Positions 1 through 64,000 of a DNA stretch of 64,000 nucleotides are shown in pieces. Below the pieces are notes generated by a model, which saw nothing but the letters and a program-made list of their open reading frames with translations, had not been told where the DNA came from and searched no databases. Each line of letters begins with the position of its first letter. The first letter of the stretch is position 1. Source of the DNA: Moniliella sp. 'wahieum' (lineage: Eukaryota; Basidiomycota; Moniliellomycetes; Moniliellales; Moniliellaceae). The DNA is taken from assembly GCA_003971905.1 (NCBI GenBank), contig RSEE01000052.1:310001-374000 (forward strand), written 5' to 3'. A program made the translations under genes and the position numbers.

Positions 1-1
1 C

Positions 2-283
2 CCTGGTTCGGGCATGGGCCGAACCATGCTGTACCAGCCGCCGATCGATGAATTCCGCGTGCTGCGGACGAGCCTGCCGGGCGTGCCGGAACGCCATGCG
101 CCAATTGCAGGTCCTTCGGTGGTACTCTGCACCCAAGGTTCGGTAACGATGGAATTTGAAGGCGGATCGCTCCATCTTCCCGATGGCGGGGTAGCGTTTG
201 TCGCGCCCGCGGTCGCCATCACGTTTACCCCCGACCAGGACGCGATTGTGTTTCGCGCATTTGTCGAGGTGCCGCCACTGTGA
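2..283 (+). CDS. PMI40: Mannose-6-phosphate isomerase, C-terminal fragment
   Basis: This is the 3' end of a type I phosphomannose isomerase, which interconverts fructose-6-phosphate and mannose-6-phosphate to feed GDP-mannose, glycosylation and cell-wall synthesis in the cytosol. The frame is open from the window edge through about 93 codons to TGA at 281-283. The sequence shows the YQPPIDEF-x-VLRT segment, the GPSVVL stretch, a jelly-roll core (LPDGGVAFVAPA) and the terminal VFRAFVE motif typical of the C-terminal cupin. The N-terminal zinc-binding domain lies outside the window, so the catalytic residues cannot be checked. Family membership is secure from this tail. No intron is seen in the visible part. 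Confidence 0.88.
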   Translation, partial: PGSGMGRTMLYQPPIDEFRVLRTSLPGVPERHAPIAGPSVVLCTQGSVTMEFEGGSLHLPDGGVAFVAPAVAITFTPDQDAIVFRAFVEVPPL

Positions 284-915
284 ACCAGGCCAACGGACCT
301 CCAAGTGCCTATTTTTTTTTCGTCGATTTTTGTCTGTGCGTAATGCAGTATGGGATGTTTTCTCTTGTGCTACTAGATCTGGGCGAATGCGGTTACGCTT
401 CACCACGAGCGGGGGACCGGGGGGGGGGGTGGAGGCAGGAACGCTACAGGGCCCGTCAACGACATGAAAGGGCAGGATATGATGCGAATGGGGGATTAGT
501 AGAAGCAATTCCCATGATTATCCCAGAGGGCGCTTCGCCTACACAACGCAAAAGGGAAGTTTTTTTTTCCTTTGTCTTCGAGGGCACAAAAGATGGGACT
601 GGTGCCACAGGGGGGGTAAACCCGTAGGCACGCTACTAAGACAGCGCTAGTAGGATGGTGGCCAACTCCAACGCCGCTCTTCTGCGTCTTCAACCCCATC
701 TCGCCGGTCCATGGTCCCAGGACCATCAACGACACTGTTTCCACCTGGGCCGATAGCGCAGTAGACACCGCACCGCAAATCTCTGCAGTAGACACCGCAC
801 CGCAGGACGCGGACTAGTGGCCTGCGGTCCCAATCCCAGCTCTTGTTCCCCAGCTCTCTCTGCCTTCCCTCACTCACCTCCTTACCCATGACAGCGAGGG
901 TGGCGCCAACGGTTT

Positions 916-944
916 GTCCAGGTCCAGGTCCAGGTCCAGGTCCA
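916..944. repeat. Hexanucleotide microsatellite (GTCCAG)n
   Basis: Four full copies and one partial copy of GTCCAG in direct tandem, with no interruption. Confidence 0.9.
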
Positions 945-999
945 ACACACCACCGCGCACAAGCCTGATGTGCTTGTCTCCCCACTTTTTTTCCTCCCC

Positions 1000-1060
1000 T
1001 CTCCACTCTCCCACTCTCCACTCTCCACTCTCCACTCTCCACTCTCACTCTCCACTCTCT
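1000..1060. repeat. Pyrimidine-rich heptanucleotide repeat (CTCTCCA)n
   Basis: Seven to eight slightly degenerate copies of CTCTCCA make a pure pyrimidine/A tract on the plus strand. Confidence 0.85.
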
Positions 1061-1377
1061 GCCCTTCCCCTCGGCGGTGGTCCAAAACTGCAGTTTACCT
1101 CAGTTGGATGCAAGGTGGGGTCGTGGATACCATGGGTGGCGGTCGCGGGTACGCACTGCACTCTGCTGCCTTTAGCTTTTCCATGCCCCGGCACATGGAG
1201 CCCGCCCAGCCGGACGTGCCCTGGCCCCTCGACCCCAGCCAGCTCCTCAGCTACTTGTCCCTTGTGGAACCTAAATCGATCTACATTCCATCCAACGTTT
1301 TCCATGCAGATAGATAACGACCCGAGAAATCATGCGCGAGATCCAGTTGCGAAAAAATAGCGGGCTCAACGTTGAGT

Positions 1378-3494
1378 TCAAGCCCGACAGACATACACGA
1401 CCATGAGGGGGCCGACCGAGCTAAAATGGCGAACGAGAACGGCCAGAACGGGGACGAGACAGTGAGGCGTACGGAGACACATTGAGGAGGGAAAGGGGGG
1501 AGATGAAGAAGAGGGAGGCGGAGGAGCTGGGCGGGCGGAAGCAGAATGCTTAGCGGGACCCGAGATGGCGCGATGAATATCCAAATCCGACGGCAAATCG
1601 TCCGAACGGTCCCGATGCAAGCCTCCAAGGGAGAAGAGGGCGTAACCATCCGTCCACTGGCCACAGGGCGGTGGGCCGTGATGGGCGGGGTAAGCCCCGC
1701 GTCGGGTTCGAATCGAGTGGGAACGTGGGTACGAGAACGAGAACGAGTGTGGGCCGGGCAGCCGGTCCCAATCCACCGCTCTTCCCGCGGTGCATCCTGC
1801 GTCGCGCCACGCCACATCCATTCGGGCAACTGCCGTGCCACCTCGGTCGCAATCACGTTGCCCCCTCGCGAATGCTGGGTGTGGCCGAGGGGCGCTGGTC
1901 CACGACGTGCGAACCGAGTGGGGCTCCGGGGCAGACGTGCGCGCACGACGTGCGCGCTCCGCATGCTCGGCGGCACAGACGGCCGTTCACTTTCTCCTCT
2001 TGCGTGGGCACCGAAGGAGTCTCCTCCCGTTCCGAGATGGACGGGGTACGAAAGCGGGCATAGCGAGATACGGACGCGTCCCTGGCCCAGTCTGAACGAA
2101 CTGACGGCGTGGACACATATCGCGATCGCACCGGAGAAAAGCCGTCCGATTCGGCATGATGGAAAGGCCGGTTTGTACCCACGGGAAGACAGCGGCAACG
2201 ACGGTGAACGTTCACGTACCGGCGCGCCGACGTGGAGTGGTAGCTTCGCAACGTACTAAAAGAAGAGGATTTGCTGTGCCCCCCGGAAGCCATCGACGCG
2301 CGGTCGGCTTCCGGCCCGTTTGGCTCGTCGATTCTTCTTCCCACGCTTCAGACAGCGCCTGCGATCCGTCCTCCGACCCAATCCCAAGCGAGGCACGTTG
2401 CAGGCGTGCCGAAGGGGTCCAGGAGAAACTCATTTTGGTGCAGGTCGAAGGACGAGCAGTGGAGGAGGAATCGTCACTCCGTTCGCTCCTCGCACGGGGT
2501 GAACTGGACCGCCGCCTCTCAAAGCGGGTGGAGGAACGGAAGAGCGGACCACGGTTTCGCCCCTCGTCCCTCGTATCTACCTCCCGCCCATTCAAAGAGC
2601 CCCGAATGGCACGGTCAATCGAGCTGTCGGTGCCAGGGTCGGGAGGTAACAGGAGGCAGCAGGTCTCGGCCCGGCCGACTCGAGGCATACACTTCGGGTC
2701 CCGGCACCGGGGTATCTTCTCGCTCGCGTGTGCGTGAGCGCGGTCCCATGCCCTGTCTGCGGTCGGGCGTCCCACTGTCCCAATCCCGCAGGCGCGAGTG
2801 GGCCCGATCTCGGTCTCTGCTACCCTTCCACCACGTCCCGGATCAGACGGAGCGCGTCCATCCGTCCCGGCGGCGTAGGCGACCGCGTCGGTCCAACTGT
2901 CTCGGCCAACGACATTTGGGATTCGGGACCAGGATCGCGTGCGGTGCTAGGCGCAGCCCAGTCCATCCGATCCGTCACGGAAAGGATGGGGGAGAGGCGT
3001 CTTCGATGGCCGGGCGGAGGCGTGAAGCTGGTTTCGCTCGCGAGCCGGCGGCGGGGGGAATCGGTTCACCTCAAACTCGCGCACATCGACCGCGTCAGAA
3101 CGGTTGGTGTAGGCGGGTGTGGGCTGGCCCATTCCGGTCACAGCAGGCAGGGGCGGACGAGGGCCCGGGGTGGGGGTGGCCAGGCCACGAGAGGGCCGAG
3201 GCCAGGGCCCGGAGCCGCGCGGGAGGGTGCGATGGAGCGTGCGAGGATTGAAGGTTTCCTCACGGTCCTGGTCAGGGCCGCTGACCAGTGCACGCGGTAG
3301 ACGCCTTCCTCGGCCAGCTCGCCAAGGGTGCTGGCGTGGGCCTCTTTGGTCGTACGCGACGCAGTACGCGTTGCCCCCACAATCGCGGCGCGTGCCGAGG
3401 CGAGCAGGAGGTGCTCCATCTGGCGGATGGCGGCGCGCTCGCCGAGCGTAGGCGAGTAGATCTCGGACGCGACCGAGAGCGCGTCGTCGTCCAT
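1378..3494 (-). CDS. Unrecognised Ser/Arg/Pro-rich protein, frames broken
   Basis: I do not recognise this gene. The best-supported part is the 5' end: ATG at 3494-3492 opens a frame reading MDDDALSVASEIYSP, then an Ala/Arg-rich helical-looking segment and HWSAALTRTV. Coding-like composition then moves between frames: a piece with VDVREFEVNRFPPPP near 3100-3060, Ser/Arg-rich pieces near 2600-2250, and SVRSDWARDASVSRYARF near 2080-2030. This drift matches the single-base shifts seen in the recognisable genes of the window. No catalytic motif, signal peptide or membrane segment stands out, and the low-complexity middle looks disordered. The 3' end is uncertain: the three frames stop at 1550, 1378 and 1281. 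The arrestin gene lies upstream on the same strand, 609 bp away. Confidence 0.35.
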
Positions 3495-4103
3495 GGTGGG
3501 GTTGGGGGGGAGGGCGGAGGCGGAGGCGGAGGCGAGGGCGAGGCGAGGGCGCGGGCGAGGCGGATGGCGGATGGCGAGCCAGCGCTCAGCCTGAGCGCTC
3601 ACCCGTCCACAGCAGCCGGCAGCCGGGACCGTCGATGATTGCAATGCATGATTGCGCGCTGAATTATGCAGGCAGGGGGGCAGTCCAGGCGGAGCCGGCA
3701 GTGGCCGGCAGTGGCTCTGGGCTATCGCAGCGGCAGGGCGCCAGTGTGTGCTTGCCCCGCCAGGCAGCACACACGCGATCGCTGCAAATCGCAAGTGTCG
3801 ATGCGGGGCACCGCGGCTGTGTCGCACCGCCTGCACGGGCACCAGCCTATTCCGCCTGCAGGCGGAACGCCTAGCGAACAGCAGCTCCTTACCAGCTCCT
3901 AGTGGCTAGTTGCTACAGGCTAGCTACTTCCTAGCTACGCCACACAGCCGACGGCCCGCCTCGATTAAGCCCGTAGTATTACATCCGTCAGCATCAGCGG
4001 CCCGGTCGAGGGAACAGGCAGCCCGCCCCTTGCCCCAGCGGCAACTGCAACGCTGCCATAGCAAGGCCCGACCGCCCACATTCCCGCTCCACATGCCAGC
4101 ATC
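3495..4103. other. Intergenic spacer
   Basis: This is GC-rich DNA between two minus-strand genes. It contains a GGAGGCGGAGGCG-like purine tract around 3510-3550, which is probably 5' leader of the downstream gene. No gene is supported. Confidence 0.5.
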
Positions 4104-6198
4104 CTAATCCTCGTCCCGAATCCGGGTAGCCTCAAAGTACGAAGGAGGCAAGTCCAGCTGGGTGTGCAGCTCTTCCTCGTATACCTCAGCCAGCACAGGC
4201 GGCGCAGCGGTAGAAGGCCCGCAGCGGGCGGGGCAGGAGGTGGCGATGGCAGTGGCGCCGCCTCCGCCTGGGCCAGCCTCCGTTTTTCGTCCGCCGCCGA
4301 CACGACAGCCGACGGTTGGGCCCGCCGCTGGTGGCGGGGGCAGAGGCGGGGCGGCACTGCTAGCACCCGCCTGAAGGCGGTACGCTCGCCGTTTGGCCAT
4401 CTGCGCCAGGCCGAGACAGAGTAATCATCTTGGGTGCAGGGCACAGGACCTCAATCGGTACCGTGAGCACAAACTCCCCCATTGGGGATGGAGGGTGGGG
4501 GGTTTTGCCCTTGGAGGAGGATGAAGTGGAGGCCTGGTGCACCTCCTTGACGCCGAGGTAGTAGTGCACACCCACAATGTCAGTTGAAAACGATGGTCCG
4601 ACGCTGGCAGGCAAGTCGAGTACGCCCTGCCAGCGGTACGTAGCGTTGCCCTTGGCTTGGGACACGAGCACCGCAGGTTTCGGGGCGACCCTAGCCAATA
4701 CATCGTTCATCCACCGCCTCGGAATCTTTCTTCCGCCGCACCAGGTTCACCCTTCGGTAGAGGCCTACCGACAAAGGCGATCCCACTTGCTTTTGCGTTT
4801 GAGAGACATGGTAAATGGGATGGAGGCCTGCAGAGGGAAAACGGCCGGGGACGAGGGCAGTTCAAGCGACCATTCGCTGTCCACTCGACCCTTGGAGAAG
4901 AGAGCAGACAGACCTTTCTTCTTATGCTGCAGCTCGCTTGTGCGTGCCAATCTCAATGCTGTGCCAACTGGACGAGGGTTCGACCAACTGTGCAAAAGGG
5001 GTATTGACCCTCAGCTGCCGTGTCATCTCTCCCCGCTTGTCCAGCAATGAGATCATCTTGCCCGGAGGAGGCGGGAGGAACTGGAACGGCAGTAAGATCC
5101 GGTCGTTACTCTGCAAGCGCCCCGGCGCCCAATCGTAACTTTTGCGTACCATTTCACATTGGACCATTGATCTCGATCCGGGGCGGGAGCAACACCTTCT
5201 TTGAGGGTATGCAGCAGTCCGTACCCCTTGCCAAGCAGACCGGATTCGGAGTACTTCTTTACGTCCGCGCTGGCGATGGCGCCCGGGCATCGTCGTCAGC
5301 CATCAACACAAACGAGGGTGGCAACTCGGCTCCGGTCGCGGTTTCCGCGGGCAGGTCGACATTGAAACCAAACGCGGCCGTTGCCCCGTCCTCCAGGACC
5401 TCCCATGAGGCAGGTTGCCCACTGCCTGAACAGGATGGAAGATCTGTTGCGCACTTCACAGGTGAGTCCTTGTTGCCCACGGGGGCGCGGTACAGCACCT
5501 GCTCCAACTGCAGCAGCAGCATTTCCTTCTCGCTAAAGCGCTCCAACTCGGGGCTGCGCTGGCGCAGCGACGTGGCATAGGGTGCATTGGGGTTCATCGC
5601 TGGTACGCGCACCAGCGCAACACATTTGATTTTGAGAGTGATGTGCGATATGCGGTCGCCTGTGCGGGGCGAATAGAGCACCCGACCCTCGACGGCGCCG
5701 CGACGCGCGCGCGCGTGCCGCCCATGTAGGTAGGAACCACTTGGGGGGGAGTGAACAGTCTAAGGCAGGTCAGGCACCAAGTACAACAACAGAACGGTAC
5801 CAACGTACTCGGCTCGGGCACAGCCCCCGGCGCCATATAGACATGCACCGTCTTACCCCGTGCCATGTTGGTCTTGGACTTGGACCTCGGCGCGGCGCGC
5901 GGCCGCACGCGCCTCATCCACAGCTCGCTGGGCCTTGACAGAGGGGAGTGTACTGGCCCCAGGCGGGAGAGGAGGACCATAGTTGGTTCGGGTGTAGCCG
6001 GGCGGGCCATCGGCGCGGTTGGTGGCGCCGTCCACGTTGGCTGGGTGGCCATGGACGGGGGGCCAGGATGGTGGGGAGAGGGCCAAAACGCTGCTCCACG
6101 CGATCCGTAACCTGCTCGCCCATCTGCTCCACCCGGTCCGTGAGCATCTGCCGGCCCCGGGACAGGGAGGCGTAGAGGGTGTCTTTGCGAGAAGCCAT
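4104..6198 (-). CDS. Arrestin-related trafficking adaptor with PPxY motif
   Basis: Proteins of this family recruit the HECT ubiquitin ligase Rsp5/NEDD4 to membrane cargo. ATG at 6198-6196 starts MASRKDTLYASLSRG, an amphipathic DRVEQMGEQ repeat and a coiled-coil-like stretch (VKAQRAVDEARAAARRAE). The arrestin N-domain follows: KTVHVYMAPGAV, then GRVLYSPRTGDRI and LKIKCVALVRVP. Further on are NDRILLPFQFLPPPPG, a beta-rich segment ending MSLKRKSK, and the C-domain strand YRWQGVLDLPASV. The protein ends LPPSYFEATRIRDED, in which PPSY fits the Rsp5 WW-ligand consensus. An intron with donor GTACGTTGG lies near 5800. At least four apparent frameshifts interrupt the frame. The fold is inferred from spaced motifs, so the subfamily is not assigned. 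Confidence 0.6.
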
Positions 6199-7206
6199 GG
6201 GGGGGGGAGGTGGTAGCGCTCGGCGGGCGATGGCAAGGGAAGGAGGGCGTTGCGGGGGATGACGAGTGGCTGCGGATCGCTGGGGGCGAAGCACAGCCCT
6301 GCAACTTGAAACTGCGGGCCAGGCTGTGCTGCCACGCTGAGTCCAGTCAATGGTCCTAGTTATCGTCTGTCGATTATCAATTATCGATCATCGATCATCG
6401 ATCATCGATCCAAACACGTTCACCTGTGCACTCTCAGTTGAAAGGAGGCATGCCTTCCCCCCCACCAAAGCTTCCCTTTTATGCCTCATGCCTCATGTAC
6501 CTGCCGGCTTGGCTGGGCCCTGTCGTCCAACCTCATGATCACCATCCAGTATAACAAAACGACAGGAAGCAGACGAGAGGATATGGCGAAAAAGGGTGAT
6601 AAAACCGTAATTCTCAAGTCAACCCAATTATAACACAACGACAGCACAATACCTGGAACGGTGGACGATGGAACGGTAGACCATCGGTGGTTACCCTATC
6701 GCAACCGAGGCGGGCCGTAGCCGTGTGGTGGTCTTTTACTATACCACCCTTTGGACAAAGAATAGAGGCACAGCCAATTTGTGAGTGGGTTTTTAAACAG
6801 CTGAGAGCGCTCTGTTTTGAGTCTCAGCGGGGGGGTGATTACTACACGTCGTCTATACACTCTCGAAAGGCTGAAGGACATTTGTGGAAAGATAATCGAG
6901 TAGAAGCATGTGAAAAGGGAATGCCGCGCAGACATTTGATCTTCAAAAGAGGGGGAAACGCATGAGAGTGAAAGAGATCCAGTAGAAGCCATAACAACTG
7001 CCGATGACAGTGGATGCGATGATGGATGGTCTGGGGACGCAGTGGAACCGGTAGGGGAGGGGGCTGGTTGCGAGGAATGAGAAGGAGCAAAGGGAGTGCA
7101 CTGAGGGAAACCAAAAAGACCGTCTCATGAAAAAGCGTATGGTGAGGGATCCGTGGGGGGAGCAACAAGCACGGAAGGAAACGTGGGAAGAATGGGCTCT
7201 GTTTCA
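6199..7206. other. Intergenic, with ATCGATC-type microrepeat
   Basis: No gene is supported. Around 6375-6411 there is a run of ATCGATC units (ATCATCG in tandem), each locally self-complementary. The right half is the 3' flank of the Gly-rich gene. Confidence 0.5.
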
Positions 7207-9866
7207 TCAGTTCGTCGACTCGGAAGCACTGCCACCGTCGATTGAGCCAGAAACACCGCCACTGACCGAACCAGAAGCACCGCCACTGACCGAACCAGAA
7301 GCGCCGCCGCTGACGGAACCAGAAGCACCGCCACTGACGGAACCAGAAGCGCCGCCGCTGACGGAACCAGAAGCGCCGCCCCCAATGGAGCCAGAAGCGC
7401 CAGCACCACCCTCAAAGCCGCCGGCGCCACCGATACCCCAACCGCCGGAAGCGCCAGCGCCAACAGACTTGGAGACACCACCGCTAGCTCCACCCGCTCC
7501 GCTAATGCCCCAACCAGCGCCACCCTCACCGCCAAAGCCAGCGGAAGCACCAACACCAATAGACTTGGAGAAGCCGCCACTGGCACCGCCTGCGCCACCA
7601 ATGCCCCAGCCAGCGCCGCCTTCACCGCCAAAGCCAGCGGAAGCACCAGCACCAATAGACTTGGAGAAGCCGCCACTGGCACCGCCTGCGCCACCAATGC
7701 CCCATCCGGCGCCACCTTGACCACCGATGCCACCCTCACCACCGATGCCCCAACCGCCCGAAGCACCGGCACCAATAGACTTGGAGATACCGCCGCTTGC
7801 ACCTCCCGCCCACCAATGCCCCAGCCAGCGCCGCCTTCACCGCCAAGACCAGCGGAAGCACCGGCGCCGATAGACTTGGAGGAGCCGCCACTGGCACCGC
7901 CCGCGCCACCAATGCCCCATCCGGCGTCACCTTGACCACCGATGCCACCCTCACCACCGATGCCCCAACCGCCCGAAGCACCGGCACCAATAGACTTGGA
8001 GAAGCCGCCACTGGCACCGCCTGCACCGCCAATGCCCCAACCAGCGCCACCTTGACCACCGATGCCACCCTCACCACCGATGCCCCAACCGCCCGAAGCA
8101 CCGGCACCAATAGACTTGGAGATACCGCCACTGGCACCGCCTGCACCGCCAATGCCCCAGCCAGCGCCGCCTTCACCGCCAAGACCAGCGGAAGCACCGG
8201 CGCCGATTGACTTGGAGAAGCCGCCACTGGCACCCGCCCGCGCCACCAATGCCCCAGCCAGCGCCCCCTTGACCACCGATGCCGCCCTCACCGCCAAAGC
8301 CAGCGGAAGCACCGGCACCGATAGACTTGGAGAAGCCGCCACTGGCACCCCGCCCGCGCCACCAATGCCCCAGCCAGCGCCCCCTTGACCACCGATGCCA
8401 CCCTCACCGCCAAAGCCAGCGGAGGCACCGGCACCAATAGACTTGGAGAAGCCGCCGCTGGCACCGCCTGCGCCACCAATGCCCCAGCCAGCGCCGCCTT
8501 CACCACCAAGGCCAGCAGAAGCACCGGCACCGAGAGACTTGGAGAAGCCGCCGCTGGCACCGCCTGCACCGCCAATGCCCCAGCCAGCGCCCCCTTGACC
8601 ACCGATGCCGCCCTCACCACCGATGCCCCAGCCGCCCGAAGCACCAGCACACAATAGACTTGGAGAAGCCGCCACTGGCACCGCCTGCGCCACCAATGCC
8701 CCAGCCAGCGCCGCCTTCACCACCAAGGCCAGCAGAAGCACCGGCACGAGAGACTTGGAGAAGCCGCCGCTGGCACCGCCTGCACCGCCAATGCCCCAGC
8801 CAGCGCCCCTTGACCACCGATGCCACCTCACCGCAAAGCAGCGGAGGCACCGGCACCGATAGACTTGGAGAAGCCGCCACTGGCACCGCCCGCTCCGCCA
8901 AGGCCCCAGCCAGCGCCCCTGACCACGATGCCACCCTCACCGCCAAGCCAGCGGAAGCACCCACCAATAGACTTGGAGAAGCCGCCGCTGGCACCGCTGC
9001 GCCACCAATGCCCCAGCCAGCGCCGCCTTCACCACCAAGGCCAGCAGAAGCACCGGCACCGAGAGACTTGGAGAAGCCGCCACTGGCACCGCCTGCGCCA
9101 CCAATGCCCCAGCCAGCGCCGCCTTCACCACCAAGGCCAGCAGAAGCACCGGCGCCGATTGACTTGGAGACACCGCCGCTTGCACCGCCTGCTCCGCCGA
9201 TGCCCCAGCCGCCCGAAGCACCAGCACCAACTGACTTGGAGAATCCACCGCTGAGACCTGCGGACTCGGAGAACCCAGCGCCGAATCCAGCAGATTTGGA
9301 GAAGCCGCCGCTAAACCCCCCGACGCACTTGCCCCGGCTGACGCGCCAACGCTTCCGCTCGCACCGTTGTAGCCACTCCATGACTGCTCGCACCCCCGCT
9401 GGCGCTCCATCCCCAGCTTTCGGAGGCATTCTCACCCACGGAAGCGCTCCATCCGACGGACTTGTACACGCTACCGCTAGCGCCACCGTGAGCTGAAGCA
9501 GTTAGTGTCGCAGCTTCGGAAACGCTGCCACTGATGCTCCCCGAGGCACCAACGGCCCCCGACGCGCTGCCACTGGCTGACGCGGAGATCCCTTCGGAAG
9601 CATGATGAGAGACCGAGACCGAGACGACGAGACCGAGGCGTCTTCCGAACCGTCGTCGTCCTCGTCGCCACTTGCGTCCCAGCTTGAATGTGCCGACTTG
9701 TTGGCATTAACGTCGCGCGGCTCATTCCATGAGCCACCGTGGATGTTAACATCGCGCTTGATGTGATGACGGCGACCGACAGCGGACGGTGGTTGAATGT
9801 GTGCGCCAACTGCAAACAGTGCTTAGAACACCGTGGCAAGAAGAGCAAAGTAGGTTGAAGTTGCAT
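7207..9866 (-). CDS. Secreted silk-like Gly/Ser/Ala repeat protein
   Basis: The predicted product is a secreted structural protein of about 880 residues with no enzymatic domain. ATG at 9866-9864 begins MQLQPTLLFL, and the signal-like core continues in a shifted frame (LFAVGAHIQPP). HHIKR then precedes DVNIHG, a Kex2-type KR site. Next come an acidic segment (GDEDDDGSEDAS), a Ser/Ala region (SASGSASGAV, SGSVSEAA) and a tandem array of about 32-residue units built on GGASGGFSKSIGAGAS and GGEGGAGWGIGG. Short GSVSGGAS repeats end in ESTN and TGA at 7209-7207. The plus strand over the array reads as an uninterrupted Pro-rich ORF. I choose the minus strand because it has the signal peptide, the KR site, a natural stop and an upstream TATA box. 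Several indels break the array, worst around 8800-8990. The function is inferred from composition only. Confidence 0.6.
7230..9330 (-). repeat. Coding minisatellite, about 96-bp units plus short 24-30-bp units
   Basis: The unit on the minus strand encodes GGASGGFSKSIGAGASAGLG followed by GEGGAGWGIGGA. Longer units insert GGWGIGGEGGIGGQG. The 3' edge (about 7250-7400) is a simpler array encoding GASGSVSG. Units are more than 90% alike by eye, which suggests recent expansion or homogenisation. Confidence 0.85.
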
Positions 9867-10011
9867 AGAGAAGAAAAGAGAGAGAGTTGTGAAAGAGTGT
9901 GTTTGGGTGAAGAAGAGAGAGATTGGAAGAGAGGGGATGTTTGGGAAGGGGGGGGGGGAGGGAGAGAAGGGAAAGATAGAGAACAGCAAACAGGTTCGAG
10001 AGAAGATGCGA

Positions 10012-10021
10012 GTATAATATA
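10012..10021 (-). promoter_or_regulatory. TATA box of the silk-like gene
   Basis: The minus strand reads CTATATTATA here, about 146 bp upstream of the ATG. It is followed by a long CT-rich leader with CAAACA-type tracts (9870-9990), the layout seen upstream of strongly expressed fungal genes. Confidence 0.45.
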
Positions 10022-13000
10022 GCACCCCGCAAAAGAATGATATACTGAACCGATGTGCGCAAAGCCTCCTAGGCCAGGCCGCACGGCGTCGCTCGCGCGG
10101 AGCCATTCGGAAGGTTTGGGGGACGGTTCCTATGTACAACTTGACATGGACACGTCTGTCCGTCCTGGTCCGCTTAGTTGGCACCAAAAAAAACGATGGC
10201 AAGGGTCCCCCATCCTGCTCCAGCACACCCAGAGAAAAGCCTTTGGTAGCCAACTGTTGAGTCTTTGCCCTCCGCTGTCCAGACACAGACGATCAAGGAG
10301 GGATCCGTTGTCAGGTGCATGTCAGGCACATCACGGCACCCAAAGGGCACATCATCGACATCTGGCATCCCTCCCGCAGGCAAGTGTACATACACTACAC
10401 TCGCGCAGCTGCACCCTGGCTGGTCATACCCGGCACTCCGTTGTTCTTTCAAAGAAGCTTCAACGTTTCAATAGTTCACAGCTTCAAGCTTATAGACGTG
10501 TCGTACGCCTAGTCCTGCAGTCCTGCCAGGTCCACCAGCCACTATTAGCTTCAAGCTTTCAGATCACAGATCTCACTTCTCACTTCTCAGGTCTCAGATC
10601 TCACTTAACTAGCTTGACTACTAGCACTAGCCGTGTTAGCCCCTGCTGGAATATGTTACCGGCCTAAGGCTCTAAGCAACAGACGGCCAATTTTCTTGGT
10701 GTTAGTAGTACCTAGTGCGGTCGCCGTCATTGCGTCACAGACACACGTCAACAATATGAGAGCTAACCGACGAAAGCTTGATGTTGACCAGCCTTAATCC
10801 GGTTTCCTACAGTATTGCTGAAACCCTGACCTGAACGGGCTGGACCAGGGACCAGCATGGCCTGATGCATAACATCGATCTCAACACCCTACCCGTACTC
10901 CTCGATATGTAGTGTGTACTTCTGGGTTGTGTCAGATTGGACCTCTCTGAGGTCTATATAGACTCTTCTAGCCTCGGATGTTCGCTGTTCGCAGATCGAT
11001 GGTCCAATAACAAGACAGTAAACGGCATATGGTATCAATGAGATGGCCGACGTGTAAGTGCTAAGCTGCGGCCTCTGTGGAAGATGGAGAGAACGATGGC
11101 TGCCTGTGTTTGGCGCACACTATATTGAGAGTTATTACATGCCATGCGCACATGGAAAAGTATATTGACGGACGATGAGGCCTGAGGCTCAGGCCTCTCA
11201 GATCTCAAATCCCAGGCACGACCAACCAAAACGACCGCAAAATACAATTACGTCCACACACACAAAACTATTATGGTCCATGGAGGGCGACTGCGCTCGA
11301 ATGAGAGCTCAACGAACGTGCACATATATAAGATCCAAGCGTGAATGGCGTACACGCCAAGGACCATACTACATGTATGTCGTACAGAAATCGCTCTCGA
11401 TCGATGAAAGCTCGATCAATGCGCCCAATGATGTAGTTTGTTATAGTGCATCACAACAGATCATAACTATCGATAATCGATAATTCACGGTCGAAAACGA
11501 GATGACTGTTGCCACTACACTCCGTCGATGGGCGCAGCGCTGCGCAGCGCTGTTGGCACTGATCTGGTTGTGGGCGCAATATGAGCCTCTTTTTCCACAC
11601 GTAAACCACACATACACTCGCTTATGATGCTCCTTTACAAGCTTTATACATGTTACACGACTACTACTAGGCACGACATCGGTTGGTTATATATTCCTCC
11701 TGTTACATGTTACATGTTACAGGTTGTACCCTGCCATGCATGCCACATGTCACATGGTGGCATACGAAGTGTTGTATATGTTGAGACATGCCATATATGC
11801 ACTGCGAATGCGTCCCTTGCTATAGCCAACGAGCCGTTACGCGTTACACGCGGGAACCCACGCTCCTCCGTTCTTTTCAGCGCCTCAACAGCCCAGCTGC
11901 ACTAAGCGTTACATTAGGGCGCGACTCGCGAGCACTCTTAGGGACCTTATGGGATCGGTTGCGGAAGAGAAAAGCCTAATAGAGCCTAATACTTCAGATC
12001 TTCTTAGACAAGGGGAGAGAAGGCAGAATGGATGAGCCCGGTGACCGGTGAGCGCGCAGGTTGATCGGCAATAAGGCCTAAGGCCTACTAAGGCCTAAGG
12101 TCAAGGCTTCATGTTCTTCAAGCGCTTGTTGGGACACTAGTGTGTGCCAAAAGTGCACTGCTTTAGCACTCGCTTCTTACTCTCTTCCGCTCCCTCCTTC
12201 TCTCCTCAGCTGTATACTGCTCTACCGCCTCTCACCAGGATTCCATCCATCCTGATAATCGACAATCCGACCTCTTTGGCTCTTTTAATTGCCGTTTCGC
12301 CAGAGGCCTGAGACCTGACATCGGGATCGAGTCGTTTCGCATGTCAGAGAAAGGAAGGAAGCTAGAGACAAATGTGAATAGGGGAGCTGGGATCGACGAA
12401 ACGAGCAGGGGTATATACTCAGCTTGCGAACGGAACCCCCTCCCAAATTTTGTAAGCGAGCGCCACCGATCGTAACTAGTGCTCTCCTGTGGCACGGGTG
12501 CCCGATAGCACTATCCTCTCACAACACAAACATTGGAAGTCTGCACACGGCATAAAGAAAGCTTTCCCACAGGCTCTGCTATCACGACGTGTTACATTTT
12601 CCGGTCCCCGGGTTAACGTGTTACAAAAAACGCCTTGAAGCTTGAACATCACTTGATGCCCCTGTAGGTGCGTGGGCATCACCACCGCACCATTTGTGTG
12701 GCTGACATATATCATACGACATATGCATCATGCAAAACATGACACCCTCTCGAGAGTCGCCGTTCCTCCGGGCGTTGAGACCGATTATCGGACGAGTCGG
12801 CCTACGCGTTACGCGTTACGCCTATTAGGCCCTGAGGCCTAAGGGACTCCATGTCTTATAGATCTCATGCACATGGATCATCGCTTCCCTTTTTTCCCAC
12901 CCCCTACTGACATGTAAGATGCATGCCGAGAGCAGGCGTATTCGTTTGGTATCGGACTAAAGACGTAACTACTACTAAAGCTTGTCCCTAGTACTATACT

Positions 13001-14415
13001 ACGCCTTTTTAGGCCTCCTTTCGCATGCACATCTTCTTCTGAGAGATCTGAGATCTGAAGCGTCGTTCCCCCGATTCGCTTTCTTCCGCGTGTCACGTGG
13101 TACGACAAACGAAATACCGTGCAAAAAAAGTTCGCCCGTCTCGGAGATCTAAGAACACAATAGACGAAGCTGGTATATTTTCGCCCAAATTGCAAAGACC
13201 ACACATGGTCTCCACAGTCAGTAAGAGTGAAGTATATACTATGGTGCAGAAGAGGGAAGTTTTTGGATAGATATATGTCATGTAACACCCTTTTCATTCT
13301 TCCATTCTGGGATGGGGGAGACCTGGCAGTGGTGCTACGCTAGGTACACCCCATCCACAGGCTCAGTTGTAGCAGCGTCTATAGTATGAAAAAACGTCTG
13401 TATTCTTCCAACTGAGTCGGAGAAGACTGTATTATAAGCTTCCCTGCGTAGTATGTGTGTGCGCCCGTTCCCATTAGGCGTGATTTTAGAACTGCCAACA
13501 TATGTGGAAGACGAAGACAACGCAAGGGAGAGACGTGGAGGTCTATTTGCAATGGGAACGCCGAGAAGAGAAGGAGTGGAAAGAGCCGGCTTTTGGTGGA
13601 GGGTGGGCCTTGGTGTGGGCCAGGTGGGCCGGTGGTGGGCCGCGGCCTTAGGCCTTATACGTATCCGCTGCGCCGCTGCGCATCATGCATCAGTTCATTA
13701 GTAGTATCATCCATCAACACTGAGTATCCAGACTGAGTTCAGCACTCTTATCAGCCTCGGCAGGCCTCGGCTTCGTGTGGGGTGGCTTCTGGTGGCTAGA
13801 ATATAGCAGCTGCGCGTCGGGCTCCCGATGCGCGATGTCTGGGTGAGCGTGGGAACCGGGAACCGGAGGCCAGAGGTCGGGCACAGGCCATCTAGCCCCA
13901 CATGTCTCCCATCCTCAGGCCTCAGGCCGTCCACGCGCAGCAACTACTAACTAGCAAGGCCCAGGGGGCAGAACATAATGATCAAAGTCGAGTTCGACAT
14001 ATATAGATAGCCTTCGCCAGTCAGCGCCAAAGGTCAGCGGTGACCGGTGAGGTCCCCAGTCGAATGACCAAGTGATCGATGATCAGGCACATCTAGGAGC
14101 AGGGAGTGCCTAGGCCCTAGGAGAGGACCCTAGTGCTGCGCAGGGGGAATGTTTCACGAAGATCGAAAGCTGGCGGGCGTAGCCATAGCGCTTAGCGCTT
14201 ATATTTACTGCTGTCAGCCTCTTGGGAAATTCGCTCACGCTTGACGGGTGACGAGAATAAGCTACCGGGACCAGGGTCCAAGTGGTTAATGACTAATGAC
14301 GTTAGTGACTCACTCATGCGTCATTAACCACCGGTCACCGCATCATCGATCACGATCACTTCATCACCGATGATTGGATCATCGACCAATGGATCACCGA
14401 TTGCTAGCCTCACTA
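10022..14415. other. Gene-poor block with microrepeats
   Basis: No gene is supported. Composition is lower in GC than the flanking genes. Short tandem self-complementary motifs recur: GCGCAGCGCT at 11532-11552, GTTACAT at 11702-11722, AAGGCCT at about 12075-12110, CGCGTTACG at about 12804-12822, and CACCGATTG/ATCGATC-type words at 14340-14400. No transposase, reverse transcriptase or terminal repeats were recognised. Confidence 0.5.
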
Positions 14416-15160
14416 TCAAATCACAGCCAAATCACAGGATCCAAAAAAGATTAGGGGTTCAATTAATGCATTTCTGAATAGAGCAGGCGCTCGCATTTGC
14501 GCAGCAGAACACCGGGGGTAAATCCAGCGCACCTTGACGCGCTCGACGACGACGACGGGAAGGGCGAGGGGGCAAGGAGCGCTGCAAGAGTTAGTGGTTG
14601 CCCCCAGCCAAACGAAAAACGAGTAAGCGAAACTTGGGCACGCCATGAGTGGAAAGTCGAAAGACTTCTGGGGCACAAGCGATGAAAGAGAGTTAGTACA
14701 CGATGGACAACAGCACAGGATGCCAAGAACGTACCAGTGTGCATGGCATTTGGAGCTGCAAGTGCACAGAGAGGGAAGACAAGTTAGCTGAAGAACAGGG
14801 GGTGCGTGGAATGGGGATGGTACCGGCCATGATGTTACGGATGGTCTCCAAGGTGTTGGCCACGGATGCTTGTGGGAGGTTGTGGGTAACACGCGTGGCT
14901 CAGGACGTGGTAGAAGCTCTTGATTCCCAGTTGGAGTGTCGATTTGGATCCGAGACGACGCTGGCGATGGGCTTGGAGATGCTCGCGGCGACATTGAGGA
15001 TGATCTTGACGCGACGGTCTCCCAACCTGGCAGAAGGGCAGGTAGACAGGGTGAGGTGTGTACTCAGTCCTGGGCTCGAGGGGATGCGCGAGACCACAGG
15101 TGGGGATAGGGGAAGGCACGTATCCCGAGGAAGGTTGGTTTTTGCTGGGAAGGATGGTGG
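14416..15160 (-). CDS. Candidate small intron-rich gene, product unknown
   Basis: Splice signals are stronger here than the reading frame. On the minus strand three introns are readable: about 14756-14823 (donor GTACCATC, branch GCTAAC, acceptor TTGCAG), 14668-14734 (donor GTACGTTC, branch TACTAAC, acceptor CCCCAG) and about 14582-14633 (weak donor GTTTCGC, branch ACTAAC, acceptor TTGCAG). Another acceptor (TTCTGCCAG) lies near 15030. A TATA-like word (GATATAAA) sits about 40 bp upstream of the proposed start. The largest exon encodes VKIILNVAASISKPIAS and LPQASVANTLETIRNIM in one frame. I recognise no family. It could be a spliced non-coding RNA, and the boundaries are approximate. Confidence 0.33.
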
Positions 15161-15195
15161 TGGGAGGGGGACGGAAGCGAACCTGGGGGGGGCGG

Positions 15196-15206
15196 GCTTT
15201 ATATCC
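15196..15206 (-). promoter_or_regulatory. TATA box upstream of the intron-rich candidate
   Basis: The minus strand reads TGGATATAAAG, followed by a GC/pyrimidine-rich stretch towards the candidate gene at 14416-15160. Confidence 0.4.
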
Positions 15207-15223
15207 ACGTTTCCCAGGAGCAT

Positions 15224-18200
15224 TCAGGCATGTATATATTCAGGCTGCCGATCCCTGCGACGGAACGCTAGCGAAGGCCAGCAGCACGACACTGTCACAT
15301 TCATCTGGCGCTGAGCAGTGTTACTTTCCGCCATGCTCGAGCGGAATGCCCAGGGCAATGCCCTCTCGCGTCGCGTTCTGAAAGCTACAGAGTGCTCTCG
15401 ATGGTATCCGCACTCCTGCTCCAAAACGAAGTGGCATCCCCTTTGAAGCAGCAAACGCCTCCTTTGGCCCCAGTCTGGGGGCCCCAAACTCAGATTCACA
15501 ACTGATCAGCAACCACCCACACTTATGAAAAGAAGATGATATCAGACCCATAGCACTCCGGTATAGAAGTACTGCTCTTGCAGCAGCGTGTGTGTTGCGC
15601 ATTCTACTTGTTGGCACTAGATTACAGGAAGAGCTATCGCCTATAATAGTTTTTCGCGGAATCAGTAACGTCGATGGTATTGAACAGGGAGCCTGCTAGG
15701 GTGGTGTTGCATAGCCTCGATGAGCCATACGGAGATTGGTTTGATGGAGCCGAATCATAAGTCTTTTGCCCGTATGACCATAGTTGCTGTTGAAAGGAAA
15801 CACCATTATATAGTGAAAGATATGGGATGGTTGGTATATATTTACAAGGGATACCGTAGTATTACCAAGACTCTTCCTCCCTTTTCTGCTCTTCACTAAG
15901 AGCCATTATGTGTGAAGGCCTCGTATTCTTCCCAATAATTAATGGAAAGCATGAATCAGACCTCATATGGGCAAGCGCCTGCTTCCCAAGTAATATTGAC
16001 GCCCATGTCGACCAATGCCCTCCCCAATATATATGTGGTTGTGTGGAAAGCCTGAGCCCCCCACCCCTCCTGCACAACAGTCTGTTTGTGCATAGTGTAT
16101 GAAAGCTATCCATATGTTTGTGAAGCACTGTGTGCATGTAAATGTTCCCAAACATGATCCACTGAGTCTCGAAAAATGAAGAAGATGCAAGCTATTCAGA
16201 CTTCTTCATTGGCCATCTGCTTCCAACTGAATCCCAAGACTGAATATTGATTGTCTCGTCTCCCGTTGTGATGATGAGTCTCGGGCACTTAGTTTAAAGA
16301 TGCGTCTGCCTTTCACTCGCTATAGCTACTCACTCTGAACTTACAAAATGACACACCAGTTCTCTGTACAAACGTTGTATATATCATACACAGTTTTTGT
16401 GCCCTGGCACATGTTGATATCTCTTTTCTAGCTACACATGCGTGCGTCTCGCTAGTTTTTGTATCAAATATCTGCTTGTCGTAACTCACTACGAACATTG
16501 CCTCTAACATGGCCATGGTGTATATAGGAAACGGCATAGTACAGGAGGAAGCGTACACTTTGGCCATAAGTTGGTGACCGACATGGTGGTAAGAAGAGTC
16601 CGAGTCCCACTCGGCGTAGGCACGCCGTCGCATCCAGGGCCATCGACTTGGGTGTAGCACATGCCGGTATCGACTTGGATGTATTTGCTCCACTTGTGCT
16701 ATCTGCATGGGCACATCGCATGGACCTTGGCGCATTGCACGACTTGTGTGTTTTTTGTGCGTACTGCATAGGCTGCGCATATTGCACGGACTTGTGCGTA
16801 TCGCATCGACTTAGCGTACAGAGCCGCGCCCACGATGCGCAGCAGCAGCACCGGGCACATCACCCAAATGCTCACCGCATCCACCATGCAGCACCGGGCG
16901 CATCACCCATTGCTCACCGCATTCGCCAGGCCGGCGTTGTGCATCACCCAATGCTCACCGCATGCAGCTGCCCATCGTGTGTCTCAGATGCCCACGCGCG
17001 TACATATTTCGCAACGCCCCCCCCCAGCTGGGACACCCCCTCCCAGTGGGCCACTGTCCAGCCCTATCCCGTTCAATTTGGCCGACGTGGTTGGTGGACC
17101 CTGGATTTGGCACACTGTCCCCGTGCCCAGGCGTCACCCGTCAAGCGTGAGCGGATTTCCCCAAGAGTGTCAGCATGACAGAGGTACGCAAAGGTATGTA
17201 TGCATGGCACCTCGGTCCAAGAGCAGGAACAGCGACCACCGCCGGCTCCATCCGCCCTCTGAGGCTGTTGTTCCGTTTTCAGAAGATGAACATGGGGGTT
17301 CGGTCGTTCTCGCTTCGCCGAAGCCCCCCATCGACCATCGACCATCGACCATCGCGCCCCGCCAAAGCATATAATTCATTGTCACATCATGTGTCTCGCG
17401 CATTAGTAACGCGTTACTTATACATGCGTTTCACCTACTTCATGTTATGTGTCGCAGCTGGAAGTGTGGAGGATCGACTACCACAACGACCCCGCTTTTC
17501 TTCCGCCCCGCCGTTTCAGTTAAGTGACATTGGCTAGAACCGAGGCTAACTCATAGTATGTGAAAAACATATACGGCTGTGGGACTCTATCTCTTCATCC
17601 GCCGCAATTGTTTATTGGGCCGAGAGTTCCCAGCCTGCTTCTGTGGAAAAGGCGCGGCTGGGCAAATCTGCACAACAGCGGACACAGAGAGAATGATGTG
17701 AATTGCGTTAATGATGGGCAAAAAGGGTAGGAAAACTGAAAAGTCAGGATAGCATATATGTGTTGCTGTTGTATAACAACGTCCGTAGCCCCCCCCCGCC
17801 CCCCTAGAAAGAGCTATAGAGGTAACAAGAGTGATCAGCACCAAGACCTTTGCGAGAAAGAAATGCAATTATAGACCCAAAAGTTCCTTTTAAAATCAGA
17901 GGGAAAGGAGAGAGGGAGGAGCAAGAAAAGAGAAGCGAGCCTGAGCAAACAAGCGAGAGTGAGCATCAGTCTGTGCGCGTGAAACCAATCCGTCCAGCTA
18001 CGCGGGCGCCTCTGTTGATCAAGTGGGGAGAGTTCAGCAGAACCATGTATAGCACTACATACCCTCTCACACACACCACCTGGTGCCAGTACGCGCAGTG
18101 GAGATCACGTTCACTCTGAATTCATATTCATTCCTGTAATCGCGATAATCGGACTTCGCCAGGAAACAATGGTTGCTGGAACCAGTCAGTCCAAAGTTTT

Positions 18201-20469
18201 TGTGAATTTTGCGAGATGTGGATCGGCCTTTTCGCAATTGGCGAGAGTGAGCTCCTATCACAAGCGTCCAATGTCATTTACCCAAAAATACCCTTTCCCG
18301 ACTCTGTCCTTCTTCTCAAAAAGTGTAACAATAACAGCTCCTTTTGCTAGTGTGGAGGGTTGATCTGCTTGTTACGTTTTCTTCAATGGTATATCCAAAT
18401 CGAGATCTACCTATAACGCCTGAAAAGGGTTGTGTTTTGAGGCTGCTGGAGAGGAGGGGGATGGGACATCTAGAGCTGACTGTCCTCACTATAGTATTTA
18501 GTGACCCTGACAATCTGGGAAGACTGTATCAAGGAGAAAGAGACTTGAACCTGAGAGAGGGGCTGTATGTGAAAGCATCAGCTCGCTTTTGTTAAACCGC
18601 ATTTTGTTCTCCTCTGACCCCACACAGAGTCATATATGCATTATTCCTCTCTTCCCTCTGCATCCCCCAGGCTACCATCTCCCTCCATGAAACTACCTGC
18701 CTGATCCGCACCACAGGACGCATCAACCTACTCCAAAACTACTGTTGTACGTATACATCAGATCCCTGCTGGATTTCATAGGTATTTGATCCCACAACGT
18801 GTAGCGTCAAGGCAGACCGTGACCATGATCAACATGTACTGATGGAGGAATAACTTCCGTCTGTGTGTGCTGTGAGCTTCGACCCGGTGTTCTTCGACTC
18901 GGGGGGTGCCATTCCTTGTTGGCCGATCCTTTAACCCCAAAAAGGCTTGCTACAATTAGCATGACAACATATACCCGTGGTTGTGAGTGAGGTCACGCGA
19001 TAGCAAGCAACGGTTCTCCTACGTTTTGGGTTTGCTGCTTCTGTTGATGTGTTCCTCACACGCCCTCCTCCCGTGACTAGCCTCCTCCGTTCTCCGCTGC
19101 TTCACGATAGAACACATTATTCCATATTGACCAACCTTCAACTATTGCGCCACCCACTCTCTCCACCTACTGTACGCTATACCCGCTTCTTCTCGCCCTG
19201 TAACGCTTCACCACAGGCACCACCAACAGACCTGTTCGTGTCGTCTCCTCATCGTCACCAATGGCCCTTATCCAACGGCTTGTCCAGTATGCAATCTGGC
19301 CAGCTTGGACCCAGACGTTCACTCGACCCACACCTCTATCTTCTGGGCGGTGTGTACGGTTATGCATCATGCCCGGTTATGCTGCTTTGCAACTGGTGAC
19401 AATCACAAGCGGTGGGTTATGGAAGGCTGGAGGATATATAAGCGCCGCGCGGTACAGTTACACTACCAAAAGGGTTTCTTTATATATAGGGCTAGCACAC
19501 CCAGATGAAAATCGCGCTGAGCTTCTCAATGGCACACCTGTTCTTGAGGAGTCCTTATTTGCTAGAGTGGAACTTGGGAGGACTCGCGAACCTATGTACC
19601 AGCTGCAAAGCAGCCTTCCAACAAGGCGGGAAGGGGCAAACTGGTGAGCCACAAGTCTTCAAGCAACGTCCGAAGGAAATGAGAGAGAGGAGAGAGAGGA
19701 GGCAACAGATGGAACGAATAGGCCGGTGCGCAGTCTGCCCGAGCGCAATCCTTCCAACCGACTAGGCGAGCGTCTTCGTTGATACTATCAACCGAGGGCC
19801 GTGCAGGGGAACCCTATAGCACTACCCTCCAACAATTTGGAGGTCTGCGGACCACCATGCAGTTGTGACAAAACATCCTTGTATTCTTCGTGAGCGATTT
19901 ATCAAAAGTGGCAACTGTGGTTGTTTTGTATCGAGTTCTTTTTATCGGGATTGGGGGAGTCGGGCAAACCTCTAGTTGAGACTGTCAGAGCTCGCCTCGA
20001 GAAAAGTTCCATCTCATAGCCAGTAGGGGGGAATGGTCGATGATAGAGCCTAGGGAAAAGGAGAGAAACAGGAAGGAAGACCAGAGCTCTTCTACGTATA
20101 TAATGATGATGTCGCATAGACCGAGAAAAACATGGGGAGAGTCGTGTATAAAACAGAAGGAATATGATCAGGGCATAGGAACAAACAAGACAGAGGAACA
20201 GCAGAAGCGCCTTCCCTGACATCGGAGGTGGATGGGAAAGCACTGTGATAAGGGTGAATGGGGGTAGACCCAACCAAGCCATGGTCTCAGGGGGTCAAAC
20301 AAAAGGAGAAGAGACGGGAAAACGAGATCTGTCCAAACAGAAATGCAATGCCAGAAGATGGTATCCAGATGCGCGTACCCTCTGTTGCGTGACGCCACAT
20401 ACTTCTTGTGCCTTGTGGAGCTGGCACACCAAGCGGTCCACCTGGACAAATTCCATAGGGTGTGGAGTG
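15224..20469. other. Gene-poor, lower-GC block
   Basis: I see no recognisable gene. The longest ATG-started frame with some balance is 19261-19647 (+, 128 codons, MALIQRLVQYAIWP at its start), but nothing supports it. Minus-strand 17587-18074 contains two hydrophobic starts (MLTLACLLRLASLFLLL and a reading with LVLITLVTSIAL) and two acceptor-like tracts (CTGACTTTTCAG, TGTTGTGCAG). These could mark a small secreted peptide gene but are not enough to call one. A threefold imperfect repeat at 16856-16963 is listed separately. Confidence 0.45.
16856..16963. repeat. Three diverged copies of an about 24-bp unit
   Basis: The motif CATCACCCAATGCTCACCGC recurs at about 16857, 16900 and 16942 with small changes, spaced 41-43 bp apart. 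Confidence 0.7.
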
Positions 20470-23031
20470 CTACATCTGCACGGGACTCACCAGGCTCTTC
20501 ATAAACGAGTGCAAGGTCCGTCCGGCGTCGGGGCCCCACTGCGGCGACAAGGTTAGTTCTCGTTTGGCCAAGCCAAAAGTTAAGGTCGGAGGGAGCAGCA
20601 CGTACCTCACCCTGCGACACCTCGTCACAGCACCGTTCAAACTCGCGCGACTCGGCGACAGCGGGCCAATTGTCGTACACAAACCGTTTAACCCATCATG
20701 CAGCGAGGCAAAGAAGCGCGTGGCCAAGAATACGCGGAATGCTGTGCTGGGCGTAAGGTGGTGCAGTACATGTTGCTCGGCGGCGGAGAGCAAACGCGCT
20801 TCCCCATACCGATGCGCCAGGCGGTACATTGTCAGTGCCGAAGCAGGCGGCGGCAGAGGAGGCGCACACGGATGGGCATGAGGGTCCGCTTGCCTTCCGG
20901 TTCCTATGACCGAGGCTGACCCGCCCCACTCTGGCTCCGGCGTCCAGCGGCACTCCTCTTCCGATGGCCCATCCAGGTCACTCGCCGTGGGAGGGGAAGA
21001 CACTTCCCACTCGTAGGGCATGGCATCAGTATACTTGCTCACCCACTCCAGTGCTTCAACCGGGGTCCAATCTACCAGGAAGCTGCCTTGCGCCCCGTCC
21101 AGCGCAGGTCCTAGCGCCAGGCAGTGATCCACGTTGCCACAATCCTTGGCCTCTTCCGTAGGGGTAAACTCGACGTGTTCGACGTACAAGTAGCGCAAAA
21201 GCCAGTACATGGTCGCATAGTCGGCATCCACCACATGCAGCTCGTGCACCCCACGGCTGCCACCTTCGCCTTCGGCAAATGCACTGTCCAACATGGTCGC
21301 AAAGTACTTGGAGCGAGCTTTGAGGATGGCGCTGTGGGCCCAGATCACCCGGTCCCGCACCACCAGTACCGCTTCAGCTTCTCCCTCCATCGGAGCAGCG
21401 GGGCGCTCGTTGCCGAGAGGATAGGGAAGAACTACAGTCTCCTCCACCTTGGGCAGAGGGAGCTGGGCGGACCATTCCTGGGGCACCGTGTCGGTCTCGT
21501 CCGCCGGGTAGGAGGGTTCGGAAGGTTCGGCGGCCGCTTTGGCGCGCTGCCGGACCTCCGTCTGTAAGCGCGCACTTTGTCGTGCACTCCATCCCAGGGG
21601 GAGGTAGGCGACACCGCGCTCGCGCGTGCGGATGCACACGTCGCCCGAACGCGGACAATCTAGCAGACTGCCCAGCGCATCCAGAATGGTTGGCGCGACA
21701 TAGCGCGTGTCGGGTTGCGGGAACAGCACTGCGCCCGGGCCATGCTCCGGCGGGCGCCGCACCGGCACCCGTGACGATATTGATGGTGAGTGCCACAGCG
21801 TCTTGGCGTCGCACGTCGGGATGCTCCAACAGTTTCGACAGCGGCGGGATTTCGTGGCAGGCAAAGTACTCGGCCTCGTGACTAAAGGTGAAGGTGTGAA
21901 ACGATTGGTGCAGGTAAGGCGAGGGATCGAGGACGCCGCTCCGCCGCTCTGGGAGGGCAGCGCCGACAGCGGCCGGACCCCACCATGATGGATGCTGTCA
22001 CCGGACCAACGGGCCGGGTGGGGACGGGAACGGTGGAGGGCTTGCGTTTGAGTGCAGGAAGAGGCTTTTCCAAGTCGCAGTTGGTCAGGTAGACGCTCAG
22101 CGTGGTGACTGTCTTGCGCTTTGGTGCTTGGTGGGGGATCGTTTGGGTCGGAACGCGCTGGCGCTCATGAACCCGGGCGCAGGGATGGGAATGGAACTGT
22201 GAGTGTCGTGCCCGCGTGGCTCAGAGATGACCGTCTGACGCCGCACCAGCTCCAGCTTCCACTGTCCATCACCAAAGACGGGCTCGGTGGACCAGACTTC
22301 GCTCCGCCCGGCTCCAGCCGACACAGATCGGGTGATGCCATCGGCATCGTGCTCGGACGACAGCGCTGACGGGCCGTCGCCCTCCTCCTCTGACTCGACC
22401 GAAGGCGACGAGCTGGAGGGCGTCGCATCGACCCCGGCCCCCGGGGCGGAAGAATGCTACCTCGTCCCGCAACAGCGCCACATCACTGATCACCCACGTA
22501 AACGACACTGCCTTGGTCTCTTCAAATTTGGTGGCCCGCTGCCCGGGGGCAGCAGGCGCGTGTTCGGGTGTTGGGTTGGGGGCAGCTCGTGCCATGCTCA
22601 GACTCGAGTGGCGCGAGTGACGCAGCGCGCTGGGTGGCACGGGGACGGGGGGAAGTCCCAGGGGGCAAAGCTAGATGCTGAGCTGGCCCGCGACGGGCCA
22701 GGGGGGGAAGCGGACGCATTGAACCCCGAGACGGATTGCGGGCGAAGCGACGAGCCTGGCCAGCGGCGCGGACTGCCGACGGAGCCGAGGGGGTTGGAAC
22801 GGCTGTATAACGGACGTGCGGAATGGGGAGTCGGCGTGGCTCCTCGTCCGGGAGAGACTGTCGACGGTTGGGCAGGGGCAGGGGCGGTGGCCAAGGCAGG
22901 GGAGCCCAGGGTGGCGGGCCAGACGCAGGTGCGGAGGAGGGAGGGACGGGAGTGCTGGGCGGGTGGGCAGTGGAGGAGGAGGAGGGCGTGGGCGTGGAGG
23001 CGGAAGTGCTGGACGACGGGACGGCGCTCAT
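20470..23031 (-). CDS. MATH-BTB/POZ protein, likely Cullin-3 adaptor
   Basis: MATH-BTB proteins bind substrate through MATH and Cullin-3 through BTB. ATG at 23031 opens a Ser/Pro-rich N-terminus. MATH strands follow: FEETKAVSFTWVISDVALL, EVWSTEPVFGDGQWKLEL, and the closing part with FTFSHEAEYFACHEIPPLSK and DAVALTINIV. The BTB core is at about 21415-21130 (AVLVVRDRVIWAHSAILKAR, KYFATMLDSAF, ATMYWLLRYLYVEHVEF). A BACK-like end has TMYRLAHRYGEARLLSAAEQ and, after a one-base shift near 20690, WVKRFVYDNWPAVAES. An intron at 20539-20605 (67 nt; donor GTACGT, branch ACTAAC) joins to WGPDAGRTLHSFMKSL and the stop TAG at 20472-20470. Loops inside BTB and before BACK are unusually long. Several frameshifts break the MATH part. 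The Cullin role is inferred from the family. Confidence 0.8.
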
Positions 23032-23667
23032 GGTGGGTTGGGGGGCGGTGGGGGGGTGGAGGCGCGGCGGTTGGTGGATGGAGCGACGGGCTGATTAAAT
23101 GTTAATCAGCCCTGCTGTGACGGTGGGCAGAGGCAGTGAGGCAGTGTGCACGTCATGTCGTCACCACCCGATATCGATAACATCTACCCACCCGCCCCAT
23201 CTCGATTGCAACATTGCACCCGCGTGCCTTCGTATATATACCAAGCGCATATGAATACTCTTCGCGGCGGCAAAGAGAGGGCGGCTCGGGTGCATTGTTA
23301 GGGCTGCCTCTCGTCCCAGCGGGGCCCAGGGGAAGGCGTACGGTATAGGCAACGTCCACAAGGGGCAACAGCACCTGCGCCAGCGATCTCGGCAGAAGCG
23401 CGCAAAAAACACAGCAGCAACAGTCCATTTCCCATGAAATCACCAGCGCGCGGGTAGGCTCTAGTCCAGTCCTGTTGGTGAATAGAGCCCGTCAGTATTT
23501 GCTGGCAACAACGGCGCAAGTGCCTGGACACAGTGGGCAGTCTCCCCACATCATTATTGATGGAAATCGCGGGCAACACACAACATCTGGACCAAGGAAC
23601 CCTGTAGCACCGTTTATAACTTCTCTCCGTTTTGTCTGCTGAAACGGGGCAACAATCTCACCCCAAT
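23032..23667. other. Intergenic spacer
   Basis: 5' flank of the MATH-BTB gene and of the tRNA. No gene is supported. A TATATATA word lies at about 23230. Confidence 0.5.
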
Positions 23668-23763
23668 GGCATCGTGGTGTAGTTGGTTTATCACGTATCC
23701 TTAACATTGGCCCTTGGCTCATGCTAACGGATAAGGTCCCCGGTTCGAGCCCGGGCGAAGTCA
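23668..23763 (+). tRNA. tRNA-Val(AAC) with 21-nt intron
   Basis: A complete cloverleaf can be drawn. The acceptor GGCATCG pairs with CGAAGTC plus discriminator A, with one A-A mismatch at pair 4-69. The D arm is GTG...CAC with GGTTTA in the loop, one T longer than usual. The anticodon stem is TATCC/GGATA, with anticodon AAC at 23703-23705. The T arm CCCGG-TTCGAGC-CCGGG is perfect. The intron is 23707-23727, directly 3' of position 37, the canonical nuclear site. Pol III terminator TTTTT follows at 23765. The acceptor mismatch and extra D-loop T could be sequence error. Confidence 0.87.
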
Positions 23764-24579
23764 CTTTTTGTTATTTTTCGACGACTAATTTATTCCCGCC
23801 CTGTATTGGGATCCTTTGAGACTCACCCGAGGGGTATGTGTGGCTGACGGCTAAGATATTATAGAACCGTTCGGAGGTGCTGGCTCCTGTGCCAGCCCCA
23901 CACTGTGCAAGAAGAAAGCAAGCACTCCGCACGAGAGAAGGGTAGGCGGCATCCATTACACATTATGCATTACACGCACACGCCTTGGCATCACGGACCT
24001 CTGCACAAGTATACTCATCATACACCCTTCCCGCCAGCTACTCAGATAGTATGTCGACCGGTCTGACAGCCTTTAATCGGTCACGAGCCATTCCCAGGGA
24101 TCGTCTACTACGGATGAGGTTCAAACTCAGACCCAAGCTCAAGCTCAGCTCAAGCTTAAGCGCCAGCACCTTGAAGCTCACCTTGCTGACGCGCTGACGA
24201 ATAGACCAGGCCGCCTTGACATGAAGCTTGCAACTTCGCTTTTGAATACCCGTGACCGGTGACCGACTTATCCAGTAGCTCTTTGCCTTTTCCCGCTCTG
24301 CCGTGGTCAGCAAGTCACCTCGTTGGTCCATTTTCCCGTTCCTTCCGCCTGCCTATTATTATTCAACACAGAAGACAATGACATTAATGACAGGCACAAG
24401 AGTAACCCGTGGGCAAGTGGCCCGGTGCGCTGGACTGAGCACAGGAAAAGCGCATGGGCACACCTTGGAGGCGGAGAGAATGACAGGGGGTGAAGCTTGA
24501 AGCTTGAAGGTGGTGTGTGTGTGTTGACGAGCTGGCAAATGGGCATGCCGCGGAACCCGAACCAGGCACGGCACAGAGG
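23764..24579. other. Intergenic, with AAGCTTGA repeats
   Basis: No gene is seen between the tRNA and RKI1. AAGCTTGA occurs in tandem near 24490-24510, and AAGCTCA-like words occur at 24120-24180. Confidence 0.5.
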
Positions 24580-25547
24580 CTACAGAGGAGCAAGCGGAGC
24601 GTAGGCCTGCGCATCTGGAAAGTCGGGCAATTGGTCGACCTTGACTTGAATGCCCGATTGGACTGTCCCATCGGCCAACTTGATGGTCACTGTCCCGTCT
24701 TCGCTGCCAAAGTAGGCTGCCTTGCATGACCCCACAAACAGCCCCACCTCCACCACACCCGTCATGGCTTTGAGTTGGTGAAGCAGCGCGCCAGGTTCGG
24801 CCATCCGTTCCCGCGGGAAGGGGGCGTCGATGATCAAGTTGCTGGTAAATAAGTTAGTCGACAAGAAAAAAAACGAGTAAGAGACAGGGTTGGGGCGCGG
24901 GTGCAGCGGCGGGGAGGGACGTACCCATTGTCCGACACGACAGGGCCAGCCTTCATCTTGGCCATGCGCAGGGCAGGTTCAATAGAACCTGCTGCGACGA
25001 GTTGGGTCATGACCAAGCTCAGGGCAAACGGAACCACCTCGATTGGTACGCCGCGAACCCAATTGGTGCCGAGCACCTCGGCGTTCTTGCGGCTGTCGGC
25101 AACGACCACAAACGTATCTGCCATTTCCGCCAGCACTTTTTCTCGCAACTGACACGCTCCGCCGCCCTTGATGCAATTCAGCTGGTGGTCGCACTCGTCT
25201 GCGCCGTCAATGTCCACGTCGAGGCGGGTGACAGCGTCTGGGTCGGAGAGGGAGAGACCGGCAGCAAGGATGAGACGCTTGGACTGGAAGCCGGTCGGAA
25301 TAAAAATACGGCGGCGGTTGACGCTGGGGCCCTGCTGGAGAATGCGCTCCACGACGTAGGGTACGGTAGAGCCACTGCCGATACCAATGGCGCGGTGATG
25401 GGGCAGGATTTGGGCATCGACAGCGGCATAGGCAGCGGCACGCTTGGCAGCCTCGACGGCGGACAGGACGGGGAGCTCTTGGGGCTGCCTCTCCTCGGGG
25501 GAGGTGGGGGAGGTGGGGATGGTGGTGAAGGAGGGCGAGCTGCTCAT
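24580..25547 (-). CDS. RKI1: Ribose-5-phosphate isomerase A
   Basis: This cytosolic enzyme interconverts ribose-5-phosphate and ribulose-5-phosphate in the non-oxidative pentose-phosphate pathway. The chosen start, ATG at 25547-25545, gives MSSSPSFTTIPTSP, then AAYAAVDAQI. The phosphate-loop motif is GIGSGSTVPYVVERI, and the catalytic-region motifs are DVDIDGADECD and KGGGACQLREK. VVVADSRK and GVPIEVVPFA follow, and exon 1 ends GPVVSDNG. The intron is 24842-24924 (83 nt; donor GTACGT, branch ACTAAC, acceptor TACCAG). Exon 2 continues NLIIDAPF, GVVEVGLFVG and the stop TAG at 24582-24580. The frame is also open upstream to an ATG at 25799, but that stretch is Pro/Arg-rich and the family normally starts near my choice. 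This is one of the few genes here without frameshifts. SPT4 is transcribed divergently. Confidence 0.96.
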
Positions 25548-26431
25548 TGTGGGGGGGGGGTGTGGGGGCAGCGACAGCGTGGGTGTGCTGTCGGGCGGTT
25601 GGGTCTGGGGTCGGACGGGGGCGCGGGGGTGGGGGCGATGGAGTGGGTGGATGGCGGAGTGGCGGGGTGTGGGGCGGTTGGGGGGCGGTTGGGGGCGGGG
25701 CTCAGCGAGGTGCAAGGCCCAAGGGAGCGTCGTGCTGCGTGGACGTGCGCGGGTGTGTCGTTGGGCGAGGCGAGCCAATGGCAGCCAGGCGGGCCGCATC
25801 GGCCTTAATCATCGGCCTCATCGGCACCCATCAGCGGCCGCATCGGCCTCATCCATCGCACACAGCGCGCGGATGCCTGTGTGGATGCCGCCCCACGCAT
25901 CGGTGACTGGTGATCGCTGTCATCGACCATCGGTCATCGATCATCGGTCATCCATCCCGGGCCTTGGGGGTTCCGCACCCCCCCCGCCAGCAAGCAGCAT
26001 GCATCCATCCATCCGCCAAGGCTGCAAGGGCATCCACATAACCCACCCATATGCATAACCCGTCATGCATCACCCATCCCGCACGCTACCTCCTCGCTCC
26101 CCCTGACAGCGGACATCTCGGTTCCTTGCTGCCCAACGCGCACAGAGCCAAGCACTCGCCACCCGAGGTGACGTCATCTGTTCCTGCTTCCAGTGCTGTA
26201 GCGACAGCCGCAGCCAGCGGCGCCATATGCCTTCGTTGCAGCCCGCGGAAGCGGTATGTACCCCACCGCGGAATTACCCCCCTTCCCAGGTCACGTGCCC
26301 GGAACTGCTTTTGCCCATTTCAGTTTTCTGCCCATCGTCCCACCTCATCCCATCCCAGCCCAGCCCACCCATCCCATCTCCCCAACGCCACTCACTGGCC
26401 GCAGCCCTGGCCCACCCCACCCGCCCACGCC
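25548..26431. promoter_or_regulatory. Divergent RKI1/SPT4 upstream region
   Basis: An 884-bp spacer separates two divergent start codons. The RKI1 side is G-rich with GGCGGTTGGG repeats (25590-25700). The middle has CATCGGCC and CATCGGTCATCGATC-like microrepeats (25800-25950). No sequence-specific factor site is assigned. Confidence 0.4.
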
Positions 26432-26784
26432 ATGGCCACCAACGCCGAGATCCGCAAGCTGCGCGCGTGTCTGCGCTGCCAGTTCGTTCAGATGGGCCGC
26501 GACTACCATGCGCGCGGCTGCCCCAACTGCGAGGGGGTCCTGTCCATGCAGGGCTCCTGGGACACGGTGGGCGAGACCACCACGACCAACTACGATGGTC
26601 TGATTGCCATGGCCAACCCGGAGCAGAGCTGGGTGGCCAAGTGGCAGCATATTGGTGCGTCGCCGATCGGTCTGCGCTAAGGCGGCCACGAGCGCATACT
26701 GACATGCACCTCCCAGAGAAACGCGTGCCGGGATTGTATGCGGTCAAGGTGAATGGCCGCTTGCCCGAAGAGTACACAAGCTAG
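26432..26784 (+). CDS. SPT4: Transcription elongation factor SPT4
   Basis: SPT4 forms DSIF with SPT5 and supports RNA polymerase II processivity in the nucleus. The protein starts MATNAEIRKLRAC. The four-cysteine zinc site is visible as CLRC and GCPNC. FVQMGRDY, NYDGLIAMANPEQSWVAKWQ and the last segment VPGLYAVKVNGRLPE follow the family closely. One intron, 26655-26717 (63 nt; donor GTGCGT, branch ACTGAC, acceptor CCCAG), splits HI-EKRVPG; without it the reading would stop early. Spliced length is 96 residues against a usual 100-120. The stop is TAG at 26782-26784. There is no frameshift, and the gene is divergent from RKI1. Confidence 0.96.
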
Positions 26785-27451
26785 CATACCGCCCATTGAC
26801 ACTCAGCACACGGGCACACACGCAACACGCACACACGGATCGCTGCGCACTTGCCTTGCCGGCATCCTGTTCCTTCATGTTCTCTGCCCGAGATGGACTA
26901 CGAGGCAACGTGCGCAGCGTCGTAGAGTGAGGCGCAGCATTGGGATGGATTTTGAGGGTGTGTACGAGGCCTGGTCGGCCGACCAGCGCACTATGGAGGT
27001 GGCGATGGCGGTGGCGGTGTGGTGGTGGCTGTGTAGGGAGGATTCGGTCTGGGGTTGAGCTCTGGGCCCAGCCAGGGCCAGTCTGGGTGCTCGCAGGTCC
27101 GAGTGGGTGTGAGTGGATGGGAGTGGGTGCGAGTGGATACGAGTGGATGGATACACGCGAATGTAGGCCGTCACATGAAGCTTGACAGACAGAAGCGACG
27201 CGTCGTACGAGCTTCTACCGCTGCCAAGAAACGGCTGGGCCATCACTTATACTCATCGCAGTTGGCCGCCCAGCTCGATGCTGATGTAATCACCCCGTCT
27301 CTCCCGATCGGCAGCACGCCCTTTCAACCGGCCTTGGCAGGCCCAGGCTGGCCCACTTAGGGGGTGCCTCCTATCCTACCCTTCTCACCACCTTCTCTTG
27401 TCTTGCTCTCGCCCGTCTCATCCTCCGTTCCTCGGTCCTCTCTGCGCCGCC
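26785..27451. other. Intergenic SPT4-HEM12
   Basis: No gene is seen. The stretch is rich in GTGGATGGGAGTGGGTGCGAG-like G/T repeats at 27100-27150, and a CT-rich leader (27360-27450) precedes HEM12. Confidence 0.5.
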
Positions 27452-28886
27452 ATGCCGCCCAAGGAAAAGCAGGGCGCCATTGGCGCCACGTCGGCTGCGC
27501 TCCGCAAACAGCTCAACGCGTTCACCACCAAAAAGGAGAAACCGCCTCCGCTCTCGGTCGACGACGGGCCGACCGACTTTCCCAAGCTTAAAAACGATCT
27601 CCTCATCCGTGCTGCCCGTGGAGAGCGGACAGAGCGGCCGCCTGTGTGGGTGATGCGGCAGGCGGGACGCTACCTGCCCGAGTTTCGCGAGCTGCGGGAA
27701 CGCCATGATTTCTTCGAGTGCTGTCGCACCCCCTCGTTGGCGGCCGAGATTACGCTGCAGCCCTTGCGGCGGTACCACGACCTGCTCGATGCCGCCATTA
27801 TCTTTTCCGACATTCTCGTCGTGCCTCAGGCAATGGGGATGGAGTTGGAGATGGTACCGGGAAAAGGCCTCTGTTCCCCGAGCCGCTCCTGGTCCCGGCC
27901 GACATGGAGCGGCTGCGGAAAAAAGTAGATGTGCGCAAGGAACTGGGCTACGTGCTGGAGACGATCACCTTGGTGCGCAAAAAGCTCGAAGGCCGCGTGC
28001 CGCTGATCGGGGTGTGGCGCGCCCTGGACCTTGATGACGTACATGATCGAGGGCGGCGGAGCGAAAGAATTTGACCGGGCCAAGCGCTGGATCTGGGCTC
28101 ACCCCGAAGAAAGCAAAGCGCTGCTGGAACGAATTACCGATGTCTGCATCGACTTTTTGGTGGAACAAGTGCGCGCGGGTGCGCAGGTGCTGCAAGTGTT
28201 TGATTCTTGGGCCGGTACACTGACTCCCTCGGATTTCCGCACGTTTAGCCTCCCCTATCTCCGCGCCATTGCGGCCGGGGTGAAAGATGCGCTTTCGCTC
28301 GAGTCGCGCCGGGCCATCCCCATGATTCTCTACACCAAGGGCGCCGGGAACCACTCGTTGCCCGAAATGGCCAAGTCGGGCTTTGACGTGCTCAGTCTCG
28401 ATTGGACGGTGCAGCCGGGCGTGGCACGAAACATTGTGGACCTCACAACGCTGGGACCGGCCGCGGGGTCGGACGGCGGCGTCGGCCGTAGCAGGCGCAA
28501 CGCGCAGCGTCTTGCACCGTGGTGGTTCCCCCCGTTTATCGGACAAACCATCGGGAAGTGGGACGCCAGTCTCGGAGCAAGCAGCCGGCGTGCCCTCGGG
28601 CATCGGTAAGGAGAATGTGCTCTCGATGGAGGCGACCAGTGGTCACCGGATTGCCCTCCAGGGTAACTTGGATCCCAGTGTTCTCTTTGCGGGCAAACAC
28701 GCCATCCGGGACCAAGTGGACAAGATGCTGCGGGCCAAACGCGGAGGCTTTGGTGGTTCGGGCGCTTACATTGCTAATCTCGGGCACGGGATCACCCCCG
28801 GTGTGGACCCAGAAGACTTGCGGTACTTTCTCAAGTGCGTTCATGAGTTGGGAAGGGAGATCTATGCCACCAATGGGGAAGAGTAG
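27452..28886 (+). CDS. HEM12: Uroporphyrinogen decarboxylase
   Basis: This cytosolic heme-pathway enzyme converts uroporphyrinogen III to coproporphyrinogen III. The start is [11 protein letters not shown]. The family signature [14 protein letters not shown] is present, with [75 protein letters not shown] and [15 protein letters not shown], ending at TAG 28884-28886. No intron is seen. Two single-base losses (near 27865 and 28012) and a shift near 28480 break the frame, yet motifs resume immediately, so I regard the gene as functional. Two oddities are real-looking: an N-terminal extension of about 40 residues, and an insertion of about 45 residues between the ARNIVD helix and GNLDP, where most homologues have about 20 residues in all. 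The 3' end faces PEX3 across 166 bp. Confidence 0.95.
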
Positions 28887-29052
28887 CTGTTTCTTTTTGT
28901 CTCTTGCTTTTTCTAATTCAACGGCTCGACGTTTCAACTCACGTCGGCTCCATTGCTTCAATCAACAAGTACTTTACTGGGAATCATCGATAAAACAGGC
29001 TGAATCTCTGGCCATGGCAGTTTTGGGAGTAAGGAAAGGGTAGGCTAGACGA

Positions 29053-31433
29053 CTAGGCCTTGGGCCAGGAAGAGTAGATGACAGCGCTGAACGCCCGCAG
29101 CTCTTTCACCCCCGTCACGGCTTCCACATACTCGTTGGGGGTGCCCTGAAATGCAAGCTTGCTCAGCTTGGCCACGACGGGGAAAAGAGCGGCGAGCTTG
29201 ACGCGCTTGCCTGCGCCCGTGGTGAAGAACATGCTCTCTTCCTCGGGGGTAAGTTCATGGAAGCGGCGATTCGAGTCGAGCGGGAGCGGCGGCTCCATCC
29301 CGTCCTCCGTCAGCGGAGGAAGACCGAACGTGCCCCGGGTCCCGTTGCGCAAGACAGTAAAGGCAGCGTCAAGAGCCAAGCGCTGGACCAATCGGAAGTC
29401 AGGAGATTCTACGAGATCCTTGCTCTCGTTGAGCAGCGCGTGCAACGCCGGGTCTGCGAGGAGCACCCGCTCCGCTTCCGCGGAAGGGTAACCCGCACCC
29501 TCAGTCACCACCTCCGTCTCTTCCGCTACAGTGGTTGGGAAGAGCACATCGAGAAACCTACATCCCACCCCAGTGGTTAGTGTACTGCTCACCCGCATCT
29601 CAGAAAGACAACGTACGTTCTCCTCTTGGCCAGGAGCCGGCGAGAGCCGCGGGTGGTACCCGAAACCTCGGACAGAGCGGAGGAGTGCAAATCTTCCCCC
29701 CATGCGGATAGGCCAGAGGCATATGCCTCTTGCTCCAGCGGGGGCAGAACATCGTACTCCACTTTCCTTCGCACCGACCGGAGCATGCGGTCAAACTCAT
29801 GCCACGACATTTGGTTCATGATGGAGAGTTGGCCAAACGTGCTTTCCACCGCGGTGCGTACCCGGTCCGCCATGCGATGCCAGCCACGATGGAGGAGCCA
29901 CCAGGAAAAAGTAAGATAAATCCGTTCCGTGTGTGGGTTATGCCGACCGATGCTTCGTCGGAAGGAGCCATCTGACGCTCTGCTGTTCCAAACGCCGCTT
30001 GCAACGCTTCGTCCTCCATGTCATCCGCATCCTGCGGGGGGTTCTCGCCCATGGCCACAACCGAGGCGAGGTAAGAGTATCGTCCAATCAAGTTGAGCAT
30101 GATGTGGGTCTGAAGCGTCAGCAGCACAATCCCATACACACTCGTCACCGCCTGACTGAGCGAGACCACCTTCAATTCGTTCCAAGAGCGAGGGTTTCTT
30201 GTCGTTCTTTAAGCTTGGCTGCTTCGGCTGCTTCCCGCTCCGCCTCAGCTTCTGCTCGGGCAGCAGCTTCAGCGCGTGCCTTCTCCTCTTCATCCAGCCC
30301 TGGATCAGATTCAACGGGCACTTCGCTGGCCCCTTGATCGGGGGCATTTGATGTTTCTTCTGGAGCCTTTTCGTGCTCGGTGGAAGTCTTCTCCTCAGAA
30401 TCAGCATGGCCGTTGGCTCTTTCCACGGGCCCCCTCGCCCTCATGATTGGGAAGGGTGGACGTTGGCTCTGAGGCGCTAGAAGCTTCCGGACCGGTGGGT
30501 ACCTCCGTAAGCAAGGGTTCTTGTGCATCAGGCCTTTCGTTTCAGGGCCCGAGGTATCCAATGCCTTGGTCCCAAGATCTTCGGCAACCAGCGGCTTCGT
30601 TTCCTGATCCTCGGTAGCAGGCTCCTTCCGATCCGACTCCTCGGCAACCGGCTCCCTCGTTTCAGGATCATCAGCAACGGGATCCCCCGCCTCCTCGGTG
30701 GCAGGCTCCTTCGTCACATGCTTCTCGGTTTCGTTGGCCGGGGAATGGTCAGTGGATAGCGCGGTAGGGTCAGATTCCTGGAGAGCACGCTCTGCTGTCG
30801 TTTCATCCTCCACGAGTTCCTTTGCGGCAGCTTTTACGGGAAGAGGATCCAGGACCGTCTTGTCCGGGGAAGGCGTTTTTTCTTCAGAAACAGACTCAGC
30901 CGGTGCAGGCGTCTCATTGGCCGTGCTGTCATCTACCTTGGCTTTGACATCGTCCGAGACGGAGGCAGGAGTCTGTGCCGCAAGCGGCACGTCAGAGGCG
31001 GCCGCTTCCTCCGTCACAGTACGGGGGGGGCCTCCTTGTGATCGGGGAGGGAGGGAGGAGGAGGCTGTTGGCCGGCGGGCAGGGTGCCATTTTGTGGGGC
31101 CGAGACGGGGGGACGAGTCTTTTTGCGCTGCAAGGCCGAGGTGATGGCCTCGACGTTGAGCGACGCGAACACCTGTGCGGCCAGGGCGGGGAGCAGGGCC
31201 AAGGCAGTAAAGTAAAGGTGCAGTCGTCCTGGTTCTGGGCAAAGCGGCGGCGCAGGTTCTCCTTGTCGCGCCGCTCGGCGACGAGACGCTGCTGGGCATC
31301 GCGCACCCGGTCCAGCGCGTACTTGCCCACCACATACACGCCGCCCACCACACTGGTGGTGAAGAAAAGGGCGCGTCGCCGGCGCTGGACGAAGCCAGCG
31401 AGGGAGCTGAGGACCCACGACATGGGGGAGGCG
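29053..31433 (-). CDS. PEX3: Peroxin-3 with large acidic insertion
   Basis: PEX3 anchors in the ER/peroxisome membrane and docks PEX19 for membrane-protein import. ATG at 31433 gives MSWVLSSLAGF, a basic patch RRRRALFF, a membrane segment TTSVVGGVYVVGKYAL, then KENLRRRFAQNQDDCTFT and ALALLPALAAQVF, the conserved N-terminal block. About 220 residues of low-complexity acidic sequence follow (EPATEEAGDPVADD-like repeats, then an EEEKARAEAAARAEAE coiled coil). The core then resumes with WNELKVVSLSQAVTSVYG, LNLIGRYSYLASV and WWLLHRGWHRM, and the C-terminus has ESPDFRLVQRLALDAAF and AVIYSSWPKA. An intron near 29560-29630 has donor GTACGTTG and branch ACTAAC. At least four single-base shifts occur (about 31220, 30180, 29905, 29650). 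The insertion is not typical of PEX3. Confidence 0.92.
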
Positions 31434-31725
31434 GGGAAGAAGGCGCTGGATGGTTGCGGGGCTGCACTGCTCGGCTCTGAGTCTGAGTGAGGCCGGGCGC
31501 GCATGAAAGCCGAGATGGGGGCGGGGCGGAATGGCGCGGCGGACGGCGGCCCGGGGGCGAGCAGAGCGGCGCATTTGAAAGTTGCATCTGACGTGGAAAG
31601 TAAAAGTCAAACGTCAACGTTTCGTTCGTTTTGTTTCGTTTCTGAGTTTGTCCCGCTCACCCGTCGCTCACCGCCGCCCACGCCGTCCCAGCGGCACCAC
31701 CACCGCCTCCTTCTCGTCCGCAGCG
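31434..31725. promoter_or_regulatory. Bidirectional PEX3/GDT1 promoter region
   Basis: Only 292 bp separate the PEX3 and GDT1 start codons on opposite strands. The GDT1 side has a TTTCGTTCGTTTTGTTTCG run (31619-31640) and a C-rich leader. No clear TATA box is present. Confidence 0.5.
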
Positions 31726-32729
31726 ATGGCCGATGCTGCGCTCGCCCCGGCTGCAGCCTCCCCGCTCGATGGCGCCGAGTGGGTCTCCCTCGCCGCGCGC
31801 CTTGGCCAGACCTGGTCCAACGACCCACGCGCCGTCTGGAGCAGCTTGTCATGATCATCGTACGCCGTCTCCGCCGCTTTCCCTGGGCCCTCCCCCTGAC
31901 CTGACCTCCCCCCCCCCCCCCAGTTTTCCGAGATTGGCGACAAGACCTTTCTGATTGCTGCCATTCTCGCCATGCGCCGTGCGCCCTGGGTTGTCTTTTC
32001 TGGTGCATTCACCGCCTTGGCACTCATGTCGATCCTGTCGGCCGTGATGGGTGCTGCCTTCCCTGCGCTGCTGCCCAAGTCGGCTACGACATTCTGGCCT
32101 CGCTGCTGTTCTTTGTGTTTGGGCTCAAGATGGTGCGGGAGGCACGTGAGATGGACGGATCGGAGTTGGCCGAGGAATGGAAAGAGACGGCGCGGGAGCT
32201 CGACACGGATTCGGTCGAAGCGGTAGGCATGCACGATTTGGAGGAAGGTCAGGCACGTGTCTCTCGTCCTGCTTCGCCTTCCCGACGTGCGCCACCTACG
32301 TTGACCGGGCGTGTGCGCGCACTGCTTGCGCTCGTGTCGAGCCCGACTTATGCCCAGGCACTCGTGCTCACCTTCCTTGGCGAGTGGGGGGACCGCAGCC
32401 AGATCGCCACCATCGCCCTCGCCGCCGCCCACAACGTCATCCTCGTCTCGATCGGCACCATTGCTGGACACTGCGTCTGCACCATGGCAGCCGTTACCAT
32501 GGGCAGCTGGCTAGCGGCGAGGATCAGTGTGCGCCACGTGACACTCGGAGGCGCAGGGCTGTTTTTGCTCTTTGGCTGCATCTATCTCTACGAGTCCTGG
32601 TCAGAGTTCAATGCGTCGACGGCCATGACACCACCTACGAGCGCACCGGCGTTCGATCACCCTTTGCCCACCGCCACCGTGACGGCCACCGTGACTGTAA
32701 CCAAATACCTCACTCAACTCGCCGCATAG
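31726..32729 (+). CDS. GDT1: GDT1/TMEM165 family Golgi Ca2+/Mn2+:H+ transporter
   Basis: GDT1 proteins move Ca2+ and Mn2+ into the Golgi and support glycosylation. MADAALAPAAASPLDG opens a short hydrophilic N-terminus. After an intron at 31860-31923 (64 nt, C-rich acceptor) comes the first signature FSEIGDKTFLIAAILAMR. The second is FLGEWGDRSQIATIALAAA; these are the two E-x-G-D-K/R-T/S motifs that bind the cation. Membrane segments around both are clear (WVVFSGAFTALALMSIL, ILASLLFFVFGLKM, VILVSIGTIAGHCVC, GGAGLFLLFGCIYLY). The central loop is long (about 70 residues). A Thr/Val-rich tail ends KYLTQLAA at TAG 32727-32729. There are two apparent frameshifts, just before the intron and near 32080. 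The family normally has six to seven membrane helices, consistent with this layout. Confidence 0.94.
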
Positions 32730-33179
32730 CATCGGACCAGATCGTCCAGTCGTCCCGCCCTTAAGGGCAGTGATATGCATTTTTGGAGTGGTCCATGGCG
32801 GGGCGGAGATACACCAGGACGGAGTGGTAGTCTAAGTAGAAGTACGAGGGGAGAAAGAGGGAGGGTAACAACTCGAATCCATTGGGGCCAAGGGTAAGGT
32901 GGCCAAAGAAAAAAAGAAAGGTACCGAATGAGGGGGCCCAGGCCGGAGCAAGGCCCGCCAAAACACGACAGAAAAGCAGAGGGATTTTGAAGGGGGAAAA
33001 TGGGATCATGATCGAGGTAGGGAAAAGGACAAATGCAAAAAGGGTCACCACCGCACAAGGTCACGCGCGAGTCAGGTATGTCCCCCTGATGGTCACATGT
33101 GCAGGATCAGTCCAAGATGGTGCACGCTACAGAGGGCCCCAACGAACCCAGCCAAACAGTTGACACCTAGCCAACACTC

Positions 33180-35883
33180 TCACGCCGTACTCGCCTCGCT
33201 GCTTCCGTCCTCAACTTCAAGGGAGGTGCTGGCCAGGGTGGGCAGGCCATGCACAAAGCCATCCAGGACAAGGCGAGGAGGTCCGCTGGCTCTGGGCGAG
33301 GGTTTGGAGCTCGTACTGTTCCTGTGCGTGAGCTTGGAAATCAAGCTGCGCAGGGTTGGACGAAGAAAGAGGATAGGAGGTATGGGCCGCTCCACCAGCC
33401 TGATAGCCCGCGACGTTGCTCTCGCCCTCCGACGTAGCCGATCGATTCGACTTCGAGCGTGGGGCCAGGCGGGTTGGTTGCCCTGGGCCCAGTCCCCGTA
33501 CCGGATGGGAGACGTGCATGGGCGCCGCTGCGTCGGGGCGGGAAGGCTCCTGGGGCCCACCCATGCACAGGCACATACTCCTTATCCAACGTACAGTCGA
33601 GCTGGGCCAGCGCTGTTGTAGGAACGTTATCTGCGCCTCCTGGGACGCAGGGACGGTCGGGCCAAAACAGAGCCGGCGCAAGAGTACGGGCCAACTGGGC
33701 GGGAGAGACACCAGACAAACGGATTGCGTCCTGAAGTGTGAAGAGTTGAAGGAAGCTGATGAGGAAGAGCAAAACTCTTCGTGACAAGGTCGGCAAGGAT
33801 GCCACGACGCGGTTCAAGACGCGGGGAAGAGGTAACTTGCTCCGTCATCCGGTGGAAGCAAGGCGGGTGTCAGCTCAGCCAGATAGGCAAGCAGCACAGC
33901 TCCCGGCAGGCGCGGGTCAGATGGCAAGCCAGCCAAAGTACGTCCCCCGATCGATGCGGACCGCAACTCCACTTGCTCTTGGGGCGGGGGCCGGGCCACA
34001 TACCTTTGGGTGCGGGGCATCGAGAGCAAGCATAGCGTCAGCACAGAAGGAGAGCACAACAGGGACCTGTGCCCTCGGGTAGATTGTGCTTGGGTCATGG
34101 CTGCCTCAAGGCTGAGCCCAAAGACACAAGGGTTAAAGGGGCTTTCCAAGGCAGCGACAATTGCGTCCATACTGGGGGCGTGGGCTCGGGGGCCATGGTA
34201 GGCGCGGCGGCCAGGCGCGCTTACAGGCACTCATTACGGTCCGCATTGCTGTTCCTTCGAGGGGGGGGGGAGGCTGCTCACCTGTCCCTCAATCCACACT
34301 TCCATCGGACGCTGTAACGCGGCAGAAGGCGGGAAACCAGTGATCAGCAACACATTGAGCATCTGCCATGCCCGGAAGGCAGAATCGGTGGAAGGATTGT
34401 GAGTGAGCTGCTTGATGAGTTGGACAAACTACCCAGCAAAGTTAGAAGGGCCTTAAACATAGCAACGCAAGGGGCAGAGGGCGTACCACTTCGTCTCTCA
34501 ACCCTTTGTTGGCAAGGCGGTCTCCACCAACCAACAGAGCTCATCGAGGAGGCTAGCCTGGGCGCCGAGCACGCCTGCGGTTCGGTCCCCGCAGACGCGC
34601 AGAATAATCTTAAACATGGTGTTCGCCTCGCGAACTTGGTGTCGGGGTGTAGACTCCAACAGCGGGGCAACAATGGGCTCGCGCTGCCACGCTCTAAGCT
34701 GGTCCAGCGGGATCTTACGACGCAAGCGGAAGAGACCAGACGCTGTTCTGAAAACGTTTGAGCTGCATAGACCGCCCAGGGAGTAGGGGTCGTAGAAAGA
34801 GAAGGTGAGGACCGCGCCGGGACAGGCGAGGTACCTTGCTGGGTGCGCGGAGCATCGCACTGGTGATCTGAGCAGCAAAGCTGATGGGTTCGATGGAGGC
34901 GCTCGGGGCTCCCGAATGCGAGGCGGGGTGAGTACGCGCGGGAGCGGACGCTCGAGGCCGGTTCTTAGTTCGGCGCCCTTGTGGAGGGCCCGGAGGGGAG
35001 GTGGACCGGTGCGAGTGGGGTCGGGCGGGCAACCCGCTCGGCCGAGGCAGGAAAGAGGAAGGCTGGGAGGAAGAGAGCGTCGAAGGCGGTTGCACACTGT
35101 CCGACCTGGGGACCAGCAACGACGTATGCGAGTCCACCACCAGATGGTCAGGCAGGTGGGCAACTTCCTGAATAGCAGTCATTGGGATGACCAGGCCCCT
35201 GGGCCGGTCCCACTGCGTCACGCTCGACTCGGAGTTGTGGTAGTACGGCCGGCCGCGGTGGGGGTCAAAGAATTCAAGCCAGGCACCGTCCGGCGGTGGG
35301 GGCAGGACAAGTGTGCCACTCGGCACTTCCCAGCGGCACTCACCCGTGTGTGGGTTGGCAAAGAAGGGTTCTCCCGTGGTTGGATCAGTGATGACCGCCC
35401 AAAAATAGGCCCCCCAGGCCATGGGCTGTGGCGACCCGTGTGGGTCCCGGACATGCAAAGGCGTACGACCAGAGGGGCACAATCGGGCTTGTCAGCATCG
35501 GCAGGTTCAGCAGGCTCGGCAGGCCGGCGGGCAGAAGACGAGGGCTGGCTCTGGCTGCGGCGGGGAGGGGAGGAGCGCTCTGCGCCCTGGACCCTATCCG
35601 ACAGGAGAGAGGAGCGGGAGACACGGGCGGCATAGGCGAAGGTGAACGGTTCGTCATCCGACGTGGTGGGATAAGGGAGATGATGGAGGCCAGAGGAGGC
35701 AGTGCGCGTGCCGGTGCGGTGGCCAGTACTCTCTGTGCCCAGGTCGAAGAGGAAGGTACCGGCACTGGTGCCGGTGCTGGTGAGGCTGCTGCGCGGGCGA
35801 TCGGAGCGGCTGGAGGGGGAGCCTCCGGACGCGGGGCTGGGGGGGCTGGTCCACTCGACGTGGTCCGAGGCGGAGGAGGGCAT
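33180..35883 (-). CDS. WW-WW-MyTH4-RhoGAP protein
   Basis: The predicted role is a GTPase-activating protein for a Rho-family GTPase, linking WW ligands to the cytoskeleton. ATG at 35883 gives MPSSASDHVEWTS and a Ser-rich disordered region. The first WW-like domain is WAVITDPTTGEPFFANPHTG..WEVP and the second, canonical one WLEFFDPHRGRPYYHNSES..WDRP. MyTH4 follows: TMFKIILRVCGDR, LLDELCWLVETALPTKGLRDEV, then across an intron at 34429-34486 (58 nt) FVQLIKQLTHNPS, FRAWQMLNVLLITGFPPS and MEVWIEGQ. RhoGAP begins CVFGLSLEAAMTQAQ and continues SDPRLPGAVLLAYLAEL and VSPAQLARTLAPALFWPD. The arginine-finger segment (usually GIFR) is not recognisable where expected, around 33970-34020, but the frame is broken there. 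The tail is low complexity. The 5' end could extend to an ATG at 36100 in another frame. Confidence 0.82.
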
Positions 35884-36877
35884 GTCCGGGGCGGGCAGAC
35901 CGGCGGGCAGGCGTTGGTCCAAGTCCACCGCGCTCCCGGCTGGCAGCAGGTGGCGGTGAGGCGGCCAGGCGTTGAAAAAGCTTCTGAGCGGAGTGTGAAT
36001 TGATCCGCGCTGAGCGCGCTGAGCCTACCGCAAAGTGTTGAACTTGAACTTGATAACTTGAACGTTCACGCGTTCCCGCGACGCTTCCAACGCTCATCAT
36101 GCATCACACGATCCGTCTGGCGGCGGTGGCGCATCTGCAGAGTCGCGCTTTTCTATACAGAAGCGTAGCCGGCGCAACCGTAACCACTGCCGGCCTCTCA
36201 CTCTCATACTCTTACACCTCACAAGCCAAAATACTCACGAATTGGGTCACCGACCGCCTGCCAGTTGTAACCTTTTCGCCCTTGTGTTCATACGTTGACC
36301 GTACTAATAACTGTCAGAGCCTGGGAACTAGCGCAGGAGTCACCGGACGGAAGCATCTCCCTTGATATGTTGACATGTTGACACTGCTGCCTGCCCCCAG
36401 CTGCTGCTCGCCCTGACAATGTCGTGGAATGCAACGAGATGCCTCTCTAGCAGGTCCCGGTGAGGAGGCTTCCTGCTGGAAAAAAACGCGAATTGCAGCT
36501 GATGGTATTAACGGTAGGTGCACAAGGGCAAAAGGCACGCAAACAGAAAAGACAGAAGAGAGCACAGGCTAGTATGTAGGGGGTACAGACGGAGGAGACT
36601 CCTCTCCACACAACCAATACCCTGCTGAGCCAAGGAACGGATTGTGGAAGAGAGGGGTACCTGTTGTCGCCGCAAGTGCAAAGAGACGCAGAGGATGTAT
36701 AAGGAGAATAAGGAGAAAAGAGGGAGAGGAAAAGTTCCTGTGATGTCAGGAGAGAGACGGTATGCTTGTGCTGTGCCAAACAAATCAAGGCCTGAAGAGG
36801 GGAGGGGAGGGGTAAGTGGAGGGCAGTTTTTGAACGGGATTTGGCAATCTGTGAGAGATGTGTACACCGTTGAAAAA
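35884..36877. other. Intergenic between two minus-strand genes
   Basis: This contains the 5' flank of the RhoGAP gene and the 3' flank of WC-1. GCGCTGAGCGCGCTGAGC at 36005-36026 and GAACTTGAACTTG/GAACGTTC words at 36040-36070 are the same microrepeat style seen elsewhere. No gene is supported. Confidence 0.5.
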
Positions 36878-39800
36878 CTACTGGGAGCGCGGGGAGGGGA
36901 GGAGAGGATCAAAGGTGGTGCGGGTGTGGGTGGAAGAAGAGTCGCACGGAAGTGGATCAGAACTGACGCTGGCGAGCATTGAAAACCCGTCCATCTTGGT
37001 TGCGTCCCTCTCTTCGTCCCATGTGCCTGCGTGAAGGTCGTTTCGCCCTCGCTTGATTATCGGGTCCTCCTCCTCGGCGAGCGAAGTGGCAACAGGAAGG
37101 GTCATCAACAGCTCTTGCAGATCCTCCTCTTCCAGTGGGGCAGGAGAAGAGGCTTTCTCCTGGTTCTCAGCCCAAATCGGTAAGGTCTTGAGCCGGCGCG
37201 AATACGTCGTCTGCACCTCTTGCCGCAGCTTCTTGTTCAGCAAACGGAGCCGTTGGAGTTCATATGGCCAGCTGGAAGAGCAATGTGGATCAAACTCGGG
37301 TAGCACATTCGAAGGCAGCTCCGTACCTGTAGGAAGTGGAAGGGCGTGGTATTGAACACACTGCTGTCCTCACTCAAGCCGAGTCGGGGTGGGAACCACG
37401 AATGTGAACCCAGACGCTCGTTGCGCCCGCAGAGGGGTAGACTTGCGACAGTACGGTCACCTTCCGCCCCAGTCGATCGAGCAGGCCGTGCTGAACCACC
37501 GACTGCTCTCCATGTTGGAGGGCGGCGAGGAGCCCAGCCCTGGGGCCGGGAACCAGGTCCTTGACCGACTTGCCCATCAATTGACCGGACTCAGTCTCAG
37601 AAAATGTATCACCGGAGCAGTTACAGCCAAGAGGAGGCCGGTTTGTTTGGACAGGCGCATCCAGAACCCTGGCTCGGAGGAGGAAGTGACCCGACTCAAT
37701 GCCTGAGGTGGTACATGCTCAATCTCCCGTGGTCGACCGGAGAGAATGACGACTTTCATTTTGCCCGTCTCCATGTGAACTCGGCCGACAGACTCGATCC
37801 ACTTAAAGTCCGACTCTCCGTACTTTCATTCGGAATAGCAAATGGACTTCCTTGGAAGTCATGCTCGAAGATGTGGCGTCCTTTAGCTGGCGAAAGACCG
37901 GAACCACATCGGCGGGGTGCATATAGTTTCCGATCGACTTGCCGCTCAGTTCCACGTGGCTCCATCCCGTCTGACGCTCGATGCGTGGGGAGAGGTAGAA
38001 GAAGAATGCCTTTGATTGAAAGGACAAAAAGAACGTCTGGCGTGTTCTCCACCACCACGCGAGACCAATGTTCCTGCTTGACCGAGGGGAGTGCCTCTTC
38101 TTCTGGATACAGCATCTGCACCACCGAGCGACCGTTGATCACCGCCCATGGGTCCACTAGTTGACTTGCCCATTCAAACGGGTTTACTTCCGTTGGCCGC
38201 ACAACGCTCGCCACCGATTGGGGCTCTGTTTGAGAGGGAGAGGCGCCTCTCAAGCAAGGGTGCGAGGGAAGATGCGAGAGAGTACTGGCTTCCTTGCTCT
38301 CTAGTATGCCATTCTCCCCTTGAGCCAAGAGAGGGACTTGGAAGCCTACCACGTATTTGACCCCGGTACCCCCCTCCCATGGGATGGGGACAGCGTGACC
38401 AAATTGAGAAACGGAGCACCGCCTTTACGGTAGTTGATCAAACTTGCTGGCACTCCTCCAGCTTCATCAGGTGGTGGGAGAGATGGACGACAGCACAGGG
38501 GTCGGTGGTGGTGCGGACCTCGCCCTTGTTCATCAGCCCATTGGGTGCCTGGAGGAAGCGCGCATTCTTCCCGATCACTTCGTGACGCTCGTAGCCCGTC
38601 AAGTGGAGGAAGGAGTCGCTGCAATACACAATTGGATGGTCTGGCAGCGTCACGTCCGCCACCGTAAACGCCGCTGAAAGACGGACGGGACCCAAGTCGA
38701 TCACCGGATGGCGGCGAGAGGCGACCTCTAACAGTGCGTTCAACGGATCGAATGCACCGCTCCCGCCTCCACCCTCAGTCCCATTTGCAATTCCAGCTTC
38801 CTGCTTGGGCCCCGTCTCCATTCCCATTCTCATCCCCATCTTCGGATCTGTATCCGTCTCGATCTCCGCCCCTTTCCATTCCCAGTCCCCGGCAGAGTTC
38901 CTATACCACGAGGCAACGAGTATGCCTCGGTCGGTACACCTTTCCTGGTCAACCCACCGTTAAAGAGGGGCGGGCGAATGGAGACGTAATCCGACGGAGT
39001 GGGGATCAAGGTACTGTGTGCCGAACTTGCTCCGTCAGTAAGAGACCAGACGTTGGTGGTGCTGGAACTGGACGCGCGGCTGAGGTACGGCCGCCGGAAG
39101 GAGGTCCAGGTACTGTGCAAGTCAAAGTTCGTCCATCGATCGGAGGTTCATTCGTCGGGCGGAACGGGGCGCTCGCTCTGCCATCCAGGCGAAGGGGGTG
39201 GGTACTTGAGAGGCGCAATGGACGGATTGGTAGATCCGAACGAACTGGACAGTGGATGGGGAATGCCCCGCGGCCGAGCCTCCTGGTCGTTACTTGAGGT
39301 GCGGGTTTGGAGAGAATGCCGGAGATTGCCCCGTGCCTCGCGCAGACGTGCCATCCTCCGTCGTTCTTGCAGTGTCATCTTGGGAGCAGCATCGCTTGTA
39401 AGGAGAGGCAGCATGTCGTCGAGGCTAGGATCCCGGTTGGAGGACGAGGAGGACGAGGAGGGCAATGTCCAGCTGATGGTTGGCTCGCTCATAGGAGCAC
39501 AATCACCGAGCAAGGCGCCCACCCTATCTTTCTTCTGGTTGCGCCCGTCGTGTGAGTTGAGGTGGGACATGTGGTGTGCAAAAATTTGGGCGTGGTAGCC
39601 TGCTTCTCTCTGGGGGGAGGTGGAGCCGGAGACGCGAACAGGGGAGGCGGCAAATGGAGCAGACGAACTGGCTAGTGTGCCAGTGGGATTGGCAGTGTTA
39701 GGTACAAGATTATCGGTGGGATGAAGTACGGGGAAAAGCATGCTGGCATTGGCTCTGTTGGGTGCTGGTTCGAGTGGTTCGAGTGGTTCGAGTGGAACAG

Positions 39801-40014
39801 GTAACAGGGATGTGGGATCGAATGAGTTTGTTCGGCTGGGTCCGGGCAGGGGCAGCACAGCAGGCTGATGAATAGAAAATGGGTCGCAGTTGGTGGAATC
39901 AAACGGAAGAGCGTCGTCAGCATAGTCTGTAGCTGCGAGAAGGGACTGGATCTCGTCGGAGTTGAGCAGCTGCGACAACAGCTCACCCTCTTCGGCGGGG
40001 GCGATGGATGCCAT
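36878..40014 (-). CDS. wc-1: White-collar-1-like LOV/PAS protein, adduct cysteine replaced by Ala
   Basis: WC-1 homologues are nuclear blue-light receptors that pair with WC-2 and drive transcription. ATG at 40014 gives MASIAPAEEGELLSQLL and a Ser/Pro-rich N-terminus with an EPLEPLEP repeat. The LOV domain (about 38730-38380) reads HPVIDLGPVRLSAAFTV, PIVYCSDSFLHLTGYERHEV, GKNARFLQAPNG, then ASLINYRKGGAPFLNLVTLSP. The usual GxNCRFLQ cysteine is Ala (GCG at 38563-38561), while the flavin-contacting N, R, Q and two later N residues remain. PAS-B has WSRVVVENTPDVLFVLSIKG, GNYMHPADVVPVFRQLKD and GKMKVVILSGR. PAS-C has FWMRLSKQTGLLLAV and GKSVKDLVPGPRAG. A helix WPYELQRLRLLNKKLRQEV follows, as in WC-1, but no GATA zinc finger comes after it. 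About five to six frameshifts occur, one between the two LOV halves. The stop is TAG at 36880-36878. Confidence 0.92.
39770..39800 (-). repeat. Short in-frame repeat in WC-1 N-terminus
   Basis: GGTTCGAGT occurs three times in tandem on the plus strand, encoding EPLEPLEP in the WC-1 frame. Confidence 0.8.
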
Positions 40015-42090
40015 AATATGAGGCACAGGTGGTATGGCGGGGCTGCAACAGAGGAGCAGCCAATGTGTCGAGTGCGTTTAGAGGAGGAAGCGGAGGGGGC
40101 GCTCCTTTGTGGTTATAATCAGCATCCATGGAAGTTAGTATGCTGGTTTGCAAGCCCCTTGGTCACCGGAGATGAAAGGGAAGAGGAACCGCACGTACTG
40201 TAGCAATCACGAGCTGGGGTGATTAATGGCCGATGGAAGAGCTGGCCCATTCAAGGGAGGGGGGAGGAGGGGAAGTAAATGAAGATCGTGGGCTGCCCAG
40301 GCGACCGAGAGCTCGTTGGAGATGCAGACAGGTAGCAGAGAGTTGATACGAAGAGTTGGGGGATGTTACAGCCGAGGACAGGGGGCGCTCCGGTCAGGAA
40401 TGCAGGGCAGTGTATAGGCTCCGATCGGACAGGACGGGGGTGAGACCGGGTGAGAGATTGAAGACAGGTGGTGGAAGGCAAGGGAATGAGAGGGAAGGGA
40501 GAATGCGCATGCGGAACCATCCGTTGCACTGTTCGGAAAGGAGCTGGGGTGCGGGGCGGGGAGGGACAAGTGCGGCACTAGCGCAGCCACATAAACGCCA
40601 GTGGGGTGCGGTTACTCGAGTGTTACATGATACTCGTGATGGGCTGGGATGGCTCGGATGTCGCAAGGGAGAAAGGGGGTTCACAGAGAGTGTGTTGAAG
40701 TGATCGTGCTGGGGGGATGTTTTAATTGGCTAGTATGGCCGTTGCGGGCGCGTGGCGGGAAACGAGGGGCGCGAGATCGCGTATGCTGGCGAATGATGCA
40801 GTGTAGTATAGTGGTATGCCAGACTGACCGTATAACTGTGGCAAGTAGAAGAGAATACGCGTGGGGGGAGTATAGGGGGTGTGGCTGAGTGAGCGCCCAA
40901 GCTGATCGTTGAAGCTCAGCGGCTCAACGTTGTTCAACGCTGACGCGCTAATGGGGCTTGAGGCCGGGGTGCCATCGGAGAATACGCTGGTGGATGCAAC
41001 TCAGTACGTCAGTGCCAGCACGCAGTCTGAGTACAAAAGCCGAAAAACGGCCACCTGGATGAGCGCTCAGACAAAGCGCTGAGCAGGAGCGACCACGCTG
41101 CATGATGGATGCGGGGCGAACGGGGAGCGGCAGAGGGGCTACAGGACGCTCGTCTCTCTTCTGGCTATCGCAGACGATGGCAGGCGATGGCCAGCGCCAA
41201 ACCGAATGCTGTGAGAGGACGGGGGCGGATGATCGATACCTAGATACCTGACGATTCTATCGATGATCCAGTCTATGAATCATCCTGGCCATCGATCGAG
41301 CACGTCCCTGTACTGCGCAGTGCACCCGCGTGTTTGTCCCAGCGCCAGCCCTTCCAGACCCTTCCCAGCCTGATGGCGGCCACGGCTTACGGATCGGATG
41401 TTTCAAGGGTTGGATTCGCATGAGCAATCGATTACTCTTCCTGCAGCCGCACCCTTGCCACGCTGGCCCAGCCAAGCCCCCGCCTGGGCAAACGCAGGGC
41501 CCACAGGTGGCGAGGAGCCGTAGGAGGCGGCAGGCCACCGCAGACCATCGACCATCGCTGCTAGTCCGCCGCCACCTTGAGTGTGCTGCCCTTGCGCTCC
41601 CCCTGCTCTCTGATCCCCACGTTGCCGGCAAAATATGCAGAAGAGGAACCGGTGCCGGGGTCCAGTAGGGTCCAGTTGCCATGTATCATCGGCATCAAAT
41701 ATCACCGGCCGCCATAGCCGTGTAACGCGGAACCGACGTAACCGCGTATCCGGTAACCGGTAACCGGCAGCCACACAAGTGCCACCAGTGTCTGTCTCCC
41801 TTCTACGAGCACCTCCTGGCACACTCCATCCTTGCTAGAAGCTCCCAAAGGTATATCGTTTCTCAAAGCGAGTCCACGTGACCGTTCGCACGTTGCTTTT
41901 CTTCAGGTGACCCTCTCCTTCCGACCTTTTGGTTACTGGTGTCTTAATTCGTCTGGTTCGCTTTCGGTGAGAAGCAGTTTCCTGAATATGCCAGTGCGTT
42001 CCACCTTTCTCGTCACAGCCTCTCCCACCCTTAAAATCATTCTGGACTGGGATCTTAGATCTTATCGGTTATCCAGCACAGCTGTGAGGC
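40015..42090. other. WC-1 upstream region and gene-poor spacer
   Basis: About 2 kb without a supported gene. It includes TCAACGTTGTTCAACG (about 40922-40938), GTAACCGGTAACCGG (about 41752-41768) and ATCGATGATC-type words (41230-41280). It may hold light-response control sites for WC-1, but I can assign none. Confidence 0.45.
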
Positions 42091-43050
42091 CTATGGGTAC
42101 TCCAGCGAAGGCAGCAGGTTGCGAATAAAGTACGCGCTTACTGTACTAGGCTCACTCATCCGGCGTGTAACAGGCTTAGCCAGGCTTAGCTCGTGTGCCA
42201 CCTTCCGGTACGCAAGAATTACCTCTCCTTTCTGTCCCAATCCTTCAAAGTGTGGTTGGTCCCTTCCATTTCTATCCTCCAAACGTGCTTGGTCCCATCA
42301 TTCATCGGTAGTCCGTGCACCTTGCCTTCCTCCTCTCTCACGCCTCGTACGGTCCACATTCGCCCCAACACAGGCGACTGATTGAAGAACATGGGTGTCC
42401 GATCAGCTTCCGCACAGCCTCTCGTGTGGCAACCCGCCACACTTGCGGATCTTGTGGGGGTGTGCAAGCCAATAAGATGCGCTGTACAGGGTACGGGACT
42501 GAATACTAACCAATCCGATTCAGCTTGCCGTAGCAGTGCATTGTGAGCATCCGCCTCGTTGAGTTGTGTTTGAATAAGTCCTGTAGCCGACTCTTTTCCC
42601 ACATCTTCCTACAGTGGTGTCGCCCTGTCGTCAAAACACGTTCACGTATACACGGGAGAATGAGGTCGCCGCAAAAGTGTGGTGATAAGATAGTCGTTGA
42701 TCTCTTTGGCTGCAGGACGTGCGTGGGGCACAATGAGCGAGTACAGACTTGGCACAACCACATCCTCTCATCTGGGATCTGGAGAGGCAAATCCATGACA
42801 TTATATCAAAGTGATCGCCCTTCCTATAGTCCCCGAGGGGTTCTGATTCCTACAAGCGTCAATTCTGATGGCCAGCACATTGTCGTCCAGCTCGCCCTCT
42901 CAATTACATATGGACCGAAGCCAGCGGCGAAGCTTGGTGCCGAAGTACAGTACCTCCATAGTAAGGAGCGTACCTGAAGGGCAAAATGCCATATCAAACT
43001 TAGGATTGGCAAAATTAGGTACATATTATTCTGCCTCAGTTGGTCGTGCA
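42091..43050 (-). other. Unrecognised coding-like stretch, possibly intron-rich or decayed
   Basis: One minus-strand frame carries coherent protein-like segments over about 900 bp: EVLYFGTKLRRWLRSIC, ELDDNVLAIRIDACRNQ, SLYSLIVPHARPAAKEIND, LITTLLRRPHSP, LIQTQLNEADAHNALLRQ. Shifted pieces follow: WTVRGVREEEGKVHG, HVWRIEMEGTNHTLKDW and VILAYRKVAHELSLAKP, ending SLEYP and TAG at 42093-42091. Several interruptions occur. At least one, near 42625-42670, has the form of a retained intron (GT...TTGAC...TAG), so this may be a multi-exon gene rather than a relic. I do not recognise the family. Composition is lower in GC than the housekeeping genes. Confidence 0.38.
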
Positions 43051-43684
43051 CCTTATTGTCAAACTACGACCGGCGACAATCCTCATCGATCATCACAGTA
43101 GTCTAGCACATAGTGAAATCCCAGTCGCGACTTTCCCGCAGACGTAATGAGGCGACTCGGTGTGTATATATGGCCACCGTCACAGTAAGGAAGGGAGAAG
43201 ACCATGTCGACAGTGATGGTCCGATTCGGAGTGAGGAGCCCGGAAGAGGTAGGACAGTGCCTCCCTGCTACTATCTGTAGTGAGGTTCAGGCATTCCGTT
43301 CAGGCTGGATTAGCTGGTTAGGTGAAGATGGAAGGAAGGGCGAACGTGTTGAACGTTTTGAACGGGCCATGGGCACCGGCCAATGCACCGACGCACTCAG
43401 CTCAGGCGTAGGAATTCACTACGTCATCGATTCATGGGGTCATGATTATTGCTTGCAATAATTCGATTGGTATTTAAACTTGCTGCTTGAAGCTTGACAC
43501 GGCCGCTGTCGTATGGCATGTGGCATGTGCATGTGACTGCTGGTGACGGGGCCTCTGCCCTCGGTTAGCTTATCTCTTCGCTCTCCCCGCCGCAGACCAC
43601 AAGGCAAACCATTTTGCATTGGTCAAATTGATCCGACACGCTGGAATTGGCTCCATCCCCCCCCCACCACTTGCGTCTATCACC
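43051..43684. other. AMD1 upstream region
   Basis: No gene is seen. A TGTATATA TATA-like word lies at about 43161-43168, GAACGTTTTGAACG is near 43350, and a CT/C-rich leader ends at the AMD1 start. Confidence 0.45.
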
Positions 43685-46484
43685 ATGTACGCTGCTGTCC
43701 TTTCGGGCGATGCAACGCCAGGCGACGTGACCCCCACGCGAGAAACGCCATCGGCCCCGTGGACCATGCCAGGTGCTGCATCCCCACCCGATGAGGACAG
43801 TTTCCCTGAGCTGTCCAGCTCCGCCGCAAGCGCCCATTCTCATGCAGCCATGATGCTGTCTCACCTGTCCCCTCAGGAGAGAAACCGAGACTTGGAGATG
43901 AGTGTCGAAGGCCCTGTTCCGGCCCCTCACTTGTTTGGCCATCAAAGCGCCCCCACCCGCCACCTGTTGGAAGAAGAACTCGCCGAGAATAACTACGACA
44001 ACGAGGTGGCAGACGAACATTGGGGCATGAGTCGCTCGTCGTATTCCCTTGTCGGGGGTGAGAAGGACGAAGAAGGGGACAATTATGAACCTTCTGTCAG
44101 TTCCTCTAAAGACGGGAAAGGCGAGTTTGCAGCGTCTCCTGCGGATGCGGCTGCTCGCCTAGCCAGCTTAGGCACAGGCGCGGCCGACGGCCACTCCTCC
44201 GTCCCTGCCCCTATTTCGTCGGAACTGGCGGAGCTCTACACCAGCTTACAACAGTGCCTCGAGCTTCGGGACAAGTATATGCTGGCTTCTCATCAGGCTC
44301 ACTGGGAGGAGAATCCAAAGAATTGGGACGCTGAATATGTGGAGGAATTCAATGCCCAGCCAGGGGCGGGCAAGGCCAACCAGGACTACAAGAAGGAGAA
44401 AGAAGTATATGTTGATGGTTGTTCTCTTGCGTACTCGCCCGATGACGATTATTGGTCCGACGGCTCCGGGGACAAGCCCGCTCTCAAACCGTGGAGAATC
44501 TATCCCGCCCCACCCCGACCTCACTGGGAAAACTTCCACCCTGCTCCAGCTTCCTCCTTTGTTGTTCGTCCCACAGCGGTCAATCCCCTTCCTCCCGCCA
44601 TCGCTCCCGCTTCCCCGGCCAACGCCAACGCCGCGAGCCAGCTACTCACTGCCACTGGTAGCGTACCTGGCAAGTTCGACATGAAGTTCATGCGCTTCCC
44701 TACCAAGCACACCCGCCAAGGAAGGCCGATTACATTCCGAAGGGTGGACGGGGTATTCCAGGTGTTTGATGAACAGGCTCCCGAGTCGGTCGGCAAGGAG
44801 GCCAAACCACTTTTTGCAGCGATCACCATGCGGCAATACTACAAGGATCTGGATTTTCTCTTAAACATTGTTGCGGATGGTCCAACCCGCTCTTTTGCTT
44901 GGCGCAGGCTCAAGTACCTTGAAGCCAAGTGGAACTTGTACACTCTCTTGAACGAGTATCGCGAGTTGGATGGGATGAAGAAAGTTCCCCACCGTGACTT
45001 CTACAATGTGCGCAAGGTCGACACGCATATTCACCACTCAGCCTCGATGAACCAGAAGCACCTACTCCGGTTCATCAAAGCCAAGATCAAGCGTCATCCG
45101 GACGATGTGGTCATCTTCCGTGATGGTCACAAACTCACTTTGGAACAAGTGTTCGAGTCGCTTGGTCTGACGGCGTACGATCTTTCGATTGACACTTTGG
45201 ACATGCATGCCCACCAGGACGCTTTCCACCGCTTTGACAAATTCAACCTCAAGTACAACCCCCTCGGCGAGTCGCGTCTTCGTGAGATCTTTCTCAAAAC
45301 CGACAACTTGATTCATGGCCGCTACCTTGCGGAGATCACCAAGGAGCTAATGGCGGATCTCGAGGCCTCCAAGTATCAGATGACAGAATACCGCCTCTCC
45401 ATTTATGGCCGCAACAAGGAGGAATGGAACAAACTTGCTGCCTGGGTTGTGGACAATGATCTGTTTTCCCCAAATGTGCGTTGGCTAATCCAAGTCCCAC
45501 GCTTGTATGATGTCTACAAGGCCAACGGGACGGTGGACAACTTTGATGATGTGATCGACAGTATGTGCCCATCTGAATTCTTGGGAACGTTCACGAAACC
45601 TGACTGGGATTTCTACAGATGTCTTTGGGCCGCTTTGAGGCGACACATGACCCCTCTGCTTACCCCAAGTTGCATGTCTTTCTCCAACGTGTGGTCGGGT
45701 TTGATTTGGTTGATGATGAGTCCAAGCCGGAGCGCAGGGTCCATAACAAGTTCCCCGTCCGTCGGAGTGGGACGGACTGTCCTCTCCGCCATACTCCTAC
45801 TGGGCCTACTTTATGTACGCCAACATCTCCACCCTCAACCAGTGGCGCCACATGCGTGGGTATAGTACGTTTTGCGTTCCCCTTTTTTGCGTCGACCGTG
45901 TCAAGTACTGACGGCGAGCAGATACGTTTGTACTGCGCCCCCATGCTGGGGAGGCGGGCGACCCGGACCACTTGGCCGCGACCTTCCTGACCTCACAATC
46001 GATTTCGCATGGCATCCAGCTGCGCAAGGTACCGACGCTACAGTACCTCTACTACCTCAAGCAAATTGGGTTGGCCATGTCGCCGCTGTCGAACAATGCG
46101 TTGTTCCTCTCGTACGAACGGAACCCGTTCCCCACTTTCCTCAAGCTGGGGATGAACGTGTCCCTGTCGACGGACGACCCATTGCAGTTCCATCTATCCA
46201 AAGAGCCGTTGCTGGAAGAGTACAGCGTCGCAACGCAGATTTACAAACTGCGTGCGTCGGACATGTGCGAGTTGGCGCGCAACTCAGTGCTGCAGTCGGG
46301 CTGGGAGATGGAGATCAAACGTCATTGGTTGGGCAACAAGTTTTACCTCCCAGGCCCACGCGGGAACGTGGTGTCCAAATCCAACATCCCATCCATTCGC
46401 CTCCGCTTCCGCGAACAAACGTTGCGCGAGGAACTGGATTTGGTCTGGTCGTCGGGACACGACGTTACCCAAGCCCGGCACTAA
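43685..46484 (+). CDS. AMD1: AMP deaminase
   Basis: This cytosolic enzyme hydrolyses AMP to IMP and ammonia in purine-nucleotide balance. The start [13 protein letters not shown] leads an acidic, Ser-rich N-terminus, then [12 protein letters not shown]. Catalytic-domain motifs are [20 protein letters not shown] (metal-binding H-x-H), [77 protein letters not shown] and [11 protein letters not shown] (metal Asp pair). Introns are 45561-45618 (58 nt; donor GTATGT, branch CTGAC) and 45865-45921 (57 nt; donor GTACGT, branch ACTGAC). Both restore conserved sequence across the junction. Two apparent frameshifts lie at about 45632 and between 45740 and 45780. Spliced length is about 895 residues, typical for fungal AMPD with its variable N-terminus. 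The stop is TAA at 46482-46484. Confidence 0.97.
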
Positions 46485-47869
46485 AGCTTGGTCAGAGATG
46501 CCCCAGGCTGCTTCGATACTGTGTTCACTGCACTCCTGTAGCGTATCGGTACACCTTCGATCTCTGAAAATAAGCCATCGTCGATACTATGGTGGCGAAC
46601 AACACCATGGGGAATTAATGTTTGTCGTGTACTCCCATTAAACTACCTAGGTAATAAGCCAACTAAACAGTACACCGACAGCTCCTGTGCGTGCACTCCT
46701 TTGCTTCTACCAAAATAGATGTACAGCCCTCCTTTTGGCGCCCCGCTCTGCGCCATCCGATAGTGGAGGGGGGGTTGGAGTTTTTAGTTCCGCGTGCGCT
46801 CTGACGGGTTGGAGGGAGGCATAATGGAGGTTAATAAGAACAAAGGAATGCAGAGCCTGAGTCTAGGCCAGTGCTACCGCGGGTCGTACACCTCCTCTTC
46901 TCCCAACTTTGGGTCGCGGGCATGGAACTGGGGATGGGGACACGTCGAGGAAGTGAATCAAATTTCAAACCTGAGTTTGACTGGTGTTGAACGTTCAAGT
47001 TTCAAGTTGAACGTTGAAGTTCAACGTCCAAGGACAGTTAAGCTGCGCGTCGACGCGGCACATGGCTGGCTGGGGCGTACGATGGTTCGACGTTCGAAGA
47101 TATGGATGACAATTGACTGACTGCTTTGCGCCATCGGAAAGAGGAGCGAGGCCATCCATGTCATCAGCGTCGACAGTACGATGCTCATGCACATGCGAGC
47201 TGTGTGTGTGACTTACTGTGCGTCTCAAGGCTATCTATGCACTATGCTTGAAGGTGGCGGGCAGGGCGAGGATGATCGATGACGTAGTATGCTTTTTTGA
47301 GCGAGGGCGAACCACCACTGGAGACTAGTAGAGTTCTGGCCCCAGAAGGTGCATCTTATGATTGGACAGAGAGCCATGGCCGTCCACTGTTGCTGTGGTG
47401 ACAGTGTGGTGGTGAGTAGGCATTGCATCCAATATTCGCCAGGTGCGCTTCTCCAAGTAAACGTGTGTCATGTGCGGCGGCCTGGCTAGTTTACTCGGAG
47501 ACGAGCTGGGGCAAGAGTGCTGTGGAATTGCCCTATCCCGGAGTCAATCACATTGAAGAGCCAACTGTGGGGGCGACGCGGCGACGGACCGACACAGGAG
47601 TGTTGGAAGAGCTAAAGCCCGCAAGCCACAGACCCTCAACAAGGGGCTACTCAAAGTAGCCGTGAGACGCCGAGAGCTTGGTCCTACGCGACGCCGCGCT
47701 GAGGCAGAACTCAGCGTGCGCAGCTCAGCTGACCACTCCGCTTGCAAGATGTGTAACATGACGTACCCGCAGCTGCCAGCCCTGGGCTGATGAACAATTG
47801 TGACAGAGTGAGGTGGCCGCCGATTAATTCCCCCGCCCACTCGTCCTTGTCCCTTCCTCCACCTGGACG
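46485..47869. other. Intergenic AMD1-IML2
   Basis: No gene is supported. The most striking element is at 46988-47033, alternating GAACGTTCAAG, TTCAAGTTGAACG and TTGAAGTTCAACG, a set of overlapping inverted repeats around AACGTT. Confidence 0.5.
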
Positions 47870-50800
47870 ATGGCAGGCGAGTCCCCCAACAAGCGCGGCG
47901 TCCGCACCCTCTGGCGCCGGCTCAGCGTCAAGCCCTCGCGCGAAAAGGGGCTGGACGTGCCCGCGTCGATGCTCAGCTCCCCGCCCTCTCTCTCGTCAGC
48001 ACCCCCGCCAGCACTCCGGCCCCGCTGACCCCGTCGCCGCTGTCCCCGTCGCCCCTCTCCCCGCCACAGCCGCAGGCCGCCTCCTCGCCTGCATCCATCC
48101 GCCATAGCCGGGTCTCCTCTGCAGACCACCGCACCCCAGCTCCCGCCCCCATCCAAGCCCCCTTGCTGAGCTGGAGCCTGAGCTGAAGCCTGAGCTGAAG
48201 CCTGAGCTGGAGCCGGAGCCGGAGCCTCAGCCTCAGCTACCCCCTTTGGTCGCGTCTCCGCTCGCACCTGCACAGGGCCGGCGCTCGAGTGCGCTCGTCT
48301 CGCCCTCTCGCACTGTGTCTCCCCCGCCCTCTCGGCACAGCGGCGGCTGGACTACAAGAAGCAAGCCCAAGAGGAGTTCAATGCGCTTCGCCGCCGCCCA
48401 CCCCGGTCTACGCCTCCCCCCAGTAATATCGAGCCAGCCGGAGCAGCACCAGCATCGGCACCGGCACCGGCACCGGCACCCGCCTCCCTCCCGCCTCCCT
48501 CCCGCCTCCCCTCCCGCCTCCCCTCCCGCCTCCCCTCCCGCCTCCCCTCCCGCCCACATCCCTCGTTCCAGCACCGGCGCTAGCTCCCTCTCCAAGGCGA
48601 CAGCTTCTACTCTGCGTCTTCTTCACCCCCCAGACTTGCTCGGCGAGCTGTGCCGGCTGTGCCGGCTCCCCAATCCACCCTCCCCCCCACAGCTGAGTTT
48701 ATCCCGCTCGGCAGCGCTATTGCGCCCCGTTCCTCCTCCCTGCCCCGATGCAGGAGATGGAGGCGCACGATGACCCACTCCAAGGGCTGTCTCTCCGCAA
48801 CGGCTGCCTTCTTCCCCCAAGCGGTACTCTGCACGGGTTTCCTCACCCACCAGGTCAGATGAGAAGGAGCACCATACCACCGCGCACCATGCCAAGGAGC
48901 ACCATGTCCACGCCAAGCTTCATGCACGACACGAGCGCGCGCGTGCGCAGGCGGCGTATGCACGAGGCAAGGCGAAACGGGTGCAGCAGCTGAGCGCTGA
49001 GAAAGTGATGCAGTCCGATGCCGAGCTGCGAGAAGACATCCGCCTCGTCCGCCACGCCCTCAGCTTGTTTTTCAATTCAGAGTTGATGAGTCGGAACGCA
49101 TCCTCCAGTCCCAAGCAGACCAGAAGATGTACTTTGGCCTGGGAGAAGCGTTTGTCGTTTTCCTCAAGGGTGTATGGTACGTATTCTATCTACCCCCACT
49201 TCTCCCCCTCCCTCGGATTGTGAATGAGGAAAAACGGAGAGGACGCGATGTTGATTCGAAGGTAGGGATTTGAGGAGGAGGATGTACAGGAAGCATTATC
49301 ACATGTAAGGACACAATGCATATTGTTCAGCTCGTGCGCCGCGGCACCTCGCATCAAGGTGTGACGGGGAGCGTGACCGGTGGCCTAACGTCGAGGCAGG
49401 TTTGTGTTGAACGGGGGCAGTGGCGTGCGTGCCAGCTCGCTGAAGCATATGAGCCAGGTGCAACGGCATGCTGAGCTGATTCATGCCGAGATTCTGCTTG
49501 CGCTCGGTGCTCTCGATCCTCAGCTCGGGGGACGTGGGGCCTGATGAGCGAAACACTGAATCTTCGGTCGGTGTACGCGAGCTACCGGTCGCTGCTCAAG
49601 TTCCTTGAGCAAGCAGATGAAGCGGCAAAGCACGGACACGGGACGCGGGCGGAGCGAACCGGGGTAGACGAAGATTTCCGCTCGGGGGTCTACCTCGGCA
49701 ACGGTCTGTTAAGCATGCTCCTCGGCATGCTACCAGGCAAAGTGCTCAAGGCCATGGAGGTGGTGGGGTACACGGGGGATTGCCTTGAAGGTCTTCGCCT
49801 GCTTGGCCTTGCCGGCGGCTGGAAATCCACACCGGAGGATTCGGCTCAGAGTGTGAACTGGGACCTGAGTACATTGGACCCCAAAGCTGGCATTTCCGCT
49901 GAAGACGACGGGATTCGGCGCATGTTGACGGATCAGCTGCTGTGTGCGTATCACCTGATTTTCTCCAACTATGCGCCCTTGCCTGGGCTGGACTTGCCTT
50001 TGGCTCGCCGTATCGTTGCGTTCAACCTGCAGCGCTTCCCCTACGGGTTTTTCCCGCGCTACTTTGTCGCGCGCCTGCGCTTGGCCCAGGCCCAGCCTAA
50101 GCAAGCCATCGGGGCTTTGCAAAGTACATTGGAGGTGCAAGATCGGTACAGTTCCAGCACATGATCCTGTGGGACCTATGTCTTTCCCACCTTTGTCTGG
50201 CCGAATGGGACGAAGCGCTGCCGATTTTCAAGCAGCTGCGTTCCCAGACCAACTGGTCCAAGGCAGGCTACAACTACTCAGTCGCAGTGTGCATGTACGA
50301 GTCCTTCACTGCCTCCCACCCGGACGAAGCGACAAGCGACAACATCTCAAGGTCATGGCGGCTACACCCGACTACAGCAAGAAATTGGCGGGCAAGTCGG
50401 TACCGCTGGATAAGTTTGTGGTGCGCAAGGCAGAGCAGTTTGTGCGGCGCGGGGGGCAGTTGCTCTTGCCTGGGATGGAACTGCAGTACATTTGCAAACC
50501 TTCAAGCACACGCCTGTTGCGACGTTCCAAGAGTACACCTTCCCGTCCTCGACCGTGCGATGGCCCATGTGCAGGCGCACCAGAACGACCCGTCGCGCTA
50601 CCCTGGGGTGGCACCGAATCACCCGAACAAGCGCACCTGGACGATCTGGCGCTGGTGTTGTTCCTGCGTGGGGTGAGTCTAAGCATGACCTCTGGCCGCT
50701 GCCCGGGACGGTGGTGGAAGCTTCAGAGCCAGCCCGGTTCCCCTTTCGCTCCGAGGCGGAGGAGATGCGTGCGGGGGACGAGTGGAGTCGCTGTTGCAGC

Positions 50801-51034
50801 GTGTGGTGGCGCTGGGACCAAGCTTGACGATCCGTACCTGATGTACTATGCGACGTTTGAGCTGGGCAATATGTATGCGGCGCAGGGTCTGCTGGACCAG
50901 GCGGGGAGCAGTTCGACTTGGTGATCAGCGGCAAGAATTTGGGCGACAAGCGAAGGGGCAAGTACTCGCTCCAGACCAGCTGCATGGTCCGTTCTAATGG
51001 CGCGCTGAGCCAGCTCAAGCAACGCCAAAAGTAA
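47870..51034 (+). CDS. IML2: IML2/TTC39-family TPR-like protein
   Basis: Yeast Iml2 is linked to lipid-droplet and inclusion-body clearance; TTC39 proteins are the animal relatives. MAGESPNKRGVRTLWRRL opens a long Pro/Ser-rich N-terminus whose frame is lost in a CTCCCGCC minisatellite (48481-48553). The conserved part begins DIRLVRHALSLFFNSE, DQKMYFGLGEAFVVFLKGVW and, after an intron at 49177-49399 (donor GTACGT, branch CCTAAC), FVLNGGSGVRASSLKHMSQ. Then come LNLRSVYASYRSLLKFLEQ, FRSGVYLGNGLLSMLLGMLP with KVLKAMEVVGYTGD (the family hallmark), FNLQRFPYGFFPRYFVARL, MILWDLCLSHLCLAEWDEAL, WSKAGYNYSVAVCMY, and the tail DDPYLMYYATFELGNMYAAQ, ending SQLKQRQK and TAA 51032-51034. Many frameshifts occur. 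The identity rests on the ordered motifs. Confidence 0.87.
48481..48553. repeat. C-rich minisatellite inside the IML2 N-terminus
   Basis: About six copies of a 9-13-bp CTCCCCTCCCGCC unit, preceded by CACCGG hexamers (about 48453-48480). Frame in this stretch cannot be trusted. Confidence 0.85.
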
Positions 51035-51744
51035 CCTTAGCCGCCGTCCCGGCGCTCGTGTCGTTGGCACTCCTTGCACCCGCCCGCCTGTTCATGGCAT
51101 TCTCTGTCCTCTCATCGATCCTCAGTCTCGCATCCAGTGCCCTCTCACCCCGATTGCCCGTGGCCATGGGCACGGCAATCCAACGTACACTATTGTCCAA
51201 ACAGCGTCTGCGACAGACAGGATGACAGGAGAGAAGGTGGAGTAGATGCCTGTCAGTATACTAGCACGCACATTCGATCTGTGGACTGCGGCTCAGCGTC
51301 AACCAACCTTCAACGCGAACGGCAGTTGCAAGTCTACCACAGGCACCTCGTAGATCCGTAAACGACGCTTCAATGGACTTCCAGGTTTCCACTCCCGGCA
51401 GACGACTCAGTGCTCAATACCAATGCTTGGTCTGCGCGTTGACGACGCTTGCTATATCACACATGTGTCCTTTTTTCGCCTGGCATCTTCCCCCACGCGA
51501 TGTTGCCCCTTCTGTTGGTAACCGACCGAGATGGGCAATATCCAAGTAACCACATAACCCCAAATTTTGGTGTGGTCGGCACGGGAAGGCGCCTTGAGCA
51601 CCTATGTGTCTGTCCAACGTACTCACGCTGCCTCCCCCTTTTGGCTCCAAAGCAATGCCATTAAAAAAGGACATGAGGGCGGAAGAAACGATAGGGAGGG
51701 AACGGAAAAAATAAGACAGAGATGCTCGACAGGACGCTTACGCG
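51035..51744. other. Convergent IML2/PLC 3' region
   Basis: 3' flanks of two convergent genes. No additional gene is supported. Confidence 0.5.
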
Positions 51745-53144
51745 TTACGGGACAAAGTTGCTTTGGAACAGCAGTTGAACCAGATCCGGCTCGTGCTCAT
51801 AAAAGTCCAGGACAAAAGTGGCCATCAGCCGAGGCAATGTCGCCTGGTGGTGTGTTTTGCCACCGGTGGCCTGGGACAAATGCAAGTCCGCCACATAGTC
51901 CCGCAGACGCGCATTGAGGCCTTGTACCACATGGCCCCGTTGGCTGCGTAGGGAGGCAAGGCGAGCGGTAGGGAAGCTACTGATACAAAGTTCAACCCCA
52001 GTGTGGCGGGGTCCGAGCCAACCTGGTTCAAGAGGGACTTGATCAACTCAAACTTTTCACCCAACCCACCCATGGTGCCGATCCATACCAGTCCTGGGTG
52101 ACCACCTTCTGCCCACTGGGAAGATCGTAGGAGAAGATTTCTTTGGACGAGTTGGGCCAAATGAGGGGATGGATCCACCCGGTTGGTCGCCGACGATCCA
52201 TACCGAGAAATGAGGATCAGTTTGCCCCGTGCTTCGCCCAGGGTGGGTACCTTGGTCTCTAAGAACCACTTGGACTTGTTGGGCGCCAGGTACACCTGTT
52301 CAAAACACTCTTGCATCACCCGCGCATCCGCCTCGGGTTTCATCGAACAAAAACGCACTCCCCCTTGCCCGGTCCAGCAAGGAACGCATACCCTTCTCCA
52401 GCGCCTCGCCCAGTTCAATCTTTGATCCTGGATTCCGTGGTAGGCATGAGCTTCTGTTCCTTGGGGGCGACCTGCGCGTCATCACCGCCCCCGGGCGGTT
52501 TCGCAGTCACACGCACGTCGAGGAAGCGGATACCGTCCTGGAGCTGCTTGGTCACCGTCGCTCCGGACGACTGGCAAGCGGAGATGGGGTAGCCAACACG
52601 CGAAAGAGACTCGTGGGTGCCCGGAAGGCAGAGCGCACTAAGCGGCGTCGCGTCGGGCAGCTGTGCCATCCAAGCGGCGGAATGGACCTGGTTAAAAAGG
52701 AGGACGTGCACCTCGAGGGACTCGCCAAGCCCGGGACGCGTCTGCACCGCAAACACTTGGGGCGTCGCCGTCTTGGTCTCGACTTGCATCCATTCATGTT
52801 GGCCGTTGGCAGGGGCCGCATTGTTGAACCACTTGGCCTGCGCCTTGGTCTCCAGCTGCAGCACCGTCACCCCATGCGGGCCTGAGACGGAGACCTCGGC
52901 CACCACCCCCTCGGCAGCCTTGGAGTCGGGGCTGAGCTCGATCTGGGAGGTGGCAGGCGAGCGAGGCGGCGGGCTGGCCGGCGCCAGCAAGGGTGACGAT
53001 GAGCGGGTGGGCGGTGCGGTTGTGGAAGACGAGCGGGATGGCGTGCGGGTGGGAGTCGGCGGGGCGGGCGTGGAAGGCATGGCCGGAGCCAGAGCCGGTG
53101 TCGGAGTGGACGGAGCCAATGCCGCCAGGGATGGTGCTCGACAT
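51745..53144 (-). CDS. PI-PLC X-domain protein
   Basis: This is a phosphatidylinositol-specific phospholipase C X-box protein of the short PLCXD/bacterial type. ATG at 53144 gives MSSTIPGGIGSVHSDT, then a beta-rich N-domain (IPLVFHNRTAHPLIVTL, VAEVSVSGPHGVTVLQLETK, VHVLLFNQVHSAAWMAQLP). The catalytic domain follows with LSALCLPGTHESLSRVGYPI (first catalytic His), CQSSGATVTKQLQDGIRFLDVRV, then YHGIQDQ (second His, in a shifted frame) and ELGEALEKGMRSLLD. The end has FEQVYLAPNKSKWFLETKVP, TLGEARGKLILISRYG, LNFVSVASLPLALPPY and VLDFYEHEPDLVQLLFQSN. Both histidines survive, so activity is plausible. At least three frameshifts occur. No Y or C2 domain is present, so it is not a canonical signalling PLC. 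It lacks a clear signal peptide. The stop is TAA at 51747-51745. Confidence 0.9.
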
Positions 53145-53569
53145 GGAGGGCGGTGGGGGTGGGGGTGGGGGGGGCGGCGCACGGGCCGGTGGGGGGGGAT
53201 GTGCACCCGGAGGCTGTGTGCGTGGTCCGTGCGCCGGGCACTAACGTGCGGGACGGCTCTGGGCGGGAGGCTTTGTGGCTGCTGGCGTTACTAGTTACTG
53301 GCCGTCGCGAGTAAGCGCTTACCCTAACGCCCAGTTGAAACATTCAGTCTGCCAGTTGAACGTTGCAAGGGGCAGCCCTGAAATTTCAGGGCCACGTCGA
53401 GGCGCCGGCCAGACAAAGCAGCGCCGCTGGCCTCGTCCGCTGCCAGCCTCACCAGTCACTAGTCACACGCCGCATCGGCCTCATCGTCGCGCCGGCGGAG
53501 CATGCAGGCTGGCCGCCGATCGCTGATCCCGCCAACCGCCTCCCGCGCTGCTCCGCCATCCCCCCGGCG
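53145..53569. promoter_or_regulatory. Divergent PLC/HMT1 promoter region
   Basis: 425 bp between divergent start codons. GT-rich near the PLC start, with CAGTTGAA(A)C words repeated at 53330-53365. No TATA box is identified. Confidence 0.4.
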
Positions 53570-56500
53570 ATGGAGCCCATGCTCGCTGTGTCCGCCAGCG
53601 GCTCGGCCTGCTCTTCCGCGTGCGCGCCGCACAGGCCCTCCTGCTGCTCGCCACCGTCTTCGCCACGTGTGTGCGCGTGCCCCTGCGGCGGTTGGCACAT
53701 GCTGTATGTGCATCCTGCCTCACCCGCTTCGCCAGCGTTCCCGTCCCTGTTGACGCCGAGTCTCATGCCCAGATCGCAGCTTCTGTCTCCCGGAGAGCTC
53801 CCAATCCGCCCTGGCCTCCTCCTCCTCCGCCGCTGCTGCCCCCCCGCCGGCACTGGTCTCGACGCCGCCCCAGGCCCGATCCCGGTCATTGTCCTCGTTC
53901 GCAGCCGCCGCCGAGTCTGGACGCTGGTCGCCCTTCTCGTTGTGGCCACAAGCTATGTCAATCAGGCGCCCTTGTGGTGCTCCGTGCCATTTTCCCCTTT
54001 GGCAACACGCGGGTCTGGCAGCCGGACTTGCCTCTGTGGCATGCGCTCGACCTCCAAGCATGGGGGGGCGCCTTGGCCTCAGTCACCACGGCACTGGCCA
54101 TTCTTTTCGAGGAGCGTACTCGTCACTGCCAAGGGGATTATGGGCGCGGCAAAGTCGTCGTTGGGGCGTTGGGGGCATGGTAACTGACGCGATCCTCTTC
54201 ATTGCCCTTCTCTCCGCTCGTGCATCCCCCAGCGACCCAAAGGACCCCGAAGACACGTTGGAGTGGGCTGTCCCCCAATTGGTCCTGCTTGCCATCCGCT
54301 TCCTGCTCGTCTACCCTATGTATTGCTTCTTGTCGCGTGACAGAGTCGACTTTGTGCCTGCAGCTGAAGCCGCTGCCAACGCAGACATTGAGGAGCCCAC
54401 CGAGGGCGATGTTTTTACCACCCCAGGCTTTAAATCCAGGGTACGGGGCGGCTGGTTCTTCGTCCCAAGTCCCAGACAACAAGGCCGACGCTGCACCTCC
54501 CCTCAACTTTCCTCCAAGCCACCTTCCTCACACGTATTTTCAAACGGCTCTGGAAACTATTTCCGTATCTGTGGCCCAAGGAGCTGCGGTTGCAACTCTA
54601 TGTCGGTCTCTCGATCCTCATGCTTCTCTTCAACCGAGTAATCAACTTCTACACTCCCCTTGCGTATTGTGGGAGAACTGAGTGGGGCGACATCAATCCC
54701 ATGGACTGCTATCACCACCTATGTGGCATTGCGCCTGACCCAGTCGACCATGCTGTTTGTCCAGCGGATCCCCTGGTTTAGTCTTGGGGTTCACACCTCC
54801 TATCAACTCGGTATCCTTGCTTTTGATCACATTATGCAGCTCCCCATGAGCTTTCATGCGCACCGCAATACGGGCGAACTGCTCCGTGTGCTTGATCGTG
54901 GATCGGCTATTGATGATCTCTTCCGAAGACTGATGTACGATGGTGTCCCGATCATCCTAGATATCGGGGTCGCGGTGGCGTGGTGCGCTCACGTTTACTC
55001 TATTGGCGTCAGTGCTGTTTTGCTTCTTGTCACGGCGTGCAACATTATTGTCAGTGTCAAGATGTCGTCCTGGCGCGCTGGGCTACGACGCGAGATGAAC
55101 AGCCTCGACAGCAAAGCTCGTTCAATCCACACCGACGCACTTCTCTGCTGGCACACGGTAGCCACCTTTGCCAACGAACCGTATGAATCGCGTCGATATG
55201 GCTCAGCATTGTCGCTACCTCCAATCACAGCGGATCGTGACCTTGTCCCTCGGCCTCCTCAACTGGGTCCAGCAGTGCATTCTCTGCTCTGGCATGTTGA
55301 TTACCTACCTCATTGTCGCCCACACTGTTGTGCAAGGTAAAGCGACCCCAGCCCAGTTTGTCCAGTTCACGGCGTACCTCGTTCAACTCTATACACCAAT
55401 TACCTCCTCCATGGCCTACTATACGGCGGCGCAGCAAAACATGACCGATTCGGAAAAGCTGTTGGATCTGTTGGCGCTGAACTCGGATGTGGGGGACGTA
55501 CCGGGGGCCAAGGATCTGGTCGTGACAGACGGGGTGATTGAATTTCGTGATGTGTACTTCACCTATCCACGCCCCCTGGGTCTGACGAGAGTCACGTTGA
55601 ACAAATCTATGCCTTGGAAGGGCTCAACTTGACCCTTCCCGCCCACTCTGCTTGCGGGCTTGCGGGGCCATCGGGTTCGGGAAAGTCGACAATCATGCGT
55701 TTGCTTCTACGTTTCTATCACCCTCAACGTGGCCAAATCTTGATTGATGGTCAGGACATCCGCAACGTCACTCTTCGCTCGCTCCGTCAAGCCTGGGGTG
55801 TGGTGCAACAAGACCCGTCTCTGTTCAACGCGACCATCCTGCAGAACATTTCCTACGGCCGGCCAGGGGCCTCGGTCGAGGAGGTGATCGCAGCTGCTCG
55901 GCACGCGCAGATCTGGGATCGAATCGCGCGTTTCCCCGCTGGGCTCGATACGGTCGTTGGGGAGCGGGGAGTTCGATTGTCCGGAGGCGAGATTCAACGA
56001 GTCGCATTGGCTCGTGCTTTCTTACGGAATGCGCCCCTTCTTATGCTGGATGAAGCATCCAGTTCGCTCGACTCTGCGACGGAGAAGCAACTGCAATATG
56101 CACTGCACACTTTACTGCAGGGCCGCACTTCCTTTCTATTGCCCACCGTCTGTCAACAACGATCAACTCGAACGTGATCTTCTTCATTAAGGATGGCCGC
56201 AAGGTCGAGCAAGGCTCGCATGAGGAACTGCTGGCTATGGAAGACGGGGAATACAGACGCATGTGGCTCAAGCAAGTCCTCACTGAGCGACAACAACAAG
56301 ATTTGGACCAAAAGAGCAAGGGCAAATCTTCGACTCGATCAGAACAGAGTTTGATTCCTTCGGACCCAGGCTCTTCGCCCCCGGCTTCATCTGCCCTTGC
56401 CCAAGGTCCGTCTTCACCAGTACCTTTACCCCTCGCTAGGGCTGCAGAGATGTCCTCTTCGCCTGGGGCACGGCAAGTTCGCCCCTGGAAGGTCCGGAGG

Positions 56501-56659
56501 CGGGAGTGGTGGCCCCAGTTGCCCAACTCGCCCGCTGCTGCTGGTCTGGATGCTGCCCCGCTCGATCGTTCTTCACCGGAAGAGCCTGCTCCTGCTGACC
56601 GCCATCTTCCCCCTCGGAACCAGAGCTGGAGGTCAAGGCCCGGCATAGCAAGGTCGTAG
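53570..56659 (+). CDS. hmt1: HMT1/ABCB6-type ABC half-transporter
   Basis: Members sit in vacuolar or other internal membranes and export metal-thiol conjugates or porphyrins. ATG at 53570 precedes an N-terminal membrane region (AAQALLLLATVFATCV; ALVVLRAIFPFGN; LVLLAIRFLLVYPMYCFL) typical of the HMT1 N-extension. The ABC membrane domain includes LYVGLSILMLLFNRVINFYTP, MQLPMSFHAHRNTGELLRVLDRG, AVLLLVTACNIIVSVK and FANEPYESRRY. The nucleotide-binding domain has Walker A GPSGSGKST, Q-loop VVQQDPSLFN, signature LSGGEIQRVALARA (Ile where Lys is usual), Walker B LLMLDEASSSLD, and IFFIKDGRKVEQGSHEELL. The H-loop His lies at a frame break near 56145. A Ser/Pro-rich tail of about 110 residues follows to TAG at 56657-56659. 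Six or more apparent frameshifts interrupt the gene. Confidence 0.92.
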
Positions 56660-57051
56660 GCTCCCTCTCTCGGGGAAGGAATGACAGCAAGAAAGGAAAA
56701 CGAGTAAGTCAACGCACCCACTCTCCTTTTCAATGCTGTTGTCTAATTTCTGACTCTTCCATTTAGCATTCTCGGAAAAAGTAACGTTTCGCCCAGTGTT
56801 CGTTTTGCAAAGTGCTTTCTTTGGATTGATCGATTATCTTGTTTCTCGTCGAAGCCCCCGCCTCTGGCTCATACCCTCAACTTTACATTTGTTCGGCTTG
56901 CTACTTGTCGACAACTTCACGCATGAACCTTTTGTGATCGCTCTACATTGTCAACTGCACACTGGACCTGTTATCCAAGCTTCAATCTCAGATATTGGGA
57001 TCGATAGGGTAGATCAGAGGTGTATTAGTAGTCTGACTCCTAGGAATGGCT
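56660..57051. other. Convergent HMT1/ataxin-3 3' region
   Basis: No gene is supported in this spacer of about 390 bp between two convergent stop codons. Confidence 0.5.
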
Positions 57052-59025
57052 TCACCCAAACCGTGCTAGGCGCCGCCGGCGCATTTCTTCAGGAGAAACG
57101 TCTTCCTCATCCTCTTCCGTACCCGAGGCCGTCTGGCTTGCCTCTTCCGCCTTGGCCGGCAAACTGGGCTGGGATAGATGCCTCCCCAGCTGCCTCGCGT
57201 GAACTGCAGCTGCTGCTTCTGCCCTCATCTGGGCGATGCGCAACACATCCGCCGGAGCCTGACCCGAGACGGAACCAGTGGCTGGACTGCCGGATCCACT
57301 GCCAGCTTCCGAAGCACGTAGGCTGGTGGCAAATCGGTCTTGCTGGCTGACCAGCGCGGCGTGAGATGGATCGGTCTGCAAACGCTCCAGAGCACTGTAT
57401 CGCCCATACTAGCGGCCAAAGCGGCTTGGAGAGCGGCATCTTCGTCATCGTATGTCCGATCATTGGAGGTGCTGAACGAGGTTTCAGGGACTAGGGACCG
57501 ATCCGCCCCACTTTCCGCTCCATACGCTCGGTCGGCCGCTGCAAACTGGGCAGCGACACGGTCCCACATGGCCTGTTGCATCCGCAAACGTGTCGTTCGC
57601 ATCCTCGAGGTCATCAAATCAACGTCATCGTACCCTGCTGCCATCTGCTGAGCCGTATCTTGCTCCTCGAACAGATCCCGAGCCCTCTCGCCCCGTCCAT
57701 TGCGTCTTCGTTGACGGAGCCGACGTTGGTCATGCTTGACGAGCCCACAGGGGCCGAACCGGTTGGCTCCCCAGACCTTTCCTCTGAACGAGCAGTGGTA
57801 CTCAGGTTCACATACTCCACGTCCCGAGTCGCTCTCCCGCCCTGCACCGTCCTCCGCACCGCGGGGTGAGCAAAGGGAGACCGGGCAGAGCTGGACAAGA
57901 GATCCCCAACCGATCCTTCCCTCTCTACGCTCTGCCCCAGATCCATCCCGGTGCCCCTTCGAGACGCAGAGTAGATGAGAGGGAGGTACCGGCACCCATG
58001 CTGGTGGATGCCTCGGAGAGAAGACAAGCTCAGCACCTGTCGCGCTGAGCTCCGAAGCCGGTTCATCGAAATCGGTCGGATCGAGCTGGGCATCATGGCA
58101 TCCTCATCTCCACCCGGTCATCCGAGTCGGGGAGGTCAGTGCTGCTGCGTCGGCGGTTGCGCCGTCTCCGGCGCCGCCGTTGGGCCCGAGGAGGGAGGTG
58201 GGATGCCTTTCTGCCGTAGGACCACTGGAGGAGTAGCACAGCAGCGGGAATCGGTCCAGTACCTACATCGGAACCACGATGGGGAAACCTGGGCGTCGGC
58301 CAAACTAGCTTGGAGCGCAGCCTGCAGTTCCAGTCTTCCTGGTCCGACCCAGTCAGATCGATGGGACTAGCACCACCCGAGGGGTTGGTAGATCGTTGTG
58401 ATGGTCCGGCATGCGCCACCGATTCAGCTGGCTGTCCCGGTGGTTGGAATAGATCCGCCAGCTCATCGGCCGTAGTGTGGTGGAAGGCATGTGCGGCCTC
58501 GTCCGAGTCGGGAATGACGACAAAAACGGTATATCGCTCGGCCTCGGAACACGCAGCAGTTCCGAGAGGTAGAGTGGCCCGATGGGCTGGGGGAGGGGAG
58601 AAGGAGTTGAGGTTGAACCAGAACTGGTTGGCTGATCCAAAGGAGCGGTAGGTGAACCAGTGGGACTCGAGGTTGAGCAAGAAGGCCAGCTGCAGCTGGG
58701 GCTCGGTACGGACATGGGCCATGGAAGGCGCAGCGAGGCGCTCGAGACGCAGCCCCACGCCTGAAGCGCAGTCTCAATCACAGCGACAGAAAAGAAGCCT
58801 GTGTCGTCCATGTTGGCAGTTCGGGGGTCAGCAGCACGTGCGGCGCTGCAACAGCCTCAGCGCCCAGCTCCTCCTCGTGGGCGTCGAGCACTTGGGCAAT
58901 GGAGGCAAGCTGGCTGGCATCCATGGCGGGGTGCTGAACCAGATTGTTAATGGCATGCTGAGCGCACAGCATCGACCCAGGCTCTTGCCGCTCGTGTATA
59001 CATTGGCGGCCAGGTGGGAGGCCAT
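57052..59025 (-). CDS. Ataxin-3-like Josephin deubiquitinase with UIMs
   Basis: Ataxin-3 is a cysteine protease that trims polyubiquitin and works with p97/Cdc48. The Josephin domain starts MASHLAANVY, and one base later HERQEPGSMLCAQHAINNL, carrying the oxyanion Gln and nucleophile Cys. Then MDDTGFFSVAVIETALQAWG, ESHWFTYRSFG (catalytic His) and FWFNLNSFSPPP (catalytic Asn) complete the triad, followed by RYTVFVVIPDSDEAAHAF. Two ubiquitin-interacting motifs follow: LQAALQASLAD (about 58330-58290) and DEDAALQAALAASMG (about 57460-57410). The protein ends SPEEMRRRRLARFG and TGA at 57054-57052. The start is uncertain: an in-frame ATG at 59181 would add a poly-Pro segment read through the GGT microsatellite. 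About five frameshifts occur, and the middle linker is disordered. Confidence 0.9.
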
Positions 59026-59050
59026 CGTGGGCGGAAGCAGCGACGGACGC

Positions 59051-59085
59051 GGTGGTGGTGGTGGTGGTGGTGGTGGTGGCGGCGG
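59051..59085. repeat. (GGT)n/(GGC)n microsatellite at the ataxin-3 5' end
   Basis: About ten GGT triplets, then GGC triplets. On the minus strand the frame gives poly-Pro, poly-Thr or poly-His depending on register. Confidence 0.9.
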
Positions 59086-59181
59086 CGGCGGCGCTGGCCC
59101 CGAGAGGCAAGAAGGGAGGACTTGGAGGATCGATTGCGGACTGCGGCACGTGGTGTTGACGCGTTCATGCTCCGGGTCCAT

Positions 59182-59777
59182 CCGGCCGCGGCCACGTTGC
59201 TGCCCATGAATGATTAATGACGCAATGACGTAATGCCCCGCTCCTGACCGAACCCACTCGAACGCCCGTCCGAGGGGTGGAGCACTAGGGTTGCGTCCAT
59301 TCAATCTTATTCAATGTTCAACGTCCAATGTTCAATGTTCAATGTTCAATGTTCAATGTTCAATGTTCAATGTTCAACATTCGATTTCGAATCGCTCATT
59401 CATCATTGGCAAACTGCAGCGCCTACAGCCCTTCAAGCTTCAACCTTCAACGTTCACATGTAACACAGACTTCTTGATACAGACACAGCGCCAAGCCCAC
59501 CGCCATGTTTGGGTCTTGGCAACGTGTCCGCCGATATCCAATGGTCCATGATATGGTTCCACTGCTTTGGCACAAAACATTCTTGTTGCAAGGTTATGAT
59601 GCGCCATGTCACGGTCATGTGCTCATTAATACTTGTAGGCCCCACTCAATATACTGTCACCATGTCACCCCATCTCATACATCATCTCATGGTCACTATT
59701 ATACTCATCATTGAGCTGCTGGTGACCGACGGTGTTAGTCGACACGCGTTGACAAAAAGTGAGTATCAAACTGGGCA
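59182..59777. other. Intergenic with TGTTCAA tandem repeat
   Basis: No gene is supported. The main element is the heptanucleotide array at about 59317-59377. Confidence 0.5.
59317..59377. repeat. Heptanucleotide tandem repeat TGTTCAA
   Basis: Seven to eight copies of TGTTCAA, nearly perfect, with AACGT-type edges. Confidence 0.88.
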
Positions 59778-61340
59778 TTGAGGAAGTGTGCGCGTTTGAG
59801 GCCCTTCTGCGCCAAGTCCAGTACGTCTCTGTTAAGCCGTCGCATATATCGCCGCGGACCGGCATTTCTGCCACTCAGGATCTGGGGCAAGACAGGTTTC
59901 AAGAGGGTCGACGGGGTCGCGGATCGGCCGATTGTTCTCATCCCCCTTGTTCACGCAGTTATAGAGGCAGCGGACAACCCAGCTGGAAACCACACCTCGG
60001 TGCCGACTGTGGCCCTCAGTCCAATATCCCCCTTCTGTGGTGCCGTATATGTTGCGGGGCCGATTTCCAAAACCGCAACCATGCCGAACAGAATTTGTGT
60101 GTGCTCTCAGGAGGTGTGAAACAAAGCAAATAGCAGATCCAAACACACCTCGAGGGGCAGGTGGATCACGCTATCCAGGGTAACAATGCTGCATACGACC
60201 GGGAACGTGCCGCGACGGGCAACAGGGACCCCAGCTTCCAATGACTTTAATGACTCTGCTGCTCCTCTCATCAAGTGTCGCCGACAGACATGTTCGACAA
60301 TAAGGGTGAGAAGCCGCCCGTCTCCACACTCGTTCGTCGTCCCGGAAGGAATTTGCTTTACCGAACTGACAAAAAGGGCCGGGGTCATCGAGCTGAACCC
60401 ATTCATCGAGACAGACCATCTGAGTATAATACTAGGAAGATCTTTTTATGTGCCCCGCGCTGTCCCTGCCGCAGGTTGAGTAGCCAAGGACCAAAAATGG
60501 GTGTGGTATAATGAGCTCACGGTCGAGGATCTGGGCCGTTTCCAGCGGACGAACTGTGTCAAGGTGCGGGCACAGTACCTGGTGGACAAGGCGACTGTTA
60601 TCGCCACAAGCGAGATGATCGATGTGGATGAACTTGACTATCGAGCAGAACTGTCAGCCGAGTACAGCGCCTCTCCGCTGACTTTGTTAGGTCCTTGGGA
60701 CTGGGCAGAACCCGTGGGATGAGAAGGCTGCCTGGGTCGGGCACGGGCCGTACATCGGCACGGGCAACACGCATCGCTCGGGCTGTCGCATTTTGCCCGC
60801 GAGATCGATGACGGTGATGCGCCTGAAGAGTTTGCCCTACTCACGGCGAGTACGGATGAGTACTAAATCCGGCTGCGGTACAATTGCTCATCAAGTACTG
60901 ACACTGGGGGGACATTGACCACAGGATGTTGGCAGTGAGGCGCCTCTTCAGCACGCCTGCACCAAGAAGTGCATGATGGAGCAAGACGGCCAGAAAATAC
61001 TGGTGCACAACTACGAGAAGAACCCAGTCACGGGGGAGAACGAAACGATAGAGTATACTTCATTCCAGGGGCATCTCACGCTAAGGCCAAGAATGAAAAA
61101 GTGGCTGTGGTATTGAAGGCATACGCTATGCGAAGCCCACCCCACCACCAGTCGCACAGGGACTTGAGGATCAGCTGGAAGTTCCCCAACTGAGCGCCAA
61201 GGCGTGGAGCAAAGACATGGCCCAGAGGATTGCAACGAACGATATGCCATGCACCTGTGGGACAAGCGGGTCAAGAAAAGAAAACACCTGCCGTGGTCAT
61301 GGTCGGAGGAGAGAGGGTCAACACAGCTACGACTCGGACA
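59778..61340 (+). other. Unrecognised coding-like stretch, interrupted
   Basis: One plus-strand frame keeps protein-like composition for about 1 kb: DRPIVLIPLVHAVIEAADNP, VALSPISPFCGAVYVAGPIS, TELTKRAGVIELNPFIETD, LSIILGRSFYVPRAVPA, WYNELTVEDLGRFQRTNCVK, AQYLVDKATVIATSEMIDVD, YSASPLTLLGPWDWAEP. A shifted frame gives AREIDDGDAPEEFALLTAS and then ILVHNYEKNPVTGENETIEY. Several interruptions are present; they may be unspliced introns, sequence error or decay. I do not recognise the family and assign no function. There is no obvious terminal repeat around it. Confidence 0.33.
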
Positions 61341-64000
61341 GTGGCTAGTGACTAGTGACAGTGATTGAAGCGAGTAGCCAATGGACATGCATTGCGTGGT
61401 GTCGATGAGGATGGATAGGTTTGGTATCAGTCGTCAGTCGTCAGTAGTAGTTGCCAGGACAACAAAGGGAGGTGTACAATCCCGAGATCCGTCAGCCCGA
61501 ACTGCGGCTCTCATCGAAGAGACATGTGGAGATTGGGCCGTGGGCGACGCTTTGCTGATCATCCGCATAATGTGCGTGTGCACCTAGGCTTCTACTTGCC
61601 GGAAAATGGAGCCAGATGAAGATGACTGTCCTGCGTCCCACACTCCTCGGGGCGGAGCCGAAGGGTACCGGCGATTATCCCGTAAATTTTAAAAGGCCGG
61701 ACGATGAGGCGTAGGTTTCAGCGCAACACCTCTGTCGCGACAAGCCTCCGAGGGTCTCTGGCACGTGCCTCCCCAGCGCCTCTCCGCTGACCCAGCTGAT
61801 CAACTCGATCAACTTGATCGATCAACGCGGATCAACGTCAGATGTTTCAACCCCACATTTATCCAATTTATCCACATAGTTCAATTTTTATGGCCCGCCT
61901 GTGTCCTCTATCCTGACTTTCCCCGGGGCCAGCTCTAAGCGGCTTGCTCCTGCACCACGTCACTGCTGTTGGATCTGAATAATACTTGGTCGACAATGGT
62001 GCTTCATCATGCAGACACCACCCACGGAGGTGAGCATAGCGCCTATACGAAGAGCATTACAACAGCAAGAATCCCGCTCAGGCAGCGCCAAAAGCTGTGT
62101 AGAGTAAAAGGCGTTGAGGATGCTATTTCTAAGCAGCCTGTGGCATTGAGAGACCCCTGAGGCTCAGGCCTGAGGATATACTCATAACTCAGGCAACTCT
62201 CCAGTTATATCATTACTCAGTTTCCGTCGTAGTGTTCATAATACCCTTTCCAGAGCTTAAGGATTGATACCTGAACAAAGAAACGCTGCAGTGCCTATAT
62301 CAATCCGAACACTACTTTCCCTTTCTCTGGTCGAAATGCCACATGATATCGATTCCACGTACTCAAAGTTCCAGCTAGATCAGTCGAAACCTCGTTAGGG
62401 AGCTAGGGCTTCTAAAAAATGGGCTGTCACATTTGCTAGACACATCCGATAATAGGGCCCGGTGTCACTTCTTATCGCGTTTGGGACCTGAGAGATCAAT
62501 GGGGCCCCAGGCGGCCGAAAGTAAGTGCTGATCGGATCGTTGTATGCGTCCTACTATAACAGTTCTATCTATGCGGTTGTTCTTCTGCCTAAAAGGTGTC
62601 AGGACTGTGGTGGAACCCGCGGTGAATGGGCGAAACTCATGTTGATATCCGTCGTAGGACCGCAGAGGCTCCCACAGTCACTTGTGAGTCAGCTCATTTT
62701 TTTCCGCTCCTTCATAGTTCATATCTGTTTTTTTCCGGACTCTTCAAGCGCAGATGCCCCTGCTCTTCGTCCTTAATACCGTCGTTCAGTATACTAGTAG
62801 TGTAGGAAGACCGGAACCACTGATTGAAGCTTGAGGAGCTGTGACATGTGAGGGTTCCTCTGGCATGTGGCTTATATTCCCAGGATACGATAATGAATGG
62901 TCGGGGCTTGGCTTTTGAAGCACAAGGGTACTAGTAGTAGTAGTTAGAGAGAGGACTGTCCACATATTGCAGCGTTTCGATGCTAAACACTTTGTTGGAT
63001 GAGTACTGAGTACTGAGTATATAATATGGGATGCATATGTGTGTGATATTATATGCGAAAAAGAGGCAAAAGGAGACGTGTACTATCGAAGAACTCCAGT
63101 TGGCTCAGCCAGAGTATGTGTGTTGACCTATAACGAGCCGTCGGAATTGATGAATTTTAACCAGAGTACTTACTAGTTAGGTCTGGGGGCATCGGCATAC
63201 CTAATATATGGGAGGTCGAAGGATAGGCACACAGGCCACACACAGTGAGTGCACAGGAGAGAAAGGAGGGAGCAGGGGGTGTAGGCATGCTGGCACGATA
63301 CCCGCAGCGGGGAATCCGGTGGAAGCGGAAGGACCCTGATCTTATCGGCTGCCAAGATTGTTTTGGACGACTACGGTGCGGGGTGGTTGGGTTGCATGTT
63401 GAAGGCGAAGAGCGGAGAAGAAGTGAGACGCATGCCAACCATGGCTCCCAGGAGAGAGTGCATGTGTGGGCACGTATATTGTGTGAGACTCATCTCATTA
63501 CCTTGGGTTGATGCGCTGTTGGAGCGACGAGCGATAGGGAGTATCTGGACTCAGACTAGTGTGTGTAGAGGACCGAGCGAAGACTCGGGACGTCTGTAGT
63601 AGGCCCAGTGGCATGTCTCTAGTTCCTGGTCACTGCATGTACCTGCCCCCCCCTGCCGTGTGCACCTGGGCAGTGTCATCGGCACCTGTCACCGGTCACC
63701 GGTCACCTGTCAGCCGTGCCAGCGTGGGGTGGCATGCCGTCTGTGTCACATGTCATGCACCATTGATCATCCATGTTCCACCTGCACACAGGCGCACTGC
63801 GCTAACCCCGCCTTGTGGGTGCGTGTCACATGTCACATGTCATGCATCATGCATCATGAACCACTAGCGTACTGCGGCCTGAGAATTACTCACAGTCTCA
63901 GTACTCGGGACGGAGCTACGACTTGTTACATGTTACAGCTTGCCGCGCCAGACAGACGGGCAAGCAGTATGCGGGGCAGCTGGTGTGTTCCTCTCTGCTT
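61341..64000. other. Gene-poor right edge
   Basis: No gene is supported. GTCACCGGTCACCGGTCACC at about 63690-63711, GTCACATGTCACATGTCATGC at about 63826-63846 and GTTACATGTTACA at about 63923-63936 repeat the microrepeat style of 10-14 kb. No telomeric repeat (TTAGGG) is present. Confidence 0.5.

Follow-up and report, generated by a model that had tools for sequence, protein, structure and literature searches.

One of the eight White Collar-1 (WC-1) paralogues of the basidiomycete Moniliella sp. 'wahieum' encodes a LOV domain in which the photo-adduct cysteine is replaced by alanine, and among the 136 LOV domains aligned here only the two copies of this gene lack that residue. The gene lies on the minus strand of a stretch of 64,000 nucleotides (contig RSEE01000052.1, positions 310,001 to 374,000), which we call the window. 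Contig C84 bears a second copy of the gene, 94% identical in DNA across 3.2 kb. The sequences that flank the gene match C84 collinearly on both sides, at 98% and 94% identity. Since both flanks match in the same order, we take C84 to be the other haplotype or a homoeologue of the region. Because the adduct cysteine is alanine, the LOV domain of this paralogue cannot form a cysteinyl-flavin adduct.

The minus-strand LOV core reads GKNARFLQAP, with alanine at the adduct cysteine position. The loss of the cysteine claimed in the first-pass annotation is thereby confirmed: GKNARFLQ stands where photoreceptors have GxNCRFLQ, the codon at 38563-38561 is GCG, and alanine fills the cysteine position in both copies. 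The minus-strand open frame 38839-38438 contains HLTGYERHEVIGKNARFLQAPNG and encodes HLTGYERHEVIGKNARFLQAPNGL, including the alanine-bearing motif; 133 residues of open frame surround the alanine codon (Table 1). The same annotation had the frame continuous on both sides of the motif. This holds only to about 38438, and the remainder of the domain, with INYRKGGAPFLNLV and YVVGFQ, follows in other frames. A joined LOV reading of 142 amino acids, stitched across these frame breaks, matches the solved LOV structures of ENVOY (E 5.5e-28) and Vivid (E 2.4e-27; 139 residues), and the unjoined LOV open reading frame (ORF) matches Vivid with E 2.4e-19. The proposed white-collar identity stands with these ENVOY and Vivid matches, and the domain is of the WC-1 type.

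Table 1. Features of the WC-1-type gene in the window
Feature	Position	Strand	Basis or remark
WC-1-type gene, about 1,045 codons	36878..40014	-	Frame broken by scattered indels in the assembly
Open frame, N-terminal part of the LOV domain including GKNARFLQ	38438..38839	-	ORF; Pfam PAS_9 above cut-off
LOV domain (AFDPLNALL ... VVGFQV)	38335..38755	-	At least three frame segments; ends approximate
Alanine codon GCG, at the adduct-forming cysteine position of LOV photoreceptors	38561..38563	-	Codon readout; C84 likewise GCG
ASLINYRKGGAPFLNLVT, flavin-pocket strands of the LOV domain, another frame	38394..38447	-	
PAS-B, second PAS region, short internal loop	37730..38075	-	Aligned to paralogue P0001; boundaries approximate
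PAS-C, third PAS-like region (EPGFWMRLSKQTGLLLAVTAPVIHFLRLS ... VWVHIR)	37395..37675	-	Aligned to P0001; boundaries approximate
C-terminal ORF (SSSWPYELQRLRLLNKKLRQEVQ...), without GATA zinc finger	36878..37306	-	ORF; no Pfam match

Alignment to related WC-1 proteins, the comparison suggested by the first-pass annotation, bears the substitution out. The LOV alignment held 136 domains, 16 from this genome and 120 from public proteins. The public set was the best 120 of 1,278 matches (7,996 scored candidates) to paralogue C2. Apart from the window pair, all 134 domains have cysteine at the adduct position (14 of the genome's own copies and all 120 public domains, a set drawn with a cysteine-bearing query and so not an unbiased sample), and both domains of the pair have alanine there. 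With cysteine in every other domain examined, the alanine lies beyond ordinary variation. Three of the 120 public matches lack a plain NCRFLQ (they read GRNCRFMQ, GRSCRFLQ and GKNCLFLQ), and all three have the cysteine.

The rest of the domain was compared at the 46 LOV columns with 95% or more invariance across the 120 homologs. The window copy departs at five of the 46 (G1A, D25R, C28A, C65A and D142P) and C84 at three of 44 (G1A, C28A and C65A), two columns being unreadable in that copy. C65A is the adduct cysteine, and it is the sole invariant-column departure between LOV residues 30 and 140. Within that span the domain resembles Cys-less LOV domains, with the near-invariant pocket residues kept, including the glutamine near the LOV end (residue 140), which none of the 136 aligned domains lacks. 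Four further departures lie at residues 1, 25, 28 and 142. The statement that the other flavin-pocket residues are intact therefore stands between residues 30 and 140, while a second cysteine, at residue 28, is also alanine. C28A is common to the copies on C37, C92, C9, C18 and C15 (C26 is unreadable there) and to two of the 120 public proteins. We take this position to be that of Vivid Cys71, a signal-path residue. Since its pocket residues are kept, the window LOV domain probably still binds flavin. Set against its sister copy C15, the window copy differs at 36 of 92 variable columns and at 5 of 46 invariant ones (3 of 44 for C84), as against 0 to 2 of 46 in three other paralogue pairs; C15 itself has four departures from the consensus at invariant columns.

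The assembly comprises 69.5 Mb in 223 contigs. A search of it with the window LOV domain gave 21 matches, which merged by contig into at least 16 loci. The 16 WC-1-type loci form eight pairs, each 93-97% identical in DNA: C2/C50, C9/C18, C15/C26, C37/C92, C52/C84 (the window pair), C106/C96, C107/C81 and C129/C14. The adduct cysteine is kept in the seven other pairs (14 copies), although in some copies, such as C96, frameshift-tolerant alignment has to bridge an indel to show it. Since seven WC-1 paralogues keep the cysteine, the organism need not be blind. Eight WC-1-type genes are a large number for one fungus. Several WC-1 genes have been reported in some fungi (PMC11105155). No fungus with eight was found in the literature on multiple WC-1 genes drawn on here, which falls short of proving that none exists.

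The tree had 47 rows, the 16 own copies and 31 of the best 120 public matches. The own copies fall into two groups, each with support 100/100, and the fork that unites both is weaker (88/84). Four paralogues make up the first group (C52/C84, C15/C26, C37/C92 and C9/C18). The other four make up the second, in which the public proteins P0002 and P0003 also fall; these two are 70% identical to each other, and P0002 matches the window LOV query with 125 bits (E 3e-31) and eight 5-residue words in common. The window pair is thus nested in a clade of the genome's own WC-1 paralogues, where it is sister to the cysteine-bearing C15/C26 (100/99; stems 0.98 and 0.82). The genome as a whole has a large White Collar family of two groups of four, each gene in two near-identical copies. 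Among the matches listed, the named best public matches of paralogue C2 are mostly from what we take to be Ustilaginomycotina.

The ends of the window gene were inferred from the first ATG (40014-40012) and a TAG (36880-36878). The gene can be aligned without any intron, and paralogue C2 is a single stop-free frame of 999 residues. The layout is that of WC-1, with a LOV domain like those of VVD and ENVOY followed by PAS-B and PAS-C regions that align to P0001, a paralogue that carries PAS_9 and PAS_3. The PAS-B loop between its flanking motifs spans 16-17 residues in the window pair versus 35-135 in the other own copies (13 of 14 measurable). The loop pattern matched 20 of the 136 sequences (13 of the 14 other own copies, the window pair and 5 of the 120 public proteins), and the comparison was limited to own copies. 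The related paralogues L010 and L011 and their partners L020 and L019 (C37, C9, C92 and C18) have low-complexity PAS-B loops of more than 100 residues; unlike these expanded forms, the window copy has almost no loop. The broken ORF that holds part of PAS-B in the window gave no Pfam match. None of the 34 GATA zinc finger matches in the genome lies on C52 or C84. Such absence is usual in basidiomycete WC-1, U. maydis Wco1 included (PMC4831468), so it leaves membership in the basidiomycete WC-1 subgroup possible.

U. maydis Wco1 (um03180) is like the window gene in its LOV-PAS-PAS layout as well as in the missing finger, and its motif is GKNCRFLQ (PMC4831468). The window gene differs from it in having alanine for the adduct cysteine and a shortened PAS-B loop, and in being one of eight paralogues. 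U. maydis, among whose relatives the public WC-1 matches fall, also has a second wc-1 homologue, um02052, that is not counted as a photoreceptor (PMC4831468). The same text describes um02052 as being without the typical LOV hallmark, whereas the window LOV domain misses only the motif cysteine. A white-collar protein without its adduct cysteine is also at hand in Botrytis BcWCL1 C414S, a yeast-tested point mutant with serine where the window paralogue has alanine. This mutant bound BcWCL2 in all yeast conditions, more weakly and mainly through its PAS domains, and lost its blue-light response (PMC9144814).

Outside the WC-1 family, Vivid C108A and YF1 C62A carry the same cysteine-to-alanine change and have a LOV pocket that is intact in other respects, and both keep a light response through flavin photoreduction to the neutral semiquinone (PMC4682037). 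These two are engineered and were tested in the laboratory, whereas the window LOV domain is natural and known from sequence alone. Natural Cys-less LOV-like proteins make up about 70 GenBank entries, with alanine among the replacements (PMC4682037), and it is possible that a fungal WC-1 is already among them. Halobacterial BAT-LOV is one natural case that, like the window domain, has lost the adduct cysteine and kept the other LOV residues (PMC4682037). It differs in its proline replacement, in having no FAD insertion and in its architecture. The general point that Cys-less LOV domains elsewhere signal by flavin photoreduction or redox change, made when the domain was first annotated, is thus borne out by VVD, YF1 and the natural cases (PMC4682037).

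The reading that we favour, and consider just probable, is that of a selectively maintained, Cys-less WC-1 paralogue that acts as an adduct-independent partner in white-collar complexes. Its LOV domain has alanine for the photo-adduct cysteine and very probably still binds flavin. The protein would then serve as an adduct-independent PAS partner, either constitutive in the dark or dependent on the state of the flavin, with its later PAS regions predicted to pair with WC-2-type GATA proteins. In this way it would tune or counterbalance the genome's seven WC-1 paralogues that bear the cysteine. A survey of fingers at 27 loci, which account for 28 of the genome's 34 GATA matches, found the form DSPEWRKGPLGPKTLCNACGLRWAK at three loci (L051, L054 and L055, on contigs C47, C32 and C39), which we take to be of the WC-2 type. 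The WC-2 side of the genome may be duplicated too. A partner role is supported by these fingers and by three PAS regions that align to a WC-1 paralogue; adduct-independent action is favoured because BcWCL1 C414S keeps WC-2 binding and Cys-less LOV domains have precedents. The shortened PAS-B loop could weaken partner binding. For the window paralogue we infer flavin binding, complex formation, loss of the normal light response and a regulatory role.

Loss of the cysteine does not prove light-blindness, because VVD C108A still signals light through photoreduction (PMC4682037). The main rival builds on such chemistry. Here the domain would be a photoreduction or redox sensor, in which light or cellular reductants convert the flavin to the neutral semiquinone, and protonation at N5 flips the conserved glutamine, giving signalling without an adduct. 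We regard this as a tentative possibility, on the unlikely side. That glutamine is indeed present, the pocket is otherwise kept across residues 30-140, and the cysteine-to-alanine forms of VVD and YF1 still signal. Natural Cys-less LOV domains, moreover, respond to chemical reduction or photoreduction (PMC4682037), and in a Cys-less LOV protein conserved tyrosine or tryptophan is able to donate electrons (PMC5645311). Against this, aerobic photoreduction is often slow or dependent on strong light (PMC5645311; for BAT-LOV, PMC4682037), and the closest test, the Cys-to-Ser change in a fungal WC-1, lost the light response (PMC9144814). The sequence also holds nothing specific to redox control. 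It is a shade more doubtful that an adduct-free WC-1, duplicated from a photoreceptor, relies on bound flavin for redox sensing or weak photoreduction sensing within white-collar complexes. The partner and sensor readings share their firm part, a WC-1 paralogue, alike in two copies, without the ability to form an adduct.

Both readings presuppose a working gene, and a decaying duplicate is the alternative. On that account the paralogue lost its cysteine after the expansion to eight genes and is now drifting as a pseudogene. Its long branch, lost PAS-B loop and two lost cysteines would suit such a history. We compared the two copies in 40 ungapped blocks, of which the 21 with a frame judged clear made up the main dN/dS set and all 40 the second. 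From the LOV domain to the end, the 21 blocks show 12 nonsynonymous changes against 26 synonymous ones (dN/dS 0.143, binomial p 1.3e-8), with 3, 8 and 27 changes at codon positions 1, 2 and 3, so that third positions predominate. All 40 blocks give 32 synonymous and 16 nonsynonymous changes (dN/dS 0.153, p 6.3e-10), and no in-frame stop occurs in them. The N-terminal part is less constrained (dN/dS 0.291 in the chosen blocks; 0.505, p 0.026, in all blocks). A cruder dN/dS from stitched alignments is 0.274 for C52/C84, within the 0.053-0.515 of the seven cysteine-bearing pairs. This purifying selection argues against decay, and we take the window gene to be selectively maintained from the LOV domain onward.

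The broken frames speak less clearly. In alignment to a distant reference the C52 and C84 copies have 13 and 18 frame breaks, and six of the cysteine-bearing pairs have one copy with 0-5, which would fit decay. The cysteine-bearing sister pair C15/C26 is equally badly broken (15 and 26). The 21 blocks are separated by 20 junctions: at 15 of these a single copy shifts frame, at 4 both copies do, and at 1 there is no shift. Shifts in both copies are what decay would lead one to expect, but each of those four junctions reaches across an omitted block that brings additional gaps. Gap events between the copies number 14.2 per kb in C52/C84, an ordinary rate against 6.3-23.8 in the seven other pairs. 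Because the rates in other pairs span that of C52/C84, the indels belong to the assembly as a whole, and gene models built from it will often be broken. Gap events between the copies of WC-1 pairs are mostly single bases, many of them in runs. On selection and indel rates together the pseudogene reading is disfavoured, and we consider it improbable.

An assembly artefact, in which compensating indels turned a cysteine codon into GCG, would suit so indel-rich an assembly, and the first-pass annotation was reasonable to raise it, given that C96, one copy of another WC-1 paralogue, has an indel inside the same LOV motif; we reject it as very improbable, because the collinear C84 copy also has GCG amid different synonymous neighbours (AAC-GCG-CGG versus AAT-GCG-CGC in the window), so that both copies would have had to acquire matching compensating errors, and the frame is open throughout the 133 residues around the codon.

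Other features lie around the gene. An AMP deaminase ORF (window 43619-45865, plus strand) is in a stretch that is copied on C84 (160432-162924, 98%) and on C24 (339042-341532, 79%). The C24 copy stems from a duplication older than the near-identical pair, and that event perhaps fed the WC-1 family too. An ORF with WW domain matches lies beside the WC-1 gene (34715-35482, minus strand), and an ORF with a BTB/POZ domain lies at 20470-21864 (minus strand).

No natural White Collar-1 with only its adduct cysteine replaced was found in the mostly open-access literature covered. Natural Cys-less LOV domains are already known; what is new here, relative to that literature, is a White Collar-1 in which the adduct cysteine has become alanine. 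It offers a natural case in which a Cys-less member of a eukaryotic regulator family and close cysteine-bearing sisters occur in one genome. Comparison of the sister proteins would make the part played by the adduct separable from that played by the flavin. If the Cys-less member were a redox sensor, it would represent a natural reversal within one gene family, a light-driven LOV switch having become a redox switch based on flavin.
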